Shown here: positions 1 through 64,000 of the stretch, in pieces
How the letters are laid out: each line of letters opens with the position of its first letter
Numbering within the stretch: position 1 is the stretch's first letter
Source of the DNA: a virus
DNA: 64,000 bases
Strand: one strand, 5' to 3'
Virus record (IMG/VR): IMGVR_UViG_3300035698_031678
Coordinates: 1 to 64,000 of that record
Notes under the pieces: model-generated
Seen by the model: only the letters and a program-made list of their open reading frames with translations
Databases searched by the model: none
Told to the model about the DNA's origin: nothing
Program-made: the position numbers and the translations under genes

Positions 1-248
1 AGCCTGATGCTGTGTTAAGAAACAAAATAGTTTCTTATTTTAGTGAAAAGCAATACAATAGAGATTCTACCTCAAATTTTTTAACATTCCTAAAATCTAT
101 TGATGATGATAAAGACCTTAAAGGAAAGGGGAAGGGTTATCACCATAGAAATTCTAATCTTTTTAGAAAACTTCGTGTTGGTTCTGTCCCACACATAGGT
201 TTATCAGATGTAGGTAAAAGGATTCTTAAAATAATATCTAATGAGTGA
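1..248 (+). CDS. Hypothetical protein, C-terminal part (runs off left edge)
   Basis: The frame is open from the first bases of the window, so the gene very probably begins upstream; the first possible start inside is a GTG at 12. About 80 residues are visible. They are basic and end in a compact segment containing SVPHIGLSDVGKRILKII. The stop overlaps the start of the next gene (ATG at 241), so the two are translationally coupled and likely belong to a tail/neck module. I recognise no family; the context suggests a small virion-assembly protein. Confidence 0.55.
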   Translation, partial: PDAVLRNKIVSYFSEKQYNRDSTSNFLTFLKSIDDDKDLKGKGKGYHHRNSNLFRKLRVGSVPHIGLSDVGKRILKIISNE

Positions 249-966
249 TTTTAATAAGAAAGAATTGTTAGAAGGTTCTTATTTTAGAGATCTATATGCT
301 TCTCTAACATACTTCTTTTATGACAGGATTTCAGTTAAAAAGATAAGTGGAGAAAAAGTTGTTGTGCAACAAATACCCATAATTCCTAGATTCTCTAGTA
401 ACGAAAATTACGCAAAAGAATTTTACATTAACAAAAGTAAATCTTGTTCTGGTTTTCCAAACTTTAAAGACATACCCAATATAATTCCTAGTGGTAAGAT
501 GTCTATAGATTCTGGAATAAACATAGACTCAAGTGGTAGCTATGGTAATTCCGCAAGAATAAAAAGGATGGTTGAGGATGAAAGCAACCCATTTTACTCT
601 GATATTAAAAACGTCTATTCTAGAGATAGAATACTTAATGTGGACACCAGGGTTTTAATTTCTATTAAATGTTCTTCTTTTGTTGAGAGATTTAACATAC
701 TAGAAAATGTTGTTAAGGTTTTTAACAGTGGTGCTATTTACTATTTTAATACTCAAGGAATTAATGGTATACCTTGCATGGTTTCTTTACCAGATGCTTA
801 CACCTTAGAGACAAAAAAACAATTCAAATTTGGTGAAGACGATAACAACTATATGATAGATTTTAATCTTGATGTAGACACTTATTGGGTACTTAATGAT
901 GGTAGGGTTGAAATAGATGAAAAGCTATCATTAGAAAAAGTAGAAGCTAAGACAAAGTTTGAATAG
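241..966 (+). CDS. Putative tail completion / sheath-stabiliser protein (T4 gp15-like)
   Basis: A 241-residue protein whose layout resembles T4 gp15, the protein capping the head-proximal end of tube and sheath. It has an N-terminal YFRDLYASLTYFFYDRISVK segment followed by a lysine-rich beta strand and QIPII, like the 'sets of strands then VPITY' start of gp15. In the middle VLISIKCSSFVERFNILENV aligns by eye with the gp15 helix that sits before the 'NTTMYEQFGNDIP' region. The end has a strand pair ending DFNLDVDTYWVL. The ATG overlaps the preceding stop. The assignment rests on eye alignment and on the presence of other gp15-type tail partners (sheath at 5824). Alternative: another neck/tail terminator protein. 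Confidence 0.5.
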   Translation: MSDFNKKELLEGSYFRDLYASLTYFFYDRISVKKISGEKVVVQQIPIIPRFSSNENYAKEFYINKSKSCSGFPNFKDIPNIIPSGKMSIDSGINIDSSGSYGNSARIKRMVEDESNPFYSDIKNVYSRDRILNVDTRVLISIKCSSFVERFNILENVVKVFNSGAIYYFNTQGINGIPCMVSLPDAYTLETKKQFKFGEDDNNYMIDFNLDVDTYWVLNDGRVEIDEKLSLEKVEAKTKFE

Positions 967-1006
967 ATAAATTTGGACAATATTTAGTAGCACAAAAAAC
1001 GAAAGG

Positions 1007-1015
1007 TAATAAATA
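1007..1015 (+). promoter_or_regulatory. Candidate late promoter element (TAATAAATA)
   Basis: TAATAAATAACC lies 19 nt before the ATG at 1035. The same 9-mer or a one-base variant precedes other structural genes (5824, 40008, 43697, and on the minus strand 61137) at 16-30 nt. It resembles the T4 late promoter TATAAATA, and a gp55-like sigma is encoded at 3210. The function is inferred. Confidence 0.4.
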
Positions 1016-1034
1016 ACCAAATAAAAACATTAAG

Positions 1035-3092
1035 ATGAATAATCGTACTTCACTAATTGACCTCTGCTCTGATTTAAGCTTAAGCAATTACTACTTTTCA
1101 GAATGTGATGAAAGCATGAAAGCTAGATTTCAGGAAATTAATACCGATATTCATTTGACTACCAAATCAGACGAAGAAATAATGGAAAGCATTAATGCTT
1201 GGGTAGAAGATTCTAGGTCTGATGAATTAGTGCAGATAACATCTATGTCAGAAGCTTCTCTTACAATGCTAAATGAGGCTGAAGAAAGTATTTTAGCTGC
1301 TAATAATGGTGGTGAAGAAGGTGAAGAAGGTGAAGAAGGTGAAGAAGCAGCAACTGGTGGTGATGATGCAGCAAGCATAAAAGAAGAAATTACTGGTGAT
1401 ACTGCAGAAGTAGAACTAGATGAAGAAGAAAAAGAAGCAAATAAAGAGAGACAAGAAAAATTATTGTTAGCTTTAGAAAAAGTAAATAAAAATGTAGAAA
1501 AAATAGATGGTCTAGATTCTAAAGAGGAATTAAAAGACATCTATCTACAAGAGTTGGGTAAGAAATTTCTTATAGAGAAGAAATTGAGAGAAATGGGTTA
1601 CGAATTTTCTGATGTAGAAACGGATGTTTTAGATGAAATATTTGAATCTAAAAAGCTTAACCTTAACGAATCTTGGAACAAATTTTACAACAGAACAAAT
1701 CTTAACGAATCTAAAGGCTTGTTTTACAAAATGTTGAAAGATAATGTTAATAGAAATCTTAACGAATCTAAAAAAATAGAGATTACCAAAGACTCAACTG
1801 TGTTTCATTTAGAAGAGATAGAAGGTTTTTACTATATTGAGTCGGACAACCCTAAATCCATGGAATTCATAGGTCAGGGATTTGACGTTATTGACCAAAA
1901 CACAATTTCAGTACCAAAAGAAGAGCTAGGGGTTATATTAACTAGAATTAATGCGCAAACACTAGAAGACGACAAAGTAGTTTTACAATCTGGTGAAATG
2001 TACGTAATGGAGGATGAGGATGGTGATCATAATCTTGTTGATGATGAGAGTGATGCAACAGACTATCAAGATGTTTCTGAAGCAGAAAAAACCAAAACAT
2101 TGCTTTACGAGAACTATGGTTGGAATCTTAAAGTAAAAATGGGTTCTACCAACTTAAGTGAAAGCTTTTTTAAACTAAACGAAAGCTATAGGAAAAATGG
2201 TATAGTGATAGCTAGAAAAGGTTCTCTAGTTTCTATGAATGAAGGTAATTACGAGTTTAATAATACCAAAGGTAAACTACTAACTCTAAAATCAAACGAA
2301 GACTTTGCTAAAAACCTAGTTGGAATTAGCGAGAGCCAATTTTATTTCGAACTTTCAGAAAAGGCTATAGTGTCTAACCCAGAGTACCAAGGGTTAAAGC
2401 AAATCTTTGAAAACAAAGGATACCAAGTAAAGCTAAAAAGGTGGATAAGCGAAAATAGAATGCAAGAAAGCATTGTTGCTGAAGACTCTGAAGGGAAAGA
2501 AAAAATGTTAACCATACCTACTTCTAAAGAGGTTGATGACATAGATGTAGAGGAATTTGTAACTGATGAAGAGGATTTAGCCTTTGCTGTGGTAGGCAAT
2601 GAAGATAACATGAACGCTTTAAAAACTGCATCTGAAGATATAGAAGGTTTTGATTATCTTGATCATTCTGATCATTCTGATCATTCTGATGAAAATGAAT
2701 ATGAAGACAATGGTGAATACGTTCTGCAAGAAGATCTTTATATTAATGAAGATGATAAGCATAGACACGTAGAAACTCCAGATTCTATAAAAATAGCCAA
2801 AGAAAACGACATCATGACCTATGATGCAGATGAAATGTCTTTTATTAATGAAGGCGTTACAATACCTAAAGGTAACTACAAACTAAGTAAACTTACCAGA
2901 TTTCCAGTATCTAGCCTTAATCTTGATGAAAGCTATAGTATTAGAGGTGGAAAAGGTAACTACAAGTATGATGGAACTGTTCAACTTAATGAAATGGAAT
3001 ACCACTGCTTTAAATCCAGTAAAGGTGAGCAACACTTTTTGAATGAAAGTCAGGTAGAAAGCGGTATTATCAAATATGGTGTGAAACTATAG
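1035..3092 (+). CDS. Acidic multi-LNES protein, candidate proteolytically processed internal head protein
   Basis: A 685-residue, very acidic protein of no family I recognise. LNES occurs at residues 210, 223 and 242, and related L/I/M-x-E-S/A/G tetrapeptides recur to the C terminus (LNEA 79, then LSES, LNES, ISES, INEG, LDES and a final LNES). T4 gp21 prohead protease cuts after L/I-x-E, most often before A, S or G, so these are candidate processing sites; that is inference. Residues about 93-104 are an EEG tract encoded by a 9-bp tandem repeat, and HSDHSDHSD is encoded by a second one. The same motif fills the 1357-residue protein at 56316. It lies between tail gene gp15-like and the late sigma gene and has a late-promoter-like motif in front. 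A scaffold or inner-body role is likeliest. Confidence 0.75.
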   Translation: MNNRTSLIDLCSDLSLSNYYFSECDESMKARFQEINTDIHLTTKSDEEIMESINAWVEDSRSDELVQITSMSEASLTMLNEAEESILAANNGGEEGEEGEEGEEAATGGDDAASIKEEITGDTAEVELDEEEKEANKERQEKLLLALEKVNKNVEKIDGLDSKEELKDIYLQELGKKFLIEKKLREMGYEFSDVETDVLDEIFESKKLNLNESWNKFYNRTNLNESKGLFYKMLKDNVNRNLNESKKIEITKDSTVFHLEEIEGFYYIESDNPKSMEFIGQGFDVIDQNTISVPKEELGVILTRINAQTLEDDKVVLQSGEMYVMEDEDGDHNLVDDESDATDYQDVSEAEKTKTLLYENYGWNLKVKMGSTNLSESFFKLNESYRKNGIVIARKGSLVSMNEGNYEFNNTKGKLLTLKSNEDFAKNLVGISESQFYFELSEKAIVSNPEYQGLKQIFENKGYQVKLKRWISENRMQESIVAEDSEGKEKMLTIPTSKEVDDIDVEEFVTDEEDLAFAVVGNEDNMNALKTASEDIEGFDYLDHSDHSDHSDENEYEDNGEYVLQEDLYINEDDKHRHVETPDSIKIAKENDIMTYDADEMSFINEGVTIPKGNYKLSKLTRFPVSSLNLDESYSIRGGKGNYKYDGTVQLNEMEYHCFKSSKGEQHFLNESQVESGIIKYGVKL
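1311..1346 (+). repeat. In-frame 9-bp tandem repeat (GGTGAAGAA x4)
   Basis: Four consecutive copies of GGTGAAGAA encode the Gly-Glu-Glu tract of the acidic protein at 1035. The length keeps the frame, so copy-number change would only lengthen or shorten the tract. Confidence 0.9.
2661..2687 (+). repeat. In-frame 9-bp tandem repeat (GATCATTCT x3)
   Basis: Three perfect copies encode Asp-His-Ser repeats in the same acidic protein. The His/Asp spacing could bind metal, but nothing else supports that. Confidence 0.88.
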
Positions 3093-3160
3093 GTGTAAAC
3101 GTTTTTGTTTATTAGAAGTAATTAACTTAAAATTTATTTAGTAAAAAAATTTAAAGAAAT

Positions 3161-3192
3161 AATATTGGAAATATTTACTTATTTCCAATATT
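3161..3192 (+). promoter_or_regulatory. Perfect 13-bp inverted repeat before the sigma gene
   Basis: AATATTGGAAATA at 3161-3173 pairs exactly with 3180-3192 around a 6-nt loop, 17 nt before the ATG at 3210. There is no U-run after it, so it is not a normal rho-independent terminator. It may be an operator or an mRNA hairpin controlling the late sigma factor; the role is inferred. Confidence 0.6.
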
Positions 3193-3209
3193 AATGTTAA
3201 AACATATTT

Positions 3210-3929
3210 ATGGCTGATTATCTAAAAAAAGAAGACTTTGACAGAGAAATGATTCAAAGTATAAAAGATGGTAAGCTGACCAACCAAAGTATTGCCTACT
3301 TTACACTATTAGCTGGCGAAGTGAGTAAAAACTTTAAGTTTAGGTATCCAGAAGATAAGGATGGTGCTATAGACAATGCAGTAGCTGACTTTGCTAGTAA
3401 TTGGAAAGGATTTAAATGGAATCCAGTTTTTAAAATGCACATAACTAGAAACTTCATAGAAGGAGAAAGCTTATCAGTAACTATAAAAGGGCTAGATACA
3501 ATAGTATACGTTGCTAAAAAGACTCCAAAATCTAAAACAGATTTTTTGATAGATAAAACGGAAAACAAAAGCTTAGAAAGGTTAAAAGAAGTAATAGAAG
3601 AAAATTCCGAAGGAAAAATTGATTGCGGATTGCACAAAGTTACTAGGAAAATAACTATAGTAGACAGAATTAATCCAGTAGGAATCTATGGAATTGTAGT
3701 TTTAAAACAACTAGGTAAAACGAGGATAATGAAAGGTGATAAGCTTAAGACAGAACTTATTAATTTGGAATTTAAAAAACCGCCTTCCAGTTTTGTTTGG
3801 GGTACTAGTGTTGCTAGGAATGGCATAATAAAATTTCTTGATAGGTTCTACCCTAAAGATTTTAGAGGAGGCAAAATGATGAATTTTTCCGAGATCAAAA
3901 ATGATCAAGGTGGTAGATTTAGCAGTTAA
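3210..3929 (+). CDS. 55: Late-transcription sigma factor, T4 gp55-like, with an internal insertion
   Basis: A 239-residue protein. Residues about 24-71 (LTNQSIAYFTLLAGEVSKNF onward to WKGFKWNP) match by eye the N-terminal part of T4 gp55, where an N-x-x-I-G-L-A helix, LSKRFNF and an I-A-D-G...GLHNFD segment form sigma region 2. The expected continuation (a helix with x-R-N-x-I-x-F-I) appears only at residues 194-212 as SSFVWGTSVARNGIIKFLDR. The roughly 120 residues between look like an insertion of unknown fold. gp55 binds core RNA polymerase and recognises TATAAATA-type late promoters through the sliding clamp, also encoded here (14555). The ATG follows a 13-bp hairpin. The gp55 call is by pattern, not by search. 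Confidence 0.6.
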   Translation: MADYLKKEDFDREMIQSIKDGKLTNQSIAYFTLLAGEVSKNFKFRYPEDKDGAIDNAVADFASNWKGFKWNPVFKMHITRNFIEGESLSVTIKGLDTIVYVAKKTPKSKTDFLIDKTENKSLERLKEVIEENSEGKIDCGLHKVTRKITIVDRINPVGIYGIVVLKQLGKTRIMKGDKLKTELINLEFKKPPSSFVWGTSVARNGIIKFLDRFYPKDFRGGKMMNFSEIKNDQGGRFSS

Positions 3930-3941
3930 CAAAATCAATTT

Positions 3942-5321
3942 ATGAACAGCGTATCAATAGGATTTGAAATAATTTCATACCTACACTTATGTAGAAATGA
4001 GAACCTTATAAAAGAGGTAGAAGTAGATTATTTTAAGAACAAATATGTTAAAAGGACTTTTAAAATTACCAAGGATTTTCACAAGAAGTATGGTAAGATT
4101 CCTTTTTTGCTAGATGATCCTTCTACAGAACAAATAGAAGCAGTAATAGAATTAGCTCCAGAGTACTGTAATTTTGATGATGATTTAACAGAAGATCAGG
4201 ATAAACTTAAGCAAAATCTACTAGTAAATGTAAAAAAGATAATTACATCTAACTATCTTAAATACAACCAAGAGTATATTAAACAATCGTTTAAAGCCTG
4301 GGTTACCTGGAACAAATTTGAAAGTAGCGTAGACGAAGCTCTAACTTTCATAAAGACACAAGAAGTTACGACAGAAAACGTTCAAGAAATAGTAAACGCT
4401 GCTATGAAAGTATTTCATAAAGGTAGTACTAGTTTATTTGAGGAGTCTGAAAGCCACTCATTCTGGGATGCCGAAACCCACCACCAACCAGAACCAGAAG
4501 ATGTTATGAAAACAGGATTTTACAATCTTGATAGGGCTATGACAAAGCATGGTGGTATTACTATAGGAGAGGTTGCTATATTTGTTGGTCCAACTAACAT
4601 TGGAAAGAGTATATTACTAATAAACATTGCTCTGGGTCTAGCTATACAAGGTAACAACGTTTGTTTAGCGTCTTTAGAAATGGCTCATTACGACATAGCA
4701 GCTAGGGCTGGTGCTAATTTTTTTGCAGCGGACATAAACGACTACGATTTCAATAATCAATTAGATTACTTACAGACAAAACTAGACAGCGCTAGGGCTA
4801 AAAGTAGTACACCAGTAGGAGAATTGATAATAAAACAATTCCATAAAGCTACACCTGACGATTTAGACAATTGGGTACTGAAAGAAGAAAAAGATAGGGA
4901 TATCAAGGTAAATTGTTTAGTGGTAGATTACCTAGGAGAAATGGGAAATGCTCATGGAACAGGGCAATCTACAGGGTACGAAGTTTACATGTATCATAAG
5001 CAAAACACGCAAGATCTTTCCAGGAATGCAATACTTAACAAATATGCGGTATTAACAGCACATCAAAGTAAAGAAGTAAGTAAAGAGGCAACAGATATGA
5101 GTTTAGATTCTTTAAGTGAATCTAAAGGAGTTACTCACAAGCCTGGTATAGTATTCGGAATATTACAGCCTCCAGAAGCGAAAGCAGATGGTAAATTCTA
5201 TCTTAAAAACCTTAAGACAAGAGGTACAAAGTATTTGAATTACAAAATAGAATTCGACATTGATTACAAACACATGAGATTGACAGATAAAGTAATGCTA
5301 GAACCAGAAGAAACAATATAA
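3942..5321 (+). CDS. 41: Replicative DNA helicase, DnaB/T4 gp41 family
   Basis: A 459-residue RecA-fold hexameric helicase that unwinds DNA ahead of the replisome. The Walker A motif GPTNIGKS is at 216-223. Motif H1a is SLEMA (244-248), Walker B is CLVVDYLGEM with Asp329, and TAHQS at 372-376 fits motif H3. The length matches T4 gp41 (475). The N-terminal 180 residues form the primase-interacting region. It starts 12 bp after the sigma gene and is followed after 2 bp by a small gene, so it is co-transcribed with both. Its partner primase is at 51913 on the other strand. Confidence 0.93.
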   Translation: MNSVSIGFEIISYLHLCRNENLIKEVEVDYFKNKYVKRTFKITKDFHKKYGKIPFLLDDPSTEQIEAVIELAPEYCNFDDDLTEDQDKLKQNLLVNVKKIITSNYLKYNQEYIKQSFKAWVTWNKFESSVDEALTFIKTQEVTTENVQEIVNAAMKVFHKGSTSLFEESESHSFWDAETHHQPEPEDVMKTGFYNLDRAMTKHGGITIGEVAIFVGPTNIGKSILLINIALGLAIQGNNVCLASLEMAHYDIAARAGANFFAADINDYDFNNQLDYLQTKLDSARAKSSTPVGELIIKQFHKATPDDLDNWVLKEEKDRDIKVNCLVVDYLGEMGNAHGTGQSTGYEVYMYHKQNTQDLSRNAILNKYAVLTAHQSKEVSKEATDMSLDSLSESKGVTHKPGIVFGILQPPEAKADGKFYLKNLKTRGTKYLNYKIEFDIDYKHMRLTDKVMLEPEETI

Positions 5322-5323
5322 TT

Positions 5324-5752
5324 ATGAGATCATACAGAAGGAAATCAGAAATAATTAAAAGGATTAACAACGACAAAGTAGTTGTTAACAAAAACAACTA
5401 TCGAATTAACAGCCTAACAGGAGAAAATAGGGGTAAGGTTGTAGAACTAGAGGTTCTTAGAGTGACAGATAAATTTCTTTCCATGGATGATACTACTGTT
5501 TCTATTCTTAAAGGAGAAGTAACGGTTTATATTACAGACCAAAATGGAAAAGTTTCTAAACATGTAATAAATGCATTAACTTTAAACTCTATTGTTGTTT
5601 CTACTTTTGAAATTTGGTTTGTTACTAATACTCTTTTAGTTGTACCTAAGATAGTTGTTGCAAGTGAAATGGGTATGGTTGTTAAAGAAACCTTTTTAAA
5701 TAGAAATTCAGAATCCATAAAATTTGACAGTAGCTCAAATAGTATTATGTAA
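5324..5752 (+). CDS. Hypothetical protein between helicase and tail sheath
   Basis: 142 residues, basic N terminus (MRSYRRKSEIIKR), then a predicted beta-rich region with LKGEVTVYITDQNGKVSK and a hydrophobic strand TLLVVPKIVVASEMG. No family recognised. It begins 2 bp after the helicase stop and precedes a promoter-like motif, so it ends the helicase operon. It could be a small head, tail or regulatory protein. Confidence 0.65.
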   Translation: MRSYRRKSEIIKRINNDKVVVNKNNYRINSLTGENRGKVVELEVLRVTDKFLSMDDTTVSILKGEVTVYITDQNGKVSKHVINALTLNSIVVSTFEIWFVTNTLLVVPKIVVASEMGMVVKETFLNRNSESIKFDSSSNSIM

Positions 5753-5791
5753 CAACTTCTAAAAAGATCCATCTTATTAGTTTACTTTATT

Positions 5792-5800
5792 TAATAAATA
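5792..5800 (+). promoter_or_regulatory. Candidate late promoter element (TAATAAATA)
   Basis: TAATAAATACCC is 23 nt before the sheath ATG at 5824. It is identical over nine bases to the motif at 1007. Role inferred from position and likeness to the T4 late promoter. Confidence 0.45.
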
Positions 5801-5823
5801 CCCTGTAAGTTAATAAGAAAACA

Positions 5824-8800
5824 ATGAACGGATTAATAACGTTAAACGATTTAAACAGCAAGTTTAAGGCAGCTGGTCAACACACATTGATAGTTGACAA
5901 TACAAGAACCCCTATTACTGCAGTTACCACTGTTGTTAGACTAATAGCTGGTTATTCTCCAAAAGGAAATTGGAACACTCCAATTTTGCTAAGAAGAGGA
6001 GAATTCGCTAAGGCAATAGCATTGTATGGTGATATAGACAAAAAGATGGAAAGAAAAGGTTCTTTTTTTCAAAGATCTATTTTAACTGCTCTACAAGAAG
6101 GAGATGTTTTAGCATTAAATTTATTGAAATCTAATGATTCAGTAGATACTAATGGTATTCCATTATTTAGTTCTGACATTGCTGATTATAAAGCATTCAG
6201 TACAGAAACCGAAAAAGTAAATTCTTTGGTTCAGCCCAATGCCTTGTACGCAGCATTTTTCAACAAAGAAAGGTTTTGGTCTCCAGAACAAGAAAGCCTT
6301 GTTGAACTTACACAAGGCGACAACGCCCAATCAAGCAGTATATTTTCTTTTGTTAACTTAGGTTTAAAAGATGTTACTGTTATTGCAAAGAAAAGCACAC
6401 AAGCAGAAGCTTACAATGTACCAGTTGCAGATTGGTACGGTGATAAAGACATTCCATCATACATTATAGGCTCAGACCTTATTTCTGATTATTTTGTTGA
6501 TGTTATAATGATAGGAGGAAATTTCTCTGATATAGACGCTCTAAGAAGTGATTCTAGATTTGCTGAATACTTTGACTCTGAAGGTCTTATCAAAAGTAAA
6601 TTATCAGAATTTTTAGCGTTGCCAGATACACCTTTATTGGGTTATTACACTGGATCACTAATACCAGATCTAATTGATAGAAATGGTAACAGTCTTAATG
6701 TTGTTAATGTTGTCAATTTTGATTACGCAACTACAGGAATGATTTGTGCCATAGATGCTGAAAAATTAGACGAATACGACTTAGAAAATTCTAATTCTAG
6801 AACTATTGACTTAATAGGTAGTTCTATGGTAGATGGTTCTATACCGAAAAAATACAGTTTTCTTTCTTACAACGCATTAGTGGATAGAAACCTAGCAGTA
6901 GATGTTCAAGAAACAACTACTACTTCTACCATAAACACTGATTCAGATATAACTGTATTAGAAAGCCTTAGAAGTTCCAGAGTTGTAATAAGTAAAGATT
7001 CAGCATTATTCGACAGTTATGGAGATAGTATTGAAGTTGGCTTTAAAATAAAAAGCACACTTACTGCAGCTGGGGCTGAAATAACAGGTGAAACTACTGG
7101 GGACACATTGTACTCTTTAATAACTTCTATAGTTAAGAATGAGGATAGTGTTGTAATAGTAGCTACTAACAATTTAAAACAAACAGAGACAGATATTACT
7201 GGTAGGCTTACTGAAATAGATGTTGATGGTAACACCATAGTGGTAAGACAAGAGGATGCGCTTATTCCTATTGAGAATCCAGCTGGTGGATTAACAGTAG
7301 GCTCTAATCATCCATTGATTACTGAAAACAAAATACAAGACCTAAATACTAAGTTCTCAATGGTTACTGCTGGAGGAACTATTTACGGTAAAGTAGAAGT
7401 AAGTAAAGGATATGCGGAAACTTCATACGCTATAAAATTTGCTAGTGATGAAGCTAGAGAAAACCTAGTAGACATTCCAGATGCTAACGTTTCTTTAAAT
7501 ACTTTAGGTTACGTAGTTGGAGGAAGCAGCTATAACTTAATAATTGAAGGAGAAGATGCAGTTGGTAGAATTGAGGTAAATACTTCAGGTAAAGTTACTA
7601 AGGCAGAATTTGACAGAGTTGGTTTATCTAAAGATTTTAGATTTGTCGCTTTAGATAAGGATGGTAATAAAGTTCTTGTAAAGTCTACTACTACACCAGT
7701 AGATTCAAACGGTCTTTACACAATAAATGCTAGTTTAGATTTGTTGGTTGGTTCTTATGAAGGTGGTAATGAATCTCAAGCTTACACTTACATATTAGAA
7801 CCAGAAGTATTTGCTAAAAATCTTTTACCAGTTCTATTTAAAGGATTTAAGACCAAAGCTAGTCATAGTCCTAATGGTACTAACGAAAGGGTAAGAGAAA
7901 TATACTCTGTTATGACAGAAGGAAATATTTCTAAAGCCTTGGTAGATCCAGATTTTGTAAATTGGAGATACTTTGTAGACACTTTTTCTCAAGGTTTAGA
8001 ACCTAGTGCTAAGTCTTACTTGACTAGATTACTTAAGAGAAAGCAAAGATGTATTGGTTTCTTAAATTTACCAAGTGCAAAGGATTTTAGAAAGAGTACT
8101 AGTGTAAGATTTACAGATGCGCCTAGTGCAGTAAATCCAACGCCTTCTTTGAGTATTGAACATTTATCTACAGGTGGTAATTTAAACACACCTTATCAAT
8201 TCTTGTTTTCATTACCTAGTGAAAATGATGGTGCTAGCTTTACTGGATGGTGTTTCCCTAACATAATGGTTAGAGATTCTAGTGGTGTTATAGATAGTGT
8301 ACCACCAGCAGCACTAGTTAGTAATGCATTCATGAGAAAGTGGTTAAACAATACCCCTTTTATTGCAGTAGCTGGAACGGATCAGGGTGAGCTAAGTGGT
8401 GATGGAGTTATAAGACCCGAAATATCTTTGGATAAAGAAGATAGGGCTTACTTAACTGGCACAGGTATTAACCCAATAGTACTTAAGAACAATGCTGTAG
8501 TACTATATGGTAATGATACAGGTTATCAAAAATTCGAAAGCATATTGAATAATCTACATGCTAGAGACACTTTGATTACTATGGAAATTGACGTTCAGAG
8601 TATACTACAACCTTATGAATTTAAGACTGGCATATTTAGTGACGAAACACAAAGAACATTAATAGAGACTAGTCTTAACAACTACCTTAAGAACCTAAGA
8701 GATTCTAGTGGTGCTATTGTAGACTACGAACTAATTTTTGATAGAACTAATAACCCTGATTTTGTAGTCAATAATAGAGCAGCTATTGTAGACATTGAAA

Positions 8801-8895
8801 TAGAAATTCCAAACGTGACTACCAGGTTTATAAGCAGAATATCTTTAACTAGAAGTGGAGCTGGGGTAAGCGTTGGTGCTTTCCAAGCGGTATAA
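5824..8895 (+). CDS. 18: Contractile tail sheath protein (T4 gp18 family)
   Basis: A 1023-residue sheath subunit; many copies form the contractile outer cylinder of the tail. The C-terminal third is diagnostic: SVPPAALVSNAFMRKW, then FIAVAGTDQGEL, TGTGINPIVLKNNAVVLYG, a LHARDTLITMEID helix, an R-x-x-I-E-x-S-L-N-x-Y-L-K-N-L segment and a final strand with IPNVTTRFISRISL. T4 gp18 is 659 residues, so the extra length lies in the surface-exposed middle (about residues 330-640), which is variable in the family. It sits alone behind a late-promoter-like motif and is closed by a strong terminator. Confidence 0.93.
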   Translation: MNGLITLNDLNSKFKAAGQHTLIVDNTRTPITAVTTVVRLIAGYSPKGNWNTPILLRRGEFAKAIALYGDIDKKMERKGSFFQRSILTALQEGDVLALNLLKSNDSVDTNGIPLFSSDIADYKAFSTETEKVNSLVQPNALYAAFFNKERFWSPEQESLVELTQGDNAQSSSIFSFVNLGLKDVTVIAKKSTQAEAYNVPVADWYGDKDIPSYIIGSDLISDYFVDVIMIGGNFSDIDALRSDSRFAEYFDSEGLIKSKLSEFLALPDTPLLGYYTGSLIPDLIDRNGNSLNVVNVVNFDYATTGMICAIDAEKLDEYDLENSNSRTIDLIGSSMVDGSIPKKYSFLSYNALVDRNLAVDVQETTTTSTINTDSDITVLESLRSSRVVISKDSALFDSYGDSIEVGFKIKSTLTAAGAEITGETTGDTLYSLITSIVKNEDSVVIVATNNLKQTETDITGRLTEIDVDGNTIVVRQEDALIPIENPAGGLTVGSNHPLITENKIQDLNTKFSMVTAGGTIYGKVEVSKGYAETSYAIKFASDEARENLVDIPDANVSLNTLGYVVGGSSYNLIIEGEDAVGRIEVNTSGKVTKAEFDRVGLSKDFRFVALDKDGNKVLVKSTTTPVDSNGLYTINASLDLLVGSYEGGNESQAYTYILEPEVFAKNLLPVLFKGFKTKASHSPNGTNERVREIYSVMTEGNISKALVDPDFVNWRYFVDTFSQGLEPSAKSYLTRLLKRKQRCIGFLNLPSAKDFRKSTSVRFTDAPSAVNPTPSLSIEHLSTGGNLNTPYQFLFSLPSENDGASFTGWCFPNIMVRDSSGVIDSVPPAALVSNAFMRKWLNNTPFIAVAGTDQGELSGDGVIRPEISLDKEDRAYLTGTGINPIVLKNNAVVLYGNDTGYQKFESILNNLHARDTLITMEIDVQSILQPYEFKTGIFSDETQRTLIETSLNNYLKNLRDSSGAIVDYELIFDRTNNPDFVVNNRAAIVDIEIEIPNVTTRFISRISLTRSGAGVSVGAFQAV

Positions 8896-8913
8896 CAAAT
8901 TTTTGGTTGGTTT

Positions 8914-8947
8914 GAAAAGGGGGACAATTAATTTTGTCCCCCTTTTC
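8914..8947. terminator. Bidirectional rho-independent terminator
   Basis: GAAAAGGGGGACAA (8914-8927) pairs perfectly with 8934-8947 over 14 bp around a TTAATT loop; the A-run and T-run at the two ends serve both strands. It separates the rightward sheath gene from the leftward block beginning at 9207. Confidence 0.92.
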
Positions 8948-8961
8948 TATGTTTAAAAATT

Positions 8962-9207
8962 TTAATAAGAGTTTGTGTCTTCACACCATATAGGAGTTTT
9001 TTCACCTAAATAGCTACCTTTTATGTTAAATTCAAAGTGTTCTATTGCTTCATCCATAGTCATATCAAAACACAACTTTGTTAGGCAAGAATTAACAGAA
9101 TATATTAGTCTCATTGATGATTCTTCTACACCAATTATAGCTTCATCAAATCCATCTGCTACTAAGAAATTTTCGTCTGGGTACTTTTCTATTATTTGTT
9201 TTAACAT
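8962..9207 (-). CDS. Small conserved hypothetical protein
   Basis: 81 residues with a pattern I recognise from many phage and prophage hypothetical proteins: an N-terminal 'EKYPDENFLVADGFDEAIIG' segment, a MTMDEAIEHFEFN helix and a C-terminal SYLGEKTPIWCED. No function is known to me. It lies 9 bp downstream of the polymerase gene and is the last gene of the leftward operon, ended by the terminator at 8914. Confidence 0.75.
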   Translation of the reverse strand: MLKQIIEKYPDENFLVADGFDEAIIGVEESSMRLIYSVNSCLTKLCFDMTMDEAIEHFEFNIKGSYLGEKTPIWCEDTNSY

Positions 9208-9216
9208 AACTTGTTT

Positions 9217-12135
9217 TTAGAATAATGGTGAAAAACTTATAAGGTTGCTGTCTAGCTTCTCTACCTTTAGTGCGAAAAAGACTAAATTCAAAGGATCTAG
9301 AATCATCTTAGAAAATTGAGCTTCCCAATCAATCTCTGGGGCTATTTCCATTGGATAATCTCCAACATTAAAACCAAAGTACTTAAGGTTTTTATCTTTT
9401 GTTAGAAAGTACTGTATCTTAGTACCATCCTTTATGTCTGGGTATTGGGTTAAGAACATCTTGTTAGAAGGCATATTCCTCATGTGATTGTATGATGCTG
9501 CTGCTCTAACATTTGCTGGAGTACCTGACAAAAGACTTATTTCTGGATAGTGAGAAATACAATAGGCGTGATACTTATTTAATCTTTCAGCAATACTAAC
9601 GTTTTCGACACCAGCTACTTCAAACCCTTCTCTTATATTTCTTACTATTTTTACTATATTAGTGTAGCTCAAGCCTTCTCCCTCGTACATTATAGCAGTA
9701 ATTATAGTCCTCAAGCTCTCTCTAATGTATTTGGGATAACTACTTTTGTTTACTGGAAGCCCTTTAACCTGTATATTGCTTTCTGGCAGCATTGCAGTAC
9801 CATCATCCCAAATTGGATTCTTTATATAGTGTTTTTTGCCAGTCCATAACATGTTTTTGTTAATTTGTTCTAATCCTAAGGAATAGCTTTGACTACCATC
9901 TTGCATATTTGGATTAGCATTATGTTTAACACAATAATCAAAAAAAGTTCTCTTAAAGAAAGGTTGAAAGCAAAATTCATCCATAAATAAGAAAAATAAA
10001 ACCTTATGGTAGACTTTTTTATCACCTTGATACAAGTCTAAGTTGATCCTTTGTGCAGCAACACATTCTAGAGAAAGTTTTTCCAGATCAACTTTTCCAG
10101 ATTCTATTAATTCATCCCAATCTATAGAGGAATATATTGTACCCAAAGAAGTCATTATAGAATCGGTATCAGCATATTTAACTACTGGATTTTTACTGTC
10201 GAACGTTTTTGGAATATTTATGCTATTTGCTATACCCATTTTTTCATGTAAATCGGTGTCTGTCCAAAATGAAAAAGAAGAATCTTCTTCGGGTTTACCA
10301 AAGTAATCATTAACTTTACTAATAGCATGTTTAATAACCATTCTACTTTGAGTTGTAACACTTTCAGCAACCTCTTTGTTGTACAATATAAATCTAGCGT
10401 AACCAACAACACCGTACATCGAGTTCATAATAATCTTTAGGGCATCACTAAGGTTTTTAGCGCTTATCTTAGACCTGTTTAACATTCTGAGAACAGTTTC
10501 AATGTCAGAGTTTTCTGGCACTTCTATATTCCATTCTTCGAGTCTATCCTCATAGCCTTTAATAGAGTTATTTTGTTTCAGTGCTTCGTAGACAGCACCC
10601 ATATCAGCAGCGTTCCTCTTTTCTTTTACTCTACCGTTAAATAGAGACCATATAAGGTCATTTAAACTACTGTTTTGATTCTTGTCATATATAGTACCGT
10701 TAGCGGTTATAGACATATCATCTGTTATAGGGCTTTCTTCGTTAAAATCATTATAATAAACAAGTTCTTCAGACCTGTCAAGTTCATTTATCTCATTATG
10801 GATTCTACCTTTTGGTGTAGTATAAGTGTTTATTTTACTAGGATGCAATCTTCCTAATTTAGAATCAACTCCCATGTTAAAAGCCATCATGCCAGCTGGA
10901 AAGAAAGAAGTAAAATCGTGTATTAGAACGTCATTGTGTAATCCAGTTACAGGCGCTAATACAAAACCACCAGAATAAGTGCCAGTTGGATCGTCACCAT
11001 ATTCTGGTACTAGCATCTGATTTCTTTCTTTTTTATAGTAATCCGAAAACAAGGTGTTAGCCACTGCACTAGCGTGGAAACCATCAAAATGATCAACTTT
11101 ACCAACTGTACTTATAGCATGCAATGTAGAGTAAGTGTCTAACTCTTGATCTATTAGCTGAACAATTACAGGATCAATAATGGCGTACAGTAAGAAATCT
11201 TTAGGGTCAGATATGTAGAGTTCTGCTAGTGAACCTTGGAAAGGAACTTTTTTAATTCCGACAACTAATTCACCTATATTATCTAAGGAAACATTTGTTT
11301 TTAACTTTACAGATCTATCAAATTCTTCAAATACCTTCATGTAGTCCATGATAGGTTTGTGCATTGGTAACTCTATATTGTGTTTAACATCTCTTTGGTG
11401 CTTGTCAGATAGAGACCAATTAAATGTGTTACCAGTTGGACTCATTCTAGAGTACTCAACACCTAACCTCTTGCATCTATTAGAAATGTATCGACAATCA
11501 AACTTTAGGTAATTCCAACCAAGTATTAAGTGAAATTTCTTAGACCAATTGTATATGTAGTCTTCTAGTAAAGATTTTTCAGACTCATAATAGAGGTAAT
11601 GTAGTTTGTATTTTTTCTTTAAGTGAGTCTTTTTAATGTCGTTTAAGTAAACGTTAGCTCTACGCTCTAGGGTTTGTATTTCTAGCTCGTTTAAAGAAAT
11701 TAGACCTTGAAGCCAAACGTTACCCTCTTCGTCACACCAACAATTGGTAACTATTGGGTGCTTAGCTTCTTCCTCTTCTGGAAATTCGTCTGGAGAATAT
11801 ACCTCTATATCGGCAAAGGTTTTCTTAGGTGGTGTAGTAGAAAATATCTTATCTAATGTTCTTTTTGGTAGATCATTTAAAATCTCGATCTTTCTAAACT
11901 TATTAAGCCTTCTAGCTGGAATTCTTTTAATCGTTTTCCCTTTGTGAGACTTAAATTTTCTGTCTTTCTTTAGGTCAGATGGGTCGCAATGAATGTAATT
12001 GTAAAGTTGGTCTCTCCTTAGAGGCAACTTTATCATCTTTAATTCTCCAAAGTCTTTGTCCCAATATGAAATGAATAATGCTTGATCAGAATATCCGCTA
12101 GTAGCTTTAACCGTTAATTGTTCTAAGTTAACCAT
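9217..12135 (-). CDS. 43: DNA polymerase, family B (T4 gp43-like), with proofreading exonuclease
   Basis: 972-residue replicative polymerase. Exonuclease motifs: FADIEVYS (Asp109/Glu111), GWNYLKFD (Asp213) and YAIID (Asp321). Polymerase motif A is DFTSFFP (Asp407), motif B NSMYG at 571-575 and motif C YADTDS at 654-659, where most relatives have YGDTDS. All catalytic carboxylates are present, so both activities should be intact. It is encoded with clamp, SSB and clamp loader of the same T4 type. In a phage that carries PurZ this is notable, because classical Z-phages pair PurZ with a family A polymerase (DpoZ). Confidence 0.95.
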   Translation of the reverse strand: MVNLEQLTVKATSGYSDQALFISYWDKDFGELKMIKLPLRRDQLYNYIHCDPSDLKKDRKFKSHKGKTIKRIPARRLNKFRKIEILNDLPKRTLDKIFSTTPPKKTFADIEVYSPDEFPEEEEAKHPIVTNCWCDEEGNVWLQGLISLNELEIQTLERRANVYLNDIKKTHLKKKYKLHYLYYESEKSLLEDYIYNWSKKFHLILGWNYLKFDCRYISNRCKRLGVEYSRMSPTGNTFNWSLSDKHQRDVKHNIELPMHKPIMDYMKVFEEFDRSVKLKTNVSLDNIGELVVGIKKVPFQGSLAELYISDPKDFLLYAIIDPVIVQLIDQELDTYSTLHAISTVGKVDHFDGFHASAVANTLFSDYYKKERNQMLVPEYGDDPTGTYSGGFVLAPVTGLHNDVLIHDFTSFFPAGMMAFNMGVDSKLGRLHPSKINTYTTPKGRIHNEINELDRSEELVYYNDFNEESPITDDMSITANGTIYDKNQNSSLNDLIWSLFNGRVKEKRNAADMGAVYEALKQNNSIKGYEDRLEEWNIEVPENSDIETVLRMLNRSKISAKNLSDALKIIMNSMYGVVGYARFILYNKEVAESVTTQSRMVIKHAISKVNDYFGKPEEDSSFSFWTDTDLHEKMGIANSINIPKTFDSKNPVVKYADTDSIMTSLGTIYSSIDWDELIESGKVDLEKLSLECVAAQRINLDLYQGDKKVYHKVLFFLFMDEFCFQPFFKRTFFDYCVKHNANPNMQDGSQSYSLGLEQINKNMLWTGKKHYIKNPIWDDGTAMLPESNIQVKGLPVNKSSYPKYIRESLRTIITAIMYEGEGLSYTNIVKIVRNIREGFEVAGVENVSIAERLNKYHAYCISHYPEISLLSGTPANVRAAASYNHMRNMPSNKMFLTQYPDIKDGTKIQYFLTKDKNLKYFGFNVGDYPMEIAPEIDWEAQFSKMILDPLNLVFFALKVEKLDSNLISFSPLF

Positions 12136-12159
12136 TTATATTTATAATTGTTTGTTTAA

Positions 12160-12405
12160 CTAATGTGTCTTAATAAGTTGGTTTCTTTTTAGCAGATTTA
12201 TAAAACCATCCAACGCTTCTTCAAAATCGTCTGCTTGAAATCCAAAAGAAGACTTTTCGTTTATTTCTATCTGCTCGTTATCTTCGTGACCAATAAGCGC
12301 AAAAAGAACCATATTATCTGTGTATTCCGTAATAGTCCTACAGAGTTTACCTCTGTAGACGAATTCTTCTCTTAGTAATCCAATTTTTTGTTCTAGTGTC
12401 ATCAT
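12160..12405 (-). CDS. Small hypothetical protein downstream of GroEL
   Basis: 81 residues, acidic, with MVLFALIGHEDNEQIEINEK in the middle and an EEALDGFINLLKRN helix at the end. Not recognised. Its ATG overlaps the GroEL stop by 4 bp, so it is translated with it. It is short and compact, as expected for a regulator or partner, but no function can be assigned. Confidence 0.6.
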   Translation of the reverse strand: MMTLEQKIGLLREEFVYRGKLCRTITEYTDNMVLFALIGHEDNEQIEINEKSSFGFQADDFEEALDGFINLLKRNQLIKTH

Positions 12406-14033
12406 AATATGCTATCTGGTATATTAACTAATCCGCAACCAATGTTAGAAAGTAATGTTAAAGTCGCAGCAGAGTTTTTAAAACAAGCTGAAGGAGATTT
12501 AGCACTTTCTAAAATACCTAAAGTGAAGGCATTACCCATTTTATGGGTCAATGTGCAATAAACAACATCTTTACCGCTGCTCTGCATTTTTAGCATTATT
12601 TCTTTAGACTCAGTTTTAGAGTAATTAGAATTTTTAAGATTTTGCATAGTTACTGCAACTAAAGAATCTAAAACAACTGAATATCCAGACCACTGTATTT
12701 CAGTTATAGTTTTATCATTCTCATGGTTGTAGATGAAGTTTTCCATAGCATCCAAGTAAATTTTACCTACTCCAGGCACTATACCATGTTTTAGTGCACT
12801 TCTACATGCTCTAAGCGCATCATCAACTCTATCGTAATCTAACCCCATCTTGTACTGACTAGTGCTATCAAAGTGTATTATAGCTATATTACCTTTTATT
12901 CTAGCTATTCTAAAATTTGTAAACTCTTTAGCAACTTCGCTGTCGGTAGATTCAGAAAGATCAACTAACTTAGCAACATGAGCATCATATGCTTCACCTT
13001 TAGAATCTTCGTCAAAATTAAATACTGTTTCCTCAATGTTTGTTAGTACGTCTTTACAAATTCCAAACAACTCTAAGGAGTCTTTGTCAGAATCTAAAAC
13101 GAATTCTTCTAACATCATATCCTTGCTGTGGTCTAAAAAGGTGCTTCCAGTAATAACAGATAAGTCCTCTAGTATAGAATCTCTTCTATCGTCATTGTTT
13201 GGAGCAATCAATGGCAAACAAGGTATGTCTGAATAGTTTTTCTTTATTGTAGTCATAGCAACTTCTGAAAAAGAGTTAGCTATTACTATTACTGATTTTT
13301 TAGCAATGTGAGCTACTTGCAATATTTCAGCCATAACTTCTACAGAATCTAAGTGCTGGTTGGTTATGAATATCAATGGTTCCTTAGCAATAAAGGAATG
13401 CCCATGATTCATGAAGCTGTGGTGCATAAGACCTGAATCTAAGATGTAACCACTAGAAATATCAGTGTAAGATTCTTTAACCTCTTTGTAGTTGATTCTC
13501 ACAACGCCAGATTCACCAATTTTATGGTAAGTCTCTCCTATAAGTTTACCGAGCTTGGGATCATTGTTAGCACTGATGGTCGCAACAGAAATTAACTCTT
13601 CCCTAGTCAGTTCGGTCTTATTATCAGCTATTTCATCTAAGTAATCCTGAACGTATGATATAGCGTAATTTATAGAATCCAAGAGTTCTCTATTGTTGTG
13701 CTCACCATTAAAATTGGGCAAAGCATAGAAGTTCTTGGCTAAAAAATAAGCCATTACTACAGTAGAAGTAGTACCATCACCTATTTGTTTTAACGTTTGG
13801 AAACTACCTTCTATAACAAGCTTAGCAGACATATCTTCTAAAAAATTTTCTAGAGAAATCTCTTTAGCTATTGATACTCCATCCTTTGTTATTCTTGGTC
13901 TACCATTTGCGTCTGGCATGATTACGTACTTACCGTTACTACCTAAAGTAACTGCAACGGCATCATAAACTTTTGTTACACCAGAGAGCATAGAGTCTCT
14001 TAGAATTTGACCTTTAATTATTTCTTTATCCAT
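12402..14033 (-). CDS. groL: GroEL-type chaperonin
   Basis: 543 residues, the usual GroEL length (548). The ATP site is conserved: LGSNGKYVIM, TKDGVSIAKEI (Asp51), GDGTTSTVV (Asp86), and VDDALRACRSALKHGIVPG near residue 400 carries the equivalent of Asp398. The apical region is divergent, and the C terminus lacks the GGM repeats. Chaperonins fold proteins inside a double heptameric ring with a GroES lid. A tandem-domain GroES gene lies 1 bp upstream, so the phage makes its own chamber, probably for capsid or tail proteins (T4 needs host GroEL plus gp31 to fold its capsid protein). Confidence 0.92.
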   Translation of the reverse strand: MDKEIIKGQILRDSMLSGVTKVYDAVAVTLGSNGKYVIMPDANGRPRITKDGVSIAKEISLENFLEDMSAKLVIEGSFQTLKQIGDGTTSTVVMAYFLAKNFYALPNFNGEHNNRELLDSINYAISYVQDYLDEIADNKTELTREELISVATISANNDPKLGKLIGETYHKIGESGVVRINYKEVKESYTDISSGYILDSGLMHHSFMNHGHSFIAKEPLIFITNQHLDSVEVMAEILQVAHIAKKSVIVIANSFSEVAMTTIKKNYSDIPCLPLIAPNNDDRRDSILEDLSVITGSTFLDHSKDMMLEEFVLDSDKDSLELFGICKDVLTNIEETVFNFDEDSKGEAYDAHVAKLVDLSESTDSEVAKEFTNFRIARIKGNIAIIHFDSTSQYKMGLDYDRVDDALRACRSALKHGIVPGVGKIYLDAMENFIYNHENDKTITEIQWSGYSVVLDSLVAVTMQNLKNSNYSKTESKEIMLKMQSSGKDVVYCTLTHKMGNAFTLGILESAKSPSACFKNSAATLTLLSNIGCGLVNIPDSIL

Positions 14034-14034
14034 A

Positions 14035-14565
14035 TTATATAAGTACTAGAACGTCTTCTTCTTGTAAGACTAAGAGTTCCTGATTATTAAATTTTACTTT
14101 AAATCCAGCAAATTTGCTGTATATTATTGTTTTTCCTTCTAACAACTTAGGGTGAGATGTGGGTGATCTATAAGTAATTGTACCTTTAGTATCTACATCT
14201 TTAGCATCAGTAGCTATTTTTACTACACCTCTAAATTTGTCTTCAACCTTTTCTGGGACAACTACTATATAATTGTTCAGTGTTATGATTGATCCTTGAT
14301 CTGTAAGTATGAAATAAATTTCTGTAGTCTCTAAGACTCTATATTCTTCACCATCATTACTGACTTCAACCCCAGCAAATTCTGGATAACAAACGTCCAT
14401 GCCCACACTAAGAACCGATACTTCATCAGAGCAAACCAAAATAGTGCCAACAGTTCTTTTCTTTATTACCTCTGTGGGTAAGAATATGTCTTTTATTCTG
14501 TCTTCTTTGGGTTTGGTCTTCACCAGAACTTTATTTCCTATAAGTGATAATTCTTTAATCAACAT
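14035..14565 (-). CDS. groS: Tandem-domain GroES-like co-chaperonin
   Basis: 176 residues made of two GroES-like folds in series. Domain 1 (about 1-88) has GNKVLVKTKPKEDRIKDIFLP, a mobile-loop-length insertion, TVGTILVCSDE and CYPEFAGVEV. Domain 2 (about 92-176) has NNYIVVVPEKVEDKFRGVV, GTITYRSP, IIYSKFAGFKVKFNNQEL and LQEEDVLVLI, the last matching the GroES end 'ESDILAIVE'. Each repeat keeps the 'YxxFAGxxV' element. Ordinary GroES has one domain of about 97 residues; double domains are known in chloroplast Cpn20. It sits directly ahead of GroEL and overlaps the clamp gene by 11 bp. The fold assignment is by eye. Confidence 0.75.
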   Translation of the reverse strand: MLIKELSLIGNKVLVKTKPKEDRIKDIFLPTEVIKKRTVGTILVCSDEVSVLSVGMDVCYPEFAGVEVSNDGEEYRVLETTEIYFILTDQGSIITLNNYIVVVPEKVEDKFRGVVKIATDAKDVDTKGTITYRSPTSHPKLLEGKTIIYSKFAGFKVKFNNQELLVLQEEDVLVLI

Positions 14566-15343
14566 CTGTAAGTGAGCTAACGTTAGTAAAATTGTCTTGA
14601 TTTACAAGGTACGCCATTTTCATACCGTTTTCATTTTCAGAGAAGTGTAGTTCAAACTCTGAATATGACTTGTAACCTCTAAAAACGTCAAGGGATAATG
14701 TCAATTTACCCTCTAAGTCACAGAATTTTAAACCTTGTTCTTCTGTGAATATGAAGTCTAGTGTTTTGGCGTGATTCTTGTGTCTGAATACTAGATTACC
14801 ATCATCATTCTTGAATATGGTCATAACATCCATTCTTTCGGTGTCACTTTTAGAAATCTTATGTAAACTAATTATTTCTAAAATCTTATTGCTGGTAATA
14901 TCTATTCTTGCGGTTACGCCTTTAGGTTCAGAGAAGTTCTTACTCCAAACTTCATCTGGTAAGTAATTGGCAAGTTCAAATGTTCCAGCAACAAAGTCAT
15001 AGTTTATGTAATCGTTAGATATTGTAAATTTCTTACAGATATCTTCTTCACAAGTTAGAGTTAATTTTAGGGTGGAACTACCTCTCATCCATCCAGTAAC
15101 TTTTTGCAGTAAAGAATAGTTTTGCAAAAAGAACTTAAAATGGCTCATTTTACCTTTTATTTTAACTTCTTCGTTAAAGGAAAACTTTCTGAATATTATG
15201 TTGGTTTTAGATTGGTTGAAGGCTTTTAGGTGAATGCCTTTTTCATCTATGTCCAGAACTTGATCTAATTCCATAAAACTGTTAGAACAAAAATCATGAA
15301 ATCTTTGAGAATCTAATCCCTCTATGGTTATTTTATTTGCCAT
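14555..15343 (-). CDS. 45: DNA polymerase sliding clamp (T4 gp45-like)
   Basis: 262 residues, a little longer than T4 gp45 (228). The start (ITIEGLDSQRFHDFCSNS) and the later ATIEG/KMSHFKFFLQNYS and DVMTIFKNDDGNLVFRHKNH segments fit the repeated beta-alpha-beta clamp fold. The clamp tethers polymerase to DNA and, in T4, activates late transcription with gp55 and gp33. Overlaps of 11 bp on both sides link it to the MazG-like and GroES genes. Sequence identity is low, so the call relies on size, fold pattern and the neighbouring replisome. Confidence 0.72.
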   Translation of the reverse strand: MANKITIEGLDSQRFHDFCSNSFMELDQVLDIDEKGIHLKAFNQSKTNIIFRKFSFNEEVKIKGKMSHFKFFLQNYSLLQKVTGWMRGSSTLKLTLTCEEDICKKFTISNDYINYDFVAGTFELANYLPDEVWSKNFSEPKGVTARIDITSNKILEIISLHKISKSDTERMDVMTIFKNDDGNLVFRHKNHAKTLDFIFTEEQGLKFCDLEGKLTLSLDVFRGYKSYSEFELHFSENENGMKMAYLVNQDNFTNVSSLTDVD

Positions 15344-15917
15344 GGTTGATGGTTATTTTGATGTTAGAACTTCTACCACCAGGGTAACGGTTTTCCAGTT
15401 TGCCTTTATTCATAGACATTATTTTGGATAGGTCGTAGTTGAAATGCTTAAACATTCCGAAGAAAGACTTGGTGGTTAAGCGATGATATTTGTCAAAGGC
15501 TTCTAGGTCAAATTCTCTGTCAAGGAAGAAAACCTTTTTGTGTAGTCCTAGTAAAGAAAGTTGATCGCAAACCAGGATTTGAGGCTCGAAATAGGAATCG
15601 GTCTTAACATTTATAGACATCAATTCATTGTAGTAAGAGTCAGGGTTTTCAGTAGAATTGGTGGCATGAAACCAAGCTGTCCAATACCATAAATAATCAC
15701 CTAATTCTAGTTGGAAATCTACGTTGTCTCTTAGTATAGCCATGGTAGAAGCCTTTCCATGATGCTTTAGTATTTCTCCAGCTTCTTCAGCCATACCAAT
15801 TTGATAATTTAATTGGTCTATTTGATTAAAATCCGCTGCAGTATTGAGCATTTCTCTCTTCACCCAGTTACCATAATCAGCTATCTTTTTTATTTCTTTT
15901 GGAGTACTTTGTATCAT
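15333..15917 (-). CDS. MazG-like nucleotide pyrophosphohydrolase (candidate MazZ)
   Basis: 194 residues. The all-alpha NTP-PPase signature is present: EEAGE (Glu44, 45, 48) in helix 1 and QLELGDYLWYW (Glu71, Asp74) in helix 2, giving the ExxE...ExxD magnesium site. The C-terminal NKGKLENRYPGG is typical of phage MazG relatives. The enzymes cleave (d)NTP to (d)NMP and pyrophosphate. In Z-phages a MazG homologue (MazZ) turns dGTP into the dGMP that PurZ uses, and a PurZ is encoded at 28229. The substrate cannot be read from sequence. It overlaps the clamp gene and the gene behind it by a few bases. Confidence 0.82.
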   Translation of the reverse strand: MIQSTPKEIKKIADYGNWVKREMLNTAADFNQIDQLNYQIGMAEEAGEILKHHGKASTMAILRDNVDFQLELGDYLWYWTAWFHATNSTENPDSYYNELMSINVKTDSYFEPQILVCDQLSLLGLHKKVFFLDREFDLEAFDKYHRLTTKSFFGMFKHFNYDLSKIMSMNKGKLENRYPGGRSSNIKITINHGK

Positions 15918-16360
15918 CTCTTTTTCGGGTTTTTTCTTCTAGAGAAATCTAATGATTTCCTATAGGTTTCTATTTCAAAAACCAATTCTTTAGGGTAATA
16001 TCTTACAAGTTCGTTTAACTCGTTTTCGGAAGTGTTTGTAATCTTCATATAACCATTAAGAATTTCTTTTTTGAACTTGCTTATTGGTGTTTTTTCCTTG
16101 GCTGGTGGTGCGGTTGGTATGTAAAAGAATTGAGGCTTTCTACCATGCCTTTTCATTAAAAACTTTTGCCACCAATCACACAATACAATTTTGTGTTCTT
16201 TAGGTATTCCTTCTACGTTCCCAACTCTGTTTACTTCTCCAGGGTACTGATTAGATAAAAATCTGTTTAGGCTGAAAAAATATTTCTTTTTTATAGAATC
16301 GGGCAATTTTTTATATTCTGCTGGTTTGAACAGCATGTCTGTAAAGTCTAATAAATCCAT
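15914..16360 (-). CDS. Hypothetical protein, possible clamp-loader small subunit
   Basis: 148 residues with KKKYFFSLNRFLSNQYPGEV, then IVLCDWWQKFLMKRHGRKPQ followed by a FYIPT strand and a basic C terminus. I have seen this 'NRFMS-KYP ... W ... KYxxxPxFxYxK' arrangement in phage proteins encoded beside clamp genes and suspected to do the gp62 job. gp44 is found at 46838 but no clear gp62. The 4-bp overlap with the MazG gene and its place next to FEN and clamp support a replication role; the specific role is a guess. Confidence 0.5.
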   Translation of the reverse strand: MDLLDFTDMLFKPAEYKKLPDSIKKKYFFSLNRFLSNQYPGEVNRVGNVEGIPKEHKIVLCDWWQKFLMKRHGRKPQFFYIPTAPPAKEKTPISKFKKEILNGYMKITNTSENELNELVRYYPKELVFEIETYRKSLDFSRRKNPKKR

Positions 16361-16372
16361 AAATTATAAATG

Positions 16373-17482
16373 TTAAAATTCCTGTATGTTTTCTTTTTCT
16401 TCAGAACTATGATAAAGATTTTTAATGTCAAGATTGAAGCTGTTTCTTATGCCACCTAAGCCTAAGGCAATAGCTTCAGAGTTTCTTTCTCTTACTACGT
16501 TTAAATCCATAAGAGTGATATTCCTAGAAACTAATAATGAAAGTTCTTCGTCTCTAGTTGGATCATAGTCTCTACCAGTTTCTAATGCTAACAAGGAAAA
16601 AATTGAAGGTAATTTTTTCTTTTCGTAAAGATCAGATAGCTCGAAATCTATGCCTTTTTCAGCCATATTTTCGAATCTTTTCTTAGTGAAGCCAAATTCT
16701 TTTGAGCCATTTTTGGTTTTGTACTTGTAACAGCTATCTATATTATCGGAACTGTCTCCAATCAATATTTTTTTCATTAATTCTAGGTCAGGGTCTACCT
16801 TTATGTAGTTGATTAAGAATTTTTTAAAAGACTCGTAGTTGTTTTCTGTTGGTTCAGGCTTGAAAAACTCCTCAAACATGTCCACGTCTAAAATTGGTTC
16901 ATCAACTAAAGCACTCTCTAGTAGTAATGTTGAGTTATTGTTTATGTAAACCTTTGAGTTTATTGGATCGTATAAAAATACATTCTCCTTTACTTCTTGC
17001 TTAAAATCACCATCACTACTGATTATTCCAAATGCATTCTTTTTGCTACTTCTACTTCTTAATTCAGCTATTACATCATCGGCTTCAAAACCGTTTATAA
17101 CTAATGCACCTAATCCTGACTCTTTAAGGTCTTCGTAATACTTTTGAAGACAGTAAATCATACCATCTTTATCGAAACATCTAGTAGCAGTTCTAGTACT
17201 TGTCTTTTTATATTCAGGAAATATGTTGAATCTTTCACTTTTGTCAACAAATGTATCAAAAGCAAAAACAAAACTTTCTACGTCTAAGTTTTTAGTTAAT
17301 TCTAAGATAGAAACCATCTTGTTGTGTATAGAGTGTATCAAAAAGTTTTTTTCTGAATCATTTTCTAAGTAAAGCCTATCTTGTTTCATTACTTCAGGTA
17401 TTTTCTTACCTTTATATCCAGTTATGGAAGTTAAAACTTGATAAGCAATATTGCTAACATCTACTACTAGGTTGGTTTTCAT
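16373..17482 (-). CDS. rnh: 5'-3' exonuclease / flap endonuclease (T4 RNase H family)
   Basis: 369 residues. Metal ligands of the FEN/5'-nuclease family are visible: VVDVSN (Asp8), VFAFDT, GFEADDVIAEL, ISSDGDF and ILIGDSSDNI followed by the helix-hairpin-helix region. The protein removes RNA primers and 5' flaps from lagging-strand fragments. It is longer than T4 RNase H (305), with extra sequence around residues 185-230. Its ATG overlaps the UvsW stop by 4 bp, putting it in the replication-recombination operon. Confidence 0.88.
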   Translation of the reverse strand: MKTNLVVDVSNIAYQVLTSITGYKGKKIPEVMKQDRLYLENDSEKNFLIHSIHNKMVSILELTKNLDVESFVFAFDTFVDKSERFNIFPEYKKTSTRTATRCFDKDGMIYCLQKYYEDLKESGLGALVINGFEADDVIAELRSRSSKKNAFGIISSDGDFKQEVKENVFLYDPINSKVYINNNSTLLLESALVDEPILDVDMFEEFFKPEPTENNYESFKKFLINYIKVDPDLELMKKILIGDSSDNIDSCYKYKTKNGSKEFGFTKKRFENMAEKGIDFELSDLYEKKKLPSIFSLLALETGRDYDPTRDEELSLLVSRNITLMDLNVVRERNSEAIALGLGGIRNSFNLDIKNLYHSSEEKENIQEF

Positions 17483-19053
17483 AATAACGGTTTAAATTTA
17501 TTCTTTCTACCAGAACTTTCAGAGTCTGATACTTTTTGTTTAAGGCTTTGTTCTACAATTTTGAATTGGTGAACTTTGTACATTTTCTTTCTTTCTACGT
17601 ACCAAGAATACATGTAATTATTAACGGTTCTAGTTCCACCATTGGTATCTTCTACTTTTACTCTACCATCGTCTACAACATCGTAAAGAGTAAATTTCTT
17701 CTTACTGGCGTGATTTCTCATAAACCTACCCAATAGTTGTTCTAATATAGTAAAGCTTTTAAAGGATTCCAGGGTTAAACCCCAATGCAAGTTGTGTGCA
17801 GAAATTCCAGTAGATATTGTGTCATAAGTACCTACTAGAACTATGTTGTTTTGTTTTTCAATCATCTTAACATATTCTTGCCTTAGTCTAACTGGAACAT
17901 TTTCATCAACATAAAGGTACTCTATGCCATCGTTAGTTTCTTTACAGTAGTCAATAAACCTTTGGGCATAACCACTAGAAACAGTCTTGAAAAAAACAAC
18001 ACCATTACCACGTTTTTTCGCATTCATTACTGTGAACTTGGATAAAACTTTTAATCTCCAATCGTATTCGAGTATTTTTTCTCTTTCACTTCTTAGACTT
18101 TCTAGCTTAGACACCTTTTCATCGTATCTGCTGTCTACCATAACTATTCTATCCTTTAAAGGAATGTAATTAAGGTTTAAAAAACAAATCACACCATCAG
18201 TAGCTCTTCCTACATCTATTATTTCTCTTTTAGTTACTGTTTTTACTGTATGACCTGTTATAGCCATAATTTGGAAATCCTCTTCGCTTTCGTCTTCTTG
18301 CAAAGAACCTGTACCACCAACAGAAGAGATTATGTTGGTTAAGTTATTGTATATCTTTTTGTAGCTGTATGCGCTAGCTCTATGGCATTCGTCTATGAAA
18401 ATACTATCAAATAAACAATTAAACTCCTCTGTTAGATTTACAAAGTAACTAAAGCTGCTTATAATGATTGGCGCTTTTCTTTTCTTAACACCACTTCTCC
18501 AAAGCCCATAACAAAATGGTGATTCGTTTTTGTGTAGGTCTGCAAACTCTCCTAGTAATTGTTGAGCTAATTGAGGCTTGCTAGTAAGTATTAATATTTG
18601 TTTTTGATAGCCCTTTTCGTATAGAAATTTTGAAGCCAAGTAAAATGTAACAGACTTACCATAAGCAACAGATAAGTTAAACCTGGCAAATTTGTTACAA
18701 ACCATTTCATAAGCGGTAAGATAAGTGTCTTTCATGTCGTACTCATCAAAAGCTGTATCTTTTATTTCATCTTTACACCAATCAACAAAAGTATCTTTGT
18801 CTATGTCTCTGTATATCTCTTCTTCTTGAGGAAATGAACATTCAATGTTTCTTTCTGTGGTAAAATCTTTTAGACTTCTCCACAAACCAATAGGTATGGT
18901 AAAATTAAATCTTAAAAAAGATGTTTTTTTAGAATAGGGTTGAAATTTAGAATTCCTACCTTCTCTTTTAAAATGTTCTCCCACATAGTACTGTTCTTCC
19001 CTATTAGAGAATTCCAGCTGTAGATCTTTGTCTGAAATTTTTGTTACTTTCAA
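17479..19053 (-). CDS. uvsW: UvsW-like superfamily 2 helicase
   Basis: 524 residues (T4 UvsW 503). Motif I reads AYGKS (130-134) after FNLS, motif II is DECH (221-224), motif III is AITGHT, motif V GISAHNLHWG and motif VI QLLGRFMRNH. UvsW unwinds R-loops and regresses or migrates branched DNA, driving the switch to recombination-dependent replication. It overlaps genes on both sides by 4 bp within the gp46/gp47 operon. The Walker A lacks the usual 'TGxGKT' and is S-V-A-Y-G-K-S, a mild divergence. Confidence 0.88.
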   Translation of the reverse strand: MKVTKISDKDLQLEFSNREEQYYVGEHFKREGRNSKFQPYSKKTSFLRFNFTIPIGLWRSLKDFTTERNIECSFPQEEEIYRDIDKDTFVDWCKDEIKDTAFDEYDMKDTYLTAYEMVCNKFARFNLSVAYGKSVTFYLASKFLYEKGYQKQILILTSKPQLAQQLLGEFADLHKNESPFCYGLWRSGVKKRKAPIIISSFSYFVNLTEEFNCLFDSIFIDECHRASAYSYKKIYNNLTNIISSVGGTGSLQEDESEEDFQIMAITGHTVKTVTKREIIDVGRATDGVICFLNLNYIPLKDRIVMVDSRYDEKVSKLESLRSEREKILEYDWRLKVLSKFTVMNAKKRGNGVVFFKTVSSGYAQRFIDYCKETNDGIEYLYVDENVPVRLRQEYVKMIEKQNNIVLVGTYDTISTGISAHNLHWGLTLESFKSFTILEQLLGRFMRNHASKKKFTLYDVVDDGRVKVEDTNGGTRTVNNYMYSWYVERKKMYKVHQFKIVEQSLKQKVSDSESSGRKNKFKPLL

Positions 19054-19289
19054 AATAGTGATTTTCTATTCTCGACCTTTGATATGGTCTTAATTTTCAC
19101 ATTAATTGCCGAATCTTGCTTAGGTTTTACCACAGAGTTATCAGCCAAATTATCTTCTAAATCAAAATTGAAAGAAGGAGAAGGAACATCTGGTTTATCA
19201 AACTTAACACTAAAGTCTATTAAGAGTTGACCTTTTGTCTTTATTGTTTTAAAATAATCTGTTTCAGCTTTTTCTGATTTATCACCCAT
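19050..19289 (-). CDS. Small hypothetical protein between gp46 and UvsW
   Basis: 79 residues, charged, with no recognisable domain. It overlaps gp46 by 8 bp at its start and UvsW by 4 bp at its end, so it is almost surely translated. The middle is rich in Asp, Pro and Ser and probably disordered, fitting an accessory peptide of the recombination complex. No function assigned. Confidence 0.65.
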   Translation of the reverse strand: MGDKSEKAETDYFKTIKTKGQLLIDFSVKFDKPDVPSPSFNFDLEDNLADNSVVKPKQDSAINVKIKTISKVENRKSLF

Positions 19290-21870
19290 TTATTTCTATT
19301 TCTGTGAAAAGACCTTTTTCCGTTAGTTCTAATGTTCTATCTATTGCTGTAGCTGCAACGTAAGTATGACTACTAACGTAAACGGACATATTTAGTTTCC
19401 CCATTAGTTCTTCTTGTATTAATCCGATAATTACATGTTTGTTGTTGTTACTTAGTGTAGAAAGCATTTCATCTAAGTATATGTAACTAATGTCAGGGTA
19501 ACTTTGGTAGTAGTAATTTACTAGCCCTATAATAGAAAGAAGTTCTAATATTTTTCTTTGACCAGTACTGGTTTGTTCGTACAGTATTGGTTCACCATCT
19601 TTGAACAAATGGCTTTTAAAATCACTATCAAACTCTACACGCACTCTTATAGAATGTTTTGTTACAATTTTAGCTATCAGATTGTTTATACCTTCTACAA
19701 CTTTGCTTAAAAGATGATTCTTCAAGTACCCATTATTGTATAGGTGTCTTAGAACTTCAAAGTTGTTATATTCCTTTAAAGAAAGATTTCTTTCGTTAAT
19801 CTTTTCAACTAGCTGGAGTTTTTTAGATTCTAGCTGCTGTGCTAGAGAAGATTTTTTAGAAGGAGCTTCTAGATTACTCAATGTAGTGCTTTCTTTTAAC
19901 AATTTCTCTTTATATTCAATAAGCCTAATAGAAGCAGAATCTACTGCATCAGTTTTAAGAGTTAATAGTTTTTGCAAGTCTTCAAGGCTTTCAGAAGGCT
20001 TAGAATTAATAGAGAAATCGTATCCTGAAATCAAAGAATCAATAACACCAATCCTAACTAGCTTTTGGGATTTCGATAATTCTTTTACTTGCAAAACCTC
20101 TTGACACTGTTTCAACAATTCTTTTACTTGCGAAAGAATAATCTCATAGTTCACTACTTTATAAGTGGTTAAATTTATGCCAAACTTTTCTTGAGCTTCA
20201 TCCAGGCTATTATAAACTTTAATATTCAGTTGTTCTATCTTATTTTCTATTGTAGCAACGTCTTTATTTAAGACTTCTAAGGCTATTTTTTCAAGTATTA
20301 GTTTATTTTTGTTATTTGAGTTTTTGTCTGATGTAGTTACATTAAAATTCCTGTAATTGTCAATATCGTCTTCTACCAAAGTATTGAAGGCTATATTCTC
20401 TTCTTTTATTCCATGAGGATTAGCCTTAGATGTTGTTTTTATAGAATTTACACACTCGGCTATTTTGGCTTTAATCGATTCTAAATCTATCAAAGAAGAT
20501 TCTTTATAGTTATCCGCAATATCTTTAAGTGATTCTTTGTGTAGCTCAACAGCAGTATCGATTTCTTTATTTAGAGACTTTCTTATGCCATCGTATTCCG
20601 CACTATCAAAATCCACTCCACATATTACGCAATTGTCTTTAGAATAAGCCTCCAATTTTATCCTCATCTTTTCTATGTCTGAAACGATAGAGTCTCTTAT
20701 TTGGGTTAAACTAACGTTAAACAGAGAAAGCTCTTCTTTTTTAGTAGTCAGATTTTTATGTTCTGTACTATATTCAAACATTGATGCTTTGGTAGAAATA
20801 ACAAAACGAAGTCTTTCAATGAATTCATCATGTTTTTCCTTAGCATCTATTTCCTCTGTCAAGTACTCAACAGATTTATCACAAACACTAAAGCTGGTTT
20901 TCTTAAACGCTAAATGATCTCTTTGGTCTTTCCTTTGTTCTACTGCTTCGTCAAATACTCTTTTAAATTCTTTTGCCTGGTAAGAACTGACAACATCAAT
21001 AAGACCTTTTTCTCTGTCTTTCTCTGATAATATTTCAGTTGCTAAACAATCTACCTCTGAATTTAAACCTTTCTTTTCTTCTCTTAAATTGTTTTTGCCA
21101 AGACTTTCTAACTTATCTTTGATTCTAGCAGAATCTGTTTCTAAATTTTCTATTTCTCTATCCAGAACTTTTGTATTGCTGTTGTAAGAATCTATTAGTT
21201 CTTTAGCATCTTTTATATTCTGTTCTTTTTCTATCTTGTTCTCTGTATTTTCTTTTGAAAGAGAAATTTTTAGTTCACTAACTATGGTTTCGTAGGTTTC
21301 TAGAACGGTTATGCTTTTATCATACCTCTTATTAGATAAACTTTGATCATCAGAAACCATTTTGGAAACTCTATTTAAGTCACTCAAGTCAAAAACATGG
21401 TTGGTTATATCTCTACCTTCTTTAGCAGACATTTGTAAAAGTGTAGAAGAACCATCTATGGCTGCACAAAATATAGAAGAAAAAATTTTTTCTGGTATAT
21501 CAACAATGTTTGTAGCTATTTCTTCTTTTGTTTTGGTAACACTACCATAATCTTCTACTTTACCATTTTTCTTTACAGTAACTTTCTTTAAAGCGGTTTT
21601 TGTAAATTCATAAGTTATCTCAAACTGGTGACCTTTACTGGCTATTTCGTGCGTTACAAAACCAGACTTTGAAGTATCGTTTACAACTTTAGCGAGAACA
21701 GATGGGTAATTACTATACAAGGTAAGTTCTATAATTTTCCTTATATTACTTTTGCCAACACCATTTTCACCATTAATTTGTGTTAATATACCTCTATCGT
21801 GTGTAATAGTATAAGTTTTATCTCCACCAAAAGATAAAATATTTTTAAAAGTGGTTTTTTTGATTTCCAT
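19282..21870 (-). CDS. 46: Recombination nuclease ATPase subunit, SbcC/Rad50-like (T4 gp46)
   Basis: 862 residues. Walker A is NGENGVGKS (33-41). Two long coiled-coil arms flank a zinc hook CVIC (Cys414/Cys417). The C-terminal lobe has the ABC signature as TSTGQRKILELLS instead of LSGGQ, Walker B YIYLDEML and a D-loop STLS. It is longer than T4 gp46 (560), through a longer coiled coil. With gp47 it resects ends for strand invasion and can degrade host DNA. The ATG abuts the gp47 stop. Confidence 0.92.
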   Translation of the reverse strand: MEIKKTTFKNILSFGGDKTYTITHDRGILTQINGENGVGKSNIRKIIELTLYSNYPSVLAKVVNDTSKSGFVTHEIASKGHQFEITYEFTKTALKKVTVKKNGKVEDYGSVTKTKEEIATNIVDIPEKIFSSIFCAAIDGSSTLLQMSAKEGRDITNHVFDLSDLNRVSKMVSDDQSLSNKRYDKSITVLETYETIVSELKISLSKENTENKIEKEQNIKDAKELIDSYNSNTKVLDREIENLETDSARIKDKLESLGKNNLREEKKGLNSEVDCLATEILSEKDREKGLIDVVSSYQAKEFKRVFDEAVEQRKDQRDHLAFKKTSFSVCDKSVEYLTEEIDAKEKHDEFIERLRFVISTKASMFEYSTEHKNLTTKKEELSLFNVSLTQIRDSIVSDIEKMRIKLEAYSKDNCVICGVDFDSAEYDGIRKSLNKEIDTAVELHKESLKDIADNYKESSLIDLESIKAKIAECVNSIKTTSKANPHGIKEENIAFNTLVEDDIDNYRNFNVTTSDKNSNNKNKLILEKIALEVLNKDVATIENKIEQLNIKVYNSLDEAQEKFGINLTTYKVVNYEIILSQVKELLKQCQEVLQVKELSKSQKLVRIGVIDSLISGYDFSINSKPSESLEDLQKLLTLKTDAVDSASIRLIEYKEKLLKESTTLSNLEAPSKKSSLAQQLESKKLQLVEKINERNLSLKEYNNFEVLRHLYNNGYLKNHLLSKVVEGINNLIAKIVTKHSIRVRVEFDSDFKSHLFKDGEPILYEQTSTGQRKILELLSIIGLVNYYYQSYPDISYIYLDEMLSTLSNNNKHVIIGLIQEELMGKLNMSVYVSSHTYVAATAIDRTLELTEKGLFTEIEING

Positions 21871-22943
21871 TATTGGTAGTATCTGTCTATTATTATTGAG
21901 GTTTCATTTATAATATCATCAGTGATTTTCACTCCATTAAGTATTTCTCCTTTATTACTATAGATCAATGACTTAGCGCTATCAGAAAAATCTTCATTTA
22001 TTGTTTGAAGTTCTTCACTTTCATCCAGGTTTACAATGTTCACAGTTCTTTTAGAAACTATCTCAGCTTTGAATTCTACTAAGCCCTTAGCTAGTTTGAA
22101 CTTGGTTGAAATAATTTCTTTGTCTTCAAATGTTTTACACCTTACTTTAACAAATTGGTTAGAATAATTCTTTTCTAGCCATTCAACACTTTTTCCTAAT
22201 AAGTCCTCTGGGTCTAAATAGTGGTATCTAGGTGTAGTGGTATTAATTAAAAAATCATGCTCTTTTTCAAGTACATTGTAAACAAAAATGCCAGTAGTAT
22301 TTTTCCTTTCACCATAATTATTTTGCTCTATAGAACCTGTATTTACAATGTTGCCTACTACACTTTTGTTATGAATATGACCATTAAAAACCTTAATAAA
22401 CTTTTCTAGGTGTGATTTTTTAAGTTCAACCACAGAATCATGACCTTTGTAAACGAAGCCATCTATTTCTCCATGCATGTAAAGATAAGTGTTTGGAGAA
22501 AATGCCTCTATTTTATCTATAAGCCTGGGATAATTGTAGTCATGCGCTAAAAAGTTGTGTATACCTAAAGTCAGAAAATCTTCTATCACTGTTACTTTTT
22601 TTCTACCTGTAAAGTATTTTAAACCATGCTCTGAATTAGTGTGTAGAGATACTACATCATGGTTTCCCACTAGAATGTATGTGTGAGCAGCTAAATCAAC
22701 TATAACATTAAATACGTTTTCTGTAAATTTGCTTCCAATGTAGGTGCTGATATAAGATTCGTTATGCCAAATGTCTCCCATAAAAACTACTACACAATCT
22801 TCACCCATATCCTTAATCACAGGAATGACTTGTTCTGTGAAATATCTTTGTGTAAAAGAATAGGTGACTTTGTTTGCGTTGTTTTTGCAAAGGTGTACAT
22901 CACCTATTATGACAATGTTGTCTACAATACTGATTGGATGCAT
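21870..22943 (-). CDS. 47: Recombination nuclease, SbcD/Mre11-like (T4 gp47)
   Basis: 357 residues. Metallophosphoesterase motifs in order: IIGDVHL (Asp15, His17), FMGDIWH, LVGNHD, MHGEID and FNGHIHN. It is the 3'-5' exo/endonuclease partner of the Rad50-like protein next to it; the two share one base at the junction. Length is close to T4 gp47 (339). It is the second gene from the 5' end of the leftward block. Confidence 0.93.
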   Translation of the reverse strand: MHPISIVDNIVIIGDVHLCKNNANKVTYSFTQRYFTEQVIPVIKDMGEDCVVVFMGDIWHNESYISTYIGSKFTENVFNVIVDLAAHTYILVGNHDVVSLHTNSEHGLKYFTGRKKVTVIEDFLTLGIHNFLAHDYNYPRLIDKIEAFSPNTYLYMHGEIDGFVYKGHDSVVELKKSHLEKFIKVFNGHIHNKSVVGNIVNTGSIEQNNYGERKNTTGIFVYNVLEKEHDFLINTTTPRYHYLDPEDLLGKSVEWLEKNYSNQFVKVRCKTFEDKEIISTKFKLAKGLVEFKAEIVSKRTVNIVNLDESEELQTINEDFSDSAKSLIYSNKGEILNGVKITDDIINETSIIIDRYYQ

Positions 22944-22963
22944 TAATCGTTCTTTTAGATTTG

Positions 22964-23482
22964 TTAAATGGAAAATGTTGGAGATTTACTAAGGTTATAA
23001 TAATGAAAATTAATATCGCATATTTCTGAAAACTCCTCTTGAACTAGTATTGCATGATCAATGGAAGAACTGTTATGGAAAGAATAATTTTTATAACATT
23101 TCTTCAAAATCTTTTTAGCAGATTTGTTGGCGCAATGTATTTTGGGTGTTTTTCCTTCAAATCCTACTACAGCAAAAAAGTGAGGAGATAATATTAGAAC
23201 TCTAGGATTGAACCTATCGGTATCGTATATGCCCATTATTCCACATCCATCACTATCTACAACTTTACTGGAAAAATTTATAGAAAAATCTAGTATCAAT
23301 ATGGGCAATAAAAAAAGAATTTTTGTCATGTGAGTCTCTTGGTTTATCAAAACCATAAGTATAGAAAAATAGGATAGTAATAAAAGTGATTTAAATACCA
23401 GACTGCTTTTAAGGTTTTCAAAAGAAAAACATAACACCCTTAAAACAAGAGCGATTGACGTAGCTAATAATATTGTGTGCAT
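22964..23482 (-). CDS. Hypothetical membrane or secreted protein
   Basis: 172 residues from the first ATG; an alternative ATG at 23329 gives 121 residues starting MTKILFLLPILILDFSINF, which looks like a signal peptide. The longer form has three hydrophobic stretches in its first 70 residues. The remainder has several cysteines (SDGCGIMG, KIHCANK, KKCYKNY). No family recognised. It is the first gene of the leftward block, next to the large non-coding region, a typical place for an early gene acting on the host envelope; that role is a guess. Confidence 0.55.
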   Translation of the reverse strand: MHTILLATSIALVLRVLCFSFENLKSSLVFKSLLLLSYFSILMVLINQETHMTKILFLLPILILDFSINFSSKVVDSDGCGIMGIYDTDRFNPRVLILSPHFFAVVGFEGKTPKIHCANKSAKKILKKCYKNYSFHNSSSIDHAILVQEEFSEICDINFHYYNLSKSPTFSI

Positions 23483-23556
23483 GATTTTATAATTTAGTTT
23501 TATAAATGGGCTTTAGTTAATTAGGTTTCCAATTAACGGAAAGAAAATCCACTTGA

Positions 23557-23605
23557 TTTCTGACGAAGAACAAACCCCTATTAAGGAAAGATAATAATAA
23601 CATAA
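23557..23605 (+). repeat. 49-bp conserved intergenic element, copy 1
   Basis: It begins TTTCTGACGAAGAACAAACC and ends GATAATAATAACATAA. The reverse complement of 63050-63098 matches it at 47 of 49 positions, the only differences being two adjacent bases near the end. Both copies lie 5' of a gene block read in the same direction as the element (23970 and 62843). Function unknown; promoter, leader or origin element are options. Confidence 0.9.
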
Positions 23606-23696
23606 TAATCCCGATCATACTTCTCTACATTACTTTTAACCACAATTTATAGAACCCAATCATAACAAACCTTTTTTCGGTTTTCATATTTAACCC

Positions 23697-23883
23697 TTTT
23701 CAAAAGAATATATCTTTTTTACACCGTTTTACTTCATATTATTACCATATTTTTCAACACAAATTTAACAAAAGAATATGCCCTTTTTATAAGAAAAATA
23801 TAAATTTAACAATTTTCCTAACCACCAGTTCTACAATATTTAACATTTTGACATCTGGTTTTAACAAAAGGCTATATGGATAA
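23697..23883 (+). repeat. Three spaced CAAAAG...TAT repeats
   Basis: TTTTCAAAAGAATATATC (about 23697), TTTAACAAAAGAATATGCC (about 23764) and TTTTAACAAAAGGCTATATG (about 23858) share TTNACAAAAGNNTAT, spaced about 67 and 94 bp. They precede the winged-helix gene. They could be operators, promoters or iteron-like sites. Confidence 0.5.
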
Positions 23884-23969
23884 ACTTTTCCTTTACTTTC
23901 AATACTTTATAAACATTAGAATTCGATATATAATATGAAACACAATCACACTATAAGCATTTAGATTAA

Positions 23970-24245
23970 GTGAAAATTAGCTACAACATCCACCTGTATT
24001 CAAATTACATCCAACCATCTGAAAGGAACGGTTCGGATGAGGTAATGATCAATAGTGCTTACATATTTTCACGCTGTTTAAAGTCTTTTTATTTTCAAAA
24101 CACAATTCACAATTTTAAGTCTCCTAAGAAAAGGAGTATGATATGTTCTAAGCTCAAAATAAGTGAAAGAAATTATTACAGGTTTTTAAAATCTGCCTTA
24201 GAAAACGGTTTTGTATCTATAAATCCAGAAAATAAAAAATCTTAA
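23970..24245 (+). CDS. Winged-helix protein, N-terminal part (frame-split)
   Basis: 91 residues from a GTG that directly follows an in-frame stop (next ATG at 24045). It contains a helix-turn-helix segment RSMICSKLKISERNYYRFLK followed by SALENGFVSINPEN. Translation stops just after an A6 run (24234-24239). In the -1 frame the reading continues without interruption into the next entry, and the joined sequence 'SINPENKK-ILRIVG' completes the beta-wing. So this and 24302-25468 look like one gene of about 500 residues broken by a one-base change or read by frameshifting. Confidence 0.6.
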   Translation: MKISYNIHLYSNYIQPSERNGSDEVMINSAYIFSRCLKSFYFQNTIHNFKSPKKRSMICSKLKISERNYYRFLKSALENGFVSINPENKKS

Positions 24246-24301
24246 GAATTGTTGGTGATGAAAAAATAATAAAAGGCTTTGTCACAGAAGAGAAAGAATT
24301 A

Positions 24302-25468
24302 TTGTATTTCCCTTACTGGAAGAAAGTGTCTTTAAACTTCAAAAATCTTTTATTCAAAGATTTTAAAGATGTATTAACTCTAGCCTCCATAAAGTATCTA
24401 AGGCAAAACAAAAGATTGTTTGCAGCTAAGAGCAGAAAAAAACACATAAAATTAAAGAATCAAAAGAAAGAACTATACCTCAATTATCTACAACAAGGTA
24501 GTACAAATATAGCTCTACAATTTGAGGAACTAAATTCAGCCTTAAGACATCATGTAGGGTTGCCAATAGAAAATGAAATTAGAAAATTAATATGGAACGA
24601 TAATTCCAGCGCAAATAGTACCAGACCGAATATTAGGAATCAAGAGATAGAAAGTTACTGGATTAGTAACGAGAAAGTCAACAAGATCAAAAACAGTGGT
24701 ATTATTAGTGCTTGCGATTATTATTCAACCATATTTCTGAAGGAACTTTACAATGACGAGTTGAGTTCTGGTTATATTGCAAAAAATGTCGGTTACAAAA
24801 AGAGTGGTGTGAATTCACTATTTGATAGAATGCAAGATAGGGGTTTTATTATAAGAAACCATAGGTATGTACACCTTGCTAGTATACCTTTTAAAAAGTA
24901 TGAAAGCTTTAGAAAAGGTGGTATGTACTCACATCTATTTGAAGAAGATGGTAATGACCTTGCTAGAAGAGTGATTTATAGACATGGTTGTGTATTGTTA
25001 CAAAGAGAAAACGATATAGTTTTTGACGACTCCATAAAATTTATGTGGGAAGAAGAAAGAACTATTGGTTTAGTAGGTAAAGACCCTATTGGATACATTT
25101 CTCCTAGATATTCAGCTATAGCTAGTAAGTTAAAGATGCGAGGATACAAAACCACTAAAGAACTTCTAGAGCTTAAAAAACTGTCCGAAAACATATTGGA
25201 AGGTTTGGATATCAAAGAAAATGAATACACCAGTGGTTTAATAATAAGTACAAATGGAGACAAAAAAACTTTAGTTGGTAAAATTAATAAAGTACCTAAT
25301 CCACAGAATATCAGTAATAAAGATTTGAAAAAGAAACTTATGGGTGGAGGATACGTCTCAAATGGAGATACGTACCATTATTTAAATAGATACTGTAAGA
25401 ACAATAATCTTAATCTCAAACAAAATGAAAGCAGAAACTATCCAGGAATACTTGACTCTGCAGCCTAA
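24302..25468 (+). CDS. Winged-helix protein, C-terminal part (frame-split)
   Basis: 388 residues if started at the TTG at 24302, but the frame is open from 24236 and there is no nearby ATG, which argues for continuation from the gene before. A basic region (KSRKKHIKLKNQKKELYL) is followed by a second winged-helix: DYYSTIFLKELYNDELSSGY, IAKNVGYKKSGVNSLFDRMQ, DRGFIIRNHRYVHLA. Two winged helices with a basic linker are typical of replication initiators and phage regulators; I cannot name the family. The end overlaps the start of the next gene (25425). Confidence 0.6.
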   Translation: MYFPYWKKVSLNFKNLLFKDFKDVLTLASIKYLRQNKRLFAAKSRKKHIKLKNQKKELYLNYLQQGSTNIALQFEELNSALRHHVGLPIENEIRKLIWNDNSSANSTRPNIRNQEIESYWISNEKVNKIKNSGIISACDYYSTIFLKELYNDELSSGYIAKNVGYKKSGVNSLFDRMQDRGFIIRNHRYVHLASIPFKKYESFRKGGMYSHLFEEDGNDLARRVIYRHGCVLLQRENDIVFDDSIKFMWEEERTIGLVGKDPIGYISPRYSAIASKLKMRGYKTTKELLELKKLSENILEGLDIKENEYTSGLIISTNGDKKTLVGKINKVPNPQNISNKDLKKKLMGGGYVSNGDTYHYLNRYCKNNNLNLKQNESRNYPGILDSAA

Positions 25469-26972
25469 TGAAGTTAAAAATTTCTCATTTGATTCTAGCA
25501 ACATTGAGATATATGAGGTTAACATAGAAAATAAAACAATAATTTCTTCTTTCTCATATGAAGACCAATATGGAAATTGGGCTAAATCAAAGCCAATAGA
25601 TTTATTTGAAGCTGTAATGGTTTCAAAACGTTTTAAATTGATATTTTCTAACGATAGCGAAGAAGAGGTAAAATTCAGCTATACTATTGAGACAATAAAA
25701 GCAAATGATAAAATAGTACTGAACAGTTCTTACATTGGTCTAGGTGATTCAATGAATTTTATACTAGACTTTGGTACTTCTTTTACAGCCACAGAAATAC
25801 AACAAAATTATCAAGTAAACGTAAATTCTCCAATAGAAGTAGAATACACTAAGGTAACTCCTAAGATGGATTCTGCAGATCACATACTGGGTGAATTTTC
25901 AGAATCAAAAATATACAAGGAGTGTAAAATAAGGATGGTAACTCCAAACAATGAAGTTCCTTTAGATGAAAGTGCTGAATACACAGAATGGGGTTATCAG
26001 TTTAGTAGTTTCGAAGGTTTTTTTAGTAGCGTTTATTTTGAGTCTAAATTTGGTAAAGGCATTATACCGCAACAAAAAGATTATCTAAAGTTTAGTACAA
26101 ATGATAGAATGTTTAGAGTAAATTCTGTTACTATTTTAGAAGGAGTAAATTCATCAATCTATGGCTACAAGATCTCTCTAAAACCATACGACGTAGACAC
26201 TAGCATAGAAGGCATAGATTTAGAAACCAAAACCAAAGAGTCGGTTTATTTTGATTTAGAACAAGGTAACAAAGATAGTGTTCTAGACCCACAACAAAAT
26301 TATTCAGCTCACGTGCATCAAGATATAACTAGACTTATAGTATCAGACAGGGTTAGAATCATGGAAGAAGATGATTTTAATTACTATGATCAAGATGTAG
26401 AAAGTGTTGATCCTTCTATAGTTTACGCTAACGACATAGATTTAGTTGGTAAGAGCTTTTCAATATCTTTTTCCGCTTTTATATCTTCTTCTATAGAAAG
26501 TAAAGTAAATATTTGTTCTTTAGGTTCTTTAGAGATATACGTGGAAAATTCAACTCTTATAGTTTCTGTTGGTGATAATATAAATGCTATAAATTTTGAC
26601 TTGCTTAATTTAGAAAGTTGGAATGATATAGTTATTAACTATTATTTCAAAGAAAGAGATCTACACATTTTCATAGTAGATGATGGTTCCGTAACTCATA
26701 AAACGGTCTTGAACGGTGTTATGCCAGTTATAGCCCCTTCTGTGTTTTACATAATTGATTGTAGACACCCAATAAGAAAAATTAGAGTCTGGAAAAAAAC
26801 TATTCCAGAAGAGTACATGAGGAGAGTAATTCAATCTGAATTGGTTGAAAAACCCGAAATTGCTTACATAATTGATAATTGTAATAATATAATCAATAGT
26901 AGAACTCATTCAAGAACTAACGAAGTTTTAATGAGATATAAGAGTTCTCTAGAAACACATAGACTTAAATGA
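25425..26972 (+). CDS. Putative virion structural protein with lectin-like domain
   Basis: 515 residues, beta-rich. The part from about residue 335 to 460 (VGKSFSISFSAFI, SLEIYVENSTLIVSVGDN, LESWNDIVINYYFKERDLHI) has the strand pattern of LamG/concanavalin-like domains, which bind sugars in tail fibres. The N-terminal half is unlike anything I know. It overlaps the preceding frame by 44 bp and the next gene by 4 bp, forming a three-gene tail cluster. Candidate tail-fibre or baseplate component. Confidence 0.55.
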   Translation: MKAETIQEYLTLQPNEVKNFSFDSSNIEIYEVNIENKTIISSFSYEDQYGNWAKSKPIDLFEAVMVSKRFKLIFSNDSEEEVKFSYTIETIKANDKIVLNSSYIGLGDSMNFILDFGTSFTATEIQQNYQVNVNSPIEVEYTKVTPKMDSADHILGEFSESKIYKECKIRMVTPNNEVPLDESAEYTEWGYQFSSFEGFFSSVYFESKFGKGIIPQQKDYLKFSTNDRMFRVNSVTILEGVNSSIYGYKISLKPYDVDTSIEGIDLETKTKESVYFDLEQGNKDSVLDPQQNYSAHVHQDITRLIVSDRVRIMEEDDFNYYDQDVESVDPSIVYANDIDLVGKSFSISFSAFISSSIESKVNICSLGSLEIYVENSTLIVSVGDNINAINFDLLNLESWNDIVINYYFKERDLHIFIVDDGSVTHKTVLNGVMPVIAPSVFYIIDCRHPIRKIRVWKKTIPEEYMRRVIQSELVEKPEIAYIIDNCNNIINSRTHSRTNEVLMRYKSSLETHRLK

Positions 26973-27439
26973 TAAATTTATATCACTTTAACCTTTACTC
27001 TCAATATAGAAATGCTAGATATGCTAAGATAACTCTTAGGAATATTTGTAAAGAAAAGAGCGTACAGGATGTATACTATCATAGTGACGAATTTGAAAAA
27101 AGAATTCCTAATCCTAAAATGGTCGGCTTTGGTTCAATGAAACTTAGTTTACTAATACCTGATGGGGTTTCTACTGAAGAAGAACTAAATTTTTATATAG
27201 CAGATCACTCCAAGTTTATAACAGAAATGCTTGTTAATTTAGACCTCTATGGTATAATTAAAGTTAATAAAACAATCTATGCCGAAAAATACCTAGATGA
27301 TGATAAAAATCCAATAATAGATGGTGTAGTTAACTTTAAATATATACCAAAATACGGTAAATTTTACTTCACTCTGTCAATGTATTGCGTTGCAATTTTT
27401 TCCCTACTAACACTTTTGAAATATGTCTTTTACTGGTAG
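26969..27439 (+). CDS. Hypothetical protein with C-terminal hydrophobic segment
   Basis: 156 residues; starts four bases inside the previous gene and overlaps the next by 17 bp. The last 25 residues (YFTLSMYCVAIFSLLTLLKY) form one hydrophobic stretch that could cross a membrane or be buried in a virion interface. The body has SVQDVYYHSDEFEKRIPNPK and short strands. No family. Operon position suggests a small tail or baseplate protein. Confidence 0.6.
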   Translation: MINLYHFNLYSQYRNARYAKITLRNICKEKSVQDVYYHSDEFEKRIPNPKMVGFGSMKLSLLIPDGVSTEEELNFYIADHSKFITEMLVNLDLYGIIKVNKTIYAEKYLDDDKNPIIDGVVNFKYIPKYGKFYFTLSMYCVAIFSLLTLLKYVFYW

Positions 27440-28157
27440 TGCATGCAATCCTATTGATGAAACTATACTTTGGTTTTGTGATGGTTTAGGAATTAAGGAT
27501 AAAAACATATCTTTAAAATTAGAGCAATTACAAATTGATACAGAAAATATAAATAAGACTTATTATTCTGTAATACCAGGTGAAACATTGGTAATTAAGG
27601 CTAAAGGACTAATTGCAAACGTCTCTGGTGGAAATCTTAGTAAACTTGTGACTTCTAGCGCTAAAATGGCTATGAAAGTTGAGCTAGGTTACGAACAAAG
27701 CTTAAATGGTGATATAGCCACTTTCAAGTACTCTCTAAAATTTTCTGATGGATTATATTCTCCTACTTGGAATAACAACTTGTTTTCTGATTACTCTGAA
27801 GATTATTACATTGAAGACCGCACTTCCGCTCACTCTGGAACTATAGTAAATGATATTAACGATGACAAAGTTCAAAATGTTAAATTCACATATGCTGGCT
27901 ATGAGTTTAGCGTAAATGTTAACATAGTCGGAACAACCTTAGGAATAGGTGAAGTAATTTCCAACTCATCTCTATCTCCAAATTCTACAAACATTGAGTC
28001 TAGCCTCATAACCTATCTAGGTTACAAAGCGCTATTAAAATACTCTAACATTACTAGTCTGTTTTCACATATAGATGAAAGTCTATTCAAACATACTTTT
28101 AAAAACAATTCTCTTTCAGTTGTTGTTTTAGATTGTTTAGAATTTGATCTTAAATAA
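27423..28157 (+). CDS. Hypothetical virion-associated protein
   Basis: 244 residues, predicted mostly beta with several NSS/TNN-rich loops and few charged helices. No recognisable motif. It ends the cluster 25425-28157, and a 71-bp gap separates it from purZ. Surface-type composition suggests a tail or fibre protein. Confidence 0.6.
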   Translation: MSFTGSACNPIDETILWFCDGLGIKDKNISLKLEQLQIDTENINKTYYSVIPGETLVIKAKGLIANVSGGNLSKLVTSSAKMAMKVELGYEQSLNGDIATFKYSLKFSDGLYSPTWNNNLFSDYSEDYYIEDRTSAHSGTIVNDINDDKVQNVKFTYAGYEFSVNVNIVGTTLGIGEVISNSSLSPNSTNIESSLITYLGYKALLKYSNITSLFSHIDESLFKHTFKNNSLSVVVLDCLEFDLK

Positions 28158-28228
28158 ATTTACTACTTGTAATTTAGTATAAGAAACTTTATTATTCTCA
28201 TAAAATTTCTAAGATTAAACATACTAAA

Positions 28229-29587
28229 ATGATAAAAAAGAATAAATTAAACTTCTTACTAGATGGTTGCGCTGGTTCTTCAGGCAAAGGTAAAATGGCT
28301 GCTTTTCTTGTTAAAAATAATAAGATAGATTACCTGGTAACTTCTAATACTGCCAATGCTTCTCACACTGTTGTAGAAAAAGGTAAAGAATATGTTTTTA
28401 AGGTACTTCCTAGTGGGGTTTTATATCACGAGAAAATAGAAAAAGTCTTTATTGCAGATGGTGCTGGATTTGTTGTTGCAGACCTTTTTAAGGAAATTGA
28501 AATGACTGGTATTCCTTTGGAAAAAATCTTCATATCACCAAGGGCAGCAATTATTACCCAAATAGACAAAGATTACGAAAACGGTCTTTGTGATTTACAA
28601 GGTGAATATTTTGAGACCCGACAAGATGGAACTCTTAGAACTGGAACTACTGCTAGTGGTTCTGGCGCTGTTCTTGCTAAAAAAGTACTAAGAATAAAAA
28701 ATCTTGTAACTGCTGGAGATTTGGAAGAACTCAAACCGTTTATAACGGATGTGGGTACTGAAATAATGAAAATAAATGGTAAAAAGACAGGTCTTTTTGA
28801 AATAGGGCAAGGTTACCCACTTTCTAACAACCATCCAATGTTTGCCCCATTTACTACTAGTAGAAATGTTACTGTGGCTGCTGCTCTAAATGATGCCATG
28901 CTAAGCCCTAGTATAGTTGGTAATGTTTTTATTAATTTTAGGACTTTTCCTATTAAGATACACAATTACAAGTATCTAGCTACAGAAGATAAGGAATACT
29001 CTTACCCAGCCAGTAGCGCAGCTTGGGTAGAAAAAAACCATTGCCCTCACCACACCATTGTGAGTGATGGCGTAACAATCACTGTTAATATCTTCAAAGA
29101 CACCTTTCTTTCTTACTACGAAAAAGACTTTGTTTTAAACGAAAGAATAGATTCTCATAGTGGCGAATTTTACCCAGATCAAGAAGAAATCACATGGGAA
29201 GAATTGAACAGCAGAATAGGTGATCCAGAGCCACCTATATTAGAATGTACAACTCTTACAAAACTACCTAGAAGAGTTGCAGAGTTTTCAAAAGAGAACC
29301 TAATAGATGCAGTTGTTCACAATGTATCACCTTTTGACACTTTTGTTAGCGTAAATTTCGCTAATTATGTAGATCCTGTACTGGAAGATTGCCATGGATC
29401 TTACAAGTGGTCAAATTCAACAAAATTCAACGATTGGTTAGTTGAAAACATAGTTAAAGTTCAAATGACCTTATTAAAAGATTATGACATCTTATTTGGA
29501 ATTGCGCTTATAGGTACAGGAGCTGAAACTGATTCTACTATTACTGTAGATGAGTATTCTACCACTAACAATACTATTACTGGATAA
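28229..29587 (+). CDS. purZ: PurZ-type 2-aminoadenylosuccinate synthetase
   Basis: 452 residues, adenylosuccinate synthetase superfamily. The P-loop region reads CAGSSGKGK: PurA has WGDEGKGK, so the catalytic Asp and following Glu are Ser17 and Ser18. PurZ enzymes carry Ser/Thr there. NASHT keeps the second catalytic His (His46). FEIGQGYPLS matches the IMP-loop 'FEGAQG', and GTTASGSGA the 'GTTGRGIG' segment. SGEFYPDQEEITWEEL, TTLTKLPRRV and NFANYVDP are, as I recall, very close to vibriophage PurZ. PurZ joins dGMP and aspartate using ATP/dATP; host PurB then releases dZMP. It is longer than known PurZ (about 350) through an insertion of roughly 65 residues at 245-310. It lies just before RNase HI and terminase. 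Confidence 0.87.
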   Translation: MIKKNKLNFLLDGCAGSSGKGKMAAFLVKNNKIDYLVTSNTANASHTVVEKGKEYVFKVLPSGVLYHEKIEKVFIADGAGFVVADLFKEIEMTGIPLEKIFISPRAAIITQIDKDYENGLCDLQGEYFETRQDGTLRTGTTASGSGAVLAKKVLRIKNLVTAGDLEELKPFITDVGTEIMKINGKKTGLFEIGQGYPLSNNHPMFAPFTTSRNVTVAAALNDAMLSPSIVGNVFINFRTFPIKIHNYKYLATEDKEYSYPASSAAWVEKNHCPHHTIVSDGVTITVNIFKDTFLSYYEKDFVLNERIDSHSGEFYPDQEEITWEELNSRIGDPEPPILECTTLTKLPRRVAEFSKENLIDAVVHNVSPFDTFVSVNFANYVDPVLEDCHGSYKWSNSTKFNDWLVENIVKVQMTLLKDYDILFGIALIGTGAETDSTITVDEYSTTNNTITG

Positions 29588-30080
29588 TTTGAATTCTAAA
29601 ACAAACCCTGGTTCTAGCGTGCAAAAGCTAGAACCAGTTTTAGAAATCTACACTGATGGCTCTTGTTGGAATAAAGGTAAAAACAAATCATATAATTTAT
29701 CCTGTTCTGTAGCTGTTTTTGTTCTAGACAACAAAATAATAGAAAAATTAGTAACCATAAGAAACCATACAACTAGTAATGTTGCCGAAATAGATGCCAT
29801 AATATTAGCTCTAGAGGTGGCTTGGGATTTAATGTACTTAAATGTAAAAATCTACACTGATTCTGAATATGCTATTAAAAGGCTGACGAGAGATATGGAT
29901 TCAGAAGTTAATTTTTCTAGTAAGTTAAAGTACGAAGGCTTTCATAACGCTATGGAAATAACTTTTCAGCATGTTAAAGGTCATAACGGTAATAAATACA
30001 ACGAAATAGCAGATAACCTCTGTAGGACTATTAGAAAAAAACACCAAAGTATAATAAAAGATTTGGATTATGAAGGGTAA
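29550..30080 (+). CDS. rnhA: Ribonuclease HI
   Basis: 176 residues; catalytic tetrad visible as YTDGSC (Asp36), VAEIDAI (Glu80), IYTDSEYA (Asp104) and NEIADN (Asp155), with the loop histidine in KGHNG (145). It degrades RNA in RNA-DNA hybrids, for primer removal or R-loop control, alongside the FEN-type RNase H at 16373. The ATG at 29550 overlaps purZ by 38 bp and adds a 28-residue leader before the fold; no later start is better. The end overlaps the terminase ATG by 11 bp. Confidence 0.88.
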   Translation: MSILPLTILLLDNLNSKTNPGSSVQKLEPVLEIYTDGSCWNKGKNKSYNLSCSVAVFVLDNKIIEKLVTIRNHTTSNVAEIDAIILALEVAWDLMYLNVKIYTDSEYAIKRLTRDMDSEVNFSSKLKYEGFHNAMEITFQHVKGHNGNKYNEIADNLCRTIRKKHQSIIKDLDYEG

Positions 30081-31947
30081 GCCTGAAGTAAATAATGTTT
30101 GGACAACAGCCAAAGTGCATGCTCTTTTAAAAGACTTTAACAGAACTGGAGTTATACCTGATCTCAATCCATTTTTTAAAAGAGACGTTAAAAGAAGAAA
30201 AGGTGGTTTAGTTTGGGAATACACTAGAGAGGAGATTTTAGAATTAGCAGCTTGCCAATCAAATGTGCTTAGATATGCAAAGCACTGTACAGTAATGACC
30301 GAAAAAGGTCTGCAAAAAATAGTATTAAGACCTTACCAGGTAGTAGTGCTTAAATTATTGCAGATTAACCCATTCTTTTTATATCTTGCTAGTAGACAAA
30401 TTGGTAAAAGTATAGTCATAGCAATATTCATTGGTTGGTTAACCACATTTTTTCCTGATACGCCCTGTCTTTTAGGTAGCGAAAACCATCATAAAGCTAA
30501 AGATTTAAAGAAGAAACTAGATGTCATGATATTTAGTATGCCCCTGTATATGCAAAATGGAGTGGAATATCATTCTACAATGAGAACAATTTGGGATAAT
30601 GGTAGCAGTGTAGTAAGTGAGGCAACCACAGAGAACTTTGGGGTTTCTGGTTCATACAAGGTTGTTTACGCTGATGAATTTGCATTACTGGAAGCATATC
30701 TACAAGACGCTATTATAACACACCTTACGCCAACCATGGACACATTTGGTGACGATGCTAGGTTTATAATAAGCACAACACCTAGAGGTAAAAAGAACAA
30801 GTTCGCAAGCATGTGGTTTGATTCTTTAGAAGGTTTAAACAAATTTGGAAACTTTACCACCAAGTGGTTTGAAATAGATGGAAGAGGTGCTAATTGGAGA
30901 AAAGATAAGGTCTCTTTAATGGGTGAAGATGGTTTTAGTCAAGAATACGACCTAAATTTTGATGTAGACAGTACTCTGCTGTTATTGCCAGAGATTCAAA
31001 AGGATATTACAGATAAAATAGAAAGCTATACTTATTACAAAAAAATAAGTATAGAAATATTAAAAAATTACATACTACCTGATAGAGAAAACAACGTATC
31101 TAACATAAACAAAAATGAGTTAGACGAAGAAGCTTTCTATGAAAAAATAAAACAAGACAAATTTGAAAATATATTTTGTGTAAAAGATGGATACAGCATA
31201 GACAACCTGGCTGACCCTTCTAGACAATTTGTCATATCTACTGACCTTGCAGAAGGAGTTGGCAAAGATTTTAATGAAGCCAACATTTTTGAAATTGTTT
31301 TATTAAATCTTAGTAAGGCTTCCCATGGTTCTTACACAGTTACAGATGAGACTTCTTTGTTTGGTTTAAAACAGGTTGCTTATATCAGGACTAATTTATT
31401 AGAAGTAGAAGACTTTGCAAAATTTTGTTATTATATTATTGCAGCTACGCAAAATCCTGACAATTATAGAATGGCTTTAGAGGTTAATTTTGAAGGAAAT
31501 ATGTTTATAAAGACATTGTTTGAGGTTAACGGTGAAAACAATGTTTTAGACCCAAGTACTATGATGGTTGAGTTTCCTTGGAACATGGAATTTGATGATG
31601 CTCTTACTTTTAAAATGGGTATAAAACAAACTAACAAAACAAAAGTTAGAGGTTCTAAGAAATCTAAGAAATTTATAGGAAATGGTAGAATAGAAATAAA
31701 TGATGATAAAACTGTGAGAGAGGCTTGCGGTTTTGGTAAAGATAAGAAAGGTAATTATAACGGTACTACTAGGAATGATGATTCATTTATGACCGTAGTA
31801 AATGTCTCTCATTATTTTGAAAGTGAGTACTTTGTTGATCAAGTAGAAGAATTAATTGAAGGTCTAGATGATGAGACTAAAATTTTCATAGATGAACTAG
31901 TACAAGGTGAGGATGAACTATTAACAAATTTTGGTGGGAATGCGTAA
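30070..31947 (+). CDS. 17: Terminase large subunit (T4 gp17-like)
   Basis: 625 residues (T4 gp17 610). ATPase: LRPYQ Q-motif at 87, Walker A SRQIGKS (108-114), Walker B VVYADE (Asp202/Glu203) and the ISTTPRG coupling motif at 234. The nuclease domain starts FVISTDLAEGVGKD (Asp392) with later ALEVN and NDDSFMT acidic residues. It drives DNA into the prohead and cuts the concatemer. The start overlaps RNase HI. No small terminase is recognisable next to it. Confidence 0.95.
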   Translation: MKGKPEVNNVWTTAKVHALLKDFNRTGVIPDLNPFFKRDVKRRKGGLVWEYTREEILELAACQSNVLRYAKHCTVMTEKGLQKIVLRPYQVVVLKLLQINPFFLYLASRQIGKSIVIAIFIGWLTTFFPDTPCLLGSENHHKAKDLKKKLDVMIFSMPLYMQNGVEYHSTMRTIWDNGSSVVSEATTENFGVSGSYKVVYADEFALLEAYLQDAIITHLTPTMDTFGDDARFIISTTPRGKKNKFASMWFDSLEGLNKFGNFTTKWFEIDGRGANWRKDKVSLMGEDGFSQEYDLNFDVDSTLLLLPEIQKDITDKIESYTYYKKISIEILKNYILPDRENNVSNINKNELDEEAFYEKIKQDKFENIFCVKDGYSIDNLADPSRQFVISTDLAEGVGKDFNEANIFEIVLLNLSKASHGSYTVTDETSLFGLKQVAYIRTNLLEVEDFAKFCYYIIAATQNPDNYRMALEVNFEGNMFIKTLFEVNGENNVLDPSTMMVEFPWNMEFDDALTFKMGIKQTNKTKVRGSKKSKKFIGNGRIEINDDKTVREACGFGKDKKGNYNGTTRNDDSFMTVVNVSHYFESEYFVDQVEELIEGLDDETKIFIDELVQGEDELLTNFGGNA

Positions 31948-32596
31948 AAGATCTAAAGAAATAGAAAAGGGTATTAATTTACTAATGGAAAATTATAATT
32001 ACACCAGAGAAGAGGTAATTAGTATTTTTGATATGAATGAAATAGTTTCGATATTTGATTCGGAAACTTTAAAAGATAATAGCGTTCACCTGAACGTTAT
32101 AGAAGAAAACACAAAAACATATGCAGAAAAACAAGAATTTGACCTTGTTAAAAGCTTTATACTGAAAACCTGTAATGGTTGCCCAGCTTTCATTCATTAC
32201 TATAACATGTTGGGTAGTAACATTTATTACGTTAACAGAAAAGTGATGTATCAAGAGAAAAGATATAATGTTATTTGTTCTAACGGAAAGACTTTATACT
32301 TGACAGATAACAGTTGTATAAAAATAGTTTCTACTGATGAAGTTAAGGTTGTTATAGAAGATCTGAATTTTAAAGAAACTTATGAATTTGTTGTCTTGGT
32401 TTATCAACAGATGTTAGAGTTTAAACCTATTTCTCTAGTTAAGTTTGTCGCTATATTTGTAGACATATACGACCTCAATTACAAAAAACTAATTAGTTCC
32501 TTAAACCCAGAGATGAAAGACACACTGATGAAAGAAATAAAGAGTTTTACTACTAAAAATAATTTGGGTTACGACTTCGGTAGAGCAAAAATATGA
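31940..32596 (+). CDS. Hypothetical protein next to terminase
   Basis: About 218 residues from the ATG at 31940, which overlaps the terminase stop; a TTG at 31931 would add three residues. It has a charged N-terminal helix (RKRSKEIEKGINLLMENY) and a MNEIVSIFD segment, then mixed alpha/beta sequence with GCPAFIHYYN. No family. Packaging or neck role possible from position only. Confidence 0.65.
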   Translation: MRKRSKEIEKGINLLMENYNYTREEVISIFDMNEIVSIFDSETLKDNSVHLNVIEENTKTYAEKQEFDLVKSFILKTCNGCPAFIHYYNMLGSNIYYVNRKVMYQEKRYNVICSNGKTLYLTDNSCIKIVSTDEVKVVIEDLNFKETYEFVVLVYQQMLEFKPISLVKFVAIFVDIYDLNYKKLISSLNPEMKDTLMKEIKSFTTKNNLGYDFGRAKI

Positions 32597-32658
32597 AACC
32601 AATTGATATCACATTCGTTAATTTAATTCAAAATATTGTCTAACTAAAAAATAAAACA

Positions 32659-32973
32659 ATGACTTACGAGGATTTAATTAGTAAAGTAGCAAAAACTACA
32701 GGAGGAACAAAGAAATCAACAAAAGAAACTATTGGTGTTTTTGTTCAATCATTAAATGATACGGTTACTACTGGTGACCAAATCTTGATTCCTAATTTTG
32801 GAAGAATTTCTGCAAAGAGACGTGCTGCACGTACTGGTAGTAACCCTTCTACTGGAGATCCAGTTGAGATTCCAGCAAAGTTTGTACCTCACATGAGTTT
32901 TGTGAGTAAGCTAAAAATGGCTGTAGCAACTATTCCTGTAACGGAAGATGAAGCTGTTGCTGAAGAAGCTTAA
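32659..32973 (+). CDS. HU/IHF-family DNA-binding protein
   Basis: 104 residues. HU fold: N-terminal helices (TYEDLISKVAKTTGG), GDQILIPNFGRISAKRRAAR on strands 1-2, then the DNA-binding arm ARTGSNPSTGDPVEIPA with its conserved NPxTG and IPA. Short acidic tail. It bends and wraps DNA and could assist packaging, replication or genome compaction. It stands alone with a strong terminator behind it and AT-rich leader with no Shine-Dalgarno. Confidence 0.9.
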   Translation: MTYEDLISKVAKTTGGTKKSTKETIGVFVQSLNDTVTTGDQILIPNFGRISAKRRAARTGSNPSTGDPVEIPAKFVPHMSFVSKLKMAVATIPVTEDEAVAEEA

Positions 32974-33001
32974 TTTGTATAAGTAAAATTTACAATAAAA
33001 C

Positions 33002-33033
33002 AAAAACCCCTGATTTAAGTTAGGGGTTTTTTT
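33002..33033. terminator. Bidirectional rho-independent terminator
   Basis: AAAAACCCCT (33002-33011) pairs with AGGGGTTTTT (33022-33031), with T-run and A-run on opposite sides. It separates the convergent HU gene and the leftward gene ending at 33032. Confidence 0.88.
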
Positions 33034-33391
33034 ATGCTTGGTTTTCTAGGTTTTTTATTCTAGTGTATTCTTGTTTCAATGTAGCCATTGCAGCTTCATC
33101 TTCTGTTGTAGCAAAACCCATGCTTTCGTCAAAATTTATCTTTCTTTGAACGTTATCAATTTTTTTAAATATATTGATAGAAGTCTCTACAAAAACTGGA
33201 TTAATCCTAATCAATTCACTGTCGTACAAAGTGTTGTCCGTTATAGATTTAGAATCCATTCCTATATGGGTGTAAGCTTTTTCAACAGTCATACTACCTA
33301 TAGAAACAATTTTCCTTCCTGAACCTTTAGGATAGTTTGGTGTAAAATTTATTACTCCTACTATAATACCATTTTCTATTTCAAAATTCAT
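33032..33391 (-). CDS. Hypothetical protein at end of fibre operon
   Basis: About 119 residues if the start is the ATG at 33391, which follows the stop of the preceding gene by 4 bp; a longer start at 33427 would overlap that gene by 32 bp. It has strands around IIVGVINFTPN and a C-terminal helix MGFATTEDEAAMATLKQEYT that suits a tail-fibre chaperone or a short tail protein, though nothing specific is recognised. Its stop lies in the terminator. Confidence 0.6.
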   Translation of the reverse strand: MNFEIENGIIVGVINFTPNYPKGSGRKIVSIGSMTVEKAYTHIGMDSKSITDNTLYDSELIRINPVFVETSINIFKKIDNVQRKINFDESMGFATTEDEAAMATLKQEYTRIKNLENQA

Positions 33392-33395
33392 AATT

Positions 33396-35051
33396 TTATT
33401 TTTTCCAGATTCCAATATAGTTAACAAAAGAAGGTATAGTTATATTACTTTCTGAATTAGCCATGTTTATTATAACTCTACCAATAGTATTATCAATTTG
33501 GTAACCACACCATAATAGATCAAATTCGTCTACGTTGCCTGCAAACCTGATCTTAGATATTGTGGGTAAAAACCCGATCAGGTGAGCTATTGTAAATCCT
33601 GTTGGTGGATAAGCGTAGTTGTAATTCTCTGTAAAGTTATCATCTTCTCTGTAATTTACCCCAGATGATCTGTTTGCCATTGCTACTCTACCAGTAGTGA
33701 CAGCTATTTCATCTAAAGTTATTCCAGGAAAGTTTACAGCTGATCCGTTAGGATGAACGCCTCTAGGTACAACTGAAGTGCCACTTCTGTATATACCTTC
33801 TATGAGAATTGGTTTGTTAAGTATGGCATTGTCTTCTGATTCAGCAGAACTGTAATCAGGCTTTAATTCTAATCTTGTTAATAAATCATCAGTAAGGTTG
33901 TTATCAGTTCTTACATAGTCTGGATCTTGAACAAAATCTAGATCTATTAGGTCTTGTTCCATCTCGTCTGCTAAAAAACCAGAATTTACAACACCATCTT
34001 GAATTATATAGTCTCCATTGGTATTAGCTAAGTTATCGCTAAAAATATTTCCATTGACTTGTAAATTTAAATTTACTACAAGACTTTGAGCGGTTGGATT
34101 TGACCCACTTTCAACGTAAAAATCTGTGTCGTCAGAATAAATTCTTAAAGCAGTTGAAAATAAAGATACTTGCTCTGCATTACTAACTAAAGTACTTCCA
34201 CTTCTTGTGTCAGAAAACACATGTCTAGCATAGTCCTTAGCAGTATTAAGGGTTAAACTATTTTCTCCATTTTGTATTTGAAAGAAACCATTATTGCTAT
34301 CCTGGTAGTACCTGAAATAGGTAGCACCATTAAGACTTTCTGCATCATGGCTGTCTCTATACTTGAATGTTAATTGAGAAAAATCTCTTGAGGTAGAACT
34401 TACAGCGCTCGTGCTAAGGTTACCACTATTATTGTTTTCAGTTTCTATTAAATTGGTTATGGTTAAAGTACCGTTTACAGGATCATTTTTCTTATGATCT
34501 CCTATGAATACTCTGTAATGGCTAACTATTCCATTTTCTTCTTCAAAAAAACCTAAGTTACCTTTGTCTTCGTTAGGACTATCATCCCATTCTTTTAAAG
34601 AACTGCTGGTGATACTATTGCTTACAACACTCTCTTGTTTTAGGTAAGTAGTCGCAGTAATGTTGTCAACTAAACTATATTGTAAAGAATATCTTAACAC
34701 ACTAGAAACTTCAATTATTTCATATACGTTACCATTTCTATCAATAACAAGGTCTGACTCTAGGTGTGAGGTATTTGTAACTATTTGGTTGTTAGCTAAG
34801 GAGTTGGTTGATGAAAATATGTTGTTACCTCTTTCTCCTCTATCACCAACTATACTAAGCCCAGGTAAGGCTTCTGGAAAAACGTAACCTGATAAAGATA
34901 TTTCGAATTTTTCAGCAAAGTGATTATATAATTGGTCAACGTTGTAGTTAAAACTTTCTACAATCGTATCAAAATTATACCCTTCGTTTATTTTCTTTAG
35001 AGTAAAACTTGGTAGGCTGGACAATTCCAGTGAGTTTAGACCATCATTCAT
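33396..35051 (-). CDS. Putative tail fibre / receptor-binding protein
   Basis: 551 residues. Signs of a fibre: a short collagen-like GDRGERG near residue 70, a low-complexity Ser/Asn/Thr-rich middle, and a C-terminal region with TGFTIAHLIGFLPTISKIRF and a closing NYIGIWKK typical of trimeric fibre tips. It overlaps the preceding 987-residue gene by 8 bp. No specific family was recognised; host-attachment is inferred. Confidence 0.6.
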   Translation of the reverse strand: MNDGLNSLELSSLPSFTLKKINEGYNFDTIVESFNYNVDQLYNHFAEKFEISLSGYVFPEALPGLSIVGDRGERGNNIFSSTNSLANNQIVTNTSHLESDLVIDRNGNVYEIIEVSSVLRYSLQYSLVDNITATTYLKQESVVSNSITSSSLKEWDDSPNEDKGNLGFFEEENGIVSHYRVFIGDHKKNDPVNGTLTITNLIETENNNSGNLSTSAVSSTSRDFSQLTFKYRDSHDAESLNGATYFRYYQDSNNGFFQIQNGENSLTLNTAKDYARHVFSDTRSGSTLVSNAEQVSLFSTALRIYSDDTDFYVESGSNPTAQSLVVNLNLQVNGNIFSDNLANTNGDYIIQDGVVNSGFLADEMEQDLIDLDFVQDPDYVRTDNNLTDDLLTRLELKPDYSSAESEDNAILNKPILIEGIYRSGTSVVPRGVHPNGSAVNFPGITLDEIAVTTGRVAMANRSSGVNYREDDNFTENYNYAYPPTGFTIAHLIGFLPTISKIRFAGNVDEFDLLWCGYQIDNTIGRVIINMANSESNITIPSFVNYIGIWKK

Positions 35052-38007
35052 CGTTAATATTGTTTGCTGTTTCTAAATTATGTATTTCTTCCAGCTCTGT
35101 CCAGTTTGCATTATATTGATCCCATTTTTTATCAAATAAAGACCAATAACTTTCTAATTTGTTACCAGAAAAACTCTTTAAATTTATTGTTTTTAGGGTG
35201 TATCTTCCAGAGAATTTTTTACCATCATTACTGATAGTCATTTTTTCTTGAGAACCATCTTGAACTAGTCCACCTAAAATAGTTTCGTAAATTACGTTTT
35301 CTTTATTTAAGTTAACAGATTCTTTAAAGAAAGAGTAGTTCATCATTTTTCTTAAATTACTTAGATAATTAAACCCACCTTCTATTTGATACCATGTCAA
35401 TGAAGACCATTGTACCAATTGAGATATTTGACCAAATGTTCTTTCCGCTAGTATTGGTATTCCACCTATCGCAGTTACGAAAATCTTACCATCTTCAGTA
35501 CCAATGGTGTTTTTACCTAGAACAATTTTTTTGTTTTTTCCTTGGTATCCAAAGTAGCCTTTCGTAGAAACGTATGTCTTGTTAACCACATCTATGCCTA
35601 TTATGTTTACATTACCAGAAACGTTAGGTGTTATAAATCTTGCAAGACTGTTGGTTATGCTAGTAACAATATTGTTTTCTTTTATCCTTAGACTTTTGAA
35701 TGGCATTAATATTCCTCTAAACAGAACTTGATCAGAAGTAATATTATTTGGATAAGAGTAATCATATTCTTCACCAAATATACTAGAAGTTGGTTCTGAT
35801 ATCTCACTACTAGAAATGTACATTAGAAGCTTATTAACTTTTTCTCTGTTCCACCTATAGTCTTTTGTAACGATATTCATTATTATCTTTACATTTTTTT
35901 CACTTTCATCAAATCTTATTTTGTATGGTATACCTTTATAATTTTCATCAGTGTTATCAGTGTTAGGTAATATATCTGTTGTTATCTCTAGGGTATAACC
36001 CACATACTTATTTGACAGCCTAAATTCTATGCCATTTAATACACACTTAGCTATGCCAAACCACCCTGTGAAAGTAGAGATTCCTGAATTAAACCATTCA
36101 TTTGTATTTGCAGAAATGTTTGGTAAGTCGTTTTTACCAATCTCTTTTTGGCTATACATTGGCAGAACATTTCCATCAACACCTGTGTTACCATAGCTGG
36201 CAAATTGTATTTCTTTGTTTTCTACTTTAGTGTTATATACTAATTCTTTAGAATAATTTTCTAGTGTCACATCTCCTATAAAATCCTGGTCTATAATAAT
36301 CCCTTTCCCTTTGAGAACTTTAAAAGATGTTGAGGTAGATTCAAATGTGTCTCCTGTGAAGTAAACAGCACCATTATTATCTATCTTACTATCTTGAGAA
36401 ATTAACTTATAAGTCCTTCCTACCACTAGTTCTATGGGGTATATCTCTTCAATGTCTTCGCTATCATAAACTACACCACCAATTTCTTCCACTTTACTGA
36501 TACTTTTGTAATCAAATATGTCGTGTACGTAGTAATTTATAGATTTTTTTTCTATGGTTGTTGTAAACTTACCAGAAAAATTATTTTTTTCTGTCATTAC
36601 GTAATCAAATTTACTAATGTTTTCGAAATCAATAACTCCATTAAAGTTATTTAGTTTTTCCAAATTACTAAAAACCTGTAATACCTTATATTGGTCTTCT
36701 AGAAGTAGGTCTTCCCCTTTTGATACAGTCCCCTTGGCAACGTTGAAAAAAGATTTGCCTTCAAAACTTTCTTCGTTCCTTTCTGTGGATTCTAATTTAT
36801 CACTAACAACTGTGATGACACCTTTAGCTCTACTACCACCTAAAAACAGTAGTCTGCCGTTATAATTTATAGCTTGTACGTTAGTCCTAACAAAAAATCT
36901 TTCATTCCAAGAACCACAAACAGAGTTTATTTGGTCGTTTAATGATCCTGTAGGATTTACTATTTTATCAAAATGATCTCCTTCATTGTAAACGTTACCA
37001 TTAGCAATATAATTGGGTAAGCTGTCAAAAATAAGTTCTTCTCTTACTGTTTCATATACTATAGTAATGCTATCGTTCTGTTGGAATTTTTCTTTTATAT
37101 TTAGTAGGTTTCTAACTTTTATGTTATTTACAGGCTTTATATTAAAAGATCTTCCAAGGTTATAGGTTATGTTAAGCTTATCTACGTTTGATTTATTTTC
37201 GTAAGAAATATTAGAAAAACTATCTTTGCCTTCCAGATGGGATAAGGGATGCTTGTTACTAATACCAAATTTTCCTGATATGTTATCACTGATTAATTGT
37301 AGTCTGTCACCTGGTATTTCTTCTGTTAGATTTAGTTTTCTAGTCCTTAACATTTGCTGAGGACTAAGAAAGCTTGAGAACAATATTTTATTAGTGAAAA
37401 ATATTTCCTCACCTTCTTCTAGTGAGTATGGTAATTCTATTGATATACAGTTAGTTAGTATCAAGTTCTTTCTGTACATCCTTTGAACAACATAATTATC
37501 TAAATCCTCTTCAGATCTTATATTAGAAGTACTTTTAATTATAGAACCTTTAAAAGTGTCAAAACAATCTATTTCTATTTGACCGTTTTCTTTATTTACC
37601 GTTATTGGGTTTGACACTGTTTTTTCAGCAGTCCTTTTAAGGTAAGCTCCAACATTTGTTGATTCAGAATAATCATAGATATTTTTAATAATGTATTTAC
37701 CTTCAATTTTCTTAGCGATTACTATTGTGTCAAATATTTTACCCTCTAACCAGAAGTTATATAAATTTTTATCTTCTGATCTTTTTTTAGTTACAATACC
37801 TTTACCACCCATAGTTTTTAAGTACTGTGAAAGGTCATTAAAGTAATTTGAAGAAGAAGTAATAGACATCTTAGCGTTCAAAGCGTTTATAGAAGATTTT
37901 TCTACAAATATTGGTTGTATAGTTGCTTCATTGTTGTTCTTAATAACAATTTTGACATTACCACTTAATTCTGATAGATGTTCCTTTAGTCTGTAGCTAT
38001 TGTTCAT
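35044..38007 (-). CDS. Large putative baseplate / tail structural protein
   Basis: 987 residues, mostly beta with NN/ST-rich loops. The C terminus has a Trp-spaced pattern (YWSLFDKKWDQYNANW) like one in the 836-residue protein at 48663, hinting that the two share an interaction module. It overlaps both neighbours by 4-8 bp, so it is one transcript with the fibre protein. Probably a baseplate or fibre-connector protein. Confidence 0.6.
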   Translation of the reverse strand: MNNSYRLKEHLSELSGNVKIVIKNNNEATIQPIFVEKSSINALNAKMSITSSSNYFNDLSQYLKTMGGKGIVTKKRSEDKNLYNFWLEGKIFDTIVIAKKIEGKYIIKNIYDYSESTNVGAYLKRTAEKTVSNPITVNKENGQIEIDCFDTFKGSIIKSTSNIRSEEDLDNYVVQRMYRKNLILTNCISIELPYSLEEGEEIFFTNKILFSSFLSPQQMLRTRKLNLTEEIPGDRLQLISDNISGKFGISNKHPLSHLEGKDSFSNISYENKSNVDKLNITYNLGRSFNIKPVNNIKVRNLLNIKEKFQQNDSITIVYETVREELIFDSLPNYIANGNVYNEGDHFDKIVNPTGSLNDQINSVCGSWNERFFVRTNVQAINYNGRLLFLGGSRAKGVITVVSDKLESTERNEESFEGKSFFNVAKGTVSKGEDLLLEDQYKVLQVFSNLEKLNNFNGVIDFENISKFDYVMTEKNNFSGKFTTTIEKKSINYYVHDIFDYKSISKVEEIGGVVYDSEDIEEIYPIELVVGRTYKLISQDSKIDNNGAVYFTGDTFESTSTSFKVLKGKGIIIDQDFIGDVTLENYSKELVYNTKVENKEIQFASYGNTGVDGNVLPMYSQKEIGKNDLPNISANTNEWFNSGISTFTGWFGIAKCVLNGIEFRLSNKYVGYTLEITTDILPNTDNTDENYKGIPYKIRFDESEKNVKIIMNIVTKDYRWNREKVNKLLMYISSSEISEPTSSIFGEEYDYSYPNNITSDQVLFRGILMPFKSLRIKENNIVTSITNSLARFITPNVSGNVNIIGIDVVNKTYVSTKGYFGYQGKNKKIVLGKNTIGTEDGKIFVTAIGGIPILAERTFGQISQLVQWSSLTWYQIEGGFNYLSNLRKMMNYSFFKESVNLNKENVIYETILGGLVQDGSQEKMTISNDGKKFSGRYTLKTINLKSFSGNKLESYWSLFDKKWDQYNANWTELEEIHNLETANNINDE

Positions 38008-39959
38008 ACTATGAATTCTAATTCATTATCATTAATGCAAGTTAGTTCTATAGATGTGTTTTCTTGTAGAAGAAATCCTTTAACAAGGAATCCGTAAACA
38101 TCATCTTGAAACCTGGAATTTTTGTCTGTATAAATCTCTACATTAACGTTTTTGTCGAAATCTGGGTCTGCCTTGATTATTACGCTTTGACCTAACTCCC
38201 AATTAGCAGTATCGTCTAATAGTATCCTAACGGTGTTTGTAGAACCATCAGTTTTTCTTAATAACAGCATTTTCTTGCCAGTACCAATACTCGTTGTAAA
38301 GCTGCTCTCATTATCAGAATCAAGGGTAATTCTTTCTACTTGAGAATAATTGGTCTTTTTGTCAATCAACCTTAATATACCATTTTCATATTTTAAACCA
38401 GCGTTTGCGCCATTTCTTACTTGAAAATTGTTTTCTACTCTAATGGTAGTGTTTCCTGTAAGAATTTCTTGTAATCTAGAATATATGTCTTGGTACAGAT
38501 TAGAATTAACTCCATTACCATTGTCTGCTATAGCTTTAGCTAAATCCTCTACTTCTGATGTTAGTTTATTAACTTTCTCTTCTAATAATAACTCTTCATA
38601 GTTACTTTTTAACCCTAAAGAATTCTTTTCGAATATTCCTAACAATTCTCTTTGCTTAGAATACACTTCTGAAAATAAACCCATAGCAAAATGAGTTTCT
38701 GGATTAACTTCTGTTTCTATGGTAGTGTCTGAAGCGCCTTGTCTAGCACCTATCTTAAAGTTAAACTTGTAAGATTTTGAGTTTCCTTGTATGCTTAAAA
38801 ATCCATCGTTTTTGATTTTTCTGGTTCTATCTACGTAAGATATACCGCTAGTTGTTGACTCTACGTTTCCTAAGAAAGCTACTCCATAAAGGTTTGTTCT
38901 TTCTTCTAAAGTGGTAGTATCCTTTACTGTGTAATAGAGTAAACATACGTTGTATTGAAAAGATTTAGCTTCTATTGTTTTATTGTAATCTTCAAAGCTA
39001 TTAACTCTACCACTAAAATCTTCATAGTTTTCAAAGTCAAGGTCTAATCTAACCCCATCTAGTTTACTTCTGTAGATTTCTTTTTCACTGCTATCTTCAT
39101 TAACTCTAACGATATCTTCGTTAGTAACATCGTTAAATAATTCGTCTGTTATATAAACGTTTTCAGCAGCAATATTAGTCAACCAATTATCTATAGCGTT
39201 TCCATCAGAGTCTTCCGAATTATAATCTATCCCAGTGACATCTTTATCGTAGTGAGCCTGTATGCCAATACCTGTTTCTAGCTCGTCACCTTCTGTTTGA
39301 CCTAAAATATACTCTTTGTTGTCTCTTCTAGAAACTAACATGTTAGGCAAGTAGTTTTCAGTTTGTATAGATTTGAACTGAACCTTTGGTGTACTACCAC
39401 TTTCTGTTGGTACTAGTATGTATACCTCTTTGAAAGAATTTCTGTTTGTTATAGATGTGTTTTCTATTCCTATTGCACCAACATATTGCACCACTTTCTT
39501 GTATAGTGGTAATGAGTCTGATTCGTTTTTGTTTTCTTCTAATACTTTACCTCTACTATCTTTTCTATATCTTATACCGCCTACCTCTTTAAGCCATTTC
39601 CAGAATATGCTCTCTGTTGGTGTATGTAATTTGTCTTTAACGTAATCATCAGAATCTACTAATAAACTTTCAAAGTTCATCATATAGTTCTGTAAACTTT
39701 CGCTTAGGTCTTTCTTATCTTTAACAGCCCCGACACCGCTATTTTGGTTAGCAATTGACTTACCTTCGATCCTATCAAAGTCTACACTATTAGATTTATC
39801 GACTGAAACTCTAATGTCAGGTAAATTTAAAAGGGCAAAGTGAGAAAAGTTTACCTCTTTAGTTCCATCATTCTGGGCTAAAAAATCAAAATCTTCCAAA
39901 GAACTTTTAAAAGTTATTAATGATGTTCTGTCTACTAATTTTATAATTGGTGTACTCAT
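38004..39959 (-). CDS. Putative tail / baseplate structural protein
   Basis: 651 residues, first gene of the leftward fibre operon. The middle has GISYVDRTRK and a repeated RVENNFQVRNGANAGLKYEN region resembling fibre beta-stalks. A coiled coil is likely at LKSNYEELLLEEKVNKLTSE. The start lies 48 bp from the divergent gp6-like gene. No family recognised; baseplate wedge or long-fibre part. Confidence 0.58.
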   Translation of the reverse strand: MSTPIIKLVDRTSLITFKSSLEDFDFLAQNDGTKEVNFSHFALLNLPDIRVSVDKSNSVDFDRIEGKSIANQNSGVGAVKDKKDLSESLQNYMMNFESLLVDSDDYVKDKLHTPTESIFWKWLKEVGGIRYRKDSRGKVLEENKNESDSLPLYKKVVQYVGAIGIENTSITNRNSFKEVYILVPTESGSTPKVQFKSIQTENYLPNMLVSRRDNKEYILGQTEGDELETGIGIQAHYDKDVTGIDYNSEDSDGNAIDNWLTNIAAENVYITDELFNDVTNEDIVRVNEDSSEKEIYRSKLDGVRLDLDFENYEDFSGRVNSFEDYNKTIEAKSFQYNVCLLYYTVKDTTTLEERTNLYGVAFLGNVESTTSGISYVDRTRKIKNDGFLSIQGNSKSYKFNFKIGARQGASDTTIETEVNPETHFAMGLFSEVYSKQRELLGIFEKNSLGLKSNYEELLLEEKVNKLTSEVEDLAKAIADNGNGVNSNLYQDIYSRLQEILTGNTTIRVENNFQVRNGANAGLKYENGILRLIDKKTNYSQVERITLDSDNESSFTTSIGTGKKMLLLRKTDGSTNTVRILLDDTANWELGQSVIIKADPDFDKNVNVEIYTDKNSRFQDDVYGFLVKGFLLQENTSIELTCINDNELEFIV

Positions 39960-39968
39960 CTGTTGTTA

Positions 39969-39977
39969 TAATAAATA
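39969..39977 (+). promoter_or_regulatory. Candidate late promoter element (TAATAAATA)
   Basis: It lies in the 48-bp divergent gap, 30 nt before the ATG at 40008. Same 9-mer as at 1007 and 5792. Inferred. Confidence 0.38.
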
Positions 39978-40007
39978 TAAGGAATCCTATTTATTTTTTC
40001 TAAGATT

Positions 40008-41567
40008 ATGACATATTTAAAAGCATTTGACATCAAACTAAACGGACTGTTTGATTCCACAAGAGATTATCTAAAAAAGAATTTTGGCAATAATTCTTTA
40101 AAGTTGGATTACTCTAGACCTGAAGGTCAAATACTTTTGGTAATAATGAATATAACTAAAATAGTTAAATTCTACCTTAAAGACGTATCTAAACAAACAA
40201 ACATTCTTACTGCAGACAGAGATCACACCGTTATGGGTCTAGCTGCATTAGTGGGTCATAATGCCTATAGAGGAGAAGGTAGTAAAGGTATAGTAAAATT
40301 TGTAAAGAAACAAGACGTAACGTCAGCTGGAACACCGCAAGAGGTTATTATAATACCAAATAATTTTAGATTGGTTTGCATGAATAACAATCTAGAATAT
40401 TACGTTAGTATAAATGGTGAATTTATTAAAACAAACCTAAACAATCAAACAAAATTTAGCATTATACAAGGTAAGAGAAACGTAAAAACCTTCCAGTCTA
40501 ATGGTGGTAATTTACAAACTTATAGTGTTCCTATTGCTGCTAACGATAACATAGATAACGAGCAAATCCAAGTGTATGTAAATGGCGTTAAATTTTCTAA
40601 GAACACCACTTTATACGACAACATGCTAAAAGAAAAAACAGTATTGGTTAAGACTGGAATATCTGGTGGTGTTGATGTAACATTTGGAAATGAGAGAAGT
40701 CATACTATACCAGGTTTGGGCAGCAAAATAGAAATAATATACTTTACTCACGAAGGCATACTAGGTAATGAAGCAGAACCATTATTTAGGTTCAAAGACT
40801 CTGCTTATGGGCTAGATGGTAGTATAGTAGACCTAAATTCTTTATTTTACGTACAGTATTTAGAAGGAGGTTTATTATTTGGTAGTAATCCTGAAGGTAT
40901 AGAACTTACTAGAATGTTAGCTCCAATCAATAATTCGCATTCTATAATTCATGACAAAAAGAGTCTTACATATGAACTTACAAAGATGAATATGTTTGGT
41001 GCTGTTATGGTAGAAGTAGAAGAAGAATTTCTAGTAGCTACTTTATTTCCAAGAATTTCAGAAATAATTTCTAATGACGAAGACTACTTTAACTTTGATA
41101 TCAATAAATTGCTAATAAATCCTCAAACAATAAGTAGGCTAAAAGACAAAATAGAGATAAAGCAAAGCAATTCAGTTGAGGTAGAGCTTATAAACCCTAA
41201 AATAGTCAAGTATGGAATAAATCTTGTTATAGAACTAAGAGAAAATCCCATTTTTGACAGCATTTCCTTTCTAAAAGATGTTAGAAAAGTAATATCCGAA
41301 TACAATTTATCGCTAACCAGAACTAATAAAGCCCACATTAGCGATATAATTAGAATTATTGATTCTATGGAAGAAGTTGATAGTTTAACTGGAGAATTTA
41401 TCGTAGGCGATGATTCCCACCTGGACAATCTAAAAAACATTAAATTGTTTAACAACCAACTAGCAGTAATGAGAGGTGGATTTGTTAATAGCTTAGGTCA
41501 AAACGTTTCTGACGAATTTAATGGTCAAACTCTTTCTTCTGTCAATATAGAATTGGTTATTCCTTAA
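40008..41567 (+). CDS. 6: Baseplate wedge protein, T4 gp6/J-like
   Basis: 519 residues. Early part has EGQILLVIMNITKIVKFYL then TADRDHTVMGLAALVGHNAY, close to the 'R..A...GH..' segment of gp6 family proteins. Later a conserved-looking VEVELINPKIVKYGINLVIE region and IGRFDxx-like strands end the protein. gp6 forms the inner ring of the baseplate and connects wedges. Its end overlaps the stop of the opposite-strand gene by 11 bp (convergent). The match is by eye; another baseplate protein of the J family is possible. Confidence 0.6.
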   Translation: MTYLKAFDIKLNGLFDSTRDYLKKNFGNNSLKLDYSRPEGQILLVIMNITKIVKFYLKDVSKQTNILTADRDHTVMGLAALVGHNAYRGEGSKGIVKFVKKQDVTSAGTPQEVIIIPNNFRLVCMNNNLEYYVSINGEFIKTNLNNQTKFSIIQGKRNVKTFQSNGGNLQTYSVPIAANDNIDNEQIQVYVNGVKFSKNTTLYDNMLKEKTVLVKTGISGGVDVTFGNERSHTIPGLGSKIEIIYFTHEGILGNEAEPLFRFKDSAYGLDGSIVDLNSLFYVQYLEGGLLFGSNPEGIELTRMLAPINNSHSIIHDKKSLTYELTKMNMFGAVMVEVEEEFLVATLFPRISEIISNDEDYFNFDINKLLINPQTISRLKDKIEIKQSNSVEVELINPKIVKYGINLVIELRENPIFDSISFLKDVRKVISEYNLSLTRTNKAHISDIIRIIDSMEEVDSLTGEFIVGDDSHLDNLKNIKLFNNQLAVMRGGFVNSLGQNVSDEFNGQTLSSVNIELVIP

Positions 41568-42009
41568 TCTGATTGATAAATTGTTCTATAAGTTTGAACG
41601 CTTTACTGATGCTACCATCTAGTAATCTAGACCAAAATTTAAAGCTGCCTTTTCTAACGAGGATTGCATAAGCTTCTTTTAACAAGTCCCAAGAATCTTC
41701 TTTTTTTAAAGGCTCAAAAAGATTAATTTTTTTATCCTTTACTTGGTTTGTTCGAATTTGGTCTTCAACACCTTCTAGTCTTAACCAAGATCCACCAGAA
41801 ACTTCTGTTATGGTTCTGCTAAAATTTTGATAAAATACCTTGTCACCTTGTAAGTGTGGCACTTTAACTCTTTCGAATCTACCAAGGAGTTCACCATCTT
41901 TAGTGTCCATTGATTTCAGTACCCCATCTTTGGTAATGTCGTAATTGCTTCCTTCGAATACAACCGTTTTGTGACTACCAGCCTTCTTTTTAACTTTTAC
42001 TATGCTCAT
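41557..42009 (-). CDS. Hypothetical protein downstream of adenosine-deaminase-like gene
   Basis: 150 residues, basic, with an N-terminal KKKAGSHKTVVFEGSNYDIT and a short barrel-like beta part (ELLGRFERVKVPHLQGDKV), then a helix LKEAYAILVRKGSFKFWS. Not recognised. It follows the deaminase-like gene after 3 bp, so the two are made together. Confidence 0.6.
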   Translation of the reverse strand: MSIVKVKKKAGSHKTVVFEGSNYDITKDGVLKSMDTKDGELLGRFERVKVPHLQGDKVFYQNFSRTITEVSGGSWLRLEGVEDQIRTNQVKDKKINLFEPLKKEDSWDLLKEAYAILVRKGSFKFWSRLLDGSISKAFKLIEQFINQIKE

Positions 42010-42012
42010 AAC

Positions 42013-42969
42013 TTAAAATTTAATGAATGAATAATTTAACGAATTAGATAATATTTCAGTTTTTTTGTTTATTAATATTTCAGACTTGTCTAGATAAGAA
42101 TATTCATTTTTTAAACTAGTTCCAAGAAATAATTTTCCATCTGTATTAAGTGTTATATTCACACCGTTAACCACCAGATTTTCCATAGCATTTATCATGC
42201 CTGATTCATCAAATATTTTGGTAGTTATATTAGAGTTTGGACACATTTCCAAACATACGTCATTATGACTTAATAATTCCATAGTCTGCATGTTTTTATA
42301 GGCTTGCACGCCATGACCTATTCTTTTTACCCTTAACTCATTAACTGCATATTCTATTTCTGAATTACCATCCAAAGGTAATTCTCCAGCATGTACCGTA
42401 AGACCAACTTTGTCAGAGTTGTGAAATATGAACATATATGCTTTCCTTAATTTTTCCATATCAGAAAGTCCGCAAGTAGCACCACTAGCATCAAAGCCTA
42501 CAATACCAAAATTTTCATACTTTACCGCTTTCCTGGCTAATATCAAAGATTCTTCCTCTGTAAAAGATTTGTCGGTTGAAATAATGATTCCAGCATGAAC
42601 ATTAAAGGCATCTTTTGCTCTGTTCAAACCTATACAAGCCTCTAGAATTATAGTATCTAAATCGTACAAGGCGTCATTATTTCTAAACATTGGGTTGAAC
42701 CTAATTTCTATGCCATCTATACCATCATCGTAAGCACTTTTAACTGCAGCATATATGCTCTCTCTTACACCCATTGGAGTACTTTGAATCATGTGAGTCA
42801 ATTTGTACTTATTGAGATACTCATTGTGATTTTTAACGCTAGTAGCAGAGAATACATTACGAAAATCACTGTAGTTTTTGAAACCTGTGTTTATTCCTTG
42901 TAACTTTGCTATTCTCCAAAGTTCTTCTGGGCTTACCATAGAACCTAAGTGAGCATGTAAATCAATCAT
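42013..42969 (-). CDS. Adenosine deaminase-family enzyme
   Basis: 318 residues, amidohydrolase barrel. Zinc ligands DLHAHLG (His5, His7), TVHAGE (His193 and catalytic Glu196), RIGHG (His219) and LEMCPNSN are present. The last site, canonical 'NTDDP', is NTDGK: the metal Asp277 stays but the next Asp, which contacts the purine, is Gly278. So zinc and general base look intact while purine binding is changed. Family members deaminate adenosine/deoxyadenosine or related 6-substituted purines. In a phage with PurZ this could remove dA-type nucleosides or handle 2,6-diaminopurine ones, which ADA is known to accept. The substrate is open. Confidence 0.85.
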   Translation of the reverse strand: MIDLHAHLGSMVSPEELWRIAKLQGINTGFKNYSDFRNVFSATSVKNHNEYLNKYKLTHMIQSTPMGVRESIYAAVKSAYDDGIDGIEIRFNPMFRNNDALYDLDTIILEACIGLNRAKDAFNVHAGIIISTDKSFTEEESLILARKAVKYENFGIVGFDASGATCGLSDMEKLRKAYMFIFHNSDKVGLTVHAGELPLDGNSEIEYAVNELRVKRIGHGVQAYKNMQTMELLSHNDVCLEMCPNSNITTKIFDESGMINAMENLVVNGVNITLNTDGKLFLGTSLKNEYSYLDKSEILINKKTEILSNSLNYSFIKF

Positions 42970-42982
42970 AGTTTTTTGTTTT

Positions 42983-43282
42983 TTAATTAAGTTCGAGAAC
43001 TTCGCTTTCCACTTCTTCTTTTAATTTAGATCTTTCACCTTTTCTAAACCTATGAGAAACAAAAGCTGGCTCTAGGGTCTTGTTTACCACACTCATGTAT
43101 CTTGGTTCGTTAGTAACGCCTTCTAATAAGATGCCCACTACAAATCCATGATTTATAATAGCTCTAACTATATACTTCTTGCCTTTCTCTATCCACTGTT
43201 GAAAGTCTCTAGTTATTTCATCTGCTTTATCAGCATCTATAGTAGCATCTATGCAAATTACTAAATCTCCTACTGCAAACAT
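42983..43282 (-). CDS. Small hypothetical protein
   Basis: 99 residues beginning with FAVGDLVICIDATIDADKAD, a short beta barrel-like start as in KOW/SH3 folds, and ending in a charged helix GERSKLKEEVESEVLELN. Unknown. It lies between the deaminase-like gene and a small gene, with 13- and 2-bp gaps. Confidence 0.65.
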   Translation of the reverse strand: MFAVGDLVICIDATIDADKADEITRDFQQWIEKGKKYIVRAIINHGFVVGILLEGVTNEPRYMSVVNKTLEPAFVSHRFRKGERSKLKEEVESEVLELN

Positions 43283-43284
43283 AA

Positions 43285-43647
43285 TTATAAATTTTTTACT
43301 AACATTGAATATAAATCGATAAGAGCGGTTGTTTTAGCTCTATTCTTTAAGTTCTCTGGAGTGTTAAAAGACCCTTTGGTAATCTCTGAAATTCTCATAT
43401 CTCTAATTTCCCCAAGCATTGTTATAACTTTCCCTTGATATTCCAATAAGCTGAAATGAAGCTTGTCTTTGTTTTCTCTAGAAAAAATTGATTTCAAGGT
43501 AGAAATTACGTCTATTTCTGAATTTTTTAAAACTTCGTTGTAAGCTTCTTGGAAATTTAATTCATTGAGATTACTACCTGGTGATAGCCTTATAAGCATT
43601 TCGGAAATTTCTTTCTTTATAATTTCTAATTTATTATTATTGTCCAT
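43285..43647 (-). CDS. Small hypothetical protein, helical
   Basis: 120 residues, mainly helical, starting MDNNNKLEIIKKEISEML. No motif recognised. It is the first gene of the leftward deaminase operon, divergent from the tape-measure gene; the 49-bp gap between them holds a promoter-like motif for the other strand. Confidence 0.65.
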   Translation of the reverse strand: MDNNNKLEIIKKEISEMLIRLSPGSNLNELNFQEAYNEVLKNSEIDVISTLKSIFSRENKDKLHFSLLEYQGKVITMLGEIRDMRISEITKGSFNTPENLKNRAKTTALIDLYSMLVKNL

Positions 43648-43665
43648 GGGATAATTTTTGTAATA

Positions 43666-43674
43666 TGATAAATA
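43666..43674 (+). promoter_or_regulatory. Candidate late promoter element (TGATAAATA)
   Basis: It lies 22 nt before the tape-measure ATG at 43697 and differs from TAATAAATA by one base. Inferred. Confidence 0.38.
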
Positions 43675-43696
43675 AAAGAAATAAACATCAGTTTCA

Positions 43697-46285
43697 ATGT
43701 CTATAGTAACTGCAGAAGAATATTACAGAGATAGCATAGGTTTTCTAGAAGAGATTAGAGACATGCAAAAACAAGTTTTTGAAGAACTTGGTGGTGACTT
43801 GATGGATGGTATCGAAAGAATAGTAAATTCTCTAGATAAAATAAATGGTACTGGTGGTAAAGAAAAACAAGGTTCTTCTGGTTTTATGGATGGCATAGGA
43901 TCATCAGAAGAGATAGAATCAAGTGTTAAGGCTATAAACGCCTTAGATGTAGAAAAAGCGGAAACATTAATTAGAACTACAGAAAGCTTAAGCGGTTTTA
44001 AAGCTCCTTCAGCATCCTCTATAAAAAATGTAGGAGATTTTGCTGGTGGTATAGGTGATTTTCTTGAGACCTTAGAAAATATAAAAGTTGGTGAAGATGT
44101 TTTAGAACAATTTAGAATAATAACAGAAATAACATCTGGACTTAATTCTTTATCTAGGTCATTGGCGCTAAACGCTCCTTTTTTACTTATTGCCATGCCT
44201 ATCTCTAAACTATTACCTTTCTTGTTAGGAAGCATTTCAGATGCAATAGTAAGAGTAGATTCCAGGGTTGAGACAATGGACAGGTTTCCAACAACCATGA
44301 TGAAATTAGGCTTGGGTCTTACAATCTTTTCGGCTGGTTTAGCAGCTAGTGCATTGATAATAGGATTTACTGCTCTAAAAAGTCCTGAATCATTACTAAT
44401 GCTTGGAATTGTTATGGGCGCTACAGCATTAGCAGCATATGCTATAGGACTAAAAAGTACCGAAATTAATAAAGGTTCATTAACCATTGGTCTTATGGCA
44501 CTGGCACTACCAGTATTCGCTTTAGGAATGGTTACAGCAACTAACATGGTTCAAGAAGTTGGTTTTGAAAATGTGGCAGTTTTAGGTGGACTAATAGCCA
44601 TAACCGCACTAACATTTGGTGTTATTGGAAACTTTCTTCCTGTAATAGCTAAGGGTGCTTTGGCAGTTGGGATTATGGGATTAGGCTTATGGGCTTTTAC
44701 TTCTGGGCTTGATGGGATAGGAGAAATAGTTGAAGATTTAAACGTACTGTGGGCTTTGCCAACATTGATAGTTGGTTTAGGTGTCGTTTTTGCTGCTGCT
44801 GGAGCTGCATTACTTTTTATATTGCCAGGTGCAATTGCTATTGGTGCAATGGGTCTAGCTCTGATACCATTAGGACTAGGTCTAGAAGCGGTAATGAACA
44901 TACCAGATTTTGGTAAAGACAAAGCTGATAATTTTGCTAGAACACTAAAGTCAGTGGTTCAAGGCGTGTCAGAGTTGTCCTTAACAGATTTATTGACTTT
45001 ACCTCTTAAACTGCCAGTAATAGCTGGTATGGGTTTAGCTCTGATACCGTTTGCTAATGGAATCAATGCATTCCAGAAAAATGCTTCAGATTTCAGTCAA
45101 GCTGATGCAGACAATATGGAGTACGTTATTAGGAAAACTAGTCAAGCATTTGCGACAGCTGGTAGTACTGATGGTATGACTAAATTGTTTGGTTTTAACG
45201 TTGGTCAAAATGATGTAGAAAGAGGTATAGAGTCATCCATGATGATTGGTAAAAATCTTAATACTCTAGCAAAAGGTATATCAGCCTGGAGAGATGGTAA
45301 TTTCACAGAAGGAGACATAGAGAAAGTTGGTTCTAACATTACCAACGTTATGAACACTATACCAGCAGTGTTTGCAGCCATAGGATTGAGAGAGCGTGGT
45401 AGCGGTAATCAAATAAAAATTGGTGGTTTTAGTTTTGGCATGCCTTTTACCAAGACAGATACCGAATTGGGTATATCTTCTACAATGGAAATGGGTGAAA
45501 ACCTGGCTATGTTGCATAAAGGCATAATGGCTTGGAGGACTGGTGGTGATAATGATATAACGCCACACTTAGATCAAATAGTAGCAAACATTACCAACGT
45601 TCTTACTGCAATACCTCAAGCATTTGTAGCTGTTGGTAAGATGGAAAGTGAGAACGAACGATTTTTTGGTCTTATTGATGGTGATCTAGAAGAAGGTGTA
45701 GAATTGGTGTCTAGAATGACTAGACCATTAGAGCATTTAGCCACAATATTAACATCTTTTAATGCTCAAACGGATGCAAAGGTTATAGCAAATCATTTCA
45801 CAATACTAATGAAAGGTATTGTTACTAGTATTGACATGTTTACTGATAAAAGAACAGACAGGTTAGAAGACTTAATAGATCTTATGGAAGATCTTAATGA
45901 GGTTATAGAAGATCATTTTGAGGCTTTGAAAGATTTACCCCAAGACAGTATGGAGAAATTTGGTATGTATGCCGAATCTCTAAGAACATTGGGTGAGGTA
46001 GACATTAACAATGCTATTAAGGTTATGGATCTGCAAAATCAAAATGTAGAAAGAACAAAAACCATAAATGTTACCGAACTAAAAAGGGAAACAAGAGAGG
46101 TGGAAAGAGTTGTCAATGATGATGACATTAAAAAAGAGAATAACGAGATAAAAATTGAACTTAGAGAATTAAAAATGTTAATGCGTCAGGTGTTGTCAGC
46201 AATTTCTGGAAATAATTCTGGAGAAGACATATTGGATTACTTAAAATCTGGTACAATTAAAACTGAAGACGATCAAACTTTCTAG
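43697..46285 (+). CDS. Putative tail tape measure protein
   Basis: 862 residues. The N-terminal part is helical and hydrophilic. Residues about 155-400 are a long run of Gly/Ala-rich hydrophobic helices (LGLGLTIFSAGLAASALIIG, AAAGAALLFILPGAIAIGAM), the usual make-up of tape measure proteins, and the C terminus is coiled coil. At about 1.5 Angstrom per residue it would set a tail tube near 130 nm. Positioned before gp4 and clamp loader and behind a late-promoter-like motif. No chaperone pair was seen. Alternative: an internal membrane-active virion protein. Confidence 0.6.
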   Translation: MSIVTAEEYYRDSIGFLEEIRDMQKQVFEELGGDLMDGIERIVNSLDKINGTGGKEKQGSSGFMDGIGSSEEIESSVKAINALDVEKAETLIRTTESLSGFKAPSASSIKNVGDFAGGIGDFLETLENIKVGEDVLEQFRIITEITSGLNSLSRSLALNAPFLLIAMPISKLLPFLLGSISDAIVRVDSRVETMDRFPTTMMKLGLGLTIFSAGLAASALIIGFTALKSPESLLMLGIVMGATALAAYAIGLKSTEINKGSLTIGLMALALPVFALGMVTATNMVQEVGFENVAVLGGLIAITALTFGVIGNFLPVIAKGALAVGIMGLGLWAFTSGLDGIGEIVEDLNVLWALPTLIVGLGVVFAAAGAALLFILPGAIAIGAMGLALIPLGLGLEAVMNIPDFGKDKADNFARTLKSVVQGVSELSLTDLLTLPLKLPVIAGMGLALIPFANGINAFQKNASDFSQADADNMEYVIRKTSQAFATAGSTDGMTKLFGFNVGQNDVERGIESSMMIGKNLNTLAKGISAWRDGNFTEGDIEKVGSNITNVMNTIPAVFAAIGLRERGSGNQIKIGGFSFGMPFTKTDTELGISSTMEMGENLAMLHKGIMAWRTGGDNDITPHLDQIVANITNVLTAIPQAFVAVGKMESENERFFGLIDGDLEEGVELVSRMTRPLEHLATILTSFNAQTDAKVIANHFTILMKGIVTSIDMFTDKRTDRLEDLIDLMEDLNEVIEDHFEALKDLPQDSMEKFGMYAESLRTLGEVDINNAIKVMDLQNQNVERTKTINVTELKRETREVERVVNDDDIKKENNEIKIELRELKMLMRQVLSAISGNNSGEDILDYLKSGTIKTEDDQTF

Positions 46286-46286
46286 A

Positions 46287-46766
46287 ATGAGTATAAAACA
46301 AAATAAACCTAGTAAAAGTAGTAGATACAAACAAGGCTATTATAGAGTTAAAAATTTAGAGAAATACATTGGTAATCCACAGCAAGTAATATTCAGAAGT
46401 GGTTATGAACTTAAATTTTTTGGTCTTTTGGATTCTTCTTACGATGTCCTAAAGTGGGATGCTGAACCAGAAGAAATGAAAATAAAGTATTGGAATCCTA
46501 TAAAAAATAGGTATGCTCACTACTATCCAGACGTTTACTGTGAGAAATTGATAGATGGTAAACTAAAAAAGTTGCTGATCGAGATTAAACCCATGTCAAA
46601 AACTACCAAGCCTAGAAATAACAAAGGTACTACTGATAGAGCTTACCAAAGAAGGCTAGCTGAGTATTTGATAATTCAAAACAAAGCCATAGCTGCTGGA
46701 AAGTACGCTGCCATGAAAGGCATGGAATATATTTTCATAACAGAAATTACTATAGGGAAACTATAG
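46287..46766 (+). CDS. 4: Head completion protein, T4 gp4 (gp50) family
   Basis: 159 residues. It follows the gp4 pattern closely: NLEKYIGNPQQVIFRSGYEL (T4 'NISKYRGDPKKITYRSNWE'), then KFFGLLDSSYDVLKWDAEPE, YYPDVYCEKL and LLIEIKPMSK, ending MKGMEYIFITE. gp4 closes the filled head before tail joining and has a TnsA-like nuclease fold, with Asp of YPDVY and Glu-x-Lys of IEIKP as nuclease residues. It starts one base after the tape-measure stop. Confidence 0.87.
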   Translation: MSIKQNKPSKSSRYKQGYYRVKNLEKYIGNPQQVIFRSGYELKFFGLLDSSYDVLKWDAEPEEMKIKYWNPIKNRYAHYYPDVYCEKLIDGKLKKLLIEIKPMSKTTKPRNNKGTTDRAYQRRLAEYLIIQNKAIAAGKYAAMKGMEYIFITEITIGKL

Positions 46767-46837
46767 GGTAATCTAAGACATTTATATGGCAAACATGGTT
46801 AAGTTAAATCTAAGTGTGACCATTTAAAAAATTATAA

Positions 46838-47815
46838 ATGTCAATAAAAAGTAAATTATTCGAAAATCTGTTCAATCCAGAAACCACTAAGGGCTTTGTG
46901 TTACCAGATAGGATTAGAAGTGAATTCCCAGATGATAGAATAGAAGGTAACTATCTATTTCATGGTACTCCAGGTTCTGGAAAATCCGCTCTAGCCATAT
47001 CCCTAGGTAAGAATTATGACACATATTACTTTAGAGCTTCTATAGAAGGGACAATAGATGCCCTAAGAAAAGGTAGCGATCTATACGACTTTTGTTCTAC
47101 AACCTCTTTAATATCTGGTGGTAAAAGAAAAGTAGTAATTTTAGACGAACTTAATGGAGTTAGTAGACAATTCTTTGAAGCCTTAAAGGGGTTTATAGAC
47201 AAATTCAAAGAAATAGGAGTGGTTTTTATAGGTACTACTAACTACATTGAGGACGTTGAAACAGCTATTATTTCAAGAATGAAACTGTTGGATTTCAACT
47301 TGATGCCAAATGAAGAAGAACCTTACAGATTTGCTTTTGAAACAAGGATTAAAGCAATACTATCTAAAATAGATGTTAGCTATGATCAAGATGGTTTAGA
47401 CGCTTTGATCAACAGAAGCTATCCAGACTGGAGAGGTGTTTTACAAGATCTTCAATATCTACACAGAAGTGGTATTAAGAAGATAGACCCAGAGGTTATT
47501 AAAAAAGATGTTTATCAGTACAATGCGCTGTTTGATCTTATAGCAAAAGGTAACTTTAGAGACCCACAAAAATGGTTACCAGTAATAAGAGAATACCAAA
47601 ATCCATTAGCTGTTATACAAGGAATAGAGAGAGAATTGTTTGATTACCTTAACAACAACCATCCTTCCCTATCACCGAACTATGCGGACTACATAATAAT
47701 CATAGCAAAGTATGTAGATATGGTTAACAGGAGAGTTGAGCCTACAATTTGCCTTAGAGCATTGATGGCTGAACTAATGAAGAGAACTTTTATACTATCT
47801 AATAAACCGACTTAA
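46838..47815 (+). CDS. 44: Clamp loader ATPase subunit (T4 gp44-like)
   Basis: 325 residues (T4 gp44 319). AAA+ motifs: Walker A HGTPGSGKSA (43-51), Walker B VVILDELNG (Asp103/Glu104), sensor 1 GTTNYIED and the arginine-finger-type AIISRMK. It opens the gp45 clamp and places it on primer-template DNA. Its partners, clamp and polymerase, are on the other strand (14555, 9217). It is encoded directly after structural genes, so replication genes are scattered. Confidence 0.92.
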   Translation: MSIKSKLFENLFNPETTKGFVLPDRIRSEFPDDRIEGNYLFHGTPGSGKSALAISLGKNYDTYYFRASIEGTIDALRKGSDLYDFCSTTSLISGGKRKVVILDELNGVSRQFFEALKGFIDKFKEIGVVFIGTTNYIEDVETAIISRMKLLDFNLMPNEEEPYRFAFETRIKAILSKIDVSYDQDGLDALINRSYPDWRGVLQDLQYLHRSGIKKIDPEVIKKDVYQYNALFDLIAKGNFRDPQKWLPVIREYQNPLAVIQGIERELFDYLNNNHPSLSPNYADYIIIIAKYVDMVNRRVEPTICLRALMAELMKRTFILSNKPT

Positions 47816-47849
47816 ATACATAGTTTATAGACTGTTTAACATATGATAG

Positions 47850-47870
47850 AGAGATTTGGGGAAATCTCTT
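47850..47870 (+). terminator. Hairpin downstream of gp44
   Basis: AGAGATTT and AAATCTCT pair perfectly around GGGG (47850-47869). A second weaker hairpin with AGGGG...CCCCT lies at about 47885-47911 near the end of the opposite gene. U-runs are weak, so the terminator role is likely but not certain. Confidence 0.6.
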
Positions 47871-47911
47871 AATCCATTATTTTTAGGGGTAATCTTTCAA
47901 AAGGTTTCCCC

Positions 47912-48625
47912 TTAAAACTCAAGTAAGAAATCTGCTTCACTTTTCTGCTCATCCCATTTTTTCTCAGCTTTCTCAACAAACTTTTCACCTTTCTTTAAGT
48001 AGCCAGAAAGGTTTACCTTATAACCACCAATCAATTTTGCTTCTGTTAAGGTTAGTAATGTATGATTTTCTTCTATAAGTTTTCCAAAGAAATAATTTCT
48101 AAAATCCTTCATCTGGTACATAGCTTCGGGTTCCAGGGTAGAGGCTACTTCTAGTACCATTCCAGCAATTGGTTTTTTACCCTTAAGCACAAAAACATTG
48201 TTGTATTCACTATAGTCAAAAGATACAGTTTCTAATCTCATCTGACCAACAAAATGGTTTATACTAGCTGCTGCAACCGCTTGAACCATCATTGTTTGAC
48301 CACCATAGAAGTCGTGCATCATGTTGTTCATCTTTCTAAAATCAGGGTCTACTCCAGTACCTATACCATGAACGAATTGACCTTCCATTCTTATTGCACT
48401 CATTACTGCTTTAACGCACTTAGGCAATGTAATTCTGTTGTTAACAAAAGCACTAGTGTCTGCGACCATATAATGACTTAGTGTAGCTCTATCATCATTT
48501 TCGTAAAATTCTTCTAAACATTCTTCTAAAATAGTTAAAACTCTATCAGATTCTATGGGCATAGGTAATTTACCACCTAAACTGACCTCACTTTTCGCTT
48601 TGCTGATTATCATATTAACTTTCAT
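47912..48625 (-). CDS. Putative neck / head-tail connector protein
   Basis: 237 residues. It has MPIESDRVLTILEECLEEFY near the start and then ITLPKCVKAVMSAIRMEG, an arrangement common in phage neck and connector proteins (RxITLPxxVxxVxxV). The rest is mixed, ending with a coiled basic helix. Flanked by structural genes on the other strand with short gaps. Recognition is weak; T4 gp13/gp14-type role is a guess. Confidence 0.45.
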   Translation of the reverse strand: MKVNMIISKAKSEVSLGGKLPMPIESDRVLTILEECLEEFYENDDRATLSHYMVADTSAFVNNRITLPKCVKAVMSAIRMEGQFVHGIGTGVDPDFRKMNNMMHDFYGGQTMMVQAVAAASINHFVGQMRLETVSFDYSEYNNVFVLKGKKPIAGMVLEVASTLEPEAMYQMKDFRNYFFGKLIEENHTLLTLTEAKLIGGYKVNLSGYLKKGEKFVEKAEKKWDEQKSEADFLLEF

Positions 48626-48662
48626 GTCCTAAAATATTTTAATATATATCATATAGAACGAC

Positions 48663-51173
48663 ATGAATAATTACTTAGTTTTTAATAGTTTAGGGTTACC
48701 TTTATCTAAAGATATTGAAGGGATGCATGATTTTATCCTAAATATGCCTAGAAATTCTGTTGGAATACCAAATATAGAAAGACTGTACGTTTTTGAAGTG
48801 GTAGATGGAGAAATTGAAAAACCAGAGTTGAATTCCGAAAACACTATTAAAGTTACAGGAGAAGGTTATAACTTGGTTTCTATAGACAACGTTAATGAGT
48901 TGGTTAAATCAAAATCTCTAACTTTCCAAAGACTAAGAGAGTTTAGTGCAGATGCTCCAATAAGTGTAGACATACTTTCTAGTCACAGTAGTAGTGGTGT
49001 TAAAGAAGGTGTCTTAACCATGTTCGGAATAAGCCTGAAGGTTTACACAGAAATAGAAGAAGAAGAAAAAAGGTTTTCAGACCTACTAAATTTACAAGGT
49101 TTTAATCTAAGCTCTAAGGAAGAACTAATATTTAAGTCTTCTGATATAAATGAACCTCTTAACAATGCTCGAAGACTAAACGAAAAAAGAAAAGAGTTAC
49201 TAACTGAACTTAGAGAGATAAAGAAGTACTTACCAACCACTGTTGGTATAGAAAGACTAGTGAAGTTCTTCGAATATGAAGGAATAGTTGAGGTTAAAGA
49301 ATTTTGGTTAAATAAAACTAGCGGTCTTTTGGAGATAATGTCTTTAAGAGATAACCCTAGTAGGAATTTAAAGAAAACAAACAAATTTTCCATATTTTAC
49401 AAGGAAGATTATCCTAGTAAAGAGAACAATGAAGATGGTTTGCCAATAGTGGTAGACAATTTTTTAATTTCTGATGAAGAGGTACTTATTAAATTACTAT
49501 CTCTAAGAGATTACCTCAATTATAATGAAGTTGGTGGTATATCAAACATAATAGACGTAATTGGAGAATATCATAGGTATTACGCTTATGAGATAAAACA
49601 CTGGAAAGGTGAAAATGAATTAACTACCAGAGATCTGGATCTTTTTGTAGAGTTGGATATTTCTACTGACAATTACGTAAAAAAATTGAGACCTAATAGC
49701 GTATTTACGTTTCAGCCTAATATAACCAATAGTGAAATAGCTAGTAAAACAATTTTTGACCTAAAAGACCATTTAATATCTTGGTTTGAACCTAAGTTTA
49801 CTACTACTATAGAGATGTTAGATCAACCAGATTTGTTGGTGGGTTCTACTGTTTCTATTAGAGATAAGACATTTGATATAGCCTTTAGTGCTTTTACTGG
49901 TTCTTGGGATAGTAATGAAATAAACTATACTTGGGGTAATGTTAGTTCTCCTTACCACTACAAAACAATAGTAGTGATTACTAAAAACGTAGAGATAGAT
50001 GGTAGAGATTTTAAACTAACGCTTGAAGGTTTACCAGAAGATTTTAAAAATTTTGACGTAATTTTACCTTTTGATGGAGTTTATTCCATAGAACTTGTAC
50101 ACTTAGGTTATGATGGAGAAAATCTTTCTATTAAAATCAATAATGCAATTGTAGTACAAAAATATACTACGGAAATAGTAATGTTCTACAAGTCGTACAA
50201 CCCAGAAATACAATACTGGAAGGGTAACTATGAAAGCTGGGATAAACTTGGAGAGAGTTGGTCGGAAACAATAACTTCTAACAGCGGAAAGATATCTGAT
50301 TCTATACTTCCAATAGACAATCTTAATTACAACGATATTCTTAGAAGTGGTAAAGAAATTGTTAATGTTAAATGGGAAGATGACATAACAACCTGGGATC
50401 AGAGAAAAAACTTTAGGTGGAAAGATTTTGAAATGAATCTAGAAACAATACCTAATGTTAAATTATCTTTTTTTTCTCATGGTGGAGAAATATGGCTTAA
50501 CAATTTTAGAATGGTTATACCAGAGCAAATTCAAGAAAGCAATTTTGGTGGTTTTACAATTTGGTTCAATGATAATTGTCCAGAAGGCTACAAAGCGTAT
50601 CATAGAAAAACAAATTTCAAAAATTGGATAGAACTATACAACCATAATGAAACTTACAAAAAAGATATAATCTCTATTAATTCTAAGAACGAAATACTGG
50701 ATATGGGTAACAAATCTGGGATAAGGACAGAGGTGGTTAAAGTTATAAGCGCTGTTCCAAGTAGAAGCTCGGCATTATTTGTTGGTTCTTTAATCGCAGA
50801 CCCATTTACTGCATTACAACAAACAAACCTAGTTTTAGAAACAAATACACTCACCAAAAGGCTATTGCAAAATTACTCTTGGTCTAAAGAGGAAGCTTAT
50901 TTTGGTTGGGATAATATAATATACTCTAAAAATGGTGTAGAAGTTCCTTCTGGAGTACCAATTTTTTTAACCGCTAATAACGCTATTGGTGGTAAAATGA
51001 ATGTTAAATGGTACTTTAAAGACAATTTTGGAAACGTACTATTTACTAAGTATGGAATAACTACAGGGTTTATAGCGCCAGAACCTGGTCTTTACACTTA
51101 CGAAGTAGAAATAGAAGACAATGAGTCAAATAAATACACAATAGAAAAGACAAACTCAATCAAAGTTTTATAA
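48663..51173 (+). CDS. Large putative tail / baseplate protein with C-terminal Ig-like domain
   Basis: 836 residues. Middle residues have Trp-spaced motifs (IQYWKGNYESWDKLGESW, WEDDITTWDQRKNFRW) like the C terminus of the protein at 35044. The last 90 residues (VEVPSG-type start, NGKMNVKWYFKDNFGNVL, PGLYTYEVEIEDNESNKYT) look like an Ig/PKD fold, common at phage surface proteins. It shares one base with the small gene behind it. Unknown family; structural role inferred. Confidence 0.6.
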   Translation: MNNYLVFNSLGLPLSKDIEGMHDFILNMPRNSVGIPNIERLYVFEVVDGEIEKPELNSENTIKVTGEGYNLVSIDNVNELVKSKSLTFQRLREFSADAPISVDILSSHSSSGVKEGVLTMFGISLKVYTEIEEEEKRFSDLLNLQGFNLSSKEELIFKSSDINEPLNNARRLNEKRKELLTELREIKKYLPTTVGIERLVKFFEYEGIVEVKEFWLNKTSGLLEIMSLRDNPSRNLKKTNKFSIFYKEDYPSKENNEDGLPIVVDNFLISDEEVLIKLLSLRDYLNYNEVGGISNIIDVIGEYHRYYAYEIKHWKGENELTTRDLDLFVELDISTDNYVKKLRPNSVFTFQPNITNSEIASKTIFDLKDHLISWFEPKFTTTIEMLDQPDLLVGSTVSIRDKTFDIAFSAFTGSWDSNEINYTWGNVSSPYHYKTIVVITKNVEIDGRDFKLTLEGLPEDFKNFDVILPFDGVYSIELVHLGYDGENLSIKINNAIVVQKYTTEIVMFYKSYNPEIQYWKGNYESWDKLGESWSETITSNSGKISDSILPIDNLNYNDILRSGKEIVNVKWEDDITTWDQRKNFRWKDFEMNLETIPNVKLSFFSHGGEIWLNNFRMVIPEQIQESNFGGFTIWFNDNCPEGYKAYHRKTNFKNWIELYNHNETYKKDIISINSKNEILDMGNKSGIRTEVVKVISAVPSRSSALFVGSLIADPFTALQQTNLVLETNTLTKRLLQNYSWSKEEAYFGWDNIIYSKNGVEVPSGVPIFLTANNAIGGKMNVKWYFKDNFGNVLFTKYGITTGFIAPEPGLYTYEVEIEDNESNKYTIEKTNSIKVL

Positions 51174-51556
51174 TGAGTAAAAAAACGCAAATAAAAAACG
51201 CCAGCGCTTCTTCTAGTAACGAGACAGTAAGACAGATATTTAACGATAATTTTAATATTATCAGAGACTATTTCAGTACTGAAAAAGTTTCTAACAATTC
51301 TGTAATAAAAACCAATAAAGCTGTTTCTTTCCAATTTCCCGAAGGAGAGCTAGTTGAAGGTAGATATCAACTTGACTACAAAAATGGAGTATTTTCCGTA
51401 ACAAGATACAAAGGAACACAAAAGGTGTATAACGTTGGTGACAATGCTATCATAGGTTCCAAACATCAACTAATACTATCAGGTGAAATAGAAAATAACG
51501 GTGGTAGTGTTGAAATAGAGTCTGGTGGAGAATTAATAATAATAGAAGATAACTAA
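51173..51556 (+). CDS. Small putative structural protein
   Basis: 127 residues. After a disordered start, SFQFPEGELVEGRYQLDYKN onward forms beta strands ending in SVEIESGGELIIIEDN, a repetitive tip-like end. It starts on the last base of the 836-residue gene and is followed after 2 bp by the GroES-like gene. Could be an attachment or decoration protein. Confidence 0.6.
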   Translation: MSKKTQIKNASASSSNETVRQIFNDNFNIIRDYFSTEKVSNNSVIKTNKAVSFQFPEGELVEGRYQLDYKNGVFSVTRYKGTQKVYNVGDNAIIGSKHQLILSGEIENNGGSVEIESGGELIIIEDN

Positions 51557-51558
51557 AA

Positions 51559-51918
51559 ATGATAGTATTTAAAGATAATATACTCGTAGAACCTGTTTTA
51601 AACAAAAGCATGGGTGATATTACTCTTAATGATAGAGTACTAGAGAAAAATGTAGAACAAAGAAAAAATCTTGGTGTAGTAATTGCAATATCTGATGGTA
51701 GCAACAAGGTCAAAATAGGAGACTATGTGGGTTATGCTAGTAGTGATGGAGTTAACGTAAAAAACGGTTTAAAAAAATACGTATTGCTTAGCAAAAGAGA
51801 AACTTTGTTTCAAACAGATGAATTAGAAGGGCTGGCAGTACACGATCACGAAAGGTATGAAGGAATAGATAGATTAGTTTCTAAGCATTACCACAAAAGA
51901 GAAGGTGTAAAATTATAA
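51559..51918 (+). CDS. Third GroES-like fold protein (gp31-like candidate)
   Basis: 119 residues. FKDNILVEPVLNK, a charged mobile-loop-like segment, RKNLGVVIAISDGSNKVKIG, DYVGYASSDGVNV and KKYVLLSKRETLF follow the GroES order ('DRVIVKR ... GEVLAVG ... GDIVIF ... EEVLIMSESDILA'). T4 gp31 is a GroES-like co-chaperonin of 111 residues encoded apart from GroEL. Here it lies at the end of a tail-gene cluster. The extra C-terminal 28 residues (GLAVHDHERYEGID) are His-rich. The fold call is by eye and moderate. Confidence 0.5.
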   Translation: MIVFKDNILVEPVLNKSMGDITLNDRVLEKNVEQRKNLGVVIAISDGSNKVKIGDYVGYASSDGVNVKNGLKKYVLLSKRETLFQTDELEGLAVHDHERYEGIDRLVSKHYHKREGVKL

Positions 51919-53037
51919 CCAATTTTTATCAAAAACACTGCTACCTAAATAATCATAAAAAGAATTTTTCTTTCTTACCATTTTAGGAAAGTTTTTAAAT
52001 ATATCGTTAAAATCTTTACAATTTTCAGTAAATGGGTAGTCCTTCTTAAACTTTCTCCACAAGAAAACTTCGCTACCACTATTAAGCCTTTTTATTGCAG
52101 CAGCCCTACCAGCAATATCATCATCAAAGAAATATGCTGCATTTGGAAAAGAGATAATATTGTTTGATCCCCACAATGCCATACTATTATTGAAATATTT
52201 TGAATCTAGTGCGGATTCAAAAATACTAACCTTTTTGCTAAAGTCTACATTCAATAAGTTATACATTAGGCTTATCCTATCAACCTCTTTAGCGAATTCT
52301 TCATCAAAATCTTCAGTTTTAAGAATCTTTTTGTATATGTCAGAAAAGGAATAAGATATAAATCTAGAACCATTGTCTAAAGGCTTTGACAGCCTTAGTT
52401 GCACCCCTATTACTTTACCGTTAAAAGTGTTAAAAGTATAAAGGTTTTTGAAAGAACTGTTCCAATACATGTCTTCTCTTTTAACAGTATCATAAGCATT
52501 TCTGCCAGTTAAATAATGATAAGCATCTACAGAAAGATCTACTTGAACAAGCCCATGAGCTTTGGCTATGGCTTTAGGGCAATGCATAAACTTCTCATCA
52601 TAAAACTCTGCTAAGGATTTCTTGTTAGAATTATTGTTTACAATGTGATCTACTGAAAGACTTTGTAATTGAGATATGGATAGTTCACCATCAGAAAATT
52701 GTTCTAAAAAAACATGTAAAGGTCTGTAAGTAAAACAACCTCCATTCCAACACTTAAAAGAACTAGTGTCTAAGTAGATTTTACCTCTTTTCTTAGCAGC
52801 ATCTTTATTACTATCTCCACAATAAGGGCAAGCTATTGAATAACCTTTAGCAGTAGGTTGAATGGTAGTTTTTTGAGGTTCTGTTGGAAATCTTTTTTGA
52901 AGAAGTTTATGAAGCACTTTAAGTATATCTTTTGCTCCAACAGCTTTCTCTTTAGATTTTATGGATTTATCTTCTCCACCAAACAAACCAAATTCTATTT
53001 TTTCTTCATCTATCATGATAAAATAATTATTAGCCAT
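51913..53037 (-). CDS. 61: DNA primase (T4 gp61-like)
   Basis: 374 residues. The zinc-binding domain has CPYC (Cys70/73) and CWNGGC (Cys96/101) with KIYLDTSSFKCW between. The TOPRIM part has VSIFESALDS (Glu274) and AAYFFDDDIAGRAAA (Asp305-307). It lays RNA primers for lagging strands with the gp41 helicase at 3942. The last codons overlap the convergent GroES-like gene by 6 bp. Its start codon lies inside a perfect hairpin (53029-53064), which may control translation. Confidence 0.9.
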   Translation of the reverse strand: MANNYFIMIDEEKIEFGLFGGEDKSIKSKEKAVGAKDILKVLHKLLQKRFPTEPQKTTIQPTAKGYSIACPYCGDSNKDAAKKRGKIYLDTSSFKCWNGGCFTYRPLHVFLEQFSDGELSISQLQSLSVDHIVNNNSNKKSLAEFYDEKFMHCPKAIAKAHGLVQVDLSVDAYHYLTGRNAYDTVKREDMYWNSSFKNLYTFNTFNGKVIGVQLRLSKPLDNGSRFISYSFSDIYKKILKTEDFDEEFAKEVDRISLMYNLLNVDFSKKVSIFESALDSKYFNNSMALWGSNNIISFPNAAYFFDDDIAGRAAAIKRLNSGSEVFLWRKFKKDYPFTENCKDFNDIFKNFPKMVRKKNSFYDYLGSSVFDKNWL

Positions 53038-53064
53038 AACAGGATTTTCTCTGTTATGGCTAAT
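53029..53064 (-). promoter_or_regulatory. Perfect 14-bp hairpin over the primase start codon
   Basis: ATTAGCCATAACAG (53029-53042) pairs perfectly with 53051-53064 around an 8-nt loop. On the minus strand the primase ATG (53037-53035) is in the 3' arm, so folding would hide the start. It sits between the SSB stop and the primase. It may also attenuate transcription between the two. Confidence 0.7.
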
Positions 53065-53086
53065 ATAAAATTAGTAAGCTATTCTA

Positions 53087-54280
53087 TTAGTCTAGACTTA
53101 CCGCACTGATATCTTCATAGTCAACGTCTTGAATTGCACCTTTCTTAGCATTATCAGTCTTAGCAGTCTTAAGTTCGGCAACATCCTCCTCTGCATCTGG
53201 AATAGCATCAGCATCTGGCATAGCAGCCGATTCACCTTTATTGTTATTTGCAGAAAAGTAACTTTTACCATAAGCAGAAAAGTAAATCTTGTCAAATAAT
53301 GCTGGATTACCAATGGTCTTCTTGATAGATTCAATGATATCATTTTCAGTATCAGTATCCCATTTTTTAGGCATGTAATCCTCTAAAACTGGGGTTTCAG
53401 CATTAAGGTAATTAAACATTCCTCTCATACCATCTTTGTCTTTCCACCACTCTCCTTCAACTTCATCAAAAGTTAATGGTGTAGCAGCATCAGCAAACAT
53501 ACTCTTATCGTAGTTCGTAATGGTCATTTTGTCGTCACTACCTTTTCTGTCCACTTGTTTCTGATTTATCTTTAGAATAAATCTGTGACCTTTGATTGGG
53601 TCAGAATACAGTTTAGAGCTAATTCCGTTTTCAGGATCACTCTTTAGTGCGCCATCAATCAATTCATCAACTTGCTTAGCAAATCTGAAAATCTTAATTT
53701 TGCCATTTAATTCTGGTTCTTGAGCATCCTTGATGATCTGGTAAGGGGCAAAATGGTAAAGTTTTCTGCTAAACAAACTTGCCATGTTTTGGAAAGCTAG
53801 TGAATCATGACCTCTGAGAGCAAAAAATGCTTTAGTAAGGATGTTATTTCTATCACCCCAAGCTCCAGCATCATCTACCATGATTCTACTGTCTAAATTG
53901 TTTGGGTTAGGTATCCAACTAACATACTTACTAACGATATTTGTTAGACTGTTGTTTTTGTTGGCTCTAGGGTTTTTTAAAAACCTACCAGTAGCATTGT
54001 ACTCCTTGTTCACAGCCTTTTCGTGATCTACACTTGGGGCATATAAATTAAGGTCTCCTTGATACTCCTGTACTATGTCTTCGCTCTTTAAATCTTCAGC
54101 GTCACTTTCGAAAAAATCTGAAAAATCTTCTTCCATGTCTACATCTTCAACTTTACCAGATGTTTGAGGATTCTCGTCATGTTTTTCTAGGGCTTCATCA
54201 GTTTTTCCTGGGATTGGTGCGCCAGTGTTCATTGATTCTGGAACTAATTCTTCTTTCACTTTTTTTGCTTGTTCACTCAT
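53087..54280 (-). CDS. 32: Single-stranded DNA-binding protein (T4 gp32-like)
   Basis: 397 residues (T4 gp32 301). The OB-fold core has ASLFSRKLYHFAPYQIIKDA, QEPELNGKIKIFRFAKQVDE, SDPIKGHRFILKI and DKSMFADAATPL, all in gp32 order. Both ends are acidic: an N-terminal extension of about 75 residues and the usual acidic C-tail that contacts other replication proteins. It has no cysteine at all, so the zinc ribbon of T4 gp32 is missing. It is followed by primase. A short hairpin lies in its leader. Confidence 0.82.
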   Translation of the reverse strand: MSEQAKKVKEELVPESMNTGAPIPGKTDEALEKHDENPQTSGKVEDVDMEEDFSDFFESDAEDLKSEDIVQEYQGDLNLYAPSVDHEKAVNKEYNATGRFLKNPRANKNNSLTNIVSKYVSWIPNPNNLDSRIMVDDAGAWGDRNNILTKAFFALRGHDSLAFQNMASLFSRKLYHFAPYQIIKDAQEPELNGKIKIFRFAKQVDELIDGALKSDPENGISSKLYSDPIKGHRFILKINQKQVDRKGSDDKMTITNYDKSMFADAATPLTFDEVEGEWWKDKDGMRGMFNYLNAETPVLEDYMPKKWDTDTENDIIESIKKTIGNPALFDKIYFSAYGKSYFSANNNKGESAAMPDADAIPDAEEDVAELKTAKTDNAKKGAIQDVDYEDISAVSLD

Positions 54281-54306
54281 GTTTTCTAAATATTAGATTT
54301 GTTAAC

Positions 54307-54325
54307 GTCGTTATATGGTAACGAC
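54307..54325 (-). promoter_or_regulatory. Hairpin in the SSB gene leader
   Basis: GTCGTTA and TAACGAC pair over 7 bp around TATGG, 26 nt before the SSB start on the minus strand. T4 gene 32 controls its own translation through a leader pseudoknot, so a similar role is possible; the sequence alone shows only the stem. Confidence 0.4.
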
Positions 54326-54360
54326 AACCAGTAAATTAACTATTATATACTTAAGGTGTT

Positions 54361-55116
54361 TCAAAATATATTATTGTTACTAAAAAATCTTTCTCCATCA
54401 GAATAAGTTATACCAACTATGTACTTATTACCAGTTCCTTTGTGTAAAATAGTTCTATCCATGTGGTAAGATTCCGTAAAAAGGCTTATAGTGTTGTAGG
54501 TAATGCTGTCAAACAAAGGTTCTGGTATTACCCTTATGTTTTGTATAAGGTCTGGCGAATTAATTTTAGACTTCATTTCTTTGATAGCTTTACAACAATC
54601 CAAAAAAGAAGATCTGTTAAAAAAATGTTCTCTACCATCTATAGCGTTCAAAACATGTATAGTAGTAAGCTTACCGAATAACTCAAATGCTAGTCCCATG
54701 TCTAAATTAAAATGCTCTTTAAGTTTGTCTTCTACGTAGTAATCTACATGACCTTGAACTAACTTTTCTTGGTGTGGTAGTAGACATCTTATTAAATGAG
54801 TGCCTTTATCGGAATGAGAGTAAATGTCTGTAACTTTAGCTATGTAAGACAAGTAAGTTTCTTGTAACTTAGTAAAACCAAATACTGTGGTCTCTTTTGT
54901 TATTAACTTGTTGTAAATTATTTTTTCCGTAAAGATATTGTTACCATTAATAACGAAAGACAATTCATCTAGTATGTAGTTTAAGTAGTTAGAATCTATG
55001 TCTTTTACAACTCTGCCTTCCGAAGTTTCTGTTTCAAAAAGAGTATTGATATATGGAAAGTTTTTGTAAAAATCATTAATTCTTGGATTCTTGCTGTTTT
55101 TGTCTATTAAAATCAT
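54361..55116 (-). CDS. Hypothetical protein
   Basis: 251 residues from the ATG at 55116; the ATG at 55140 would add eight. It begins MILIDKNSKNPRIN. No motif recognised; mixed helical with a KAIKEMKSKINSPDLI segment. It overlaps the end of the preceding gene by 41 bp. The neighbourhood holds head and replication genes. Confidence 0.6.
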   Translation of the reverse strand: MILIDKNSKNPRINDFYKNFPYINTLFETETSEGRVVKDIDSNYLNYILDELSFVINGNNIFTEKIIYNKLITKETTVFGFTKLQETYLSYIAKVTDIYSHSDKGTHLIRCLLPHQEKLVQGHVDYYVEDKLKEHFNLDMGLAFELFGKLTTIHVLNAIDGREHFFNRSSFLDCCKAIKEMKSKINSPDLIQNIRVIPEPLFDSITYNTISLFTESYHMDRTILHKGTGNKYIVGITYSDGERFFSNNNIF

Positions 55117-55648
55117 TCTTACCTTTTTTAAATACACCATTACTATCTAAAGGATTAGCGTAGAGTTCTTTGGATAAAAAATTAATGTAGTCATAATTGG
55201 GTTTCCCAGAATCTATCATGGGTTGTATTATTCCTCCAATAAGTTGAACCTCTATATTTAAAGATATCATGTCAGAATAAGAATAACTTAACTCATACAA
55301 TTCTTTTTGAAGTTCTTGATAAAATTTTAATATCTCATTAATGTCTCTTCCACTTAAAATGTGAATCATATAATTCAAGTCAAAACAATTCCTTATGTTG
55401 GCTATTATAATCATCATTTCCAACATTCTAACATCTGTTTCAGAACTGTTAAATTCAGACATTTTGTATTTAGGTAAGATGTAATAAGACAAAGGGTAAT
55501 CATCAAAAAGGAAACCTTCGTCAAAGCTATCCTTGCTTACAGGCTTGCCATTTATACTTATTACACCAATGAAAGGAATATCATTGGTGCTAATTGGAAA
55601 ACCATCGTAAGTAGTGTTAGGTGTTATGTCACAATATAAAACATCCAA
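55076..55648 (-). CDS. Hypothetical protein
   Basis: 190 residues; acidic start with TYDGFPISTNDIPFIGVISING and DEGFLFDDYPLSYYILPKYK, then helices. No family recognised. It overlaps the downstream gene in another frame, which suggests co-translation. Position between SSB and head genes gives no clear role. Confidence 0.6.
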   Translation of the reverse strand: MDVLYCDITPNTTYDGFPISTNDIPFIGVISINGKPVSKDSFDEGFLFDDYPLSYYILPKYKMSEFNSSETDVRMLEMMIIIANIRNCFDLNYMIHILSGRDINEILKFYQELQKELYELSYSYSDMISLNIEVQLIGGIIQPMIDSGKPNYDYINFLSKELYANPLDSNGVFKKGKNDFNRQKQQESKN

Positions 55649-55686
55649 GTTTTTATAATTTTAAGAGTTATATAAAATAGAAAGTA

Positions 55687-55718
55687 CTTTAACCTTTTAA
55701 CCTTTTAACCTCTTAACC
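55687..55718. repeat. 8-bp tandem repeat (TTTTAACC-like x4)
   Basis: Four copies of TTTTAACC with single changes (CTTTAACC, TTTTAACC, TTTTAACC, TCTTAACC) span the stop of the gene at 55705. The repeat also encodes part of its basic C terminus (KLKRLRG), so it is partly coding. Confidence 0.8.
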
Positions 55719-56031
55719 TTTTTAATTTTCTTATTTTGTTTCTCCTGGACAAGGCGTTCATTGTAAAACTTTCAAATAAATCTACAGTAGTGTCGGACTT
55801 ACCTAACATCACCAACAGATCCATGAAATCATCTATAACATCTGTGTCTTCCATATCGACATCTTCACCCATTGGGTTAAAGTCAGGGTTTTTGGAATTG
55901 ATTTTTCCCCAACCTTTGTTAAAATCCTCAAGAATTTTATCTTTAATATCTTCTTCTTTGATTACTCTACCAGTAACGTTATTAATGGTGAATATTTCTG
56001 CAAGTTCTTTTTTAGAGTATTTTGACTTCAT
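55705..56031 (-). CDS. Small hypothetical protein with LFES motif
   Basis: 108 residues; lysine-rich start, an acidic middle (PMGEDVDMEDTDVIDDFMDL), then LFESF, which fits the L-x-E-S cleavage-like pattern, and a basic end NKIRKLKRLRG. Its gene sits 6 bp behind the next small gene in the head-type operon. Possibly an internal or prohead protein; no homolog known to me. Confidence 0.6.
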   Translation of the reverse strand: MKSKYSKKELAEIFTINNVTGRVIKEEDIKDKILEDFNKGWGKINSKNPDFNPMGEDVDMEDTDVIDDFMDLLVMLGKSDTTVDLFESFTMNALSRRNKIRKLKRLRG

Positions 56032-56037
56032 TTTATT

Positions 56038-56310
56038 TTACTTTAAATAATCTGTAATGGTATCTACATCCCAACCTTCATCATTATCAGGTTTGCTTTC
56101 GACAACTTTTATTATCTGTGGTAAAGTCCAACCATCTTTAATAAGAAATTCTTTAACTTCTAGAACGTTTTCCATTTCGCTGGAACTATATTCTTCCATT
56201 ATGTTCGACAATTCCAATATAATATCGGATTTAGACCATTTGTTGCCTTCAAATTCTTCGTTTAATAATTTAACGTCTTTAGACTCAAGTAATTTTATTA
56301 ACACACTCAT
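56038..56310 (-). CDS. Small acidic protein with LLES motif
   Basis: 90 residues, helical, acidic. It contains LLESK near residue 9 and two W segments (SKSDIILEL, WTLPQIIKVVE). It follows the large LNES protein after 5 bp and so belongs to the same transcript. It looks like a small scaffold-like or internal head peptide. No family known. Confidence 0.6.
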   Translation of the reverse strand: MSVLIKLLESKDVKLLNEEFEGNKWSKSDIILELSNIMEEYSSSEMENVLEVKEFLIKDGWTLPQIIKVVESKPDNDEGWDVDTITDYLK

Positions 56311-56315
56311 AGTTT

Positions 56316-59300
56316 TTATTTTAAAAAATCATCTATAGCTGAAGTAGCATCATCTGCAGCCTTGTTTAAATTTTTGGAAATATCTTCCTCAAAACCTTTT
56401 ATCTTTTCTTTATGGGCTTTGATTTGGTTTTCTAACTTTAACTTAACATCAACGTCTTCAGTTCTAGAAATTTCTTCCTCTTTTTCTGCAATTCTATTTC
56501 TCTGCTCTTTTATTTTAGATAAGATATTTGCTTCTGATTCTTTAGACTTTTGATCTTGTAGTGATTCAAGTTCAGAATCTATTTTGTCTAGTTCAGACTG
56601 CTTAGTGTCTTTGTCCAAGTTCTGATCTCCTGAAACGGTCTTTTTGTTATCTTTTAAAGACTTTATTTTTTCATCTAGAGCGGATTCGTTCATTGCATCA
56701 GAAACATTGTGCTTAACATTCATGGTTTCTAAGACTTCTTTGATTTTATCCATATCAGAATCAGAAACATTTTTGAAGACTAATTTTTTTCTATCTCCTT
56801 CTGACTTTTCAACTTCAGTACTTAAAATACCAGTCTCTATTATGTCTCCCATAAAATTATCTGCATCAGAAGCAGAATTAAAAGTTACGGTTCTATCGCT
56901 AGAATTTGACTCATCTAAACTTTTCACCAAGTTGTATCCATTGGTTTTAATGTCTAAATCCATTTCTTCCTTAGAATCAAATCTTTCAAGATGTAAGCCA
57001 TCGTTATCAAAAAGAAAATAATCTTCACCTTCTTTTTTCATGGTAACTCTGTTATCTTCATATAGCTCTTCAGAAATTTCATGACCAAAATTAGCATTCA
57101 ACATGTCTTTGTCTTCTTCTATAACAACGTCTGTACAATTTGACTCAAACAGAACTGTTTTTATTAGTGCTATTTCTCTATCGAAGAAACTTTCGTAGAG
57201 GTTGGTAAATTGATATGAATTCTTTGACTTTCTTGTTAATTTAATGTTACTACCATTAGGGTTTCTTTTGGCAATAGCTTCATTAAGGTGTGATACCAAA
57301 GAATCATCAGAATCATATTTAAAGGCTTCTAGCTTTTCACACTCAACTAAGATACCATAGAATCTTTCAATGTTATCATAGATAAGAGGATAATTAGCAA
57401 GCTCTTCTTTGTCTATCCAAGCGTGATCTTGAACTTCATCATCAGTATATTCTGTTTCTTGAGTAGTAATTTCACCCATAAAGTAGTTAGATATACTACC
57501 TTCATCATTAGCGTATTCTCCAACTCTTACTGGATTTATAATGTCTAATCCTACTTCCTCTTTACATTCTCTAATGCAACCTTCTATAGATGTTTCGCCA
57601 GTCATTACTTTACCACCTGGAAAACCCCATTTACTAGGTTCAAAGTCAGATTCTGAAGATCTTTGCATTAACAAATATTTTCCTTGTTGATCTCTGACAA
57701 TCATATCAGCGTAAATTTGCATTGGAGAATCTATACCCATTTCTAATGCTGCTTCACTAAGGTCTTTAGCGTGTTTTTTAGCATAGTTTAGCCCTTCTTT
57801 TATACCAACATTTTCTTTTATAACCTGACCTATTTTACCACCTTCATAAGGGTGTAAGTCAAATTTACTAGAAGACTGGCTTCTGATTTTAAAGTAGAAC
57901 TCTCTACCAGATTCGTCTTTGATAGTTACATCTTTACCTGAATCACCTTGGGTATTAGATGTTTGGGTAAACTTAGATTCGTTTAAGTTACCTTTTACTA
58001 TTTTGCTAAGCTCCTCTTCATCTAACCAAATGTTTATTGGTCTACCTTCATTCATTTTAAAAACACAACTTACGTCTCCGATTTTACCGACTCTAACTAC
58101 TTCGTTATTACCGATTTTTTGTGGTGGAGTTTTGAAACTTGTTATGTTGAAGTTGAAGTGTTTGTTTATTTCTTCTACAGTTTCTAACTTGGATTCAGAA
58201 TCGTCTAAGGCAAAAATGCAAATAGGGTCTACTATCTCAAGTGTATTAATAACAAAGTCTATAAATTCTTCTTGATTTTCTTTAATCAGAGCATACTCTT
58301 CTAAAGTGTGATAAGAAACTATTGTGCCATTGTATATCTTAGTGAAGCTTTCATCAATGTCAGAAAGGTCACTTTTAACCTTAAATAAGTAGTCAGTCAT
58401 ATAAACACTACCACTTTTAGTAGTTACAAGGTTTTCATCAACAGATTTAACTGTAAACAATGTATTTGGATGATCTGAATGACCGACCAGGTCACCAGCT
58501 CTTATTTTGCTTTTAGTACCAACCATTTTTGAATTGACATCAAGATTTAAAGGTGGATTTACTGGGTCAATATTCCATTCTTTAAAGCTTTTTGATTCTG
58601 ACATGTTCAATGTGTTAGCCAGAGTTAGGTCAAATTTCAGAACGCCATCTTTTAAAGAAAAAACGTAATATCCCTTAACTAACAGGTTTAATTTTTTAGC
58701 CCAGACTTTAATTTCATTCTTTATCTCCTTACCCAATTTAGTAGAAAAGAATCTTTCACCATAGGGAGTGTTGTAATTTTCAGATTTTTTAATATCAATA
58801 TCAAAACGATATACTAAATTAACCTTAGAACTATCGTTAACAAGTTCGCCATTTACATTACCAGTCTCTGAGGTGTTACCAATTTTATCTTTTAAACCAT
58901 TAATATTTGATTTAACCAAGTCTTGAGCCTTAGTAAGGTTTTTAGAAATTATTTTTTCAACATCTTTAATTTGATCTTCTATTACTTTTTTAAAAGAGTT
59001 TTTATGTCCATCAAATCCAACAGATTTCTTACCATACCAATCATCCATACTTTCAGGCAAGTTTTTCTGGTAATTTAAAAAAGGGACTCTGAAAGTTTCT
59101 AGAATTTCATTAATCCCTAAACCATTTGATAAATGTTCAACATACAAAGATTTTAAAGTAGATTTTGAGTTAAGAGTAGAATTTGAAAACACACTACTAA
59201 AGAATTCTTCATGGTTATTTTTAGAATTTCTAGATTCTAGTAACTCACCATATCCAACTGCATTACCTCTGTTTGCCATAGCTCCAGCAGCTGCTCCATC

Positions 59301-60389
59301 AGTTTCGTCTAAACGATCATATTCATCATTGAAGTTTAAGCCATACTTTTTGTAAAATAGATCGTATGACTCTTCATTTCTTTCTTCCTGACCATCAAAT
59401 TCATCAGGATCTACCCCATCTAATAAAGGTAAGTATGCATCTTCTAGGTCTGAAATACTGTTAAAAGTCTTTTTAGACTCGAAAAGGTTGGTAATTCTGT
59501 TTTCTTTTAGCTCACCAAGTATAAGAACGGTTTTTTTAGAAGATCTTGATTCTGATAACCTTTGAGCAGCGAAAACGTTTCTGTTTATTAGTTTATTTTT
59601 TAAAATTTTAACAGCAGATTCATTTAAATTAAGAAGATTGTCTTCATATTTGTCTAGTATGGCAGCTTTGATTTCTTCTTCTGAACCTGAATCGTCAAGA
59701 CCCATTTCAGCAGCCATAACTTCAATTTCAAACAGGTTTAAAGACTCTAAGTGTCTTTTAAGGCTATCAGGATCTTTGAACTTTGATTCATTTAAACCTA
59801 GAAATTCTTTTCCTTTTTTAGATATGGCATATTGCTCTATACCCATCACTGTATTGTTCATGATAAAGTCTTTACTTTGGGCTTTGTCAATCAGTTCTTT
59901 TGGAAATTCTCTATTAATTTTAGACTGGAATATTCTATCATCAACATTATCTGGTGTGATTGCGTGGAGAAGTTTAATAAGGTCTTTGTCCGAATCAGCA
60001 GATTCATTTAAGTCCATAAATTCTTTCCCCATCATGGATATAGCATATTGTTCTATGCCCATCACTTTATTGTTCATGATAAAGTCTCTACTTTGGGCTT
60101 TATCTATAAGTTCTTTTGGAAATTCTATGTCAATTTTAGATTTAAATATTCTATCATCAACATCATTTGGAGTAATTGCGTGAAGAAGTTTGATCATGTT
60201 TTTGTCTGAATCATTCGATTCGTTTAAACCGCCTACGCCTTTTATACCTTTTTCTTTTAAAAAGAATTTAATCTCTTCTTCAGCATCTTCTTTAGACATT
60301 ATAGAAATTTCATCTTGTATCAACATCCATTCATCAAATAATCGAGGATAATTGTTAGCTATGTCTAAGTTTATGAGTTCTATATTCAT
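56316..60389 (-). CDS. Large multi-LNES protein with embedded Nudix hydrolase domain
   Basis: 1357 residues. LNES-type tetrapeptides occur at about 55, 127, 199, 255, 802, with LSES 278, LFES 302 and 1080, LLES 383, LPES 444, IDES 678, LSEA 877, LNEA 1035, LYES 1064 and LDES 1158. All fit the T4 prohead-protease rule (L/I-x-E then S/A/G). Two 72-residue tandem copies make up 55-198, and a SAP-like helix pair lies near 203-250. Residues about 887-1015 are a Nudix domain with box Gly926-Leu948 (GKVMTGETSIEGCIRECKEE). LSEA and LNEA sites flank it exactly. The C terminus (1240-1357) is coiled coil. Likely a head-packaged protein cut into pieces. Confidence 0.8.
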   Translation of the reverse strand: MNIELINLDIANNYPRLFDEWMLIQDEISIMSKEDAEEEIKFFLKEKGIKGVGGLNESNDSDKNMIKLLHAITPNDVDDRIFKSKIDIEFPKELIDKAQSRDFIMNNKVMGIEQYAISMMGKEFMDLNESADSDKDLIKLLHAITPDNVDDRIFQSKINREFPKELIDKAQSKDFIMNNTVMGIEQYAISKKGKEFLGLNESKFKDPDSLKRHLESLNLFEIEVMAAEMGLDDSGSEEEIKAAILDKYEDNLLNLNESAVKILKNKLINRNVFAAQRLSESRSSKKTVLILGELKENRITNLFESKKTFNSISDLEDAYLPLLDGVDPDEFDGQEERNEESYDLFYKKYGLNFNDEYDRLDETDGAAAGAMANRGNAVGYGELLESRNSKNNHEEFFSSVFSNSTLNSKSTLKSLYVEHLSNGLGINEILETFRVPFLNYQKNLPESMDDWYGKKSVGFDGHKNSFKKVIEDQIKDVEKIISKNLTKAQDLVKSNINGLKDKIGNTSETGNVNGELVNDSSKVNLVYRFDIDIKKSENYNTPYGERFFSTKLGKEIKNEIKVWAKKLNLLVKGYYVFSLKDGVLKFDLTLANTLNMSESKSFKEWNIDPVNPPLNLDVNSKMVGTKSKIRAGDLVGHSDHPNTLFTVKSVDENLVTTKSGSVYMTDYLFKVKSDLSDIDESFTKIYNGTIVSYHTLEEYALIKENQEEFIDFVINTLEIVDPICIFALDDSESKLETVEEINKHFNFNITSFKTPPQKIGNNEVVRVGKIGDVSCVFKMNEGRPINIWLDEEELSKIVKGNLNESKFTQTSNTQGDSGKDVTIKDESGREFYFKIRSQSSSKFDLHPYEGGKIGQVIKENVGIKEGLNYAKKHAKDLSEAALEMGIDSPMQIYADMIVRDQQGKYLLMQRSSESDFEPSKWGFPGGKVMTGETSIEGCIRECKEEVGLDIINPVRVGEYANDEGSISNYFMGEITTQETEYTDDEVQDHAWIDKEELANYPLIYDNIERFYGILVECEKLEAFKYDSDDSLVSHLNEAIAKRNPNGSNIKLTRKSKNSYQFTNLYESFFDREIALIKTVLFESNCTDVVIEEDKDMLNANFGHEISEELYEDNRVTMKKEGEDYFLFDNDGLHLERFDSKEEMDLDIKTNGYNLVKSLDESNSSDRTVTFNSASDADNFMGDIIETGILSTEVEKSEGDRKKLVFKNVSDSDMDKIKEVLETMNVKHNVSDAMNESALDEKIKSLKDNKKTVSGDQNLDKDTKQSELDKIDSELESLQDQKSKESEANILSKIKEQRNRIAEKEEEISRTEDVDVKLKLENQIKAHKEKIKGFEEDISKNLNKAADDATSAIDDFLK
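57345..57731 (-). other. Nudix hydrolase domain inside the multi-LNES protein
   Basis: Residues about 887-1015. The box G-x5-E-x7-R-E-x2-E-E-x-G-L is complete (Gly926, Glu932, Arg940, Glu941, Glu944, Glu945, Gly947). It begins MQIYADMIVRDQQGKYLLMQ, the typical first strands, with PSKWGFPGG before the box. Substrates of such enzymes are nucleoside diphosphates linked to another group, including damaged dNTPs; not predictable here. Confidence 0.85.
59796..60227 (-). repeat. 72-residue tandem duplication (2 x 216 bp)
   Basis: Residues 55-126 and 127-198 are near-identical (LNES...DSDK, LLHAITP, FPKELIDKAQS, GIEQYAIS) and each starts with LNES; a third LNES begins the next segment at 199. The unit is 216 bp, and the two copies differ at scattered positions. 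Confidence 0.92.
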
Positions 60390-60390
60390 C

Positions 60391-61137
60391 TTAAAGGTTA
60401 ATTTTTGTAAATTTGTTATTACCAGATCTAAAGATAAGTGTTTTACCTTCGTTTACTTTAATGGATTGTTTAGATTGCAAAACTTTCATTTTAGCAACGC
60501 TAATGCTTTCTAATAATGCTGACATGTTAACTGGGTCTCTCCTTATACTGCTCATTAGAACTCTACCCATCATACTCTTCTCTCCATTTTTAACAGCATC
60601 CTGGTAAATGGTTTCTCTCATAGTGTAATCGTAAGAGCTTGGATAATGTCCAGTAGATAAACCGTATAGTGCTAGTATACTATTCTCATCCATCTGATTA
60701 AAAACAGCATCTTTTATTTCTGAATTCTCTACTATGCCTTCGTTTAGTTGCATTTGAACCTCTCTCTGGTAAACAGGATAGTGCATCAAGCATTGAGTTG
60801 CTCTAGTTGTTACAACCAAATTCCAGGTTTCGCAATTTTCTGGGTCGAAGTTTGGACAAAGCATGTCCACAGAGTTGTGGAAATGAACTAGTGTGTCGTT
60901 TATTGCCCCTAATAATTTGTCTGACATAAGATCTATCTCAAAACTAGCGTAGTTGGATATAAACTTTAATACAGAATCTACACTTGCAAATTTAGAATTT
61001 ATCAAGTGTCCTAAATTAGCATAACATTCTTCTGTTATCTTATCAGTTTTTTCGTAAACTCTTAAGGATTTAGGATCAAGATTTAATAAAAATATTTCCT
61101 CACCAAAAGAATTAATAATAGAGGTAACATCTACCAT
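60391..61137 (-). CDS. Hypothetical head-operon protein
   Basis: 248 residues, helical and acidic, with LLNLDPKSLRV and later QLNEGIVENS, ALLESISVAKM and KVNEGKTLIF, so a few cleavage-like sites. Its stop is one base before the ATG of the large LNES protein, and a promoter-like AATAAATA lies 16 nt before its start. Role in head assembly is inferred. Confidence 0.6.
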   Translation of the reverse strand: MVDVTSIINSFGEEIFLLNLDPKSLRVYEKTDKITEECYANLGHLINSKFASVDSVLKFISNYASFEIDLMSDKLLGAINDTLVHFHNSVDMLCPNFDPENCETWNLVVTTRATQCLMHYPVYQREVQMQLNEGIVENSEIKDAVFNQMDENSILALYGLSTGHYPSSYDYTMRETIYQDAVKNGEKSMMGRVLMSSIRRDPVNMSALLESISVAKMKVLQSKQSIKVNEGKTLIFRSGNNKFTKINL

Positions 61138-61153
61138 TGCGTTTTAATTTGGT

Positions 61154-61161
61154 TATTTATT
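61154..61161 (-). promoter_or_regulatory. Candidate late promoter element (AATAAATA, minus strand)
   Basis: On the minus strand AATAAATAACC lies 16 nt before the ATG at 61137, matching the ending of the motif at 1007. Inferred. Confidence 0.35.
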
Positions 61162-61171
61162 TAACAAAAAT

Positions 61172-62173
61172 TTATGACCTAGCATCTTTTTCCATTTCCA
61201 CCCTTCGTTCTTCTATATCCTCTCTAGTTAAGTCCTGGTTATCTTCTTTGTCCGAAGTGATGTTCTTAAGGTCGTTAAGTAGGGCAGTTCTATCTCTAGT
61301 CTTAAAAGTTTCTCCAACCATTTCATAATCAGCATTTTCTGGAAGTTCTTCTGATTTTTTAAGCATGATATTTATTTCATGTTGGTCTTTCACTTTGCTT
61401 AGGTCTTCTATAACATCTTTTAAGGTAGTAGAAATAAAGCTGTTTATTTCTAAAACTAATTTTTGTTGCTGAGTAAAGCTTTCGTAAGTAGTTTTAGTAC
61501 CTATTCCACTCATTATTTCGGTAAAATATTTCATTATAACTTGCTTGGTAAGGTTTAACTGAACAAACATTAATGATAAAGACTCTGCAGATATTTGTAT
61601 TCTTTGTTTTACGTAAGAATTTTCTGCTATTATTTCTTTAGTTAGGTAGTGGTCAGAAACAGAAACTAATAACATCCTAGCTTTAATGGTAGCTGTTTCA
61701 TACCTGTCAGAAAAGTAATCTTCCCAAGTTTCTAGTAACTCATCTATATCTGTTTCAGGCATATCGTCATCCCCATTGCCATCAAAGCCAGAACTTTTAG
61801 AAGAACCCAGACTAGCAAATGCTTCAGTCTCGGTTAGTTTCTTCTTAAGTTTTTTATTAGTTACTTCTCCACTATTGTGAGAACTTATAATGTCGTCTAT
61901 GTCTGAATTAGTACCATAGTACTTAGGAACAAGATCGTTTTTGTCTACTATCATAACTTTATAGAACTTTATTCTATTAACGTTTTGTTTCTTAAATTTC
62001 TTTGCAGACTCTATGCTAGGAAACTCTAAGACATACTTCATCATAGTACCGTTCTTAGGCTTCATACTTATTTTGTGGTATTCACTCTTAGGTAGTTTGT
62101 ATGGGTCAGATACGTTATAGTCTTCACCACTAATTACCAATTCTTCTCTATCACCTTCTATTTTTAAGTTCAT
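61172..62173 (-). CDS. Hypothetical head-operon protein
   Basis: 333 residues. The N-terminal 110 residues are mixed alpha/beta; residues about 105-150 are acidic and Gly/Ser-rich; the rest is helical (LLETWEDYFSDRYETATI, QQKLVLEINSFISTTLKD). No motif recognised. It begins one base from the stop of the gene before it. Could be a portal-associated or scaffold-like protein. Confidence 0.58.
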   Translation of the reverse strand: MNLKIEGDREELVISGEDYNVSDPYKLPKSEYHKISMKPKNGTMMKYVLEFPSIESAKKFKKQNVNRIKFYKVMIVDKNDLVPKYYGTNSDIDDIISSHNSGEVTNKKLKKKLTETEAFASLGSSKSSGFDGNGDDDMPETDIDELLETWEDYFSDRYETATIKARMLLVSVSDHYLTKEIIAENSYVKQRIQISAESLSLMFVQLNLTKQVIMKYFTEIMSGIGTKTTYESFTQQQKLVLEINSFISTTLKDVIEDLSKVKDQHEINIMLKKSEELPENADYEMVGETFKTRDRTALLNDLKNITSDKEDNQDLTREDIEERRVEMEKDARS

Positions 62174-62174
62174 T

Positions 62175-62843
62175 TTAGTTGGGGTTTTGTTTTATAAAAG
62201 CGCTGTGGGGTATATATTCCAAGATTCTTCTTATGTTTTTATCACTACCACCTGTATATCCTTCTCTCCAGTAGCTAATTTTTCTGTTTATCGTGGTAAG
62301 ATTAAGAATTCTATCAACTCTCATCATTCTCCAATAAGGCAAGTTTTCTGATTCTGATTCCGAATTAGCTCTTTTAAATCTAACACTCTTGTCTTTAACA
62401 GAATCTCTTATTACAAAACACCTTAGGTAAACATCTGATGAATGTTCTTTAGAAACAACACCATCAACCATATATCCTTTGCCCACCACATAAGGTTCTA
62501 CTAATCTAAATCCTTCAAATCCATCTTCATTTTGATAATACAAGCCTAAGTAAAATCTCTTCTTTATAGCAATCTTAATCTTTCTAAGGTGTAAATCTTC
62601 ACGTTCTGGTTTGTTTTTCACATACATAATACTTCTAGCAGACTCGCTTAAAGAAGTTATCTTTTTAAACTCGTTATCAAAGTGTATCTCTCTGAAATTA
62701 GTTTTTACTTGTTCGAATTCTCTTTTAGATATCTTATACCCGATTATTTTTTCTAGTTCAACCCAGGTTAACTTATCAAAGTCATCAAGTTGTTCTAAAA
62801 ATTTTTCAGGAATAGACTCTATAATCTTATTTGCATTGTTCAT
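62175..62843 (-). CDS. WYL-like domain protein
   Basis: 222 residues. Residues about 85-185 (LRKIKIAIKKRFYLGLYYQN, GFEGFRLVEPYVVGKGYMVD, DVYLRCFVIRD, YWRMMRVDRILNLTT) follow the WYL pattern of an I-x-Y strand, R-x-V-E-P, then an R-x-F-R-x-D-R-I-like end. WYL domains bind ligands or nucleic acids in bacterial regulators and defence proteins. Here it heads the leftward head operon, behind a 363-bp non-coding region. An LSES site is at about residue 68. Moderate confidence. Confidence 0.55.
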   Translation of the reverse strand: MNNANKIIESIPEKFLEQLDDFDKLTWVELEKIIGYKISKREFEQVKTNFREIHFDNEFKKITSLSESARSIMYVKNKPEREDLHLRKIKIAIKKRFYLGLYYQNEDGFEGFRLVEPYVVGKGYMVDGVVSKEHSSDVYLRCFVIRDSVKDKSVRFKRANSESESENLPYWRMMRVDRILNLTTINRKISYWREGYTGGSDKNIRRILEYIPHSAFIKQNPN

Positions 62844-63049
62844 CTTTCTATTTATCTTTTTGGTTGTAAAACATTTAATCTAAAGAAAAAATTCTGTAAA
62901 AATGTTGAGTTAAAAAATTTTGAAAAAAATAATGAAAAAAATATGGGTAAAAAATAAAAATGTTCTAAAAAAATTCTTCATTGTATCTATAAAATTTTGT
63001 TAATATAAACTGTAATCTAAAAACTCTCTCCATTGGTAGTCTGGTGGGG

Positions 63050-63098
63050 TTATGTTGCTATTATCTTTCCTTAATAGGGGTTTGTTCTTCGTCAGAAA
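63050..63098 (-). repeat. 49-bp conserved intergenic element, copy 2 (inverted)
   Basis: Its reverse complement matches 23557-23605 at 47 of 49 positions. It points leftward toward the gene starting at 62843, as copy 1 points to 23970, so the element has the same orientation relative to the following genes. Confidence 0.9.
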
Positions 63099-63111
63099 GC
63101 CAGTTTGGGAA

Positions 63112-63148
63112 TAAAAAAAAGGCTGATAGAATTTTACACTATCAGCCT
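63112..63148 (-). terminator. Rho-independent terminator of the guanylate-kinase gene
   Basis: On the minus strand GGCTGATAG and CTATCAGCC pair over 9 bp and are followed by eight T residues. It lies 58 bp downstream of the guanylate-kinase stop and ends that transcript before the 49-bp element. Confidence 0.9.
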
Positions 63149-63206
63149 TCCAAAAAACAACCTTATTATTTTGTTACGTAAACTTAATTTCCTTGATATA
63201 AGGATT

Positions 63207-63758
63207 TTAAGTATCTAGCCAAATTTTTTCTGATAAACTCTTTAAGTTGAATTTAGGGTCAGTTATTTCAACATCAAAATCCTTGAAATCCTTGAATTGC
63301 TCCCAATCTGTAGTCATTCTTTTCTCAACATTGTCAGCGTTTTCCCTTTGCGATAATCTTTCTTCTCTTACATTGTCGCTTATGTTAATATAGACAACTA
63401 TCAATTTACTATTCCTTAAATGCATTGGTAACCTGTTAACGCCAGCTGGAGTCATTATGAAAAGGTTAGATTTATTAAACTCTTCTTTAGTCGTTCCATA
63501 AACAAAACCGTTAGGAAAGTACTTGAATTGCATGAATTTATCTTCACTTATCATTTTTAACATCATGTTTTCTGTAACAAAATGATAGGTTTTTCCTCCT
63601 ACTTCACCAGTTCTTGGTGGTCTAGTAGTATAGCTTATTTCAGTAGTAATATCGTTCAGTTGACTTAGCAAGTTCTTAGCGTAATCTTTACCACTTCCAC
63701 CTTGCCCTACTAAGATTATCTTTTTGTCTCTTAGCCTATTATCTTGTTCCTTATTCAT
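63207..63758 (-). CDS. gmk: Guanylate kinase
   Basis: 183 residues (usual GMK about 200). P-loop GQGGSGKD (18-25). The GMP-binding part has ISYTTRPPRTGEVGGKTYHF (Ser, Arg and Tyr contacts), LIVVYINISD, and EERLSQRENAD near the lid. The enzyme makes (d)GDP from (d)GMP; cellular guanylate kinases also take dZMP in Z-phage infections, so this gene fits the PurZ pathway. It overlaps the stop of the upstream gene by one base (TAATG). Confidence 0.9.
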   Translation of the reverse strand: MNKEQDNRLRDKKIILVGQGGSGKDYAKNLLSQLNDITTEISYTTRPPRTGEVGGKTYHFVTENMMLKMISEDKFMQFKYFPNGFVYGTTKEEFNKSNLFIMTPAGVNRLPMHLRNSKLIVVYINISDNVREERLSQRENADNVEKRMTTDWEQFKDFKDFDVEITDPKFNLKSLSEKIWLDT

Positions 63759-64000
63759 TATGTTAATTTTAAATGCTTTATACTTAACAAATAAGCAAAT
63801 TTCAGCACTCCAGTTCCTTCTAACTCAATGTAGGTTACAAAATCATTTTCAGAAACCAATATCTTAGGTTCATCCATCATATCTTCTGAAGCCATTACAC
63901 ATATTATTCTATATCCGTTTTTGACCAACATGATAATTTCTTCGTTTTCGTCTATCCTTATATGGTCATTATATTCTTGAGTGTATAACCAAGCGTCATC
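63758..64000 (-). CDS. Hypothetical protein, C-terminal part (runs off right edge)
   Basis: 80 residues are visible, open to the window edge on the minus strand, ending ILVSENDFVTYIELEGTGVL and KLT before the stop. Its stop overlaps the guanylate-kinase ATG. No motif recognised. Confidence 0.6.
   Translation of the reverse strand, partial: DDAWLYTQEYNDHIRIDENEEIIMLVKNGYRIICVMASEDMMDEPKILVSENDFVTYIELEGTGVLKFAYLLSIKHLKLT

Follow-up and report, generated by a model that had tools for sequence, protein, structure and literature searches.

The stretch of DNA analysed here (the window) comprises 64,000 bases, positions 1-64000 of a 129,295-base virus record (G000) that may be incomplete. Its relevant features are listed below, with positions in the window except for two genes that lie outside it, for which positions in the G000 record are given.

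28229..29587 (+): purZ-like gene, candidate 2-aminoadenylosuccinate (dSMP) synthetase of 452 aa (profiles, tree, alignment, MaF61 homologue)
28271..28294 (+): P-loop AGSSGKGK, residues 15-22, with Ser17 in place of PurA Asp13 (alignments)
28355..28366 (+): NASH, residues 43-46, at the position of PurA/PurZ NAGH; N43 is the base contact and H46 the conserved His (alignment)
28961..29158 (+): clade-specific insertion, residues 245-310; the PurZ-specific loop that follows the V241 position is enlarged here (alignment, low-confidence model, PMC8342488 section 8)
29249..29275 (+): aspartate-substrate loop TTLTKLPRR, residues 341-349 (alignment)
29354..29368 (+): NFANY, residues 376-380, ATP-type motif for adenine binding; PurA carries TKLD here, with an Asp that reads guanine (alignment; S-2L N305/F306/Q308 in PMC8342488)
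30070..31947 (+): terminase large subunit, just downstream of purZ (phrog_5989 8.6e-27; MaF61 ORF141-ORF142)
9217..12135 (-): family B DNA polymerase (replicative), 972 aa (PF00136 3.5e-21, PF03104, phrog_262 1.6e-110)
15333..15917 (-): MazG-like pyrophosphohydrolase candidate for dGTP/dATP to dGMP/dAMP (phrog_229 5.9e-15; EEAGE motif at 44)
42013..42969 (-): adenosine-deaminase-family (ADA) protein, 318 aa (PF00962 1.5e-39, TIGR01430 3.5e-44; HxH and HAGE present)
63207..63758 (-): guanylate kinase candidate for dZMP to dZDP (PF00625 2.5e-20, phrog_1815 2.1e-34)
99412-100812 (-), G000 record, outside the window: PurB (Lyase_1 and ASL_C; motifs TSQD, GRTHGQ, SSTMPQKINP)
120929-121852 (+), G000 record, outside the window: HD 5'-deoxynucleotidase candidate (phrog_318 3.3e-31)

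The 452-aa open reading frame at 28229-29587 (+), present where the original prediction had placed it, is a genuine PurZ-family gene. Its product matches PF00709 (6e-20), phrog_1211 "2-aminooxy adenylosuccinate synthetase" (9e-33) and the NCBIfam PurZ model NF038379 (1.3e-38, 132.9 bits); among named relatives it is closest to ORF141 of Flavobacterium phage MaF61 (PQ858689; 56% identity over 96%), annotated solely as "putative adenosuccinate synthetase"; and its AlphaFold model (pLDDT 79, pTM 0.82) has the PurA/PurZ fold and hits structures of PurA/PurZ with E 1e-20 to 1e-23, so that chance is ruled out. These searches leave PurA and PurZ close together: the archaeal PurA model scores the protein at 127.7 bits, nearly equal to the PurZ model, and PurA and PurZ are indistinguishable by the structure search, in which 5k7x and 6fm1 ranked first and second. 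The window protein does not reach the curated NF038379 cut-off of 300 bits, and neither do the other members of its clade (131-154 bits) or phage OH (241 bits), whereas S-2L (349.8), phiVC8 (397.2), SH-Ab 15497, ZP6 and the PurZ0 of Wayne (366.7) lie above it, with S-2L, phiVC8, Wayne and SH-Ab 15497 spanning 350-421 bits. The protein had been described as about 100 residues longer than known PurZ, and we found it 109 aa longer than that of phiVC8 (343 aa) and 65-93 aa longer than those of S-2L and SH-Ab 15497 (359 and 387 aa). Two of its stretches had also been described as very close to known PurZ, and SGEFYPDQEEITWEEL (residues 311-326) does align with SGGHYPDQEELTWEQL of phiVC8 PurZ and TTLTKLPRRV (residues 341-350) with TTVTKLPRRI of S-2L; such closeness does not hold for the whole protein, which is about 24-30% identical to classical PurZ overall and forms a separate deep lineage below the model cut-off.

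The active site is that of a PurZ rather than a PurA. The catalytic Asp13 is 99% conserved in PurA, and its replacement by Ser or Gly defines the PurZ family (PMC12884076); as had been predicted from the P-loop, Ser17 of the window protein aligns with both E. coli Asp13 and S-2L PurZ Ser23, the residue that adjoins the 2-amino group of dGMP (PMC8342488). Ser occupies this position in all 12 members of the window clade and in all tested PurZ/PurZ0, while all PurA have Asp. When the S-2L PurZ residues (PMC8342488) were transferred by alignment, N49, T132, R146, Q190, T205, T273, T276, K277 and R280 were all conserved, and N43, R155, Q194, T341-T344, K345 and R348 of the window protein are, like Ser17, PurZ-like. 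The donor site reads NFANY, compared with NFCNY in phiVC8 PurZ (an ATP user) and the GTP-type TKLD in PurA, so that the protein lacks this PurA feature as well as the catalytic Asp of GDEGKGK. The deoxyribose reader V241 of S-2L, which is positioned so that a ribose 2'-OH would clash with it and is drawn towards the sugar by a PurZ-specific insertion directly after it (PMC8342488), corresponds to Ile244 here and to Ile in most of the clade. The long insertion proposed near residues 245-310 does lie between I244 and S311, exactly at the site of this short PurZ loop, and measures 66-67 aa in MaF61 and the window protein, 31-38 aa in the other clade members and 4-14 aa in classical PurZ (10 in S-2L); because model confidence is low at residues 253-303, we make no claim on its structure. 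In seven of the 12 clade members (L021, L023, L025-L028, L030), Gln replaces the base-reading Asn of all PurA/PurZ (PQAGH/AQAGH instead of NAGH), and part of the clade may therefore have changed its specificity.

Relatives were collected from IMG/VR scans, on viral contigs, and one near-duplicate was omitted from the tree. In the resulting 40-row tree, one 12-member clade (100/100) united the window protein with MaF61 and with ten viral contigs, of which two were 320 and 341 kb long. This clade was nested inside PurZ+PurZ0 (100/99), on the classical PurZ side (99/95), and outside the branch of S-2L, phiVC8 and SH-Ab. A second tree with four odd rows dropped left the clade and its placement unchanged. 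AU tests rejected trees in which the clade was forced outside PurZ+PurZ0 (-30.8 log units, p 0.0016) or together with archaeal-type PurA (-100.8 log units, p 3.7e-5). The check proposed with the original prediction, a profile and tree comparison with PurA and PurZ/PurZ0, thus came out on the PurZ side, and the PurZ-type assignment is favoured alike by the tree, by the residues of the active site and by the gene context; an ordinary PurA is ruled out by Ser17, the donor motif and the AU tests. Given the tree placement, the AU tests and the scores below the cut-off, we assign the window protein to the PurZ family as a new, third deep lineage distinct from classical PurZ. A clade-profile scan of 84,980 species genomes found no relatives of the clade. 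Separately, the "PurA" of Bacillus phage vB_BpsS-140 (L019:11953-13074), with the Ser, GSEGKGK and NFANY, branched between PurZ0 and PurZ; this phage also carries adk and dut and could be a further Z-phage.

Set beside classical PurZ (cyanophage S-2L, vibriophage phiVC8, Acinetobacter phage SH-Ab 15497), the window protein shares the Ser for the catalytic Asp, the T-T/S-x-T-K loop, the NFxN/Q motif, the fold and one clade, but differs in its low identity, its 100/100 lineage, a 67-aa insertion, the V241 to I244 change, NASH for NAGH, its score below the NF038379 cut-off and its setting in a large myovirus. The same Ser is found in PurZ0 (Arthrobacter phage Wayne, Gordonia phages Ghobes and Frizzle, Streptomyces phage Hiyaa), which branches more deeply, keeps GSEAKG and has a donor-site Asp. 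Archaeal PurA (Pyrococcus horikoshii 2d7u/5k7x) shares the fold (TM 0.86-0.87 on target) and a short architecture, whereas it has the P-loop Asp and the GTP-type motif and is rejected as sister of the window clade.

MaF61, a 167.8-kb myovirus with headful packaging (PMC13269007), shares with the window's phage the insertion, purZ beside terL, PurB and a family B polymerase; in the window, an RNase H ORF (29550-30080) sits between purZ and terL. Of the 143 ORFs kept for G000, 68 have a homologue in MaF61, and PurZ is the best conserved of these shared proteins (56% against a median of 38%), with the capsid protein and ribonucleotide reductase ranking lower. On the strength of MaF61 and a GC content of 32%, the host of the window's phage is probably a Flavobacterium-like member of the Bacteroidota.

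Several companion genes fit a Z pathway, and their distribution among the clade records is uneven. PurB was found in G000, MaF61, G007 and G010 as two different subtypes (best models PRK09285 and TIGR00928), for which reason it was probably acquired more than once; ADA was found in G000, G003, G007 and G010, as four proteins 19-34% alike; and the MazG-like gene in G000, MaF61, G001 and G010, that of the 341-kb contig (L093, G010:162906-163247) containing one in-frame TGA. In G007, a single strand carries PurZ, PolA, a DnaB-like helicase, ADA and PurB within 13 kb, and G000 encodes both RNR subunits, as judged from MaF61 homology. The window ADA reads NTDG where its G003/G010 relatives have TDDP, so that the second Asp of the usual TDD is Gly; its substrate may differ, since the metal-binding Asp is kept but the next Asp is lost. 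Neither PurB nor ADA was found in 20 control viral contigs without PurZ, although with this small control set and few records the association with PurZ reached only p 0.017 and was weaker by length. PurB is not unique to the window clade, as we had considered, because Gordonia and Streptomyces PurZ0 phages carry it too: the named cultured phages with PurB are six of Gordonia, five of Streptomyces, and MaF61, the Gordonia and Streptomyces counts equal those of PurZ0 carriers there, and Hiyaa, Frizzle and Spocter appear among both PurB and PurZ0 matches. The PurB of "Microcystis phage MaAM05" (L187) was discarded as bacterial DNA, as it is flanked by metG, glgX, ftsH and proS in a record that resembles a bacterial chromosome, and PurB on Acinetobacter MD-2021a contigs was set aside under a similar doubt. 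Scans of viral contigs for PurB and ADA gave no new relatives, and tblastn with the window ADA returned solely records that resemble bacterial DNA or are unannotated.

A different neighbour was seen in seven jumbo-type relatives (L021, L023, L025, L027, L028, L029, L030), where the first or second gene upstream of purZ encodes a protein of about 200 aa. Two of its members match nucleoside deoxyribosyltransferase (NDT) Pfam models weakly, and an AlphaFold model (pLDDT 73) matches NDT, YtoQ, DNPH1 and MilB structures. Structure matches of this kind led to DmtZ in PurZ0 phages (PMC12884076), among which Wayne and Ghobes encode DmtZ, and judging by the modelled fold we regard the neighbour as a DmtZ-like (NDT/DNPH1-fold) candidate. 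This gene is absent from the window's phage.

Synthesis of the dZMP precursor by the phage is well supported by what we infer from these genes, and a Z genome in the window's phage is plausible. In the pathway that we consider likely, the MazG-like enzyme would convert dGTP to dGMP; the third-lineage PurZ would attach aspartate at position 6 of dGMP, yielding N6-succino-2-amino-dAMP (dSMP), presumably with ATP given the NFANY motif; phage PurB would split dSMP into dZMP and fumarate; phage guanylate kinase would convert dZMP to dZDP; and host NDK would complete dZTP. In parallel, the MazG-like or a host enzyme would take dATP to dAMP, the HD 5'-deoxynucleotidase dAMP to dA, and the adenosine deaminase dA to deoxyinosine (dI), a drain that would starve the family B polymerase of dATP and lead it to insert Z opposite T. 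The genes, their families, the tree and the residues are observed, and the substrates, the flux and the presence of Z in virion DNA are inferred from them; Z probably replaces adenine in the DNA of these phages. A family B polymerase need be no obstacle, because the S-2L polymerase, which makes no A/Z choice, replaces all A once dATP is drained (PMC8065100); nor are DpoZ or PrimPol strictly required, since polymerase type varies among Z-phages. The HD nucleotidase and ADA branch may be optional or wrong, as neither gene was found in the complete genome of MaF61.

It is unlikely, in our judgement, that the enzyme makes dZMP while Z stays a minor base, or that dZMP is produced for the nucleotide pool or for counter-defence, with the family B polymerase working mostly on dATP. 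No Z-selective DpoZ/PolA-type polymerase was found in G000 or MaF61 and no true DatZ by profile in G000, where the only candidate was a weak HD-motif match that fits 5'-deoxynucleotidases better, and these observations favour such a reading, as does the lack of ADA and HD protein in MaF61. Set against it are the full replacement of A in S-2L by a non-selective polymerase and the presence in G000 of MazG-like, HD nucleotidase and ADA genes that could drain dATP. We find it distinctly improbable that the protein is a PurA-like enzyme for another substrate, remaking dAMP from dIMP with PurB (and ADA) or producing another modified purine nucleotide, despite the fact that PurA, PurB and a deaminase are together the genes of the purine nucleotide cycle, that the archaeal PurA model scores nearly as high, that the N43 position varies in the clade and that a plasmid PurA-PurB pair beside folE indicates that such pairs can be re-used. 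The Ser in all 12 members, the rejection of PurA kinship, the loss of the guanine-reading Asp from the GTP site and the DmtZ-like neighbour of the relatives all argue otherwise. The plasmid locus, from Rhizobium leguminosarum (L058:263-2490; folE, archaeal-type purA, purB), resembles a nucleoside-type biosynthesis cluster re-using PurA/PurB. That a degenerate or non-catalytic relative has been kept for some other role seems very improbable indeed, as the divergent sequence and the long, poorly modelled insertion that would suit it are outweighed by intact substrate and catalytic residues in the most conserved protein common to G000 and MaF61.

Published Z-phages are small sipho- or podoviruses that have PolA or PrimPol and infect Pseudomonadota, Cyanobacteriota and Actinomycetota (PMC12884076, PMC8342488, PMC8599892), and in a literature search outside the subscription journals we found no report naming ADA in Z-phages, or PurZ in phages that are T4-like, jumbo or of Bacteroidota. 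Because a third PurZ lineage occurs with other genes fitting the same job, Z-DNA may extend to large T4-like and jumbo phages. If the Z pathway outlined above is correct, Z-DNA occurs also in T4-like phages with contractile tails, probably of Bacteroidota, and in phages of 320-340 kb, a Z genome can be built by family B polymerases, and the pathway gains PurB, guanylate kinase and adenosine deaminase. More tentatively, and with some doubt, we propose that T4-like and jumbo phages may hold a self-sufficient Z system, in which the third PurZ, PurB and guanylate kinase lead from dGTP to dZDP, the MazG-like, HD and ADA proteins stand in for DatZ, and a family B polymerase does the copying. MaF61 is an isolate that exists in culture.

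Two further regions of the window have counterparts in MaF61. Two ORFs within 12402-14565 match MaF61 ORF64 and ORF65, which are annotated as chaperonins, and the ORF at 31931-32596 weakly matches acid phosphatase/5'-nucleotidase lipoprotein e(P4) (E 0.0019), has a MaF61 homologue and could encode another nucleotide phosphatase.

Follow-up and report, generated by a model that had tools for sequence, protein, structure and literature searches.

T4 Alt is an ejected ADP-ribosyltransferase that is processed at both ends by gp21 (PMC5694885), and the T4 internal proteins IPI-III bear capsid targeting sequences (PMC9026906). Nudix fusions to phage head proteins have also been reported; the domains are joined to MuF, portal or capsid-processing peptidase proteins, were for the most part placed in the NudE or NadM clade, and have been proposed to be packaged and injected (PMC9503650). 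Phages and conjugative elements also encode polyvalent proteins, which are large and multidomain, occur in virion contexts, and are thought to enter the host (PMC5512222). The SPN3US report describes a prohead protease, gp245, that cuts portal, capsid and internal proteins with long propeptides several times after x-x-E (PMC10052503).

Here we describe a large predicted polyprotein with an embedded Nudix domain, encoded in a window of 64,000 nucleotides (the whole stretch of DNA analysed; positions 1 to 64,000 of IMG/VR record IMGVR_UViG_3300035698_031678) that probably derives from a T4-type myovirus with a Flavobacterium-like host. It resembles Alt as a putative head enzyme flanked by L/I-x-E sites for an S77 prohead protease, predicted here from sequence; Alt, however, is an ADP-ribosyltransferase that sheds one short and one 63-residue propeptide, whereas the present chain is predicted to yield about 20 segments, the Nudix module being one of them. 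The likeness to IPI-III lies in short site-ending N-terminal leaders on the Nudix polyproteins of three relatives (MaF61, L018 and L193), but these polyproteins are long multi-module chains, and the window polyprotein has no leader, its first site being at residue 57. The fusions of PMC9503650 similarly join Nudix to head proteins, but do so directly, whereas here the domain lies between prohead-protease sites of a separate polyprotein and its nearest solved relatives are of the MutT/NudI type. Polyvalent proteins are likewise large, multidomain and found in virion contexts, but have many recognisable effector domains; Pfam recognises Nudix alone in the window polyprotein, not several effector or defence domains, and its modules are separated by protease sites. 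The SPN3US substrates, including portal and capsid, are also multiply cut, but at an A-x-E motif and by a protease encoded separately from them, and the accessible part of that report does not describe an enzyme module between sites. We found no description in the literature of a multi-site, module-swapping polyprotein format.

The Nudix polyprotein and its predicted cut sites

The ORF at 56316..60389 (minus strand) encodes 1,357 residues (154.6 kDa). The original prediction of about 18 L/I/M-x-E-S/A/T sites was right about the array and low in its count, as that same rule, [LIM]-x-E|[SAT], gives 20 sites against 4.4 expected from composition shuffles. With [SAG] after the cut there are 19 sites against 4.7 expected, and none of 1,000 shuffles reaches 19; the predicted cuts under this rule follow residues 57, 129, 201, 257, 280, 304, 385, 446, 598, 680, 781, 804, 865, 879, 1037, 1066, 1082, 1160 and 1235. 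A 72-residue module is duplicated in tandem (residues 58-129 and 130-201; 59787..60218, minus strand; 83% DNA identity), and on either side the homology stops at a predicted cut site. The C-terminal segment (residues 1236-1357; 56319..56684, minus strand) is predicted to form long, scaffold-like helices in a low-confidence model, with pLDDT about 70-84 over most of the segment; the AlphaFold run, on residues 599-1357 with two sequences, had a pLDDT of 41.5 and is used solely for this helical C terminus. Ten other segments of the polyprotein gave no convincing Pfam match.

The Nudix domain spans residues 887-1017 by homology to MaF61 (57339..57731, minus strand), with a Pfam match at 893-999 (E 3e-16, above cut-off), in agreement with the original placement of the fold at 887-1015 between an LSE|A site (877-880) and an LNE|A site (1035-1038). 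Both sites are present at those positions, and cleavage at them would release residues 880-1037 (57279..57752, minus strand), a fragment of 158 residues, 18.0 kDa and pI 4.15 with the N terminus AALEMGID. No [LIM]xE[SAT] site falls within the window's Nudix domain; for this polyprotein alone the bracketing has P 0.011. The Nudix box (residues 926-948, GKVMTGETSIEGCIRECKEEVGL) is intact with respect to the consensus GX5EX7REUXEEXGU, save that Cys942 stands at an aliphatic position, U. A model of the fragment has a mean pLDDT of 85.4 with loose ends at both cuts, and the predicted fold occupies the space between them. Foldseek searches with this model return Nudix enzymes as best matches (E 1e-12), the closest folds being of the MutT/NudI type; a dNTP or damaged nucleotide as substrate would fit these folds, which do not themselves give the substrate. 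The genome also encodes a ribonucleotide reductase and a guanylate kinase.

Cognate protease, related phages and modular exchange

A candidate protease is present on the same record, as had been sought by the original prediction. A 1,964-residue protein starts with a T4 gp21-type (S77) prohead protease domain (Pfam Peptidase_S77, 29.3 bits with a cut-off of 27; phrog_207, E 2e-25) in which the candidate catalytic residues His98 and Ser155 are invariant. Sites of the same kind are dense in this protease-scaffold polyprotein and in the portal, and the major capsid protein also has them in its N-terminal region. A second site-rich polyprotein of 685 residues (1035..3092, plus strand), homologous to MaF61 ORF76, has 15 sites against 3.1 expected. 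The tetrapeptide LNES is largely confined to four proteins (the Nudix polyprotein, the portal, the 685-residue polyprotein and the protease-led protein), which together total 4,631 residues and contain 21 of the 22 copies in the genome, with one in the other 36,824 residues. These 21 copies have 15 codon spellings and use all six Leu codons, and the motif is therefore maintained at the protein level. A possible paralogy between a segment of the protease polyprotein and the Nudix polyprotein (E 0.007) was too weak to be claimed.

Syntenic, site-rich Nudix polyproteins are found in three relatives, the cultured Flavobacterium phage MaF61 and records L018 and L193. In all three, sites closely flank the Nudix; P ranges from about 3e-5 to 7e-4 according to the site rule applied, and the four relatives are not independent. 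All four phages, including that of the window, retain an intact Nudix box, and this argues for catalysis. Between phages the residue at P2 varies, as do the other modules, while L-x-E-S/A is kept. There are motif matches within the Nudix fold of L018 (IREA) and of L193 (IFES, LEEG and LPEG), and the motif alone thus does not define a cut. Taken with the S77 protease and the sites shared by scaffold, portal and capsid, the site-flanked Nudix of four phages gives good support to the original description of a head-type polyprotein.

Several neighbouring genes are also conserved, and there are departures in which modules appear in different contexts. One example is a 108-residue ORF (55705..56031, minus strand) with LFE|S near its C terminus, homologues of which lie inside the MaF61 Nudix polyprotein and inside a 359-residue protein of record G001; by sequence comparison this module is one that moves between a separate gene and a polyprotein. 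A second example is the 248-residue neighbour (60391..61137, minus strand), which is in the same place in MaF61 (ORF124) and L193; a 46-column profile match to the L018 polyprotein (hhalign probability 78%) and a separate BLAST match at 20% (E 0.001) are no more than suggestive of its fusion into the N terminus of that protein. The gene adjoining the L018 polyprotein encodes a capsid N-arm-like stretch (E 6e-11). Farther along are conserved neighbours of 333 residues (61172..62173, minus strand; MaF61 ORF125, 32% identity; 312 residues in G001) and 222 residues (62175..62843, minus strand; MaF61 ORF126, 41% identity).

A scan of viral contigs found no relatives of the full polyprotein or of the capsid protein, and the corresponding protease scan gave four loci, of which only the L018 record is of the same kind. 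Scanning genome contigs with the Nudix alignment yielded nothing beyond weak relatives; these appear to be ordinary MutT-type genes and served solely as an outgroup. A similar Nudix is absent from several related contigs of other phages carrying an S77 protease, but many of these are fragments and the absence carries little weight. In other phages, members of this Nudix lineage occur as fusions to unrelated head proteases of the ClpP and XkdF types. The head-fused set clusters in a Nudix tree, but its loci were picked by motifs drawn mostly from head-fused members, with NudE left out, and the clustering is partly ascertainment.

Proposed delivery and alternative explanations

With a probability of roughly two in three, we interpret the ORF as a prohead cargo or core polyprotein that is cut by the phage's own protease and frees an ejected, T4 Alt-like Nudix enzyme. 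The sequences themselves show the site array and its selection at the protein level, a cognate protease, conservation of the flanking sites and modular exchange; prohead entry, cleavage, retention, ejection and substrate are what we infer. The Nudix polyprotein would enter the growing prohead, where the S77 protease, as the N-terminal domain of the 1,964-residue scaffold polyprotein, would cut it after L-x-E|S/A into about 20 segments; by this cleavage rule an 18-kDa folded Nudix hydrolase (880-1037) should be among them. Most linker and core peptides would probably leave the head or remain as internal peptides, while the folded enzyme would stay and then be ejected with the DNA, by analogy with T4 Alt. 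Since the other segments have no recognised fold, its retention among expelled peptides is our assumption. Early in the infection the ejected enzyme may act as a hydrolase on a nucleotide-type substrate, for which the candidates are a defence signal derived from nucleotides and an NTP that is damaged or unwanted. We found no virion proteomics, and the text of the MaF61 paper does not include 'mass spectrometry', 'prohead' or 'virion protein'.

Cleavage could also occur without delivery, if the polyprotein is a scaffold or core protein whose Nudix either acts in assembly (e.g. by clearing prohead nucleotides, or by serving as a structural domain of the core) or leaves along with the core peptides before packaging. 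The sites common to the Nudix and protease-scaffold polyproteins are consistent with this, as is the helical, scaffold-like C terminus of the low-confidence model, and in SPN3US long propeptides are cut several times and mostly exit the head. However, the intact Nudix box, as a sign of catalysis, and the placing of the same lineage on unrelated head carriers count against this, and we regard cleavage without delivery as unlikely. That the protein is made late and is not a prohead substrate, with the motifs as inter-module spacers and the Nudix as a cytoplasmic nucleotide-pool enzyme, is improbable: the ribonucleotide reductase and guanylate kinase genes and the MutT/NudI folds would suit such an enzyme, but four phages retain the Nudix in a site-rich polyprotein with the same partner genes, and the supposed spacer fits a phage-encoded protease and recurs in the portal and capsid N terminus. 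Finally, the chains do contain real tandem duplications, and DNA repeats or composition might by themselves have produced the array. Shuffles yield 4-5 sites against the 19-20 found, P2 varies between phages while L-x-E-S/A is retained, and the diverse codon spellings of LNES largely refute a DNA-repeat origin, so this explanation is very improbable indeed.

Extending the delivery reading, we suggest tentatively that a group of Bacteroidota myoviruses builds a giant protease and core chain together with other chains of exchangeable, site-separated cargo modules, such that several enzymes or host-takeover proteins (cargos would include the Nudix and the MA9V-2 DUF5856 domain) are freed together for delivery with the DNA. 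For the general proposal of head-borne, injected phage Nudix enzymes, the window polyprotein offers a single case that can be tested directly, since its cut sites and fragment masses are predicted and one relative, MaF61, is in culture. Confirmed cleavage would make this a tailed phage delivering an enzyme through a polyprotein strategy, and site-bracketed folded modules would provide a sequence rule for recognising head-delivered proteins in metagenomic phages.

Predicted cleavage sites and the Nudix fragment

The window covers the opening 64 kb of a virus record that is 129,295 bases long, and its Nudix polyprotein (1,357 aa; 56316-60389, - strand) contains 20 matches to the rule [LIM]xE/[SAT] (a slash marks the predicted cut), compared with 4.4 expected from composition shuffles. 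The site array of the original prediction is thus upheld, although its count of about 18 by the same rule is not. With [SAG] after the cut there are 19 sites against 4.7 expected, a number reached in 0 of 1,000 shuffles. Predicted cuts after E879 and E1037 enclose 158 residues, the length originally proposed, and the Nudix fold falls between them as anticipated, with limits of 893-999 (Pfam, E 3e-16) or 887-1017 (homology); taken for this polyprotein by itself, such bracketing carries P 0.011. The Nudix box (926-948; GKVMTGETSIEGCIRECKEEVGL) has a Cys at one aliphatic position and is otherwise intact. An AlphaFold model of the fragment with six relatives has a mean pLDDT of 85.4, falling below 50 at residues 1-7 and 151-158, and these loose ends suggest that the predicted fold spans the stretch from one predicted cut to the other. 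The closest matches to the fragment are MutT-type proteins and NudI, with 3grn the top match in both Foldseek and HMMER.

A scan of the whole record (about 144 non-overlapping ORFs) shows strong site enrichment in the Nudix polyprotein, a 685-aa protein (window 1035-3092, + strand; 15 sites vs 3.1) and a 1,964-aa protein (P0001; L005:903-6797, - strand, corresponding to 114903-120797 of the record and outside the window). The 685-aa protein is a homologue of ORF76 of Flavobacterium phage MaF61, and no known domain was found in it. Enrichment is weaker in the portal (7 vs 1.6, [SAT] rule) and borderline in a 312-aa ORF outside the window (128000-128938 of the record, + strand; 4 vs 0.6), for which no relatives were found among phage records. 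Of the 22 LNES tetrapeptides, 21 are in the three strongly enriched proteins and the portal (4,631 aa) and one lies in the remaining 36,824 aa, within the 312-aa ORF. The 21 sites have 15 codon spellings, in which each of the six Leu codons and both families of Ser codons appear, and codon choice roughly matches the usage of the genes concerned. This variety excludes a DNA repeat as the chief origin of LNES and points to selection at the peptide level.

The protease and its polyprotein

A search for the prohead protease had been proposed as a check on the original prediction, and one is found as the N terminus of the 1,964-aa protein (phrog_207, head maturation protease, E 2e-25; Pfam Peptidase_S77, the T4 gp21 family, score over cut-off). 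His98 and Ser155 do not vary among four homologues and, from general knowledge of this protease class, are presumably catalytic. An LNE/S site (cut after 229) is directly behind the protease domain, and beyond it the protein is a string of modules divided by the same sites, including a recent tandem duplication (98% DNA identity). The gene is located upstream of the major capsid gene, whose product has the N terminus ...KIFE/SW...LCE/AA...MYE/N; that of MaF61 is ...KIYE/AW...LCE/AS...IYE/S. By sequence, the Nudix polyprotein carries a dense, selected array of predicted sites, and the phage itself encodes a protease of known type to which they correspond.

Phage Nudix domains fused to MuF, portal or head peptidase proteins have been described and are probably packaged and injected (PMC9503650). 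A limited search of the open literature yielded no account of prohead polyproteins that combine multiple sites with an enzyme module, and none of an S77 protease at the head of chains as long as 1,964 aa. The protease polyprotein of Chryseobacterium phage MA9V-2 (L177:7869-11492; 1,207 aa) has 15 sites, mostly INE/S. Predicted cuts at 406 and 577 enclose its DUF5856/phrog_858 domain (473-572; called starvation-inducible regulator in PHROG), which is a second candidate cargo. Stop codons interrupt otherwise conserved S77 frames in Prevotella phage Lak-B5 (L179:7998-9029) and L275 (record G006), which suggests stop-codon recoding. GroEL-like and GroES-like chaperonin genes are present in the window (12402-14033 and 14035-14565, - strand), and MaF61 likewise has two annotated chaperonin genes.

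Relatives, modules and leaders

MaF61, a myovirus whose capsid measures about 110 nm (PMC13269007) and whose genome is 167,814 bp long, has the same gene order as the record, with a 924-aa Nudix polyprotein (13-14 sites vs 2.5-3.2) and a 1,404-aa protease-scaffold polyprotein (22 vs 4.8-5.9). The corresponding proteins of L018 (record G001, a 110 kb IMG/VR contig) are 1,064 aa (16 vs 3.7) and 1,395 aa (16 vs 5.7), and a 28-kb contig, L193 (record G005), encodes a 733-aa Nudix polyprotein (18 vs 3.2). Outside the Nudix these chains are scarcely alignable, and the usual P2 residue is N in the window and T in L018, with flanking sites still in place. Pooling the four phages, there are few matches inside the Nudix and flanking sites are near (P ~3e-5 for [SAG], 5e-5 for [SA] and 7e-4 for [S], assuming uniform random placement; as the four are homologous and non-independent, the values are indicative). 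Within the fold, L018 has the motif match IREA in its Nudix box, and L193 has three (IFES, LEEG and LPEG), which means that accessibility must count too. By sequence, an enzyme module that is intact and folded is placed between predicted sites, in a conserved arrangement.

The window polyprotein contains a 72-aa module twice (58-129 and 130-201), with homology stopping at sites on both sides. The adjoining 108-aa ORF (55705-56031) has its homologue within the polyprotein chain in MaF61 and within a 359-aa protein (L018:6833-7912, + strand) that adjoins the Nudix polyprotein of L018. This 359-aa protein has a stretch with cut sites that resembles the capsid N-terminal arm (E 6e-11; 34.5 bits, where the top score among 500 shuffles is 3.5), and the likeness is the most direct link of the gene cluster to the prohead shell, albeit in a relative's neighbour gene and not in the window. 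Leaders resembling capsid targeting sequences (short N-terminal segments with a site at their end) are present on the Nudix polyproteins of MaF61, L018 and L193, on capsid proteins and on two L193 neighbours (one less clear); none was found at the N terminus of the window polyprotein.

Nudix fusions occur with ClpP-type head proteases (phage contigs L013-L016, L020, L021, L023 and L024), with XkdF-type head maturation proteases (phage contigs L012 and L026) and in long multidomain proteins (L017, L025, L029 and L030). A tree of 41 Nudix domains clusters those of the window, MaF61 and L018 polyproteins (L193 was found later) with seven ClpP-type fusions and one XkdF-type fusion (97/96 support) and makes the MaF61 domain sister to an XkdF fusion (99/98). 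The clustering is partly ascertainment, because loci were collected with a Nudix alignment and motifs mostly from head-fused members. Even so, the exchange of a single Nudix lineage between unrelated head carriers supports a head role. Chryseobacterium phage MA9V-3 has a separate 235-aa Nudix gene (L007:5001-5708) immediately before a head maturation protease gene.

Proposed fate of the Nudix fragment

We propose that the Nudix polyprotein would enter the prohead and be cleaved there by the S77 domain, with the Nudix fragment being retained and later ejected. We place the probability of cleavage in the prohead at roughly 0.85. An intact Nudix fragment is likely to be set free, and its ejection, argued by analogy, is slightly favored. 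The precedent is T4, where gp21 cuts Alt at both ends before it is ejected (PMC5694885, PMC9026906) and a 10-residue leader is enough to carry foreign proteins into the head (PMC9026906); in SPN3US, long propeptides receive several cuts (PMC10052503). NAD/ADPr-type signals have been proposed as substrates of head-borne Nudix domains (PMC9503650), and the MutT/NudI-type folds matched by the modeled fragment suggest that its substrate may be (d)NTP-like.
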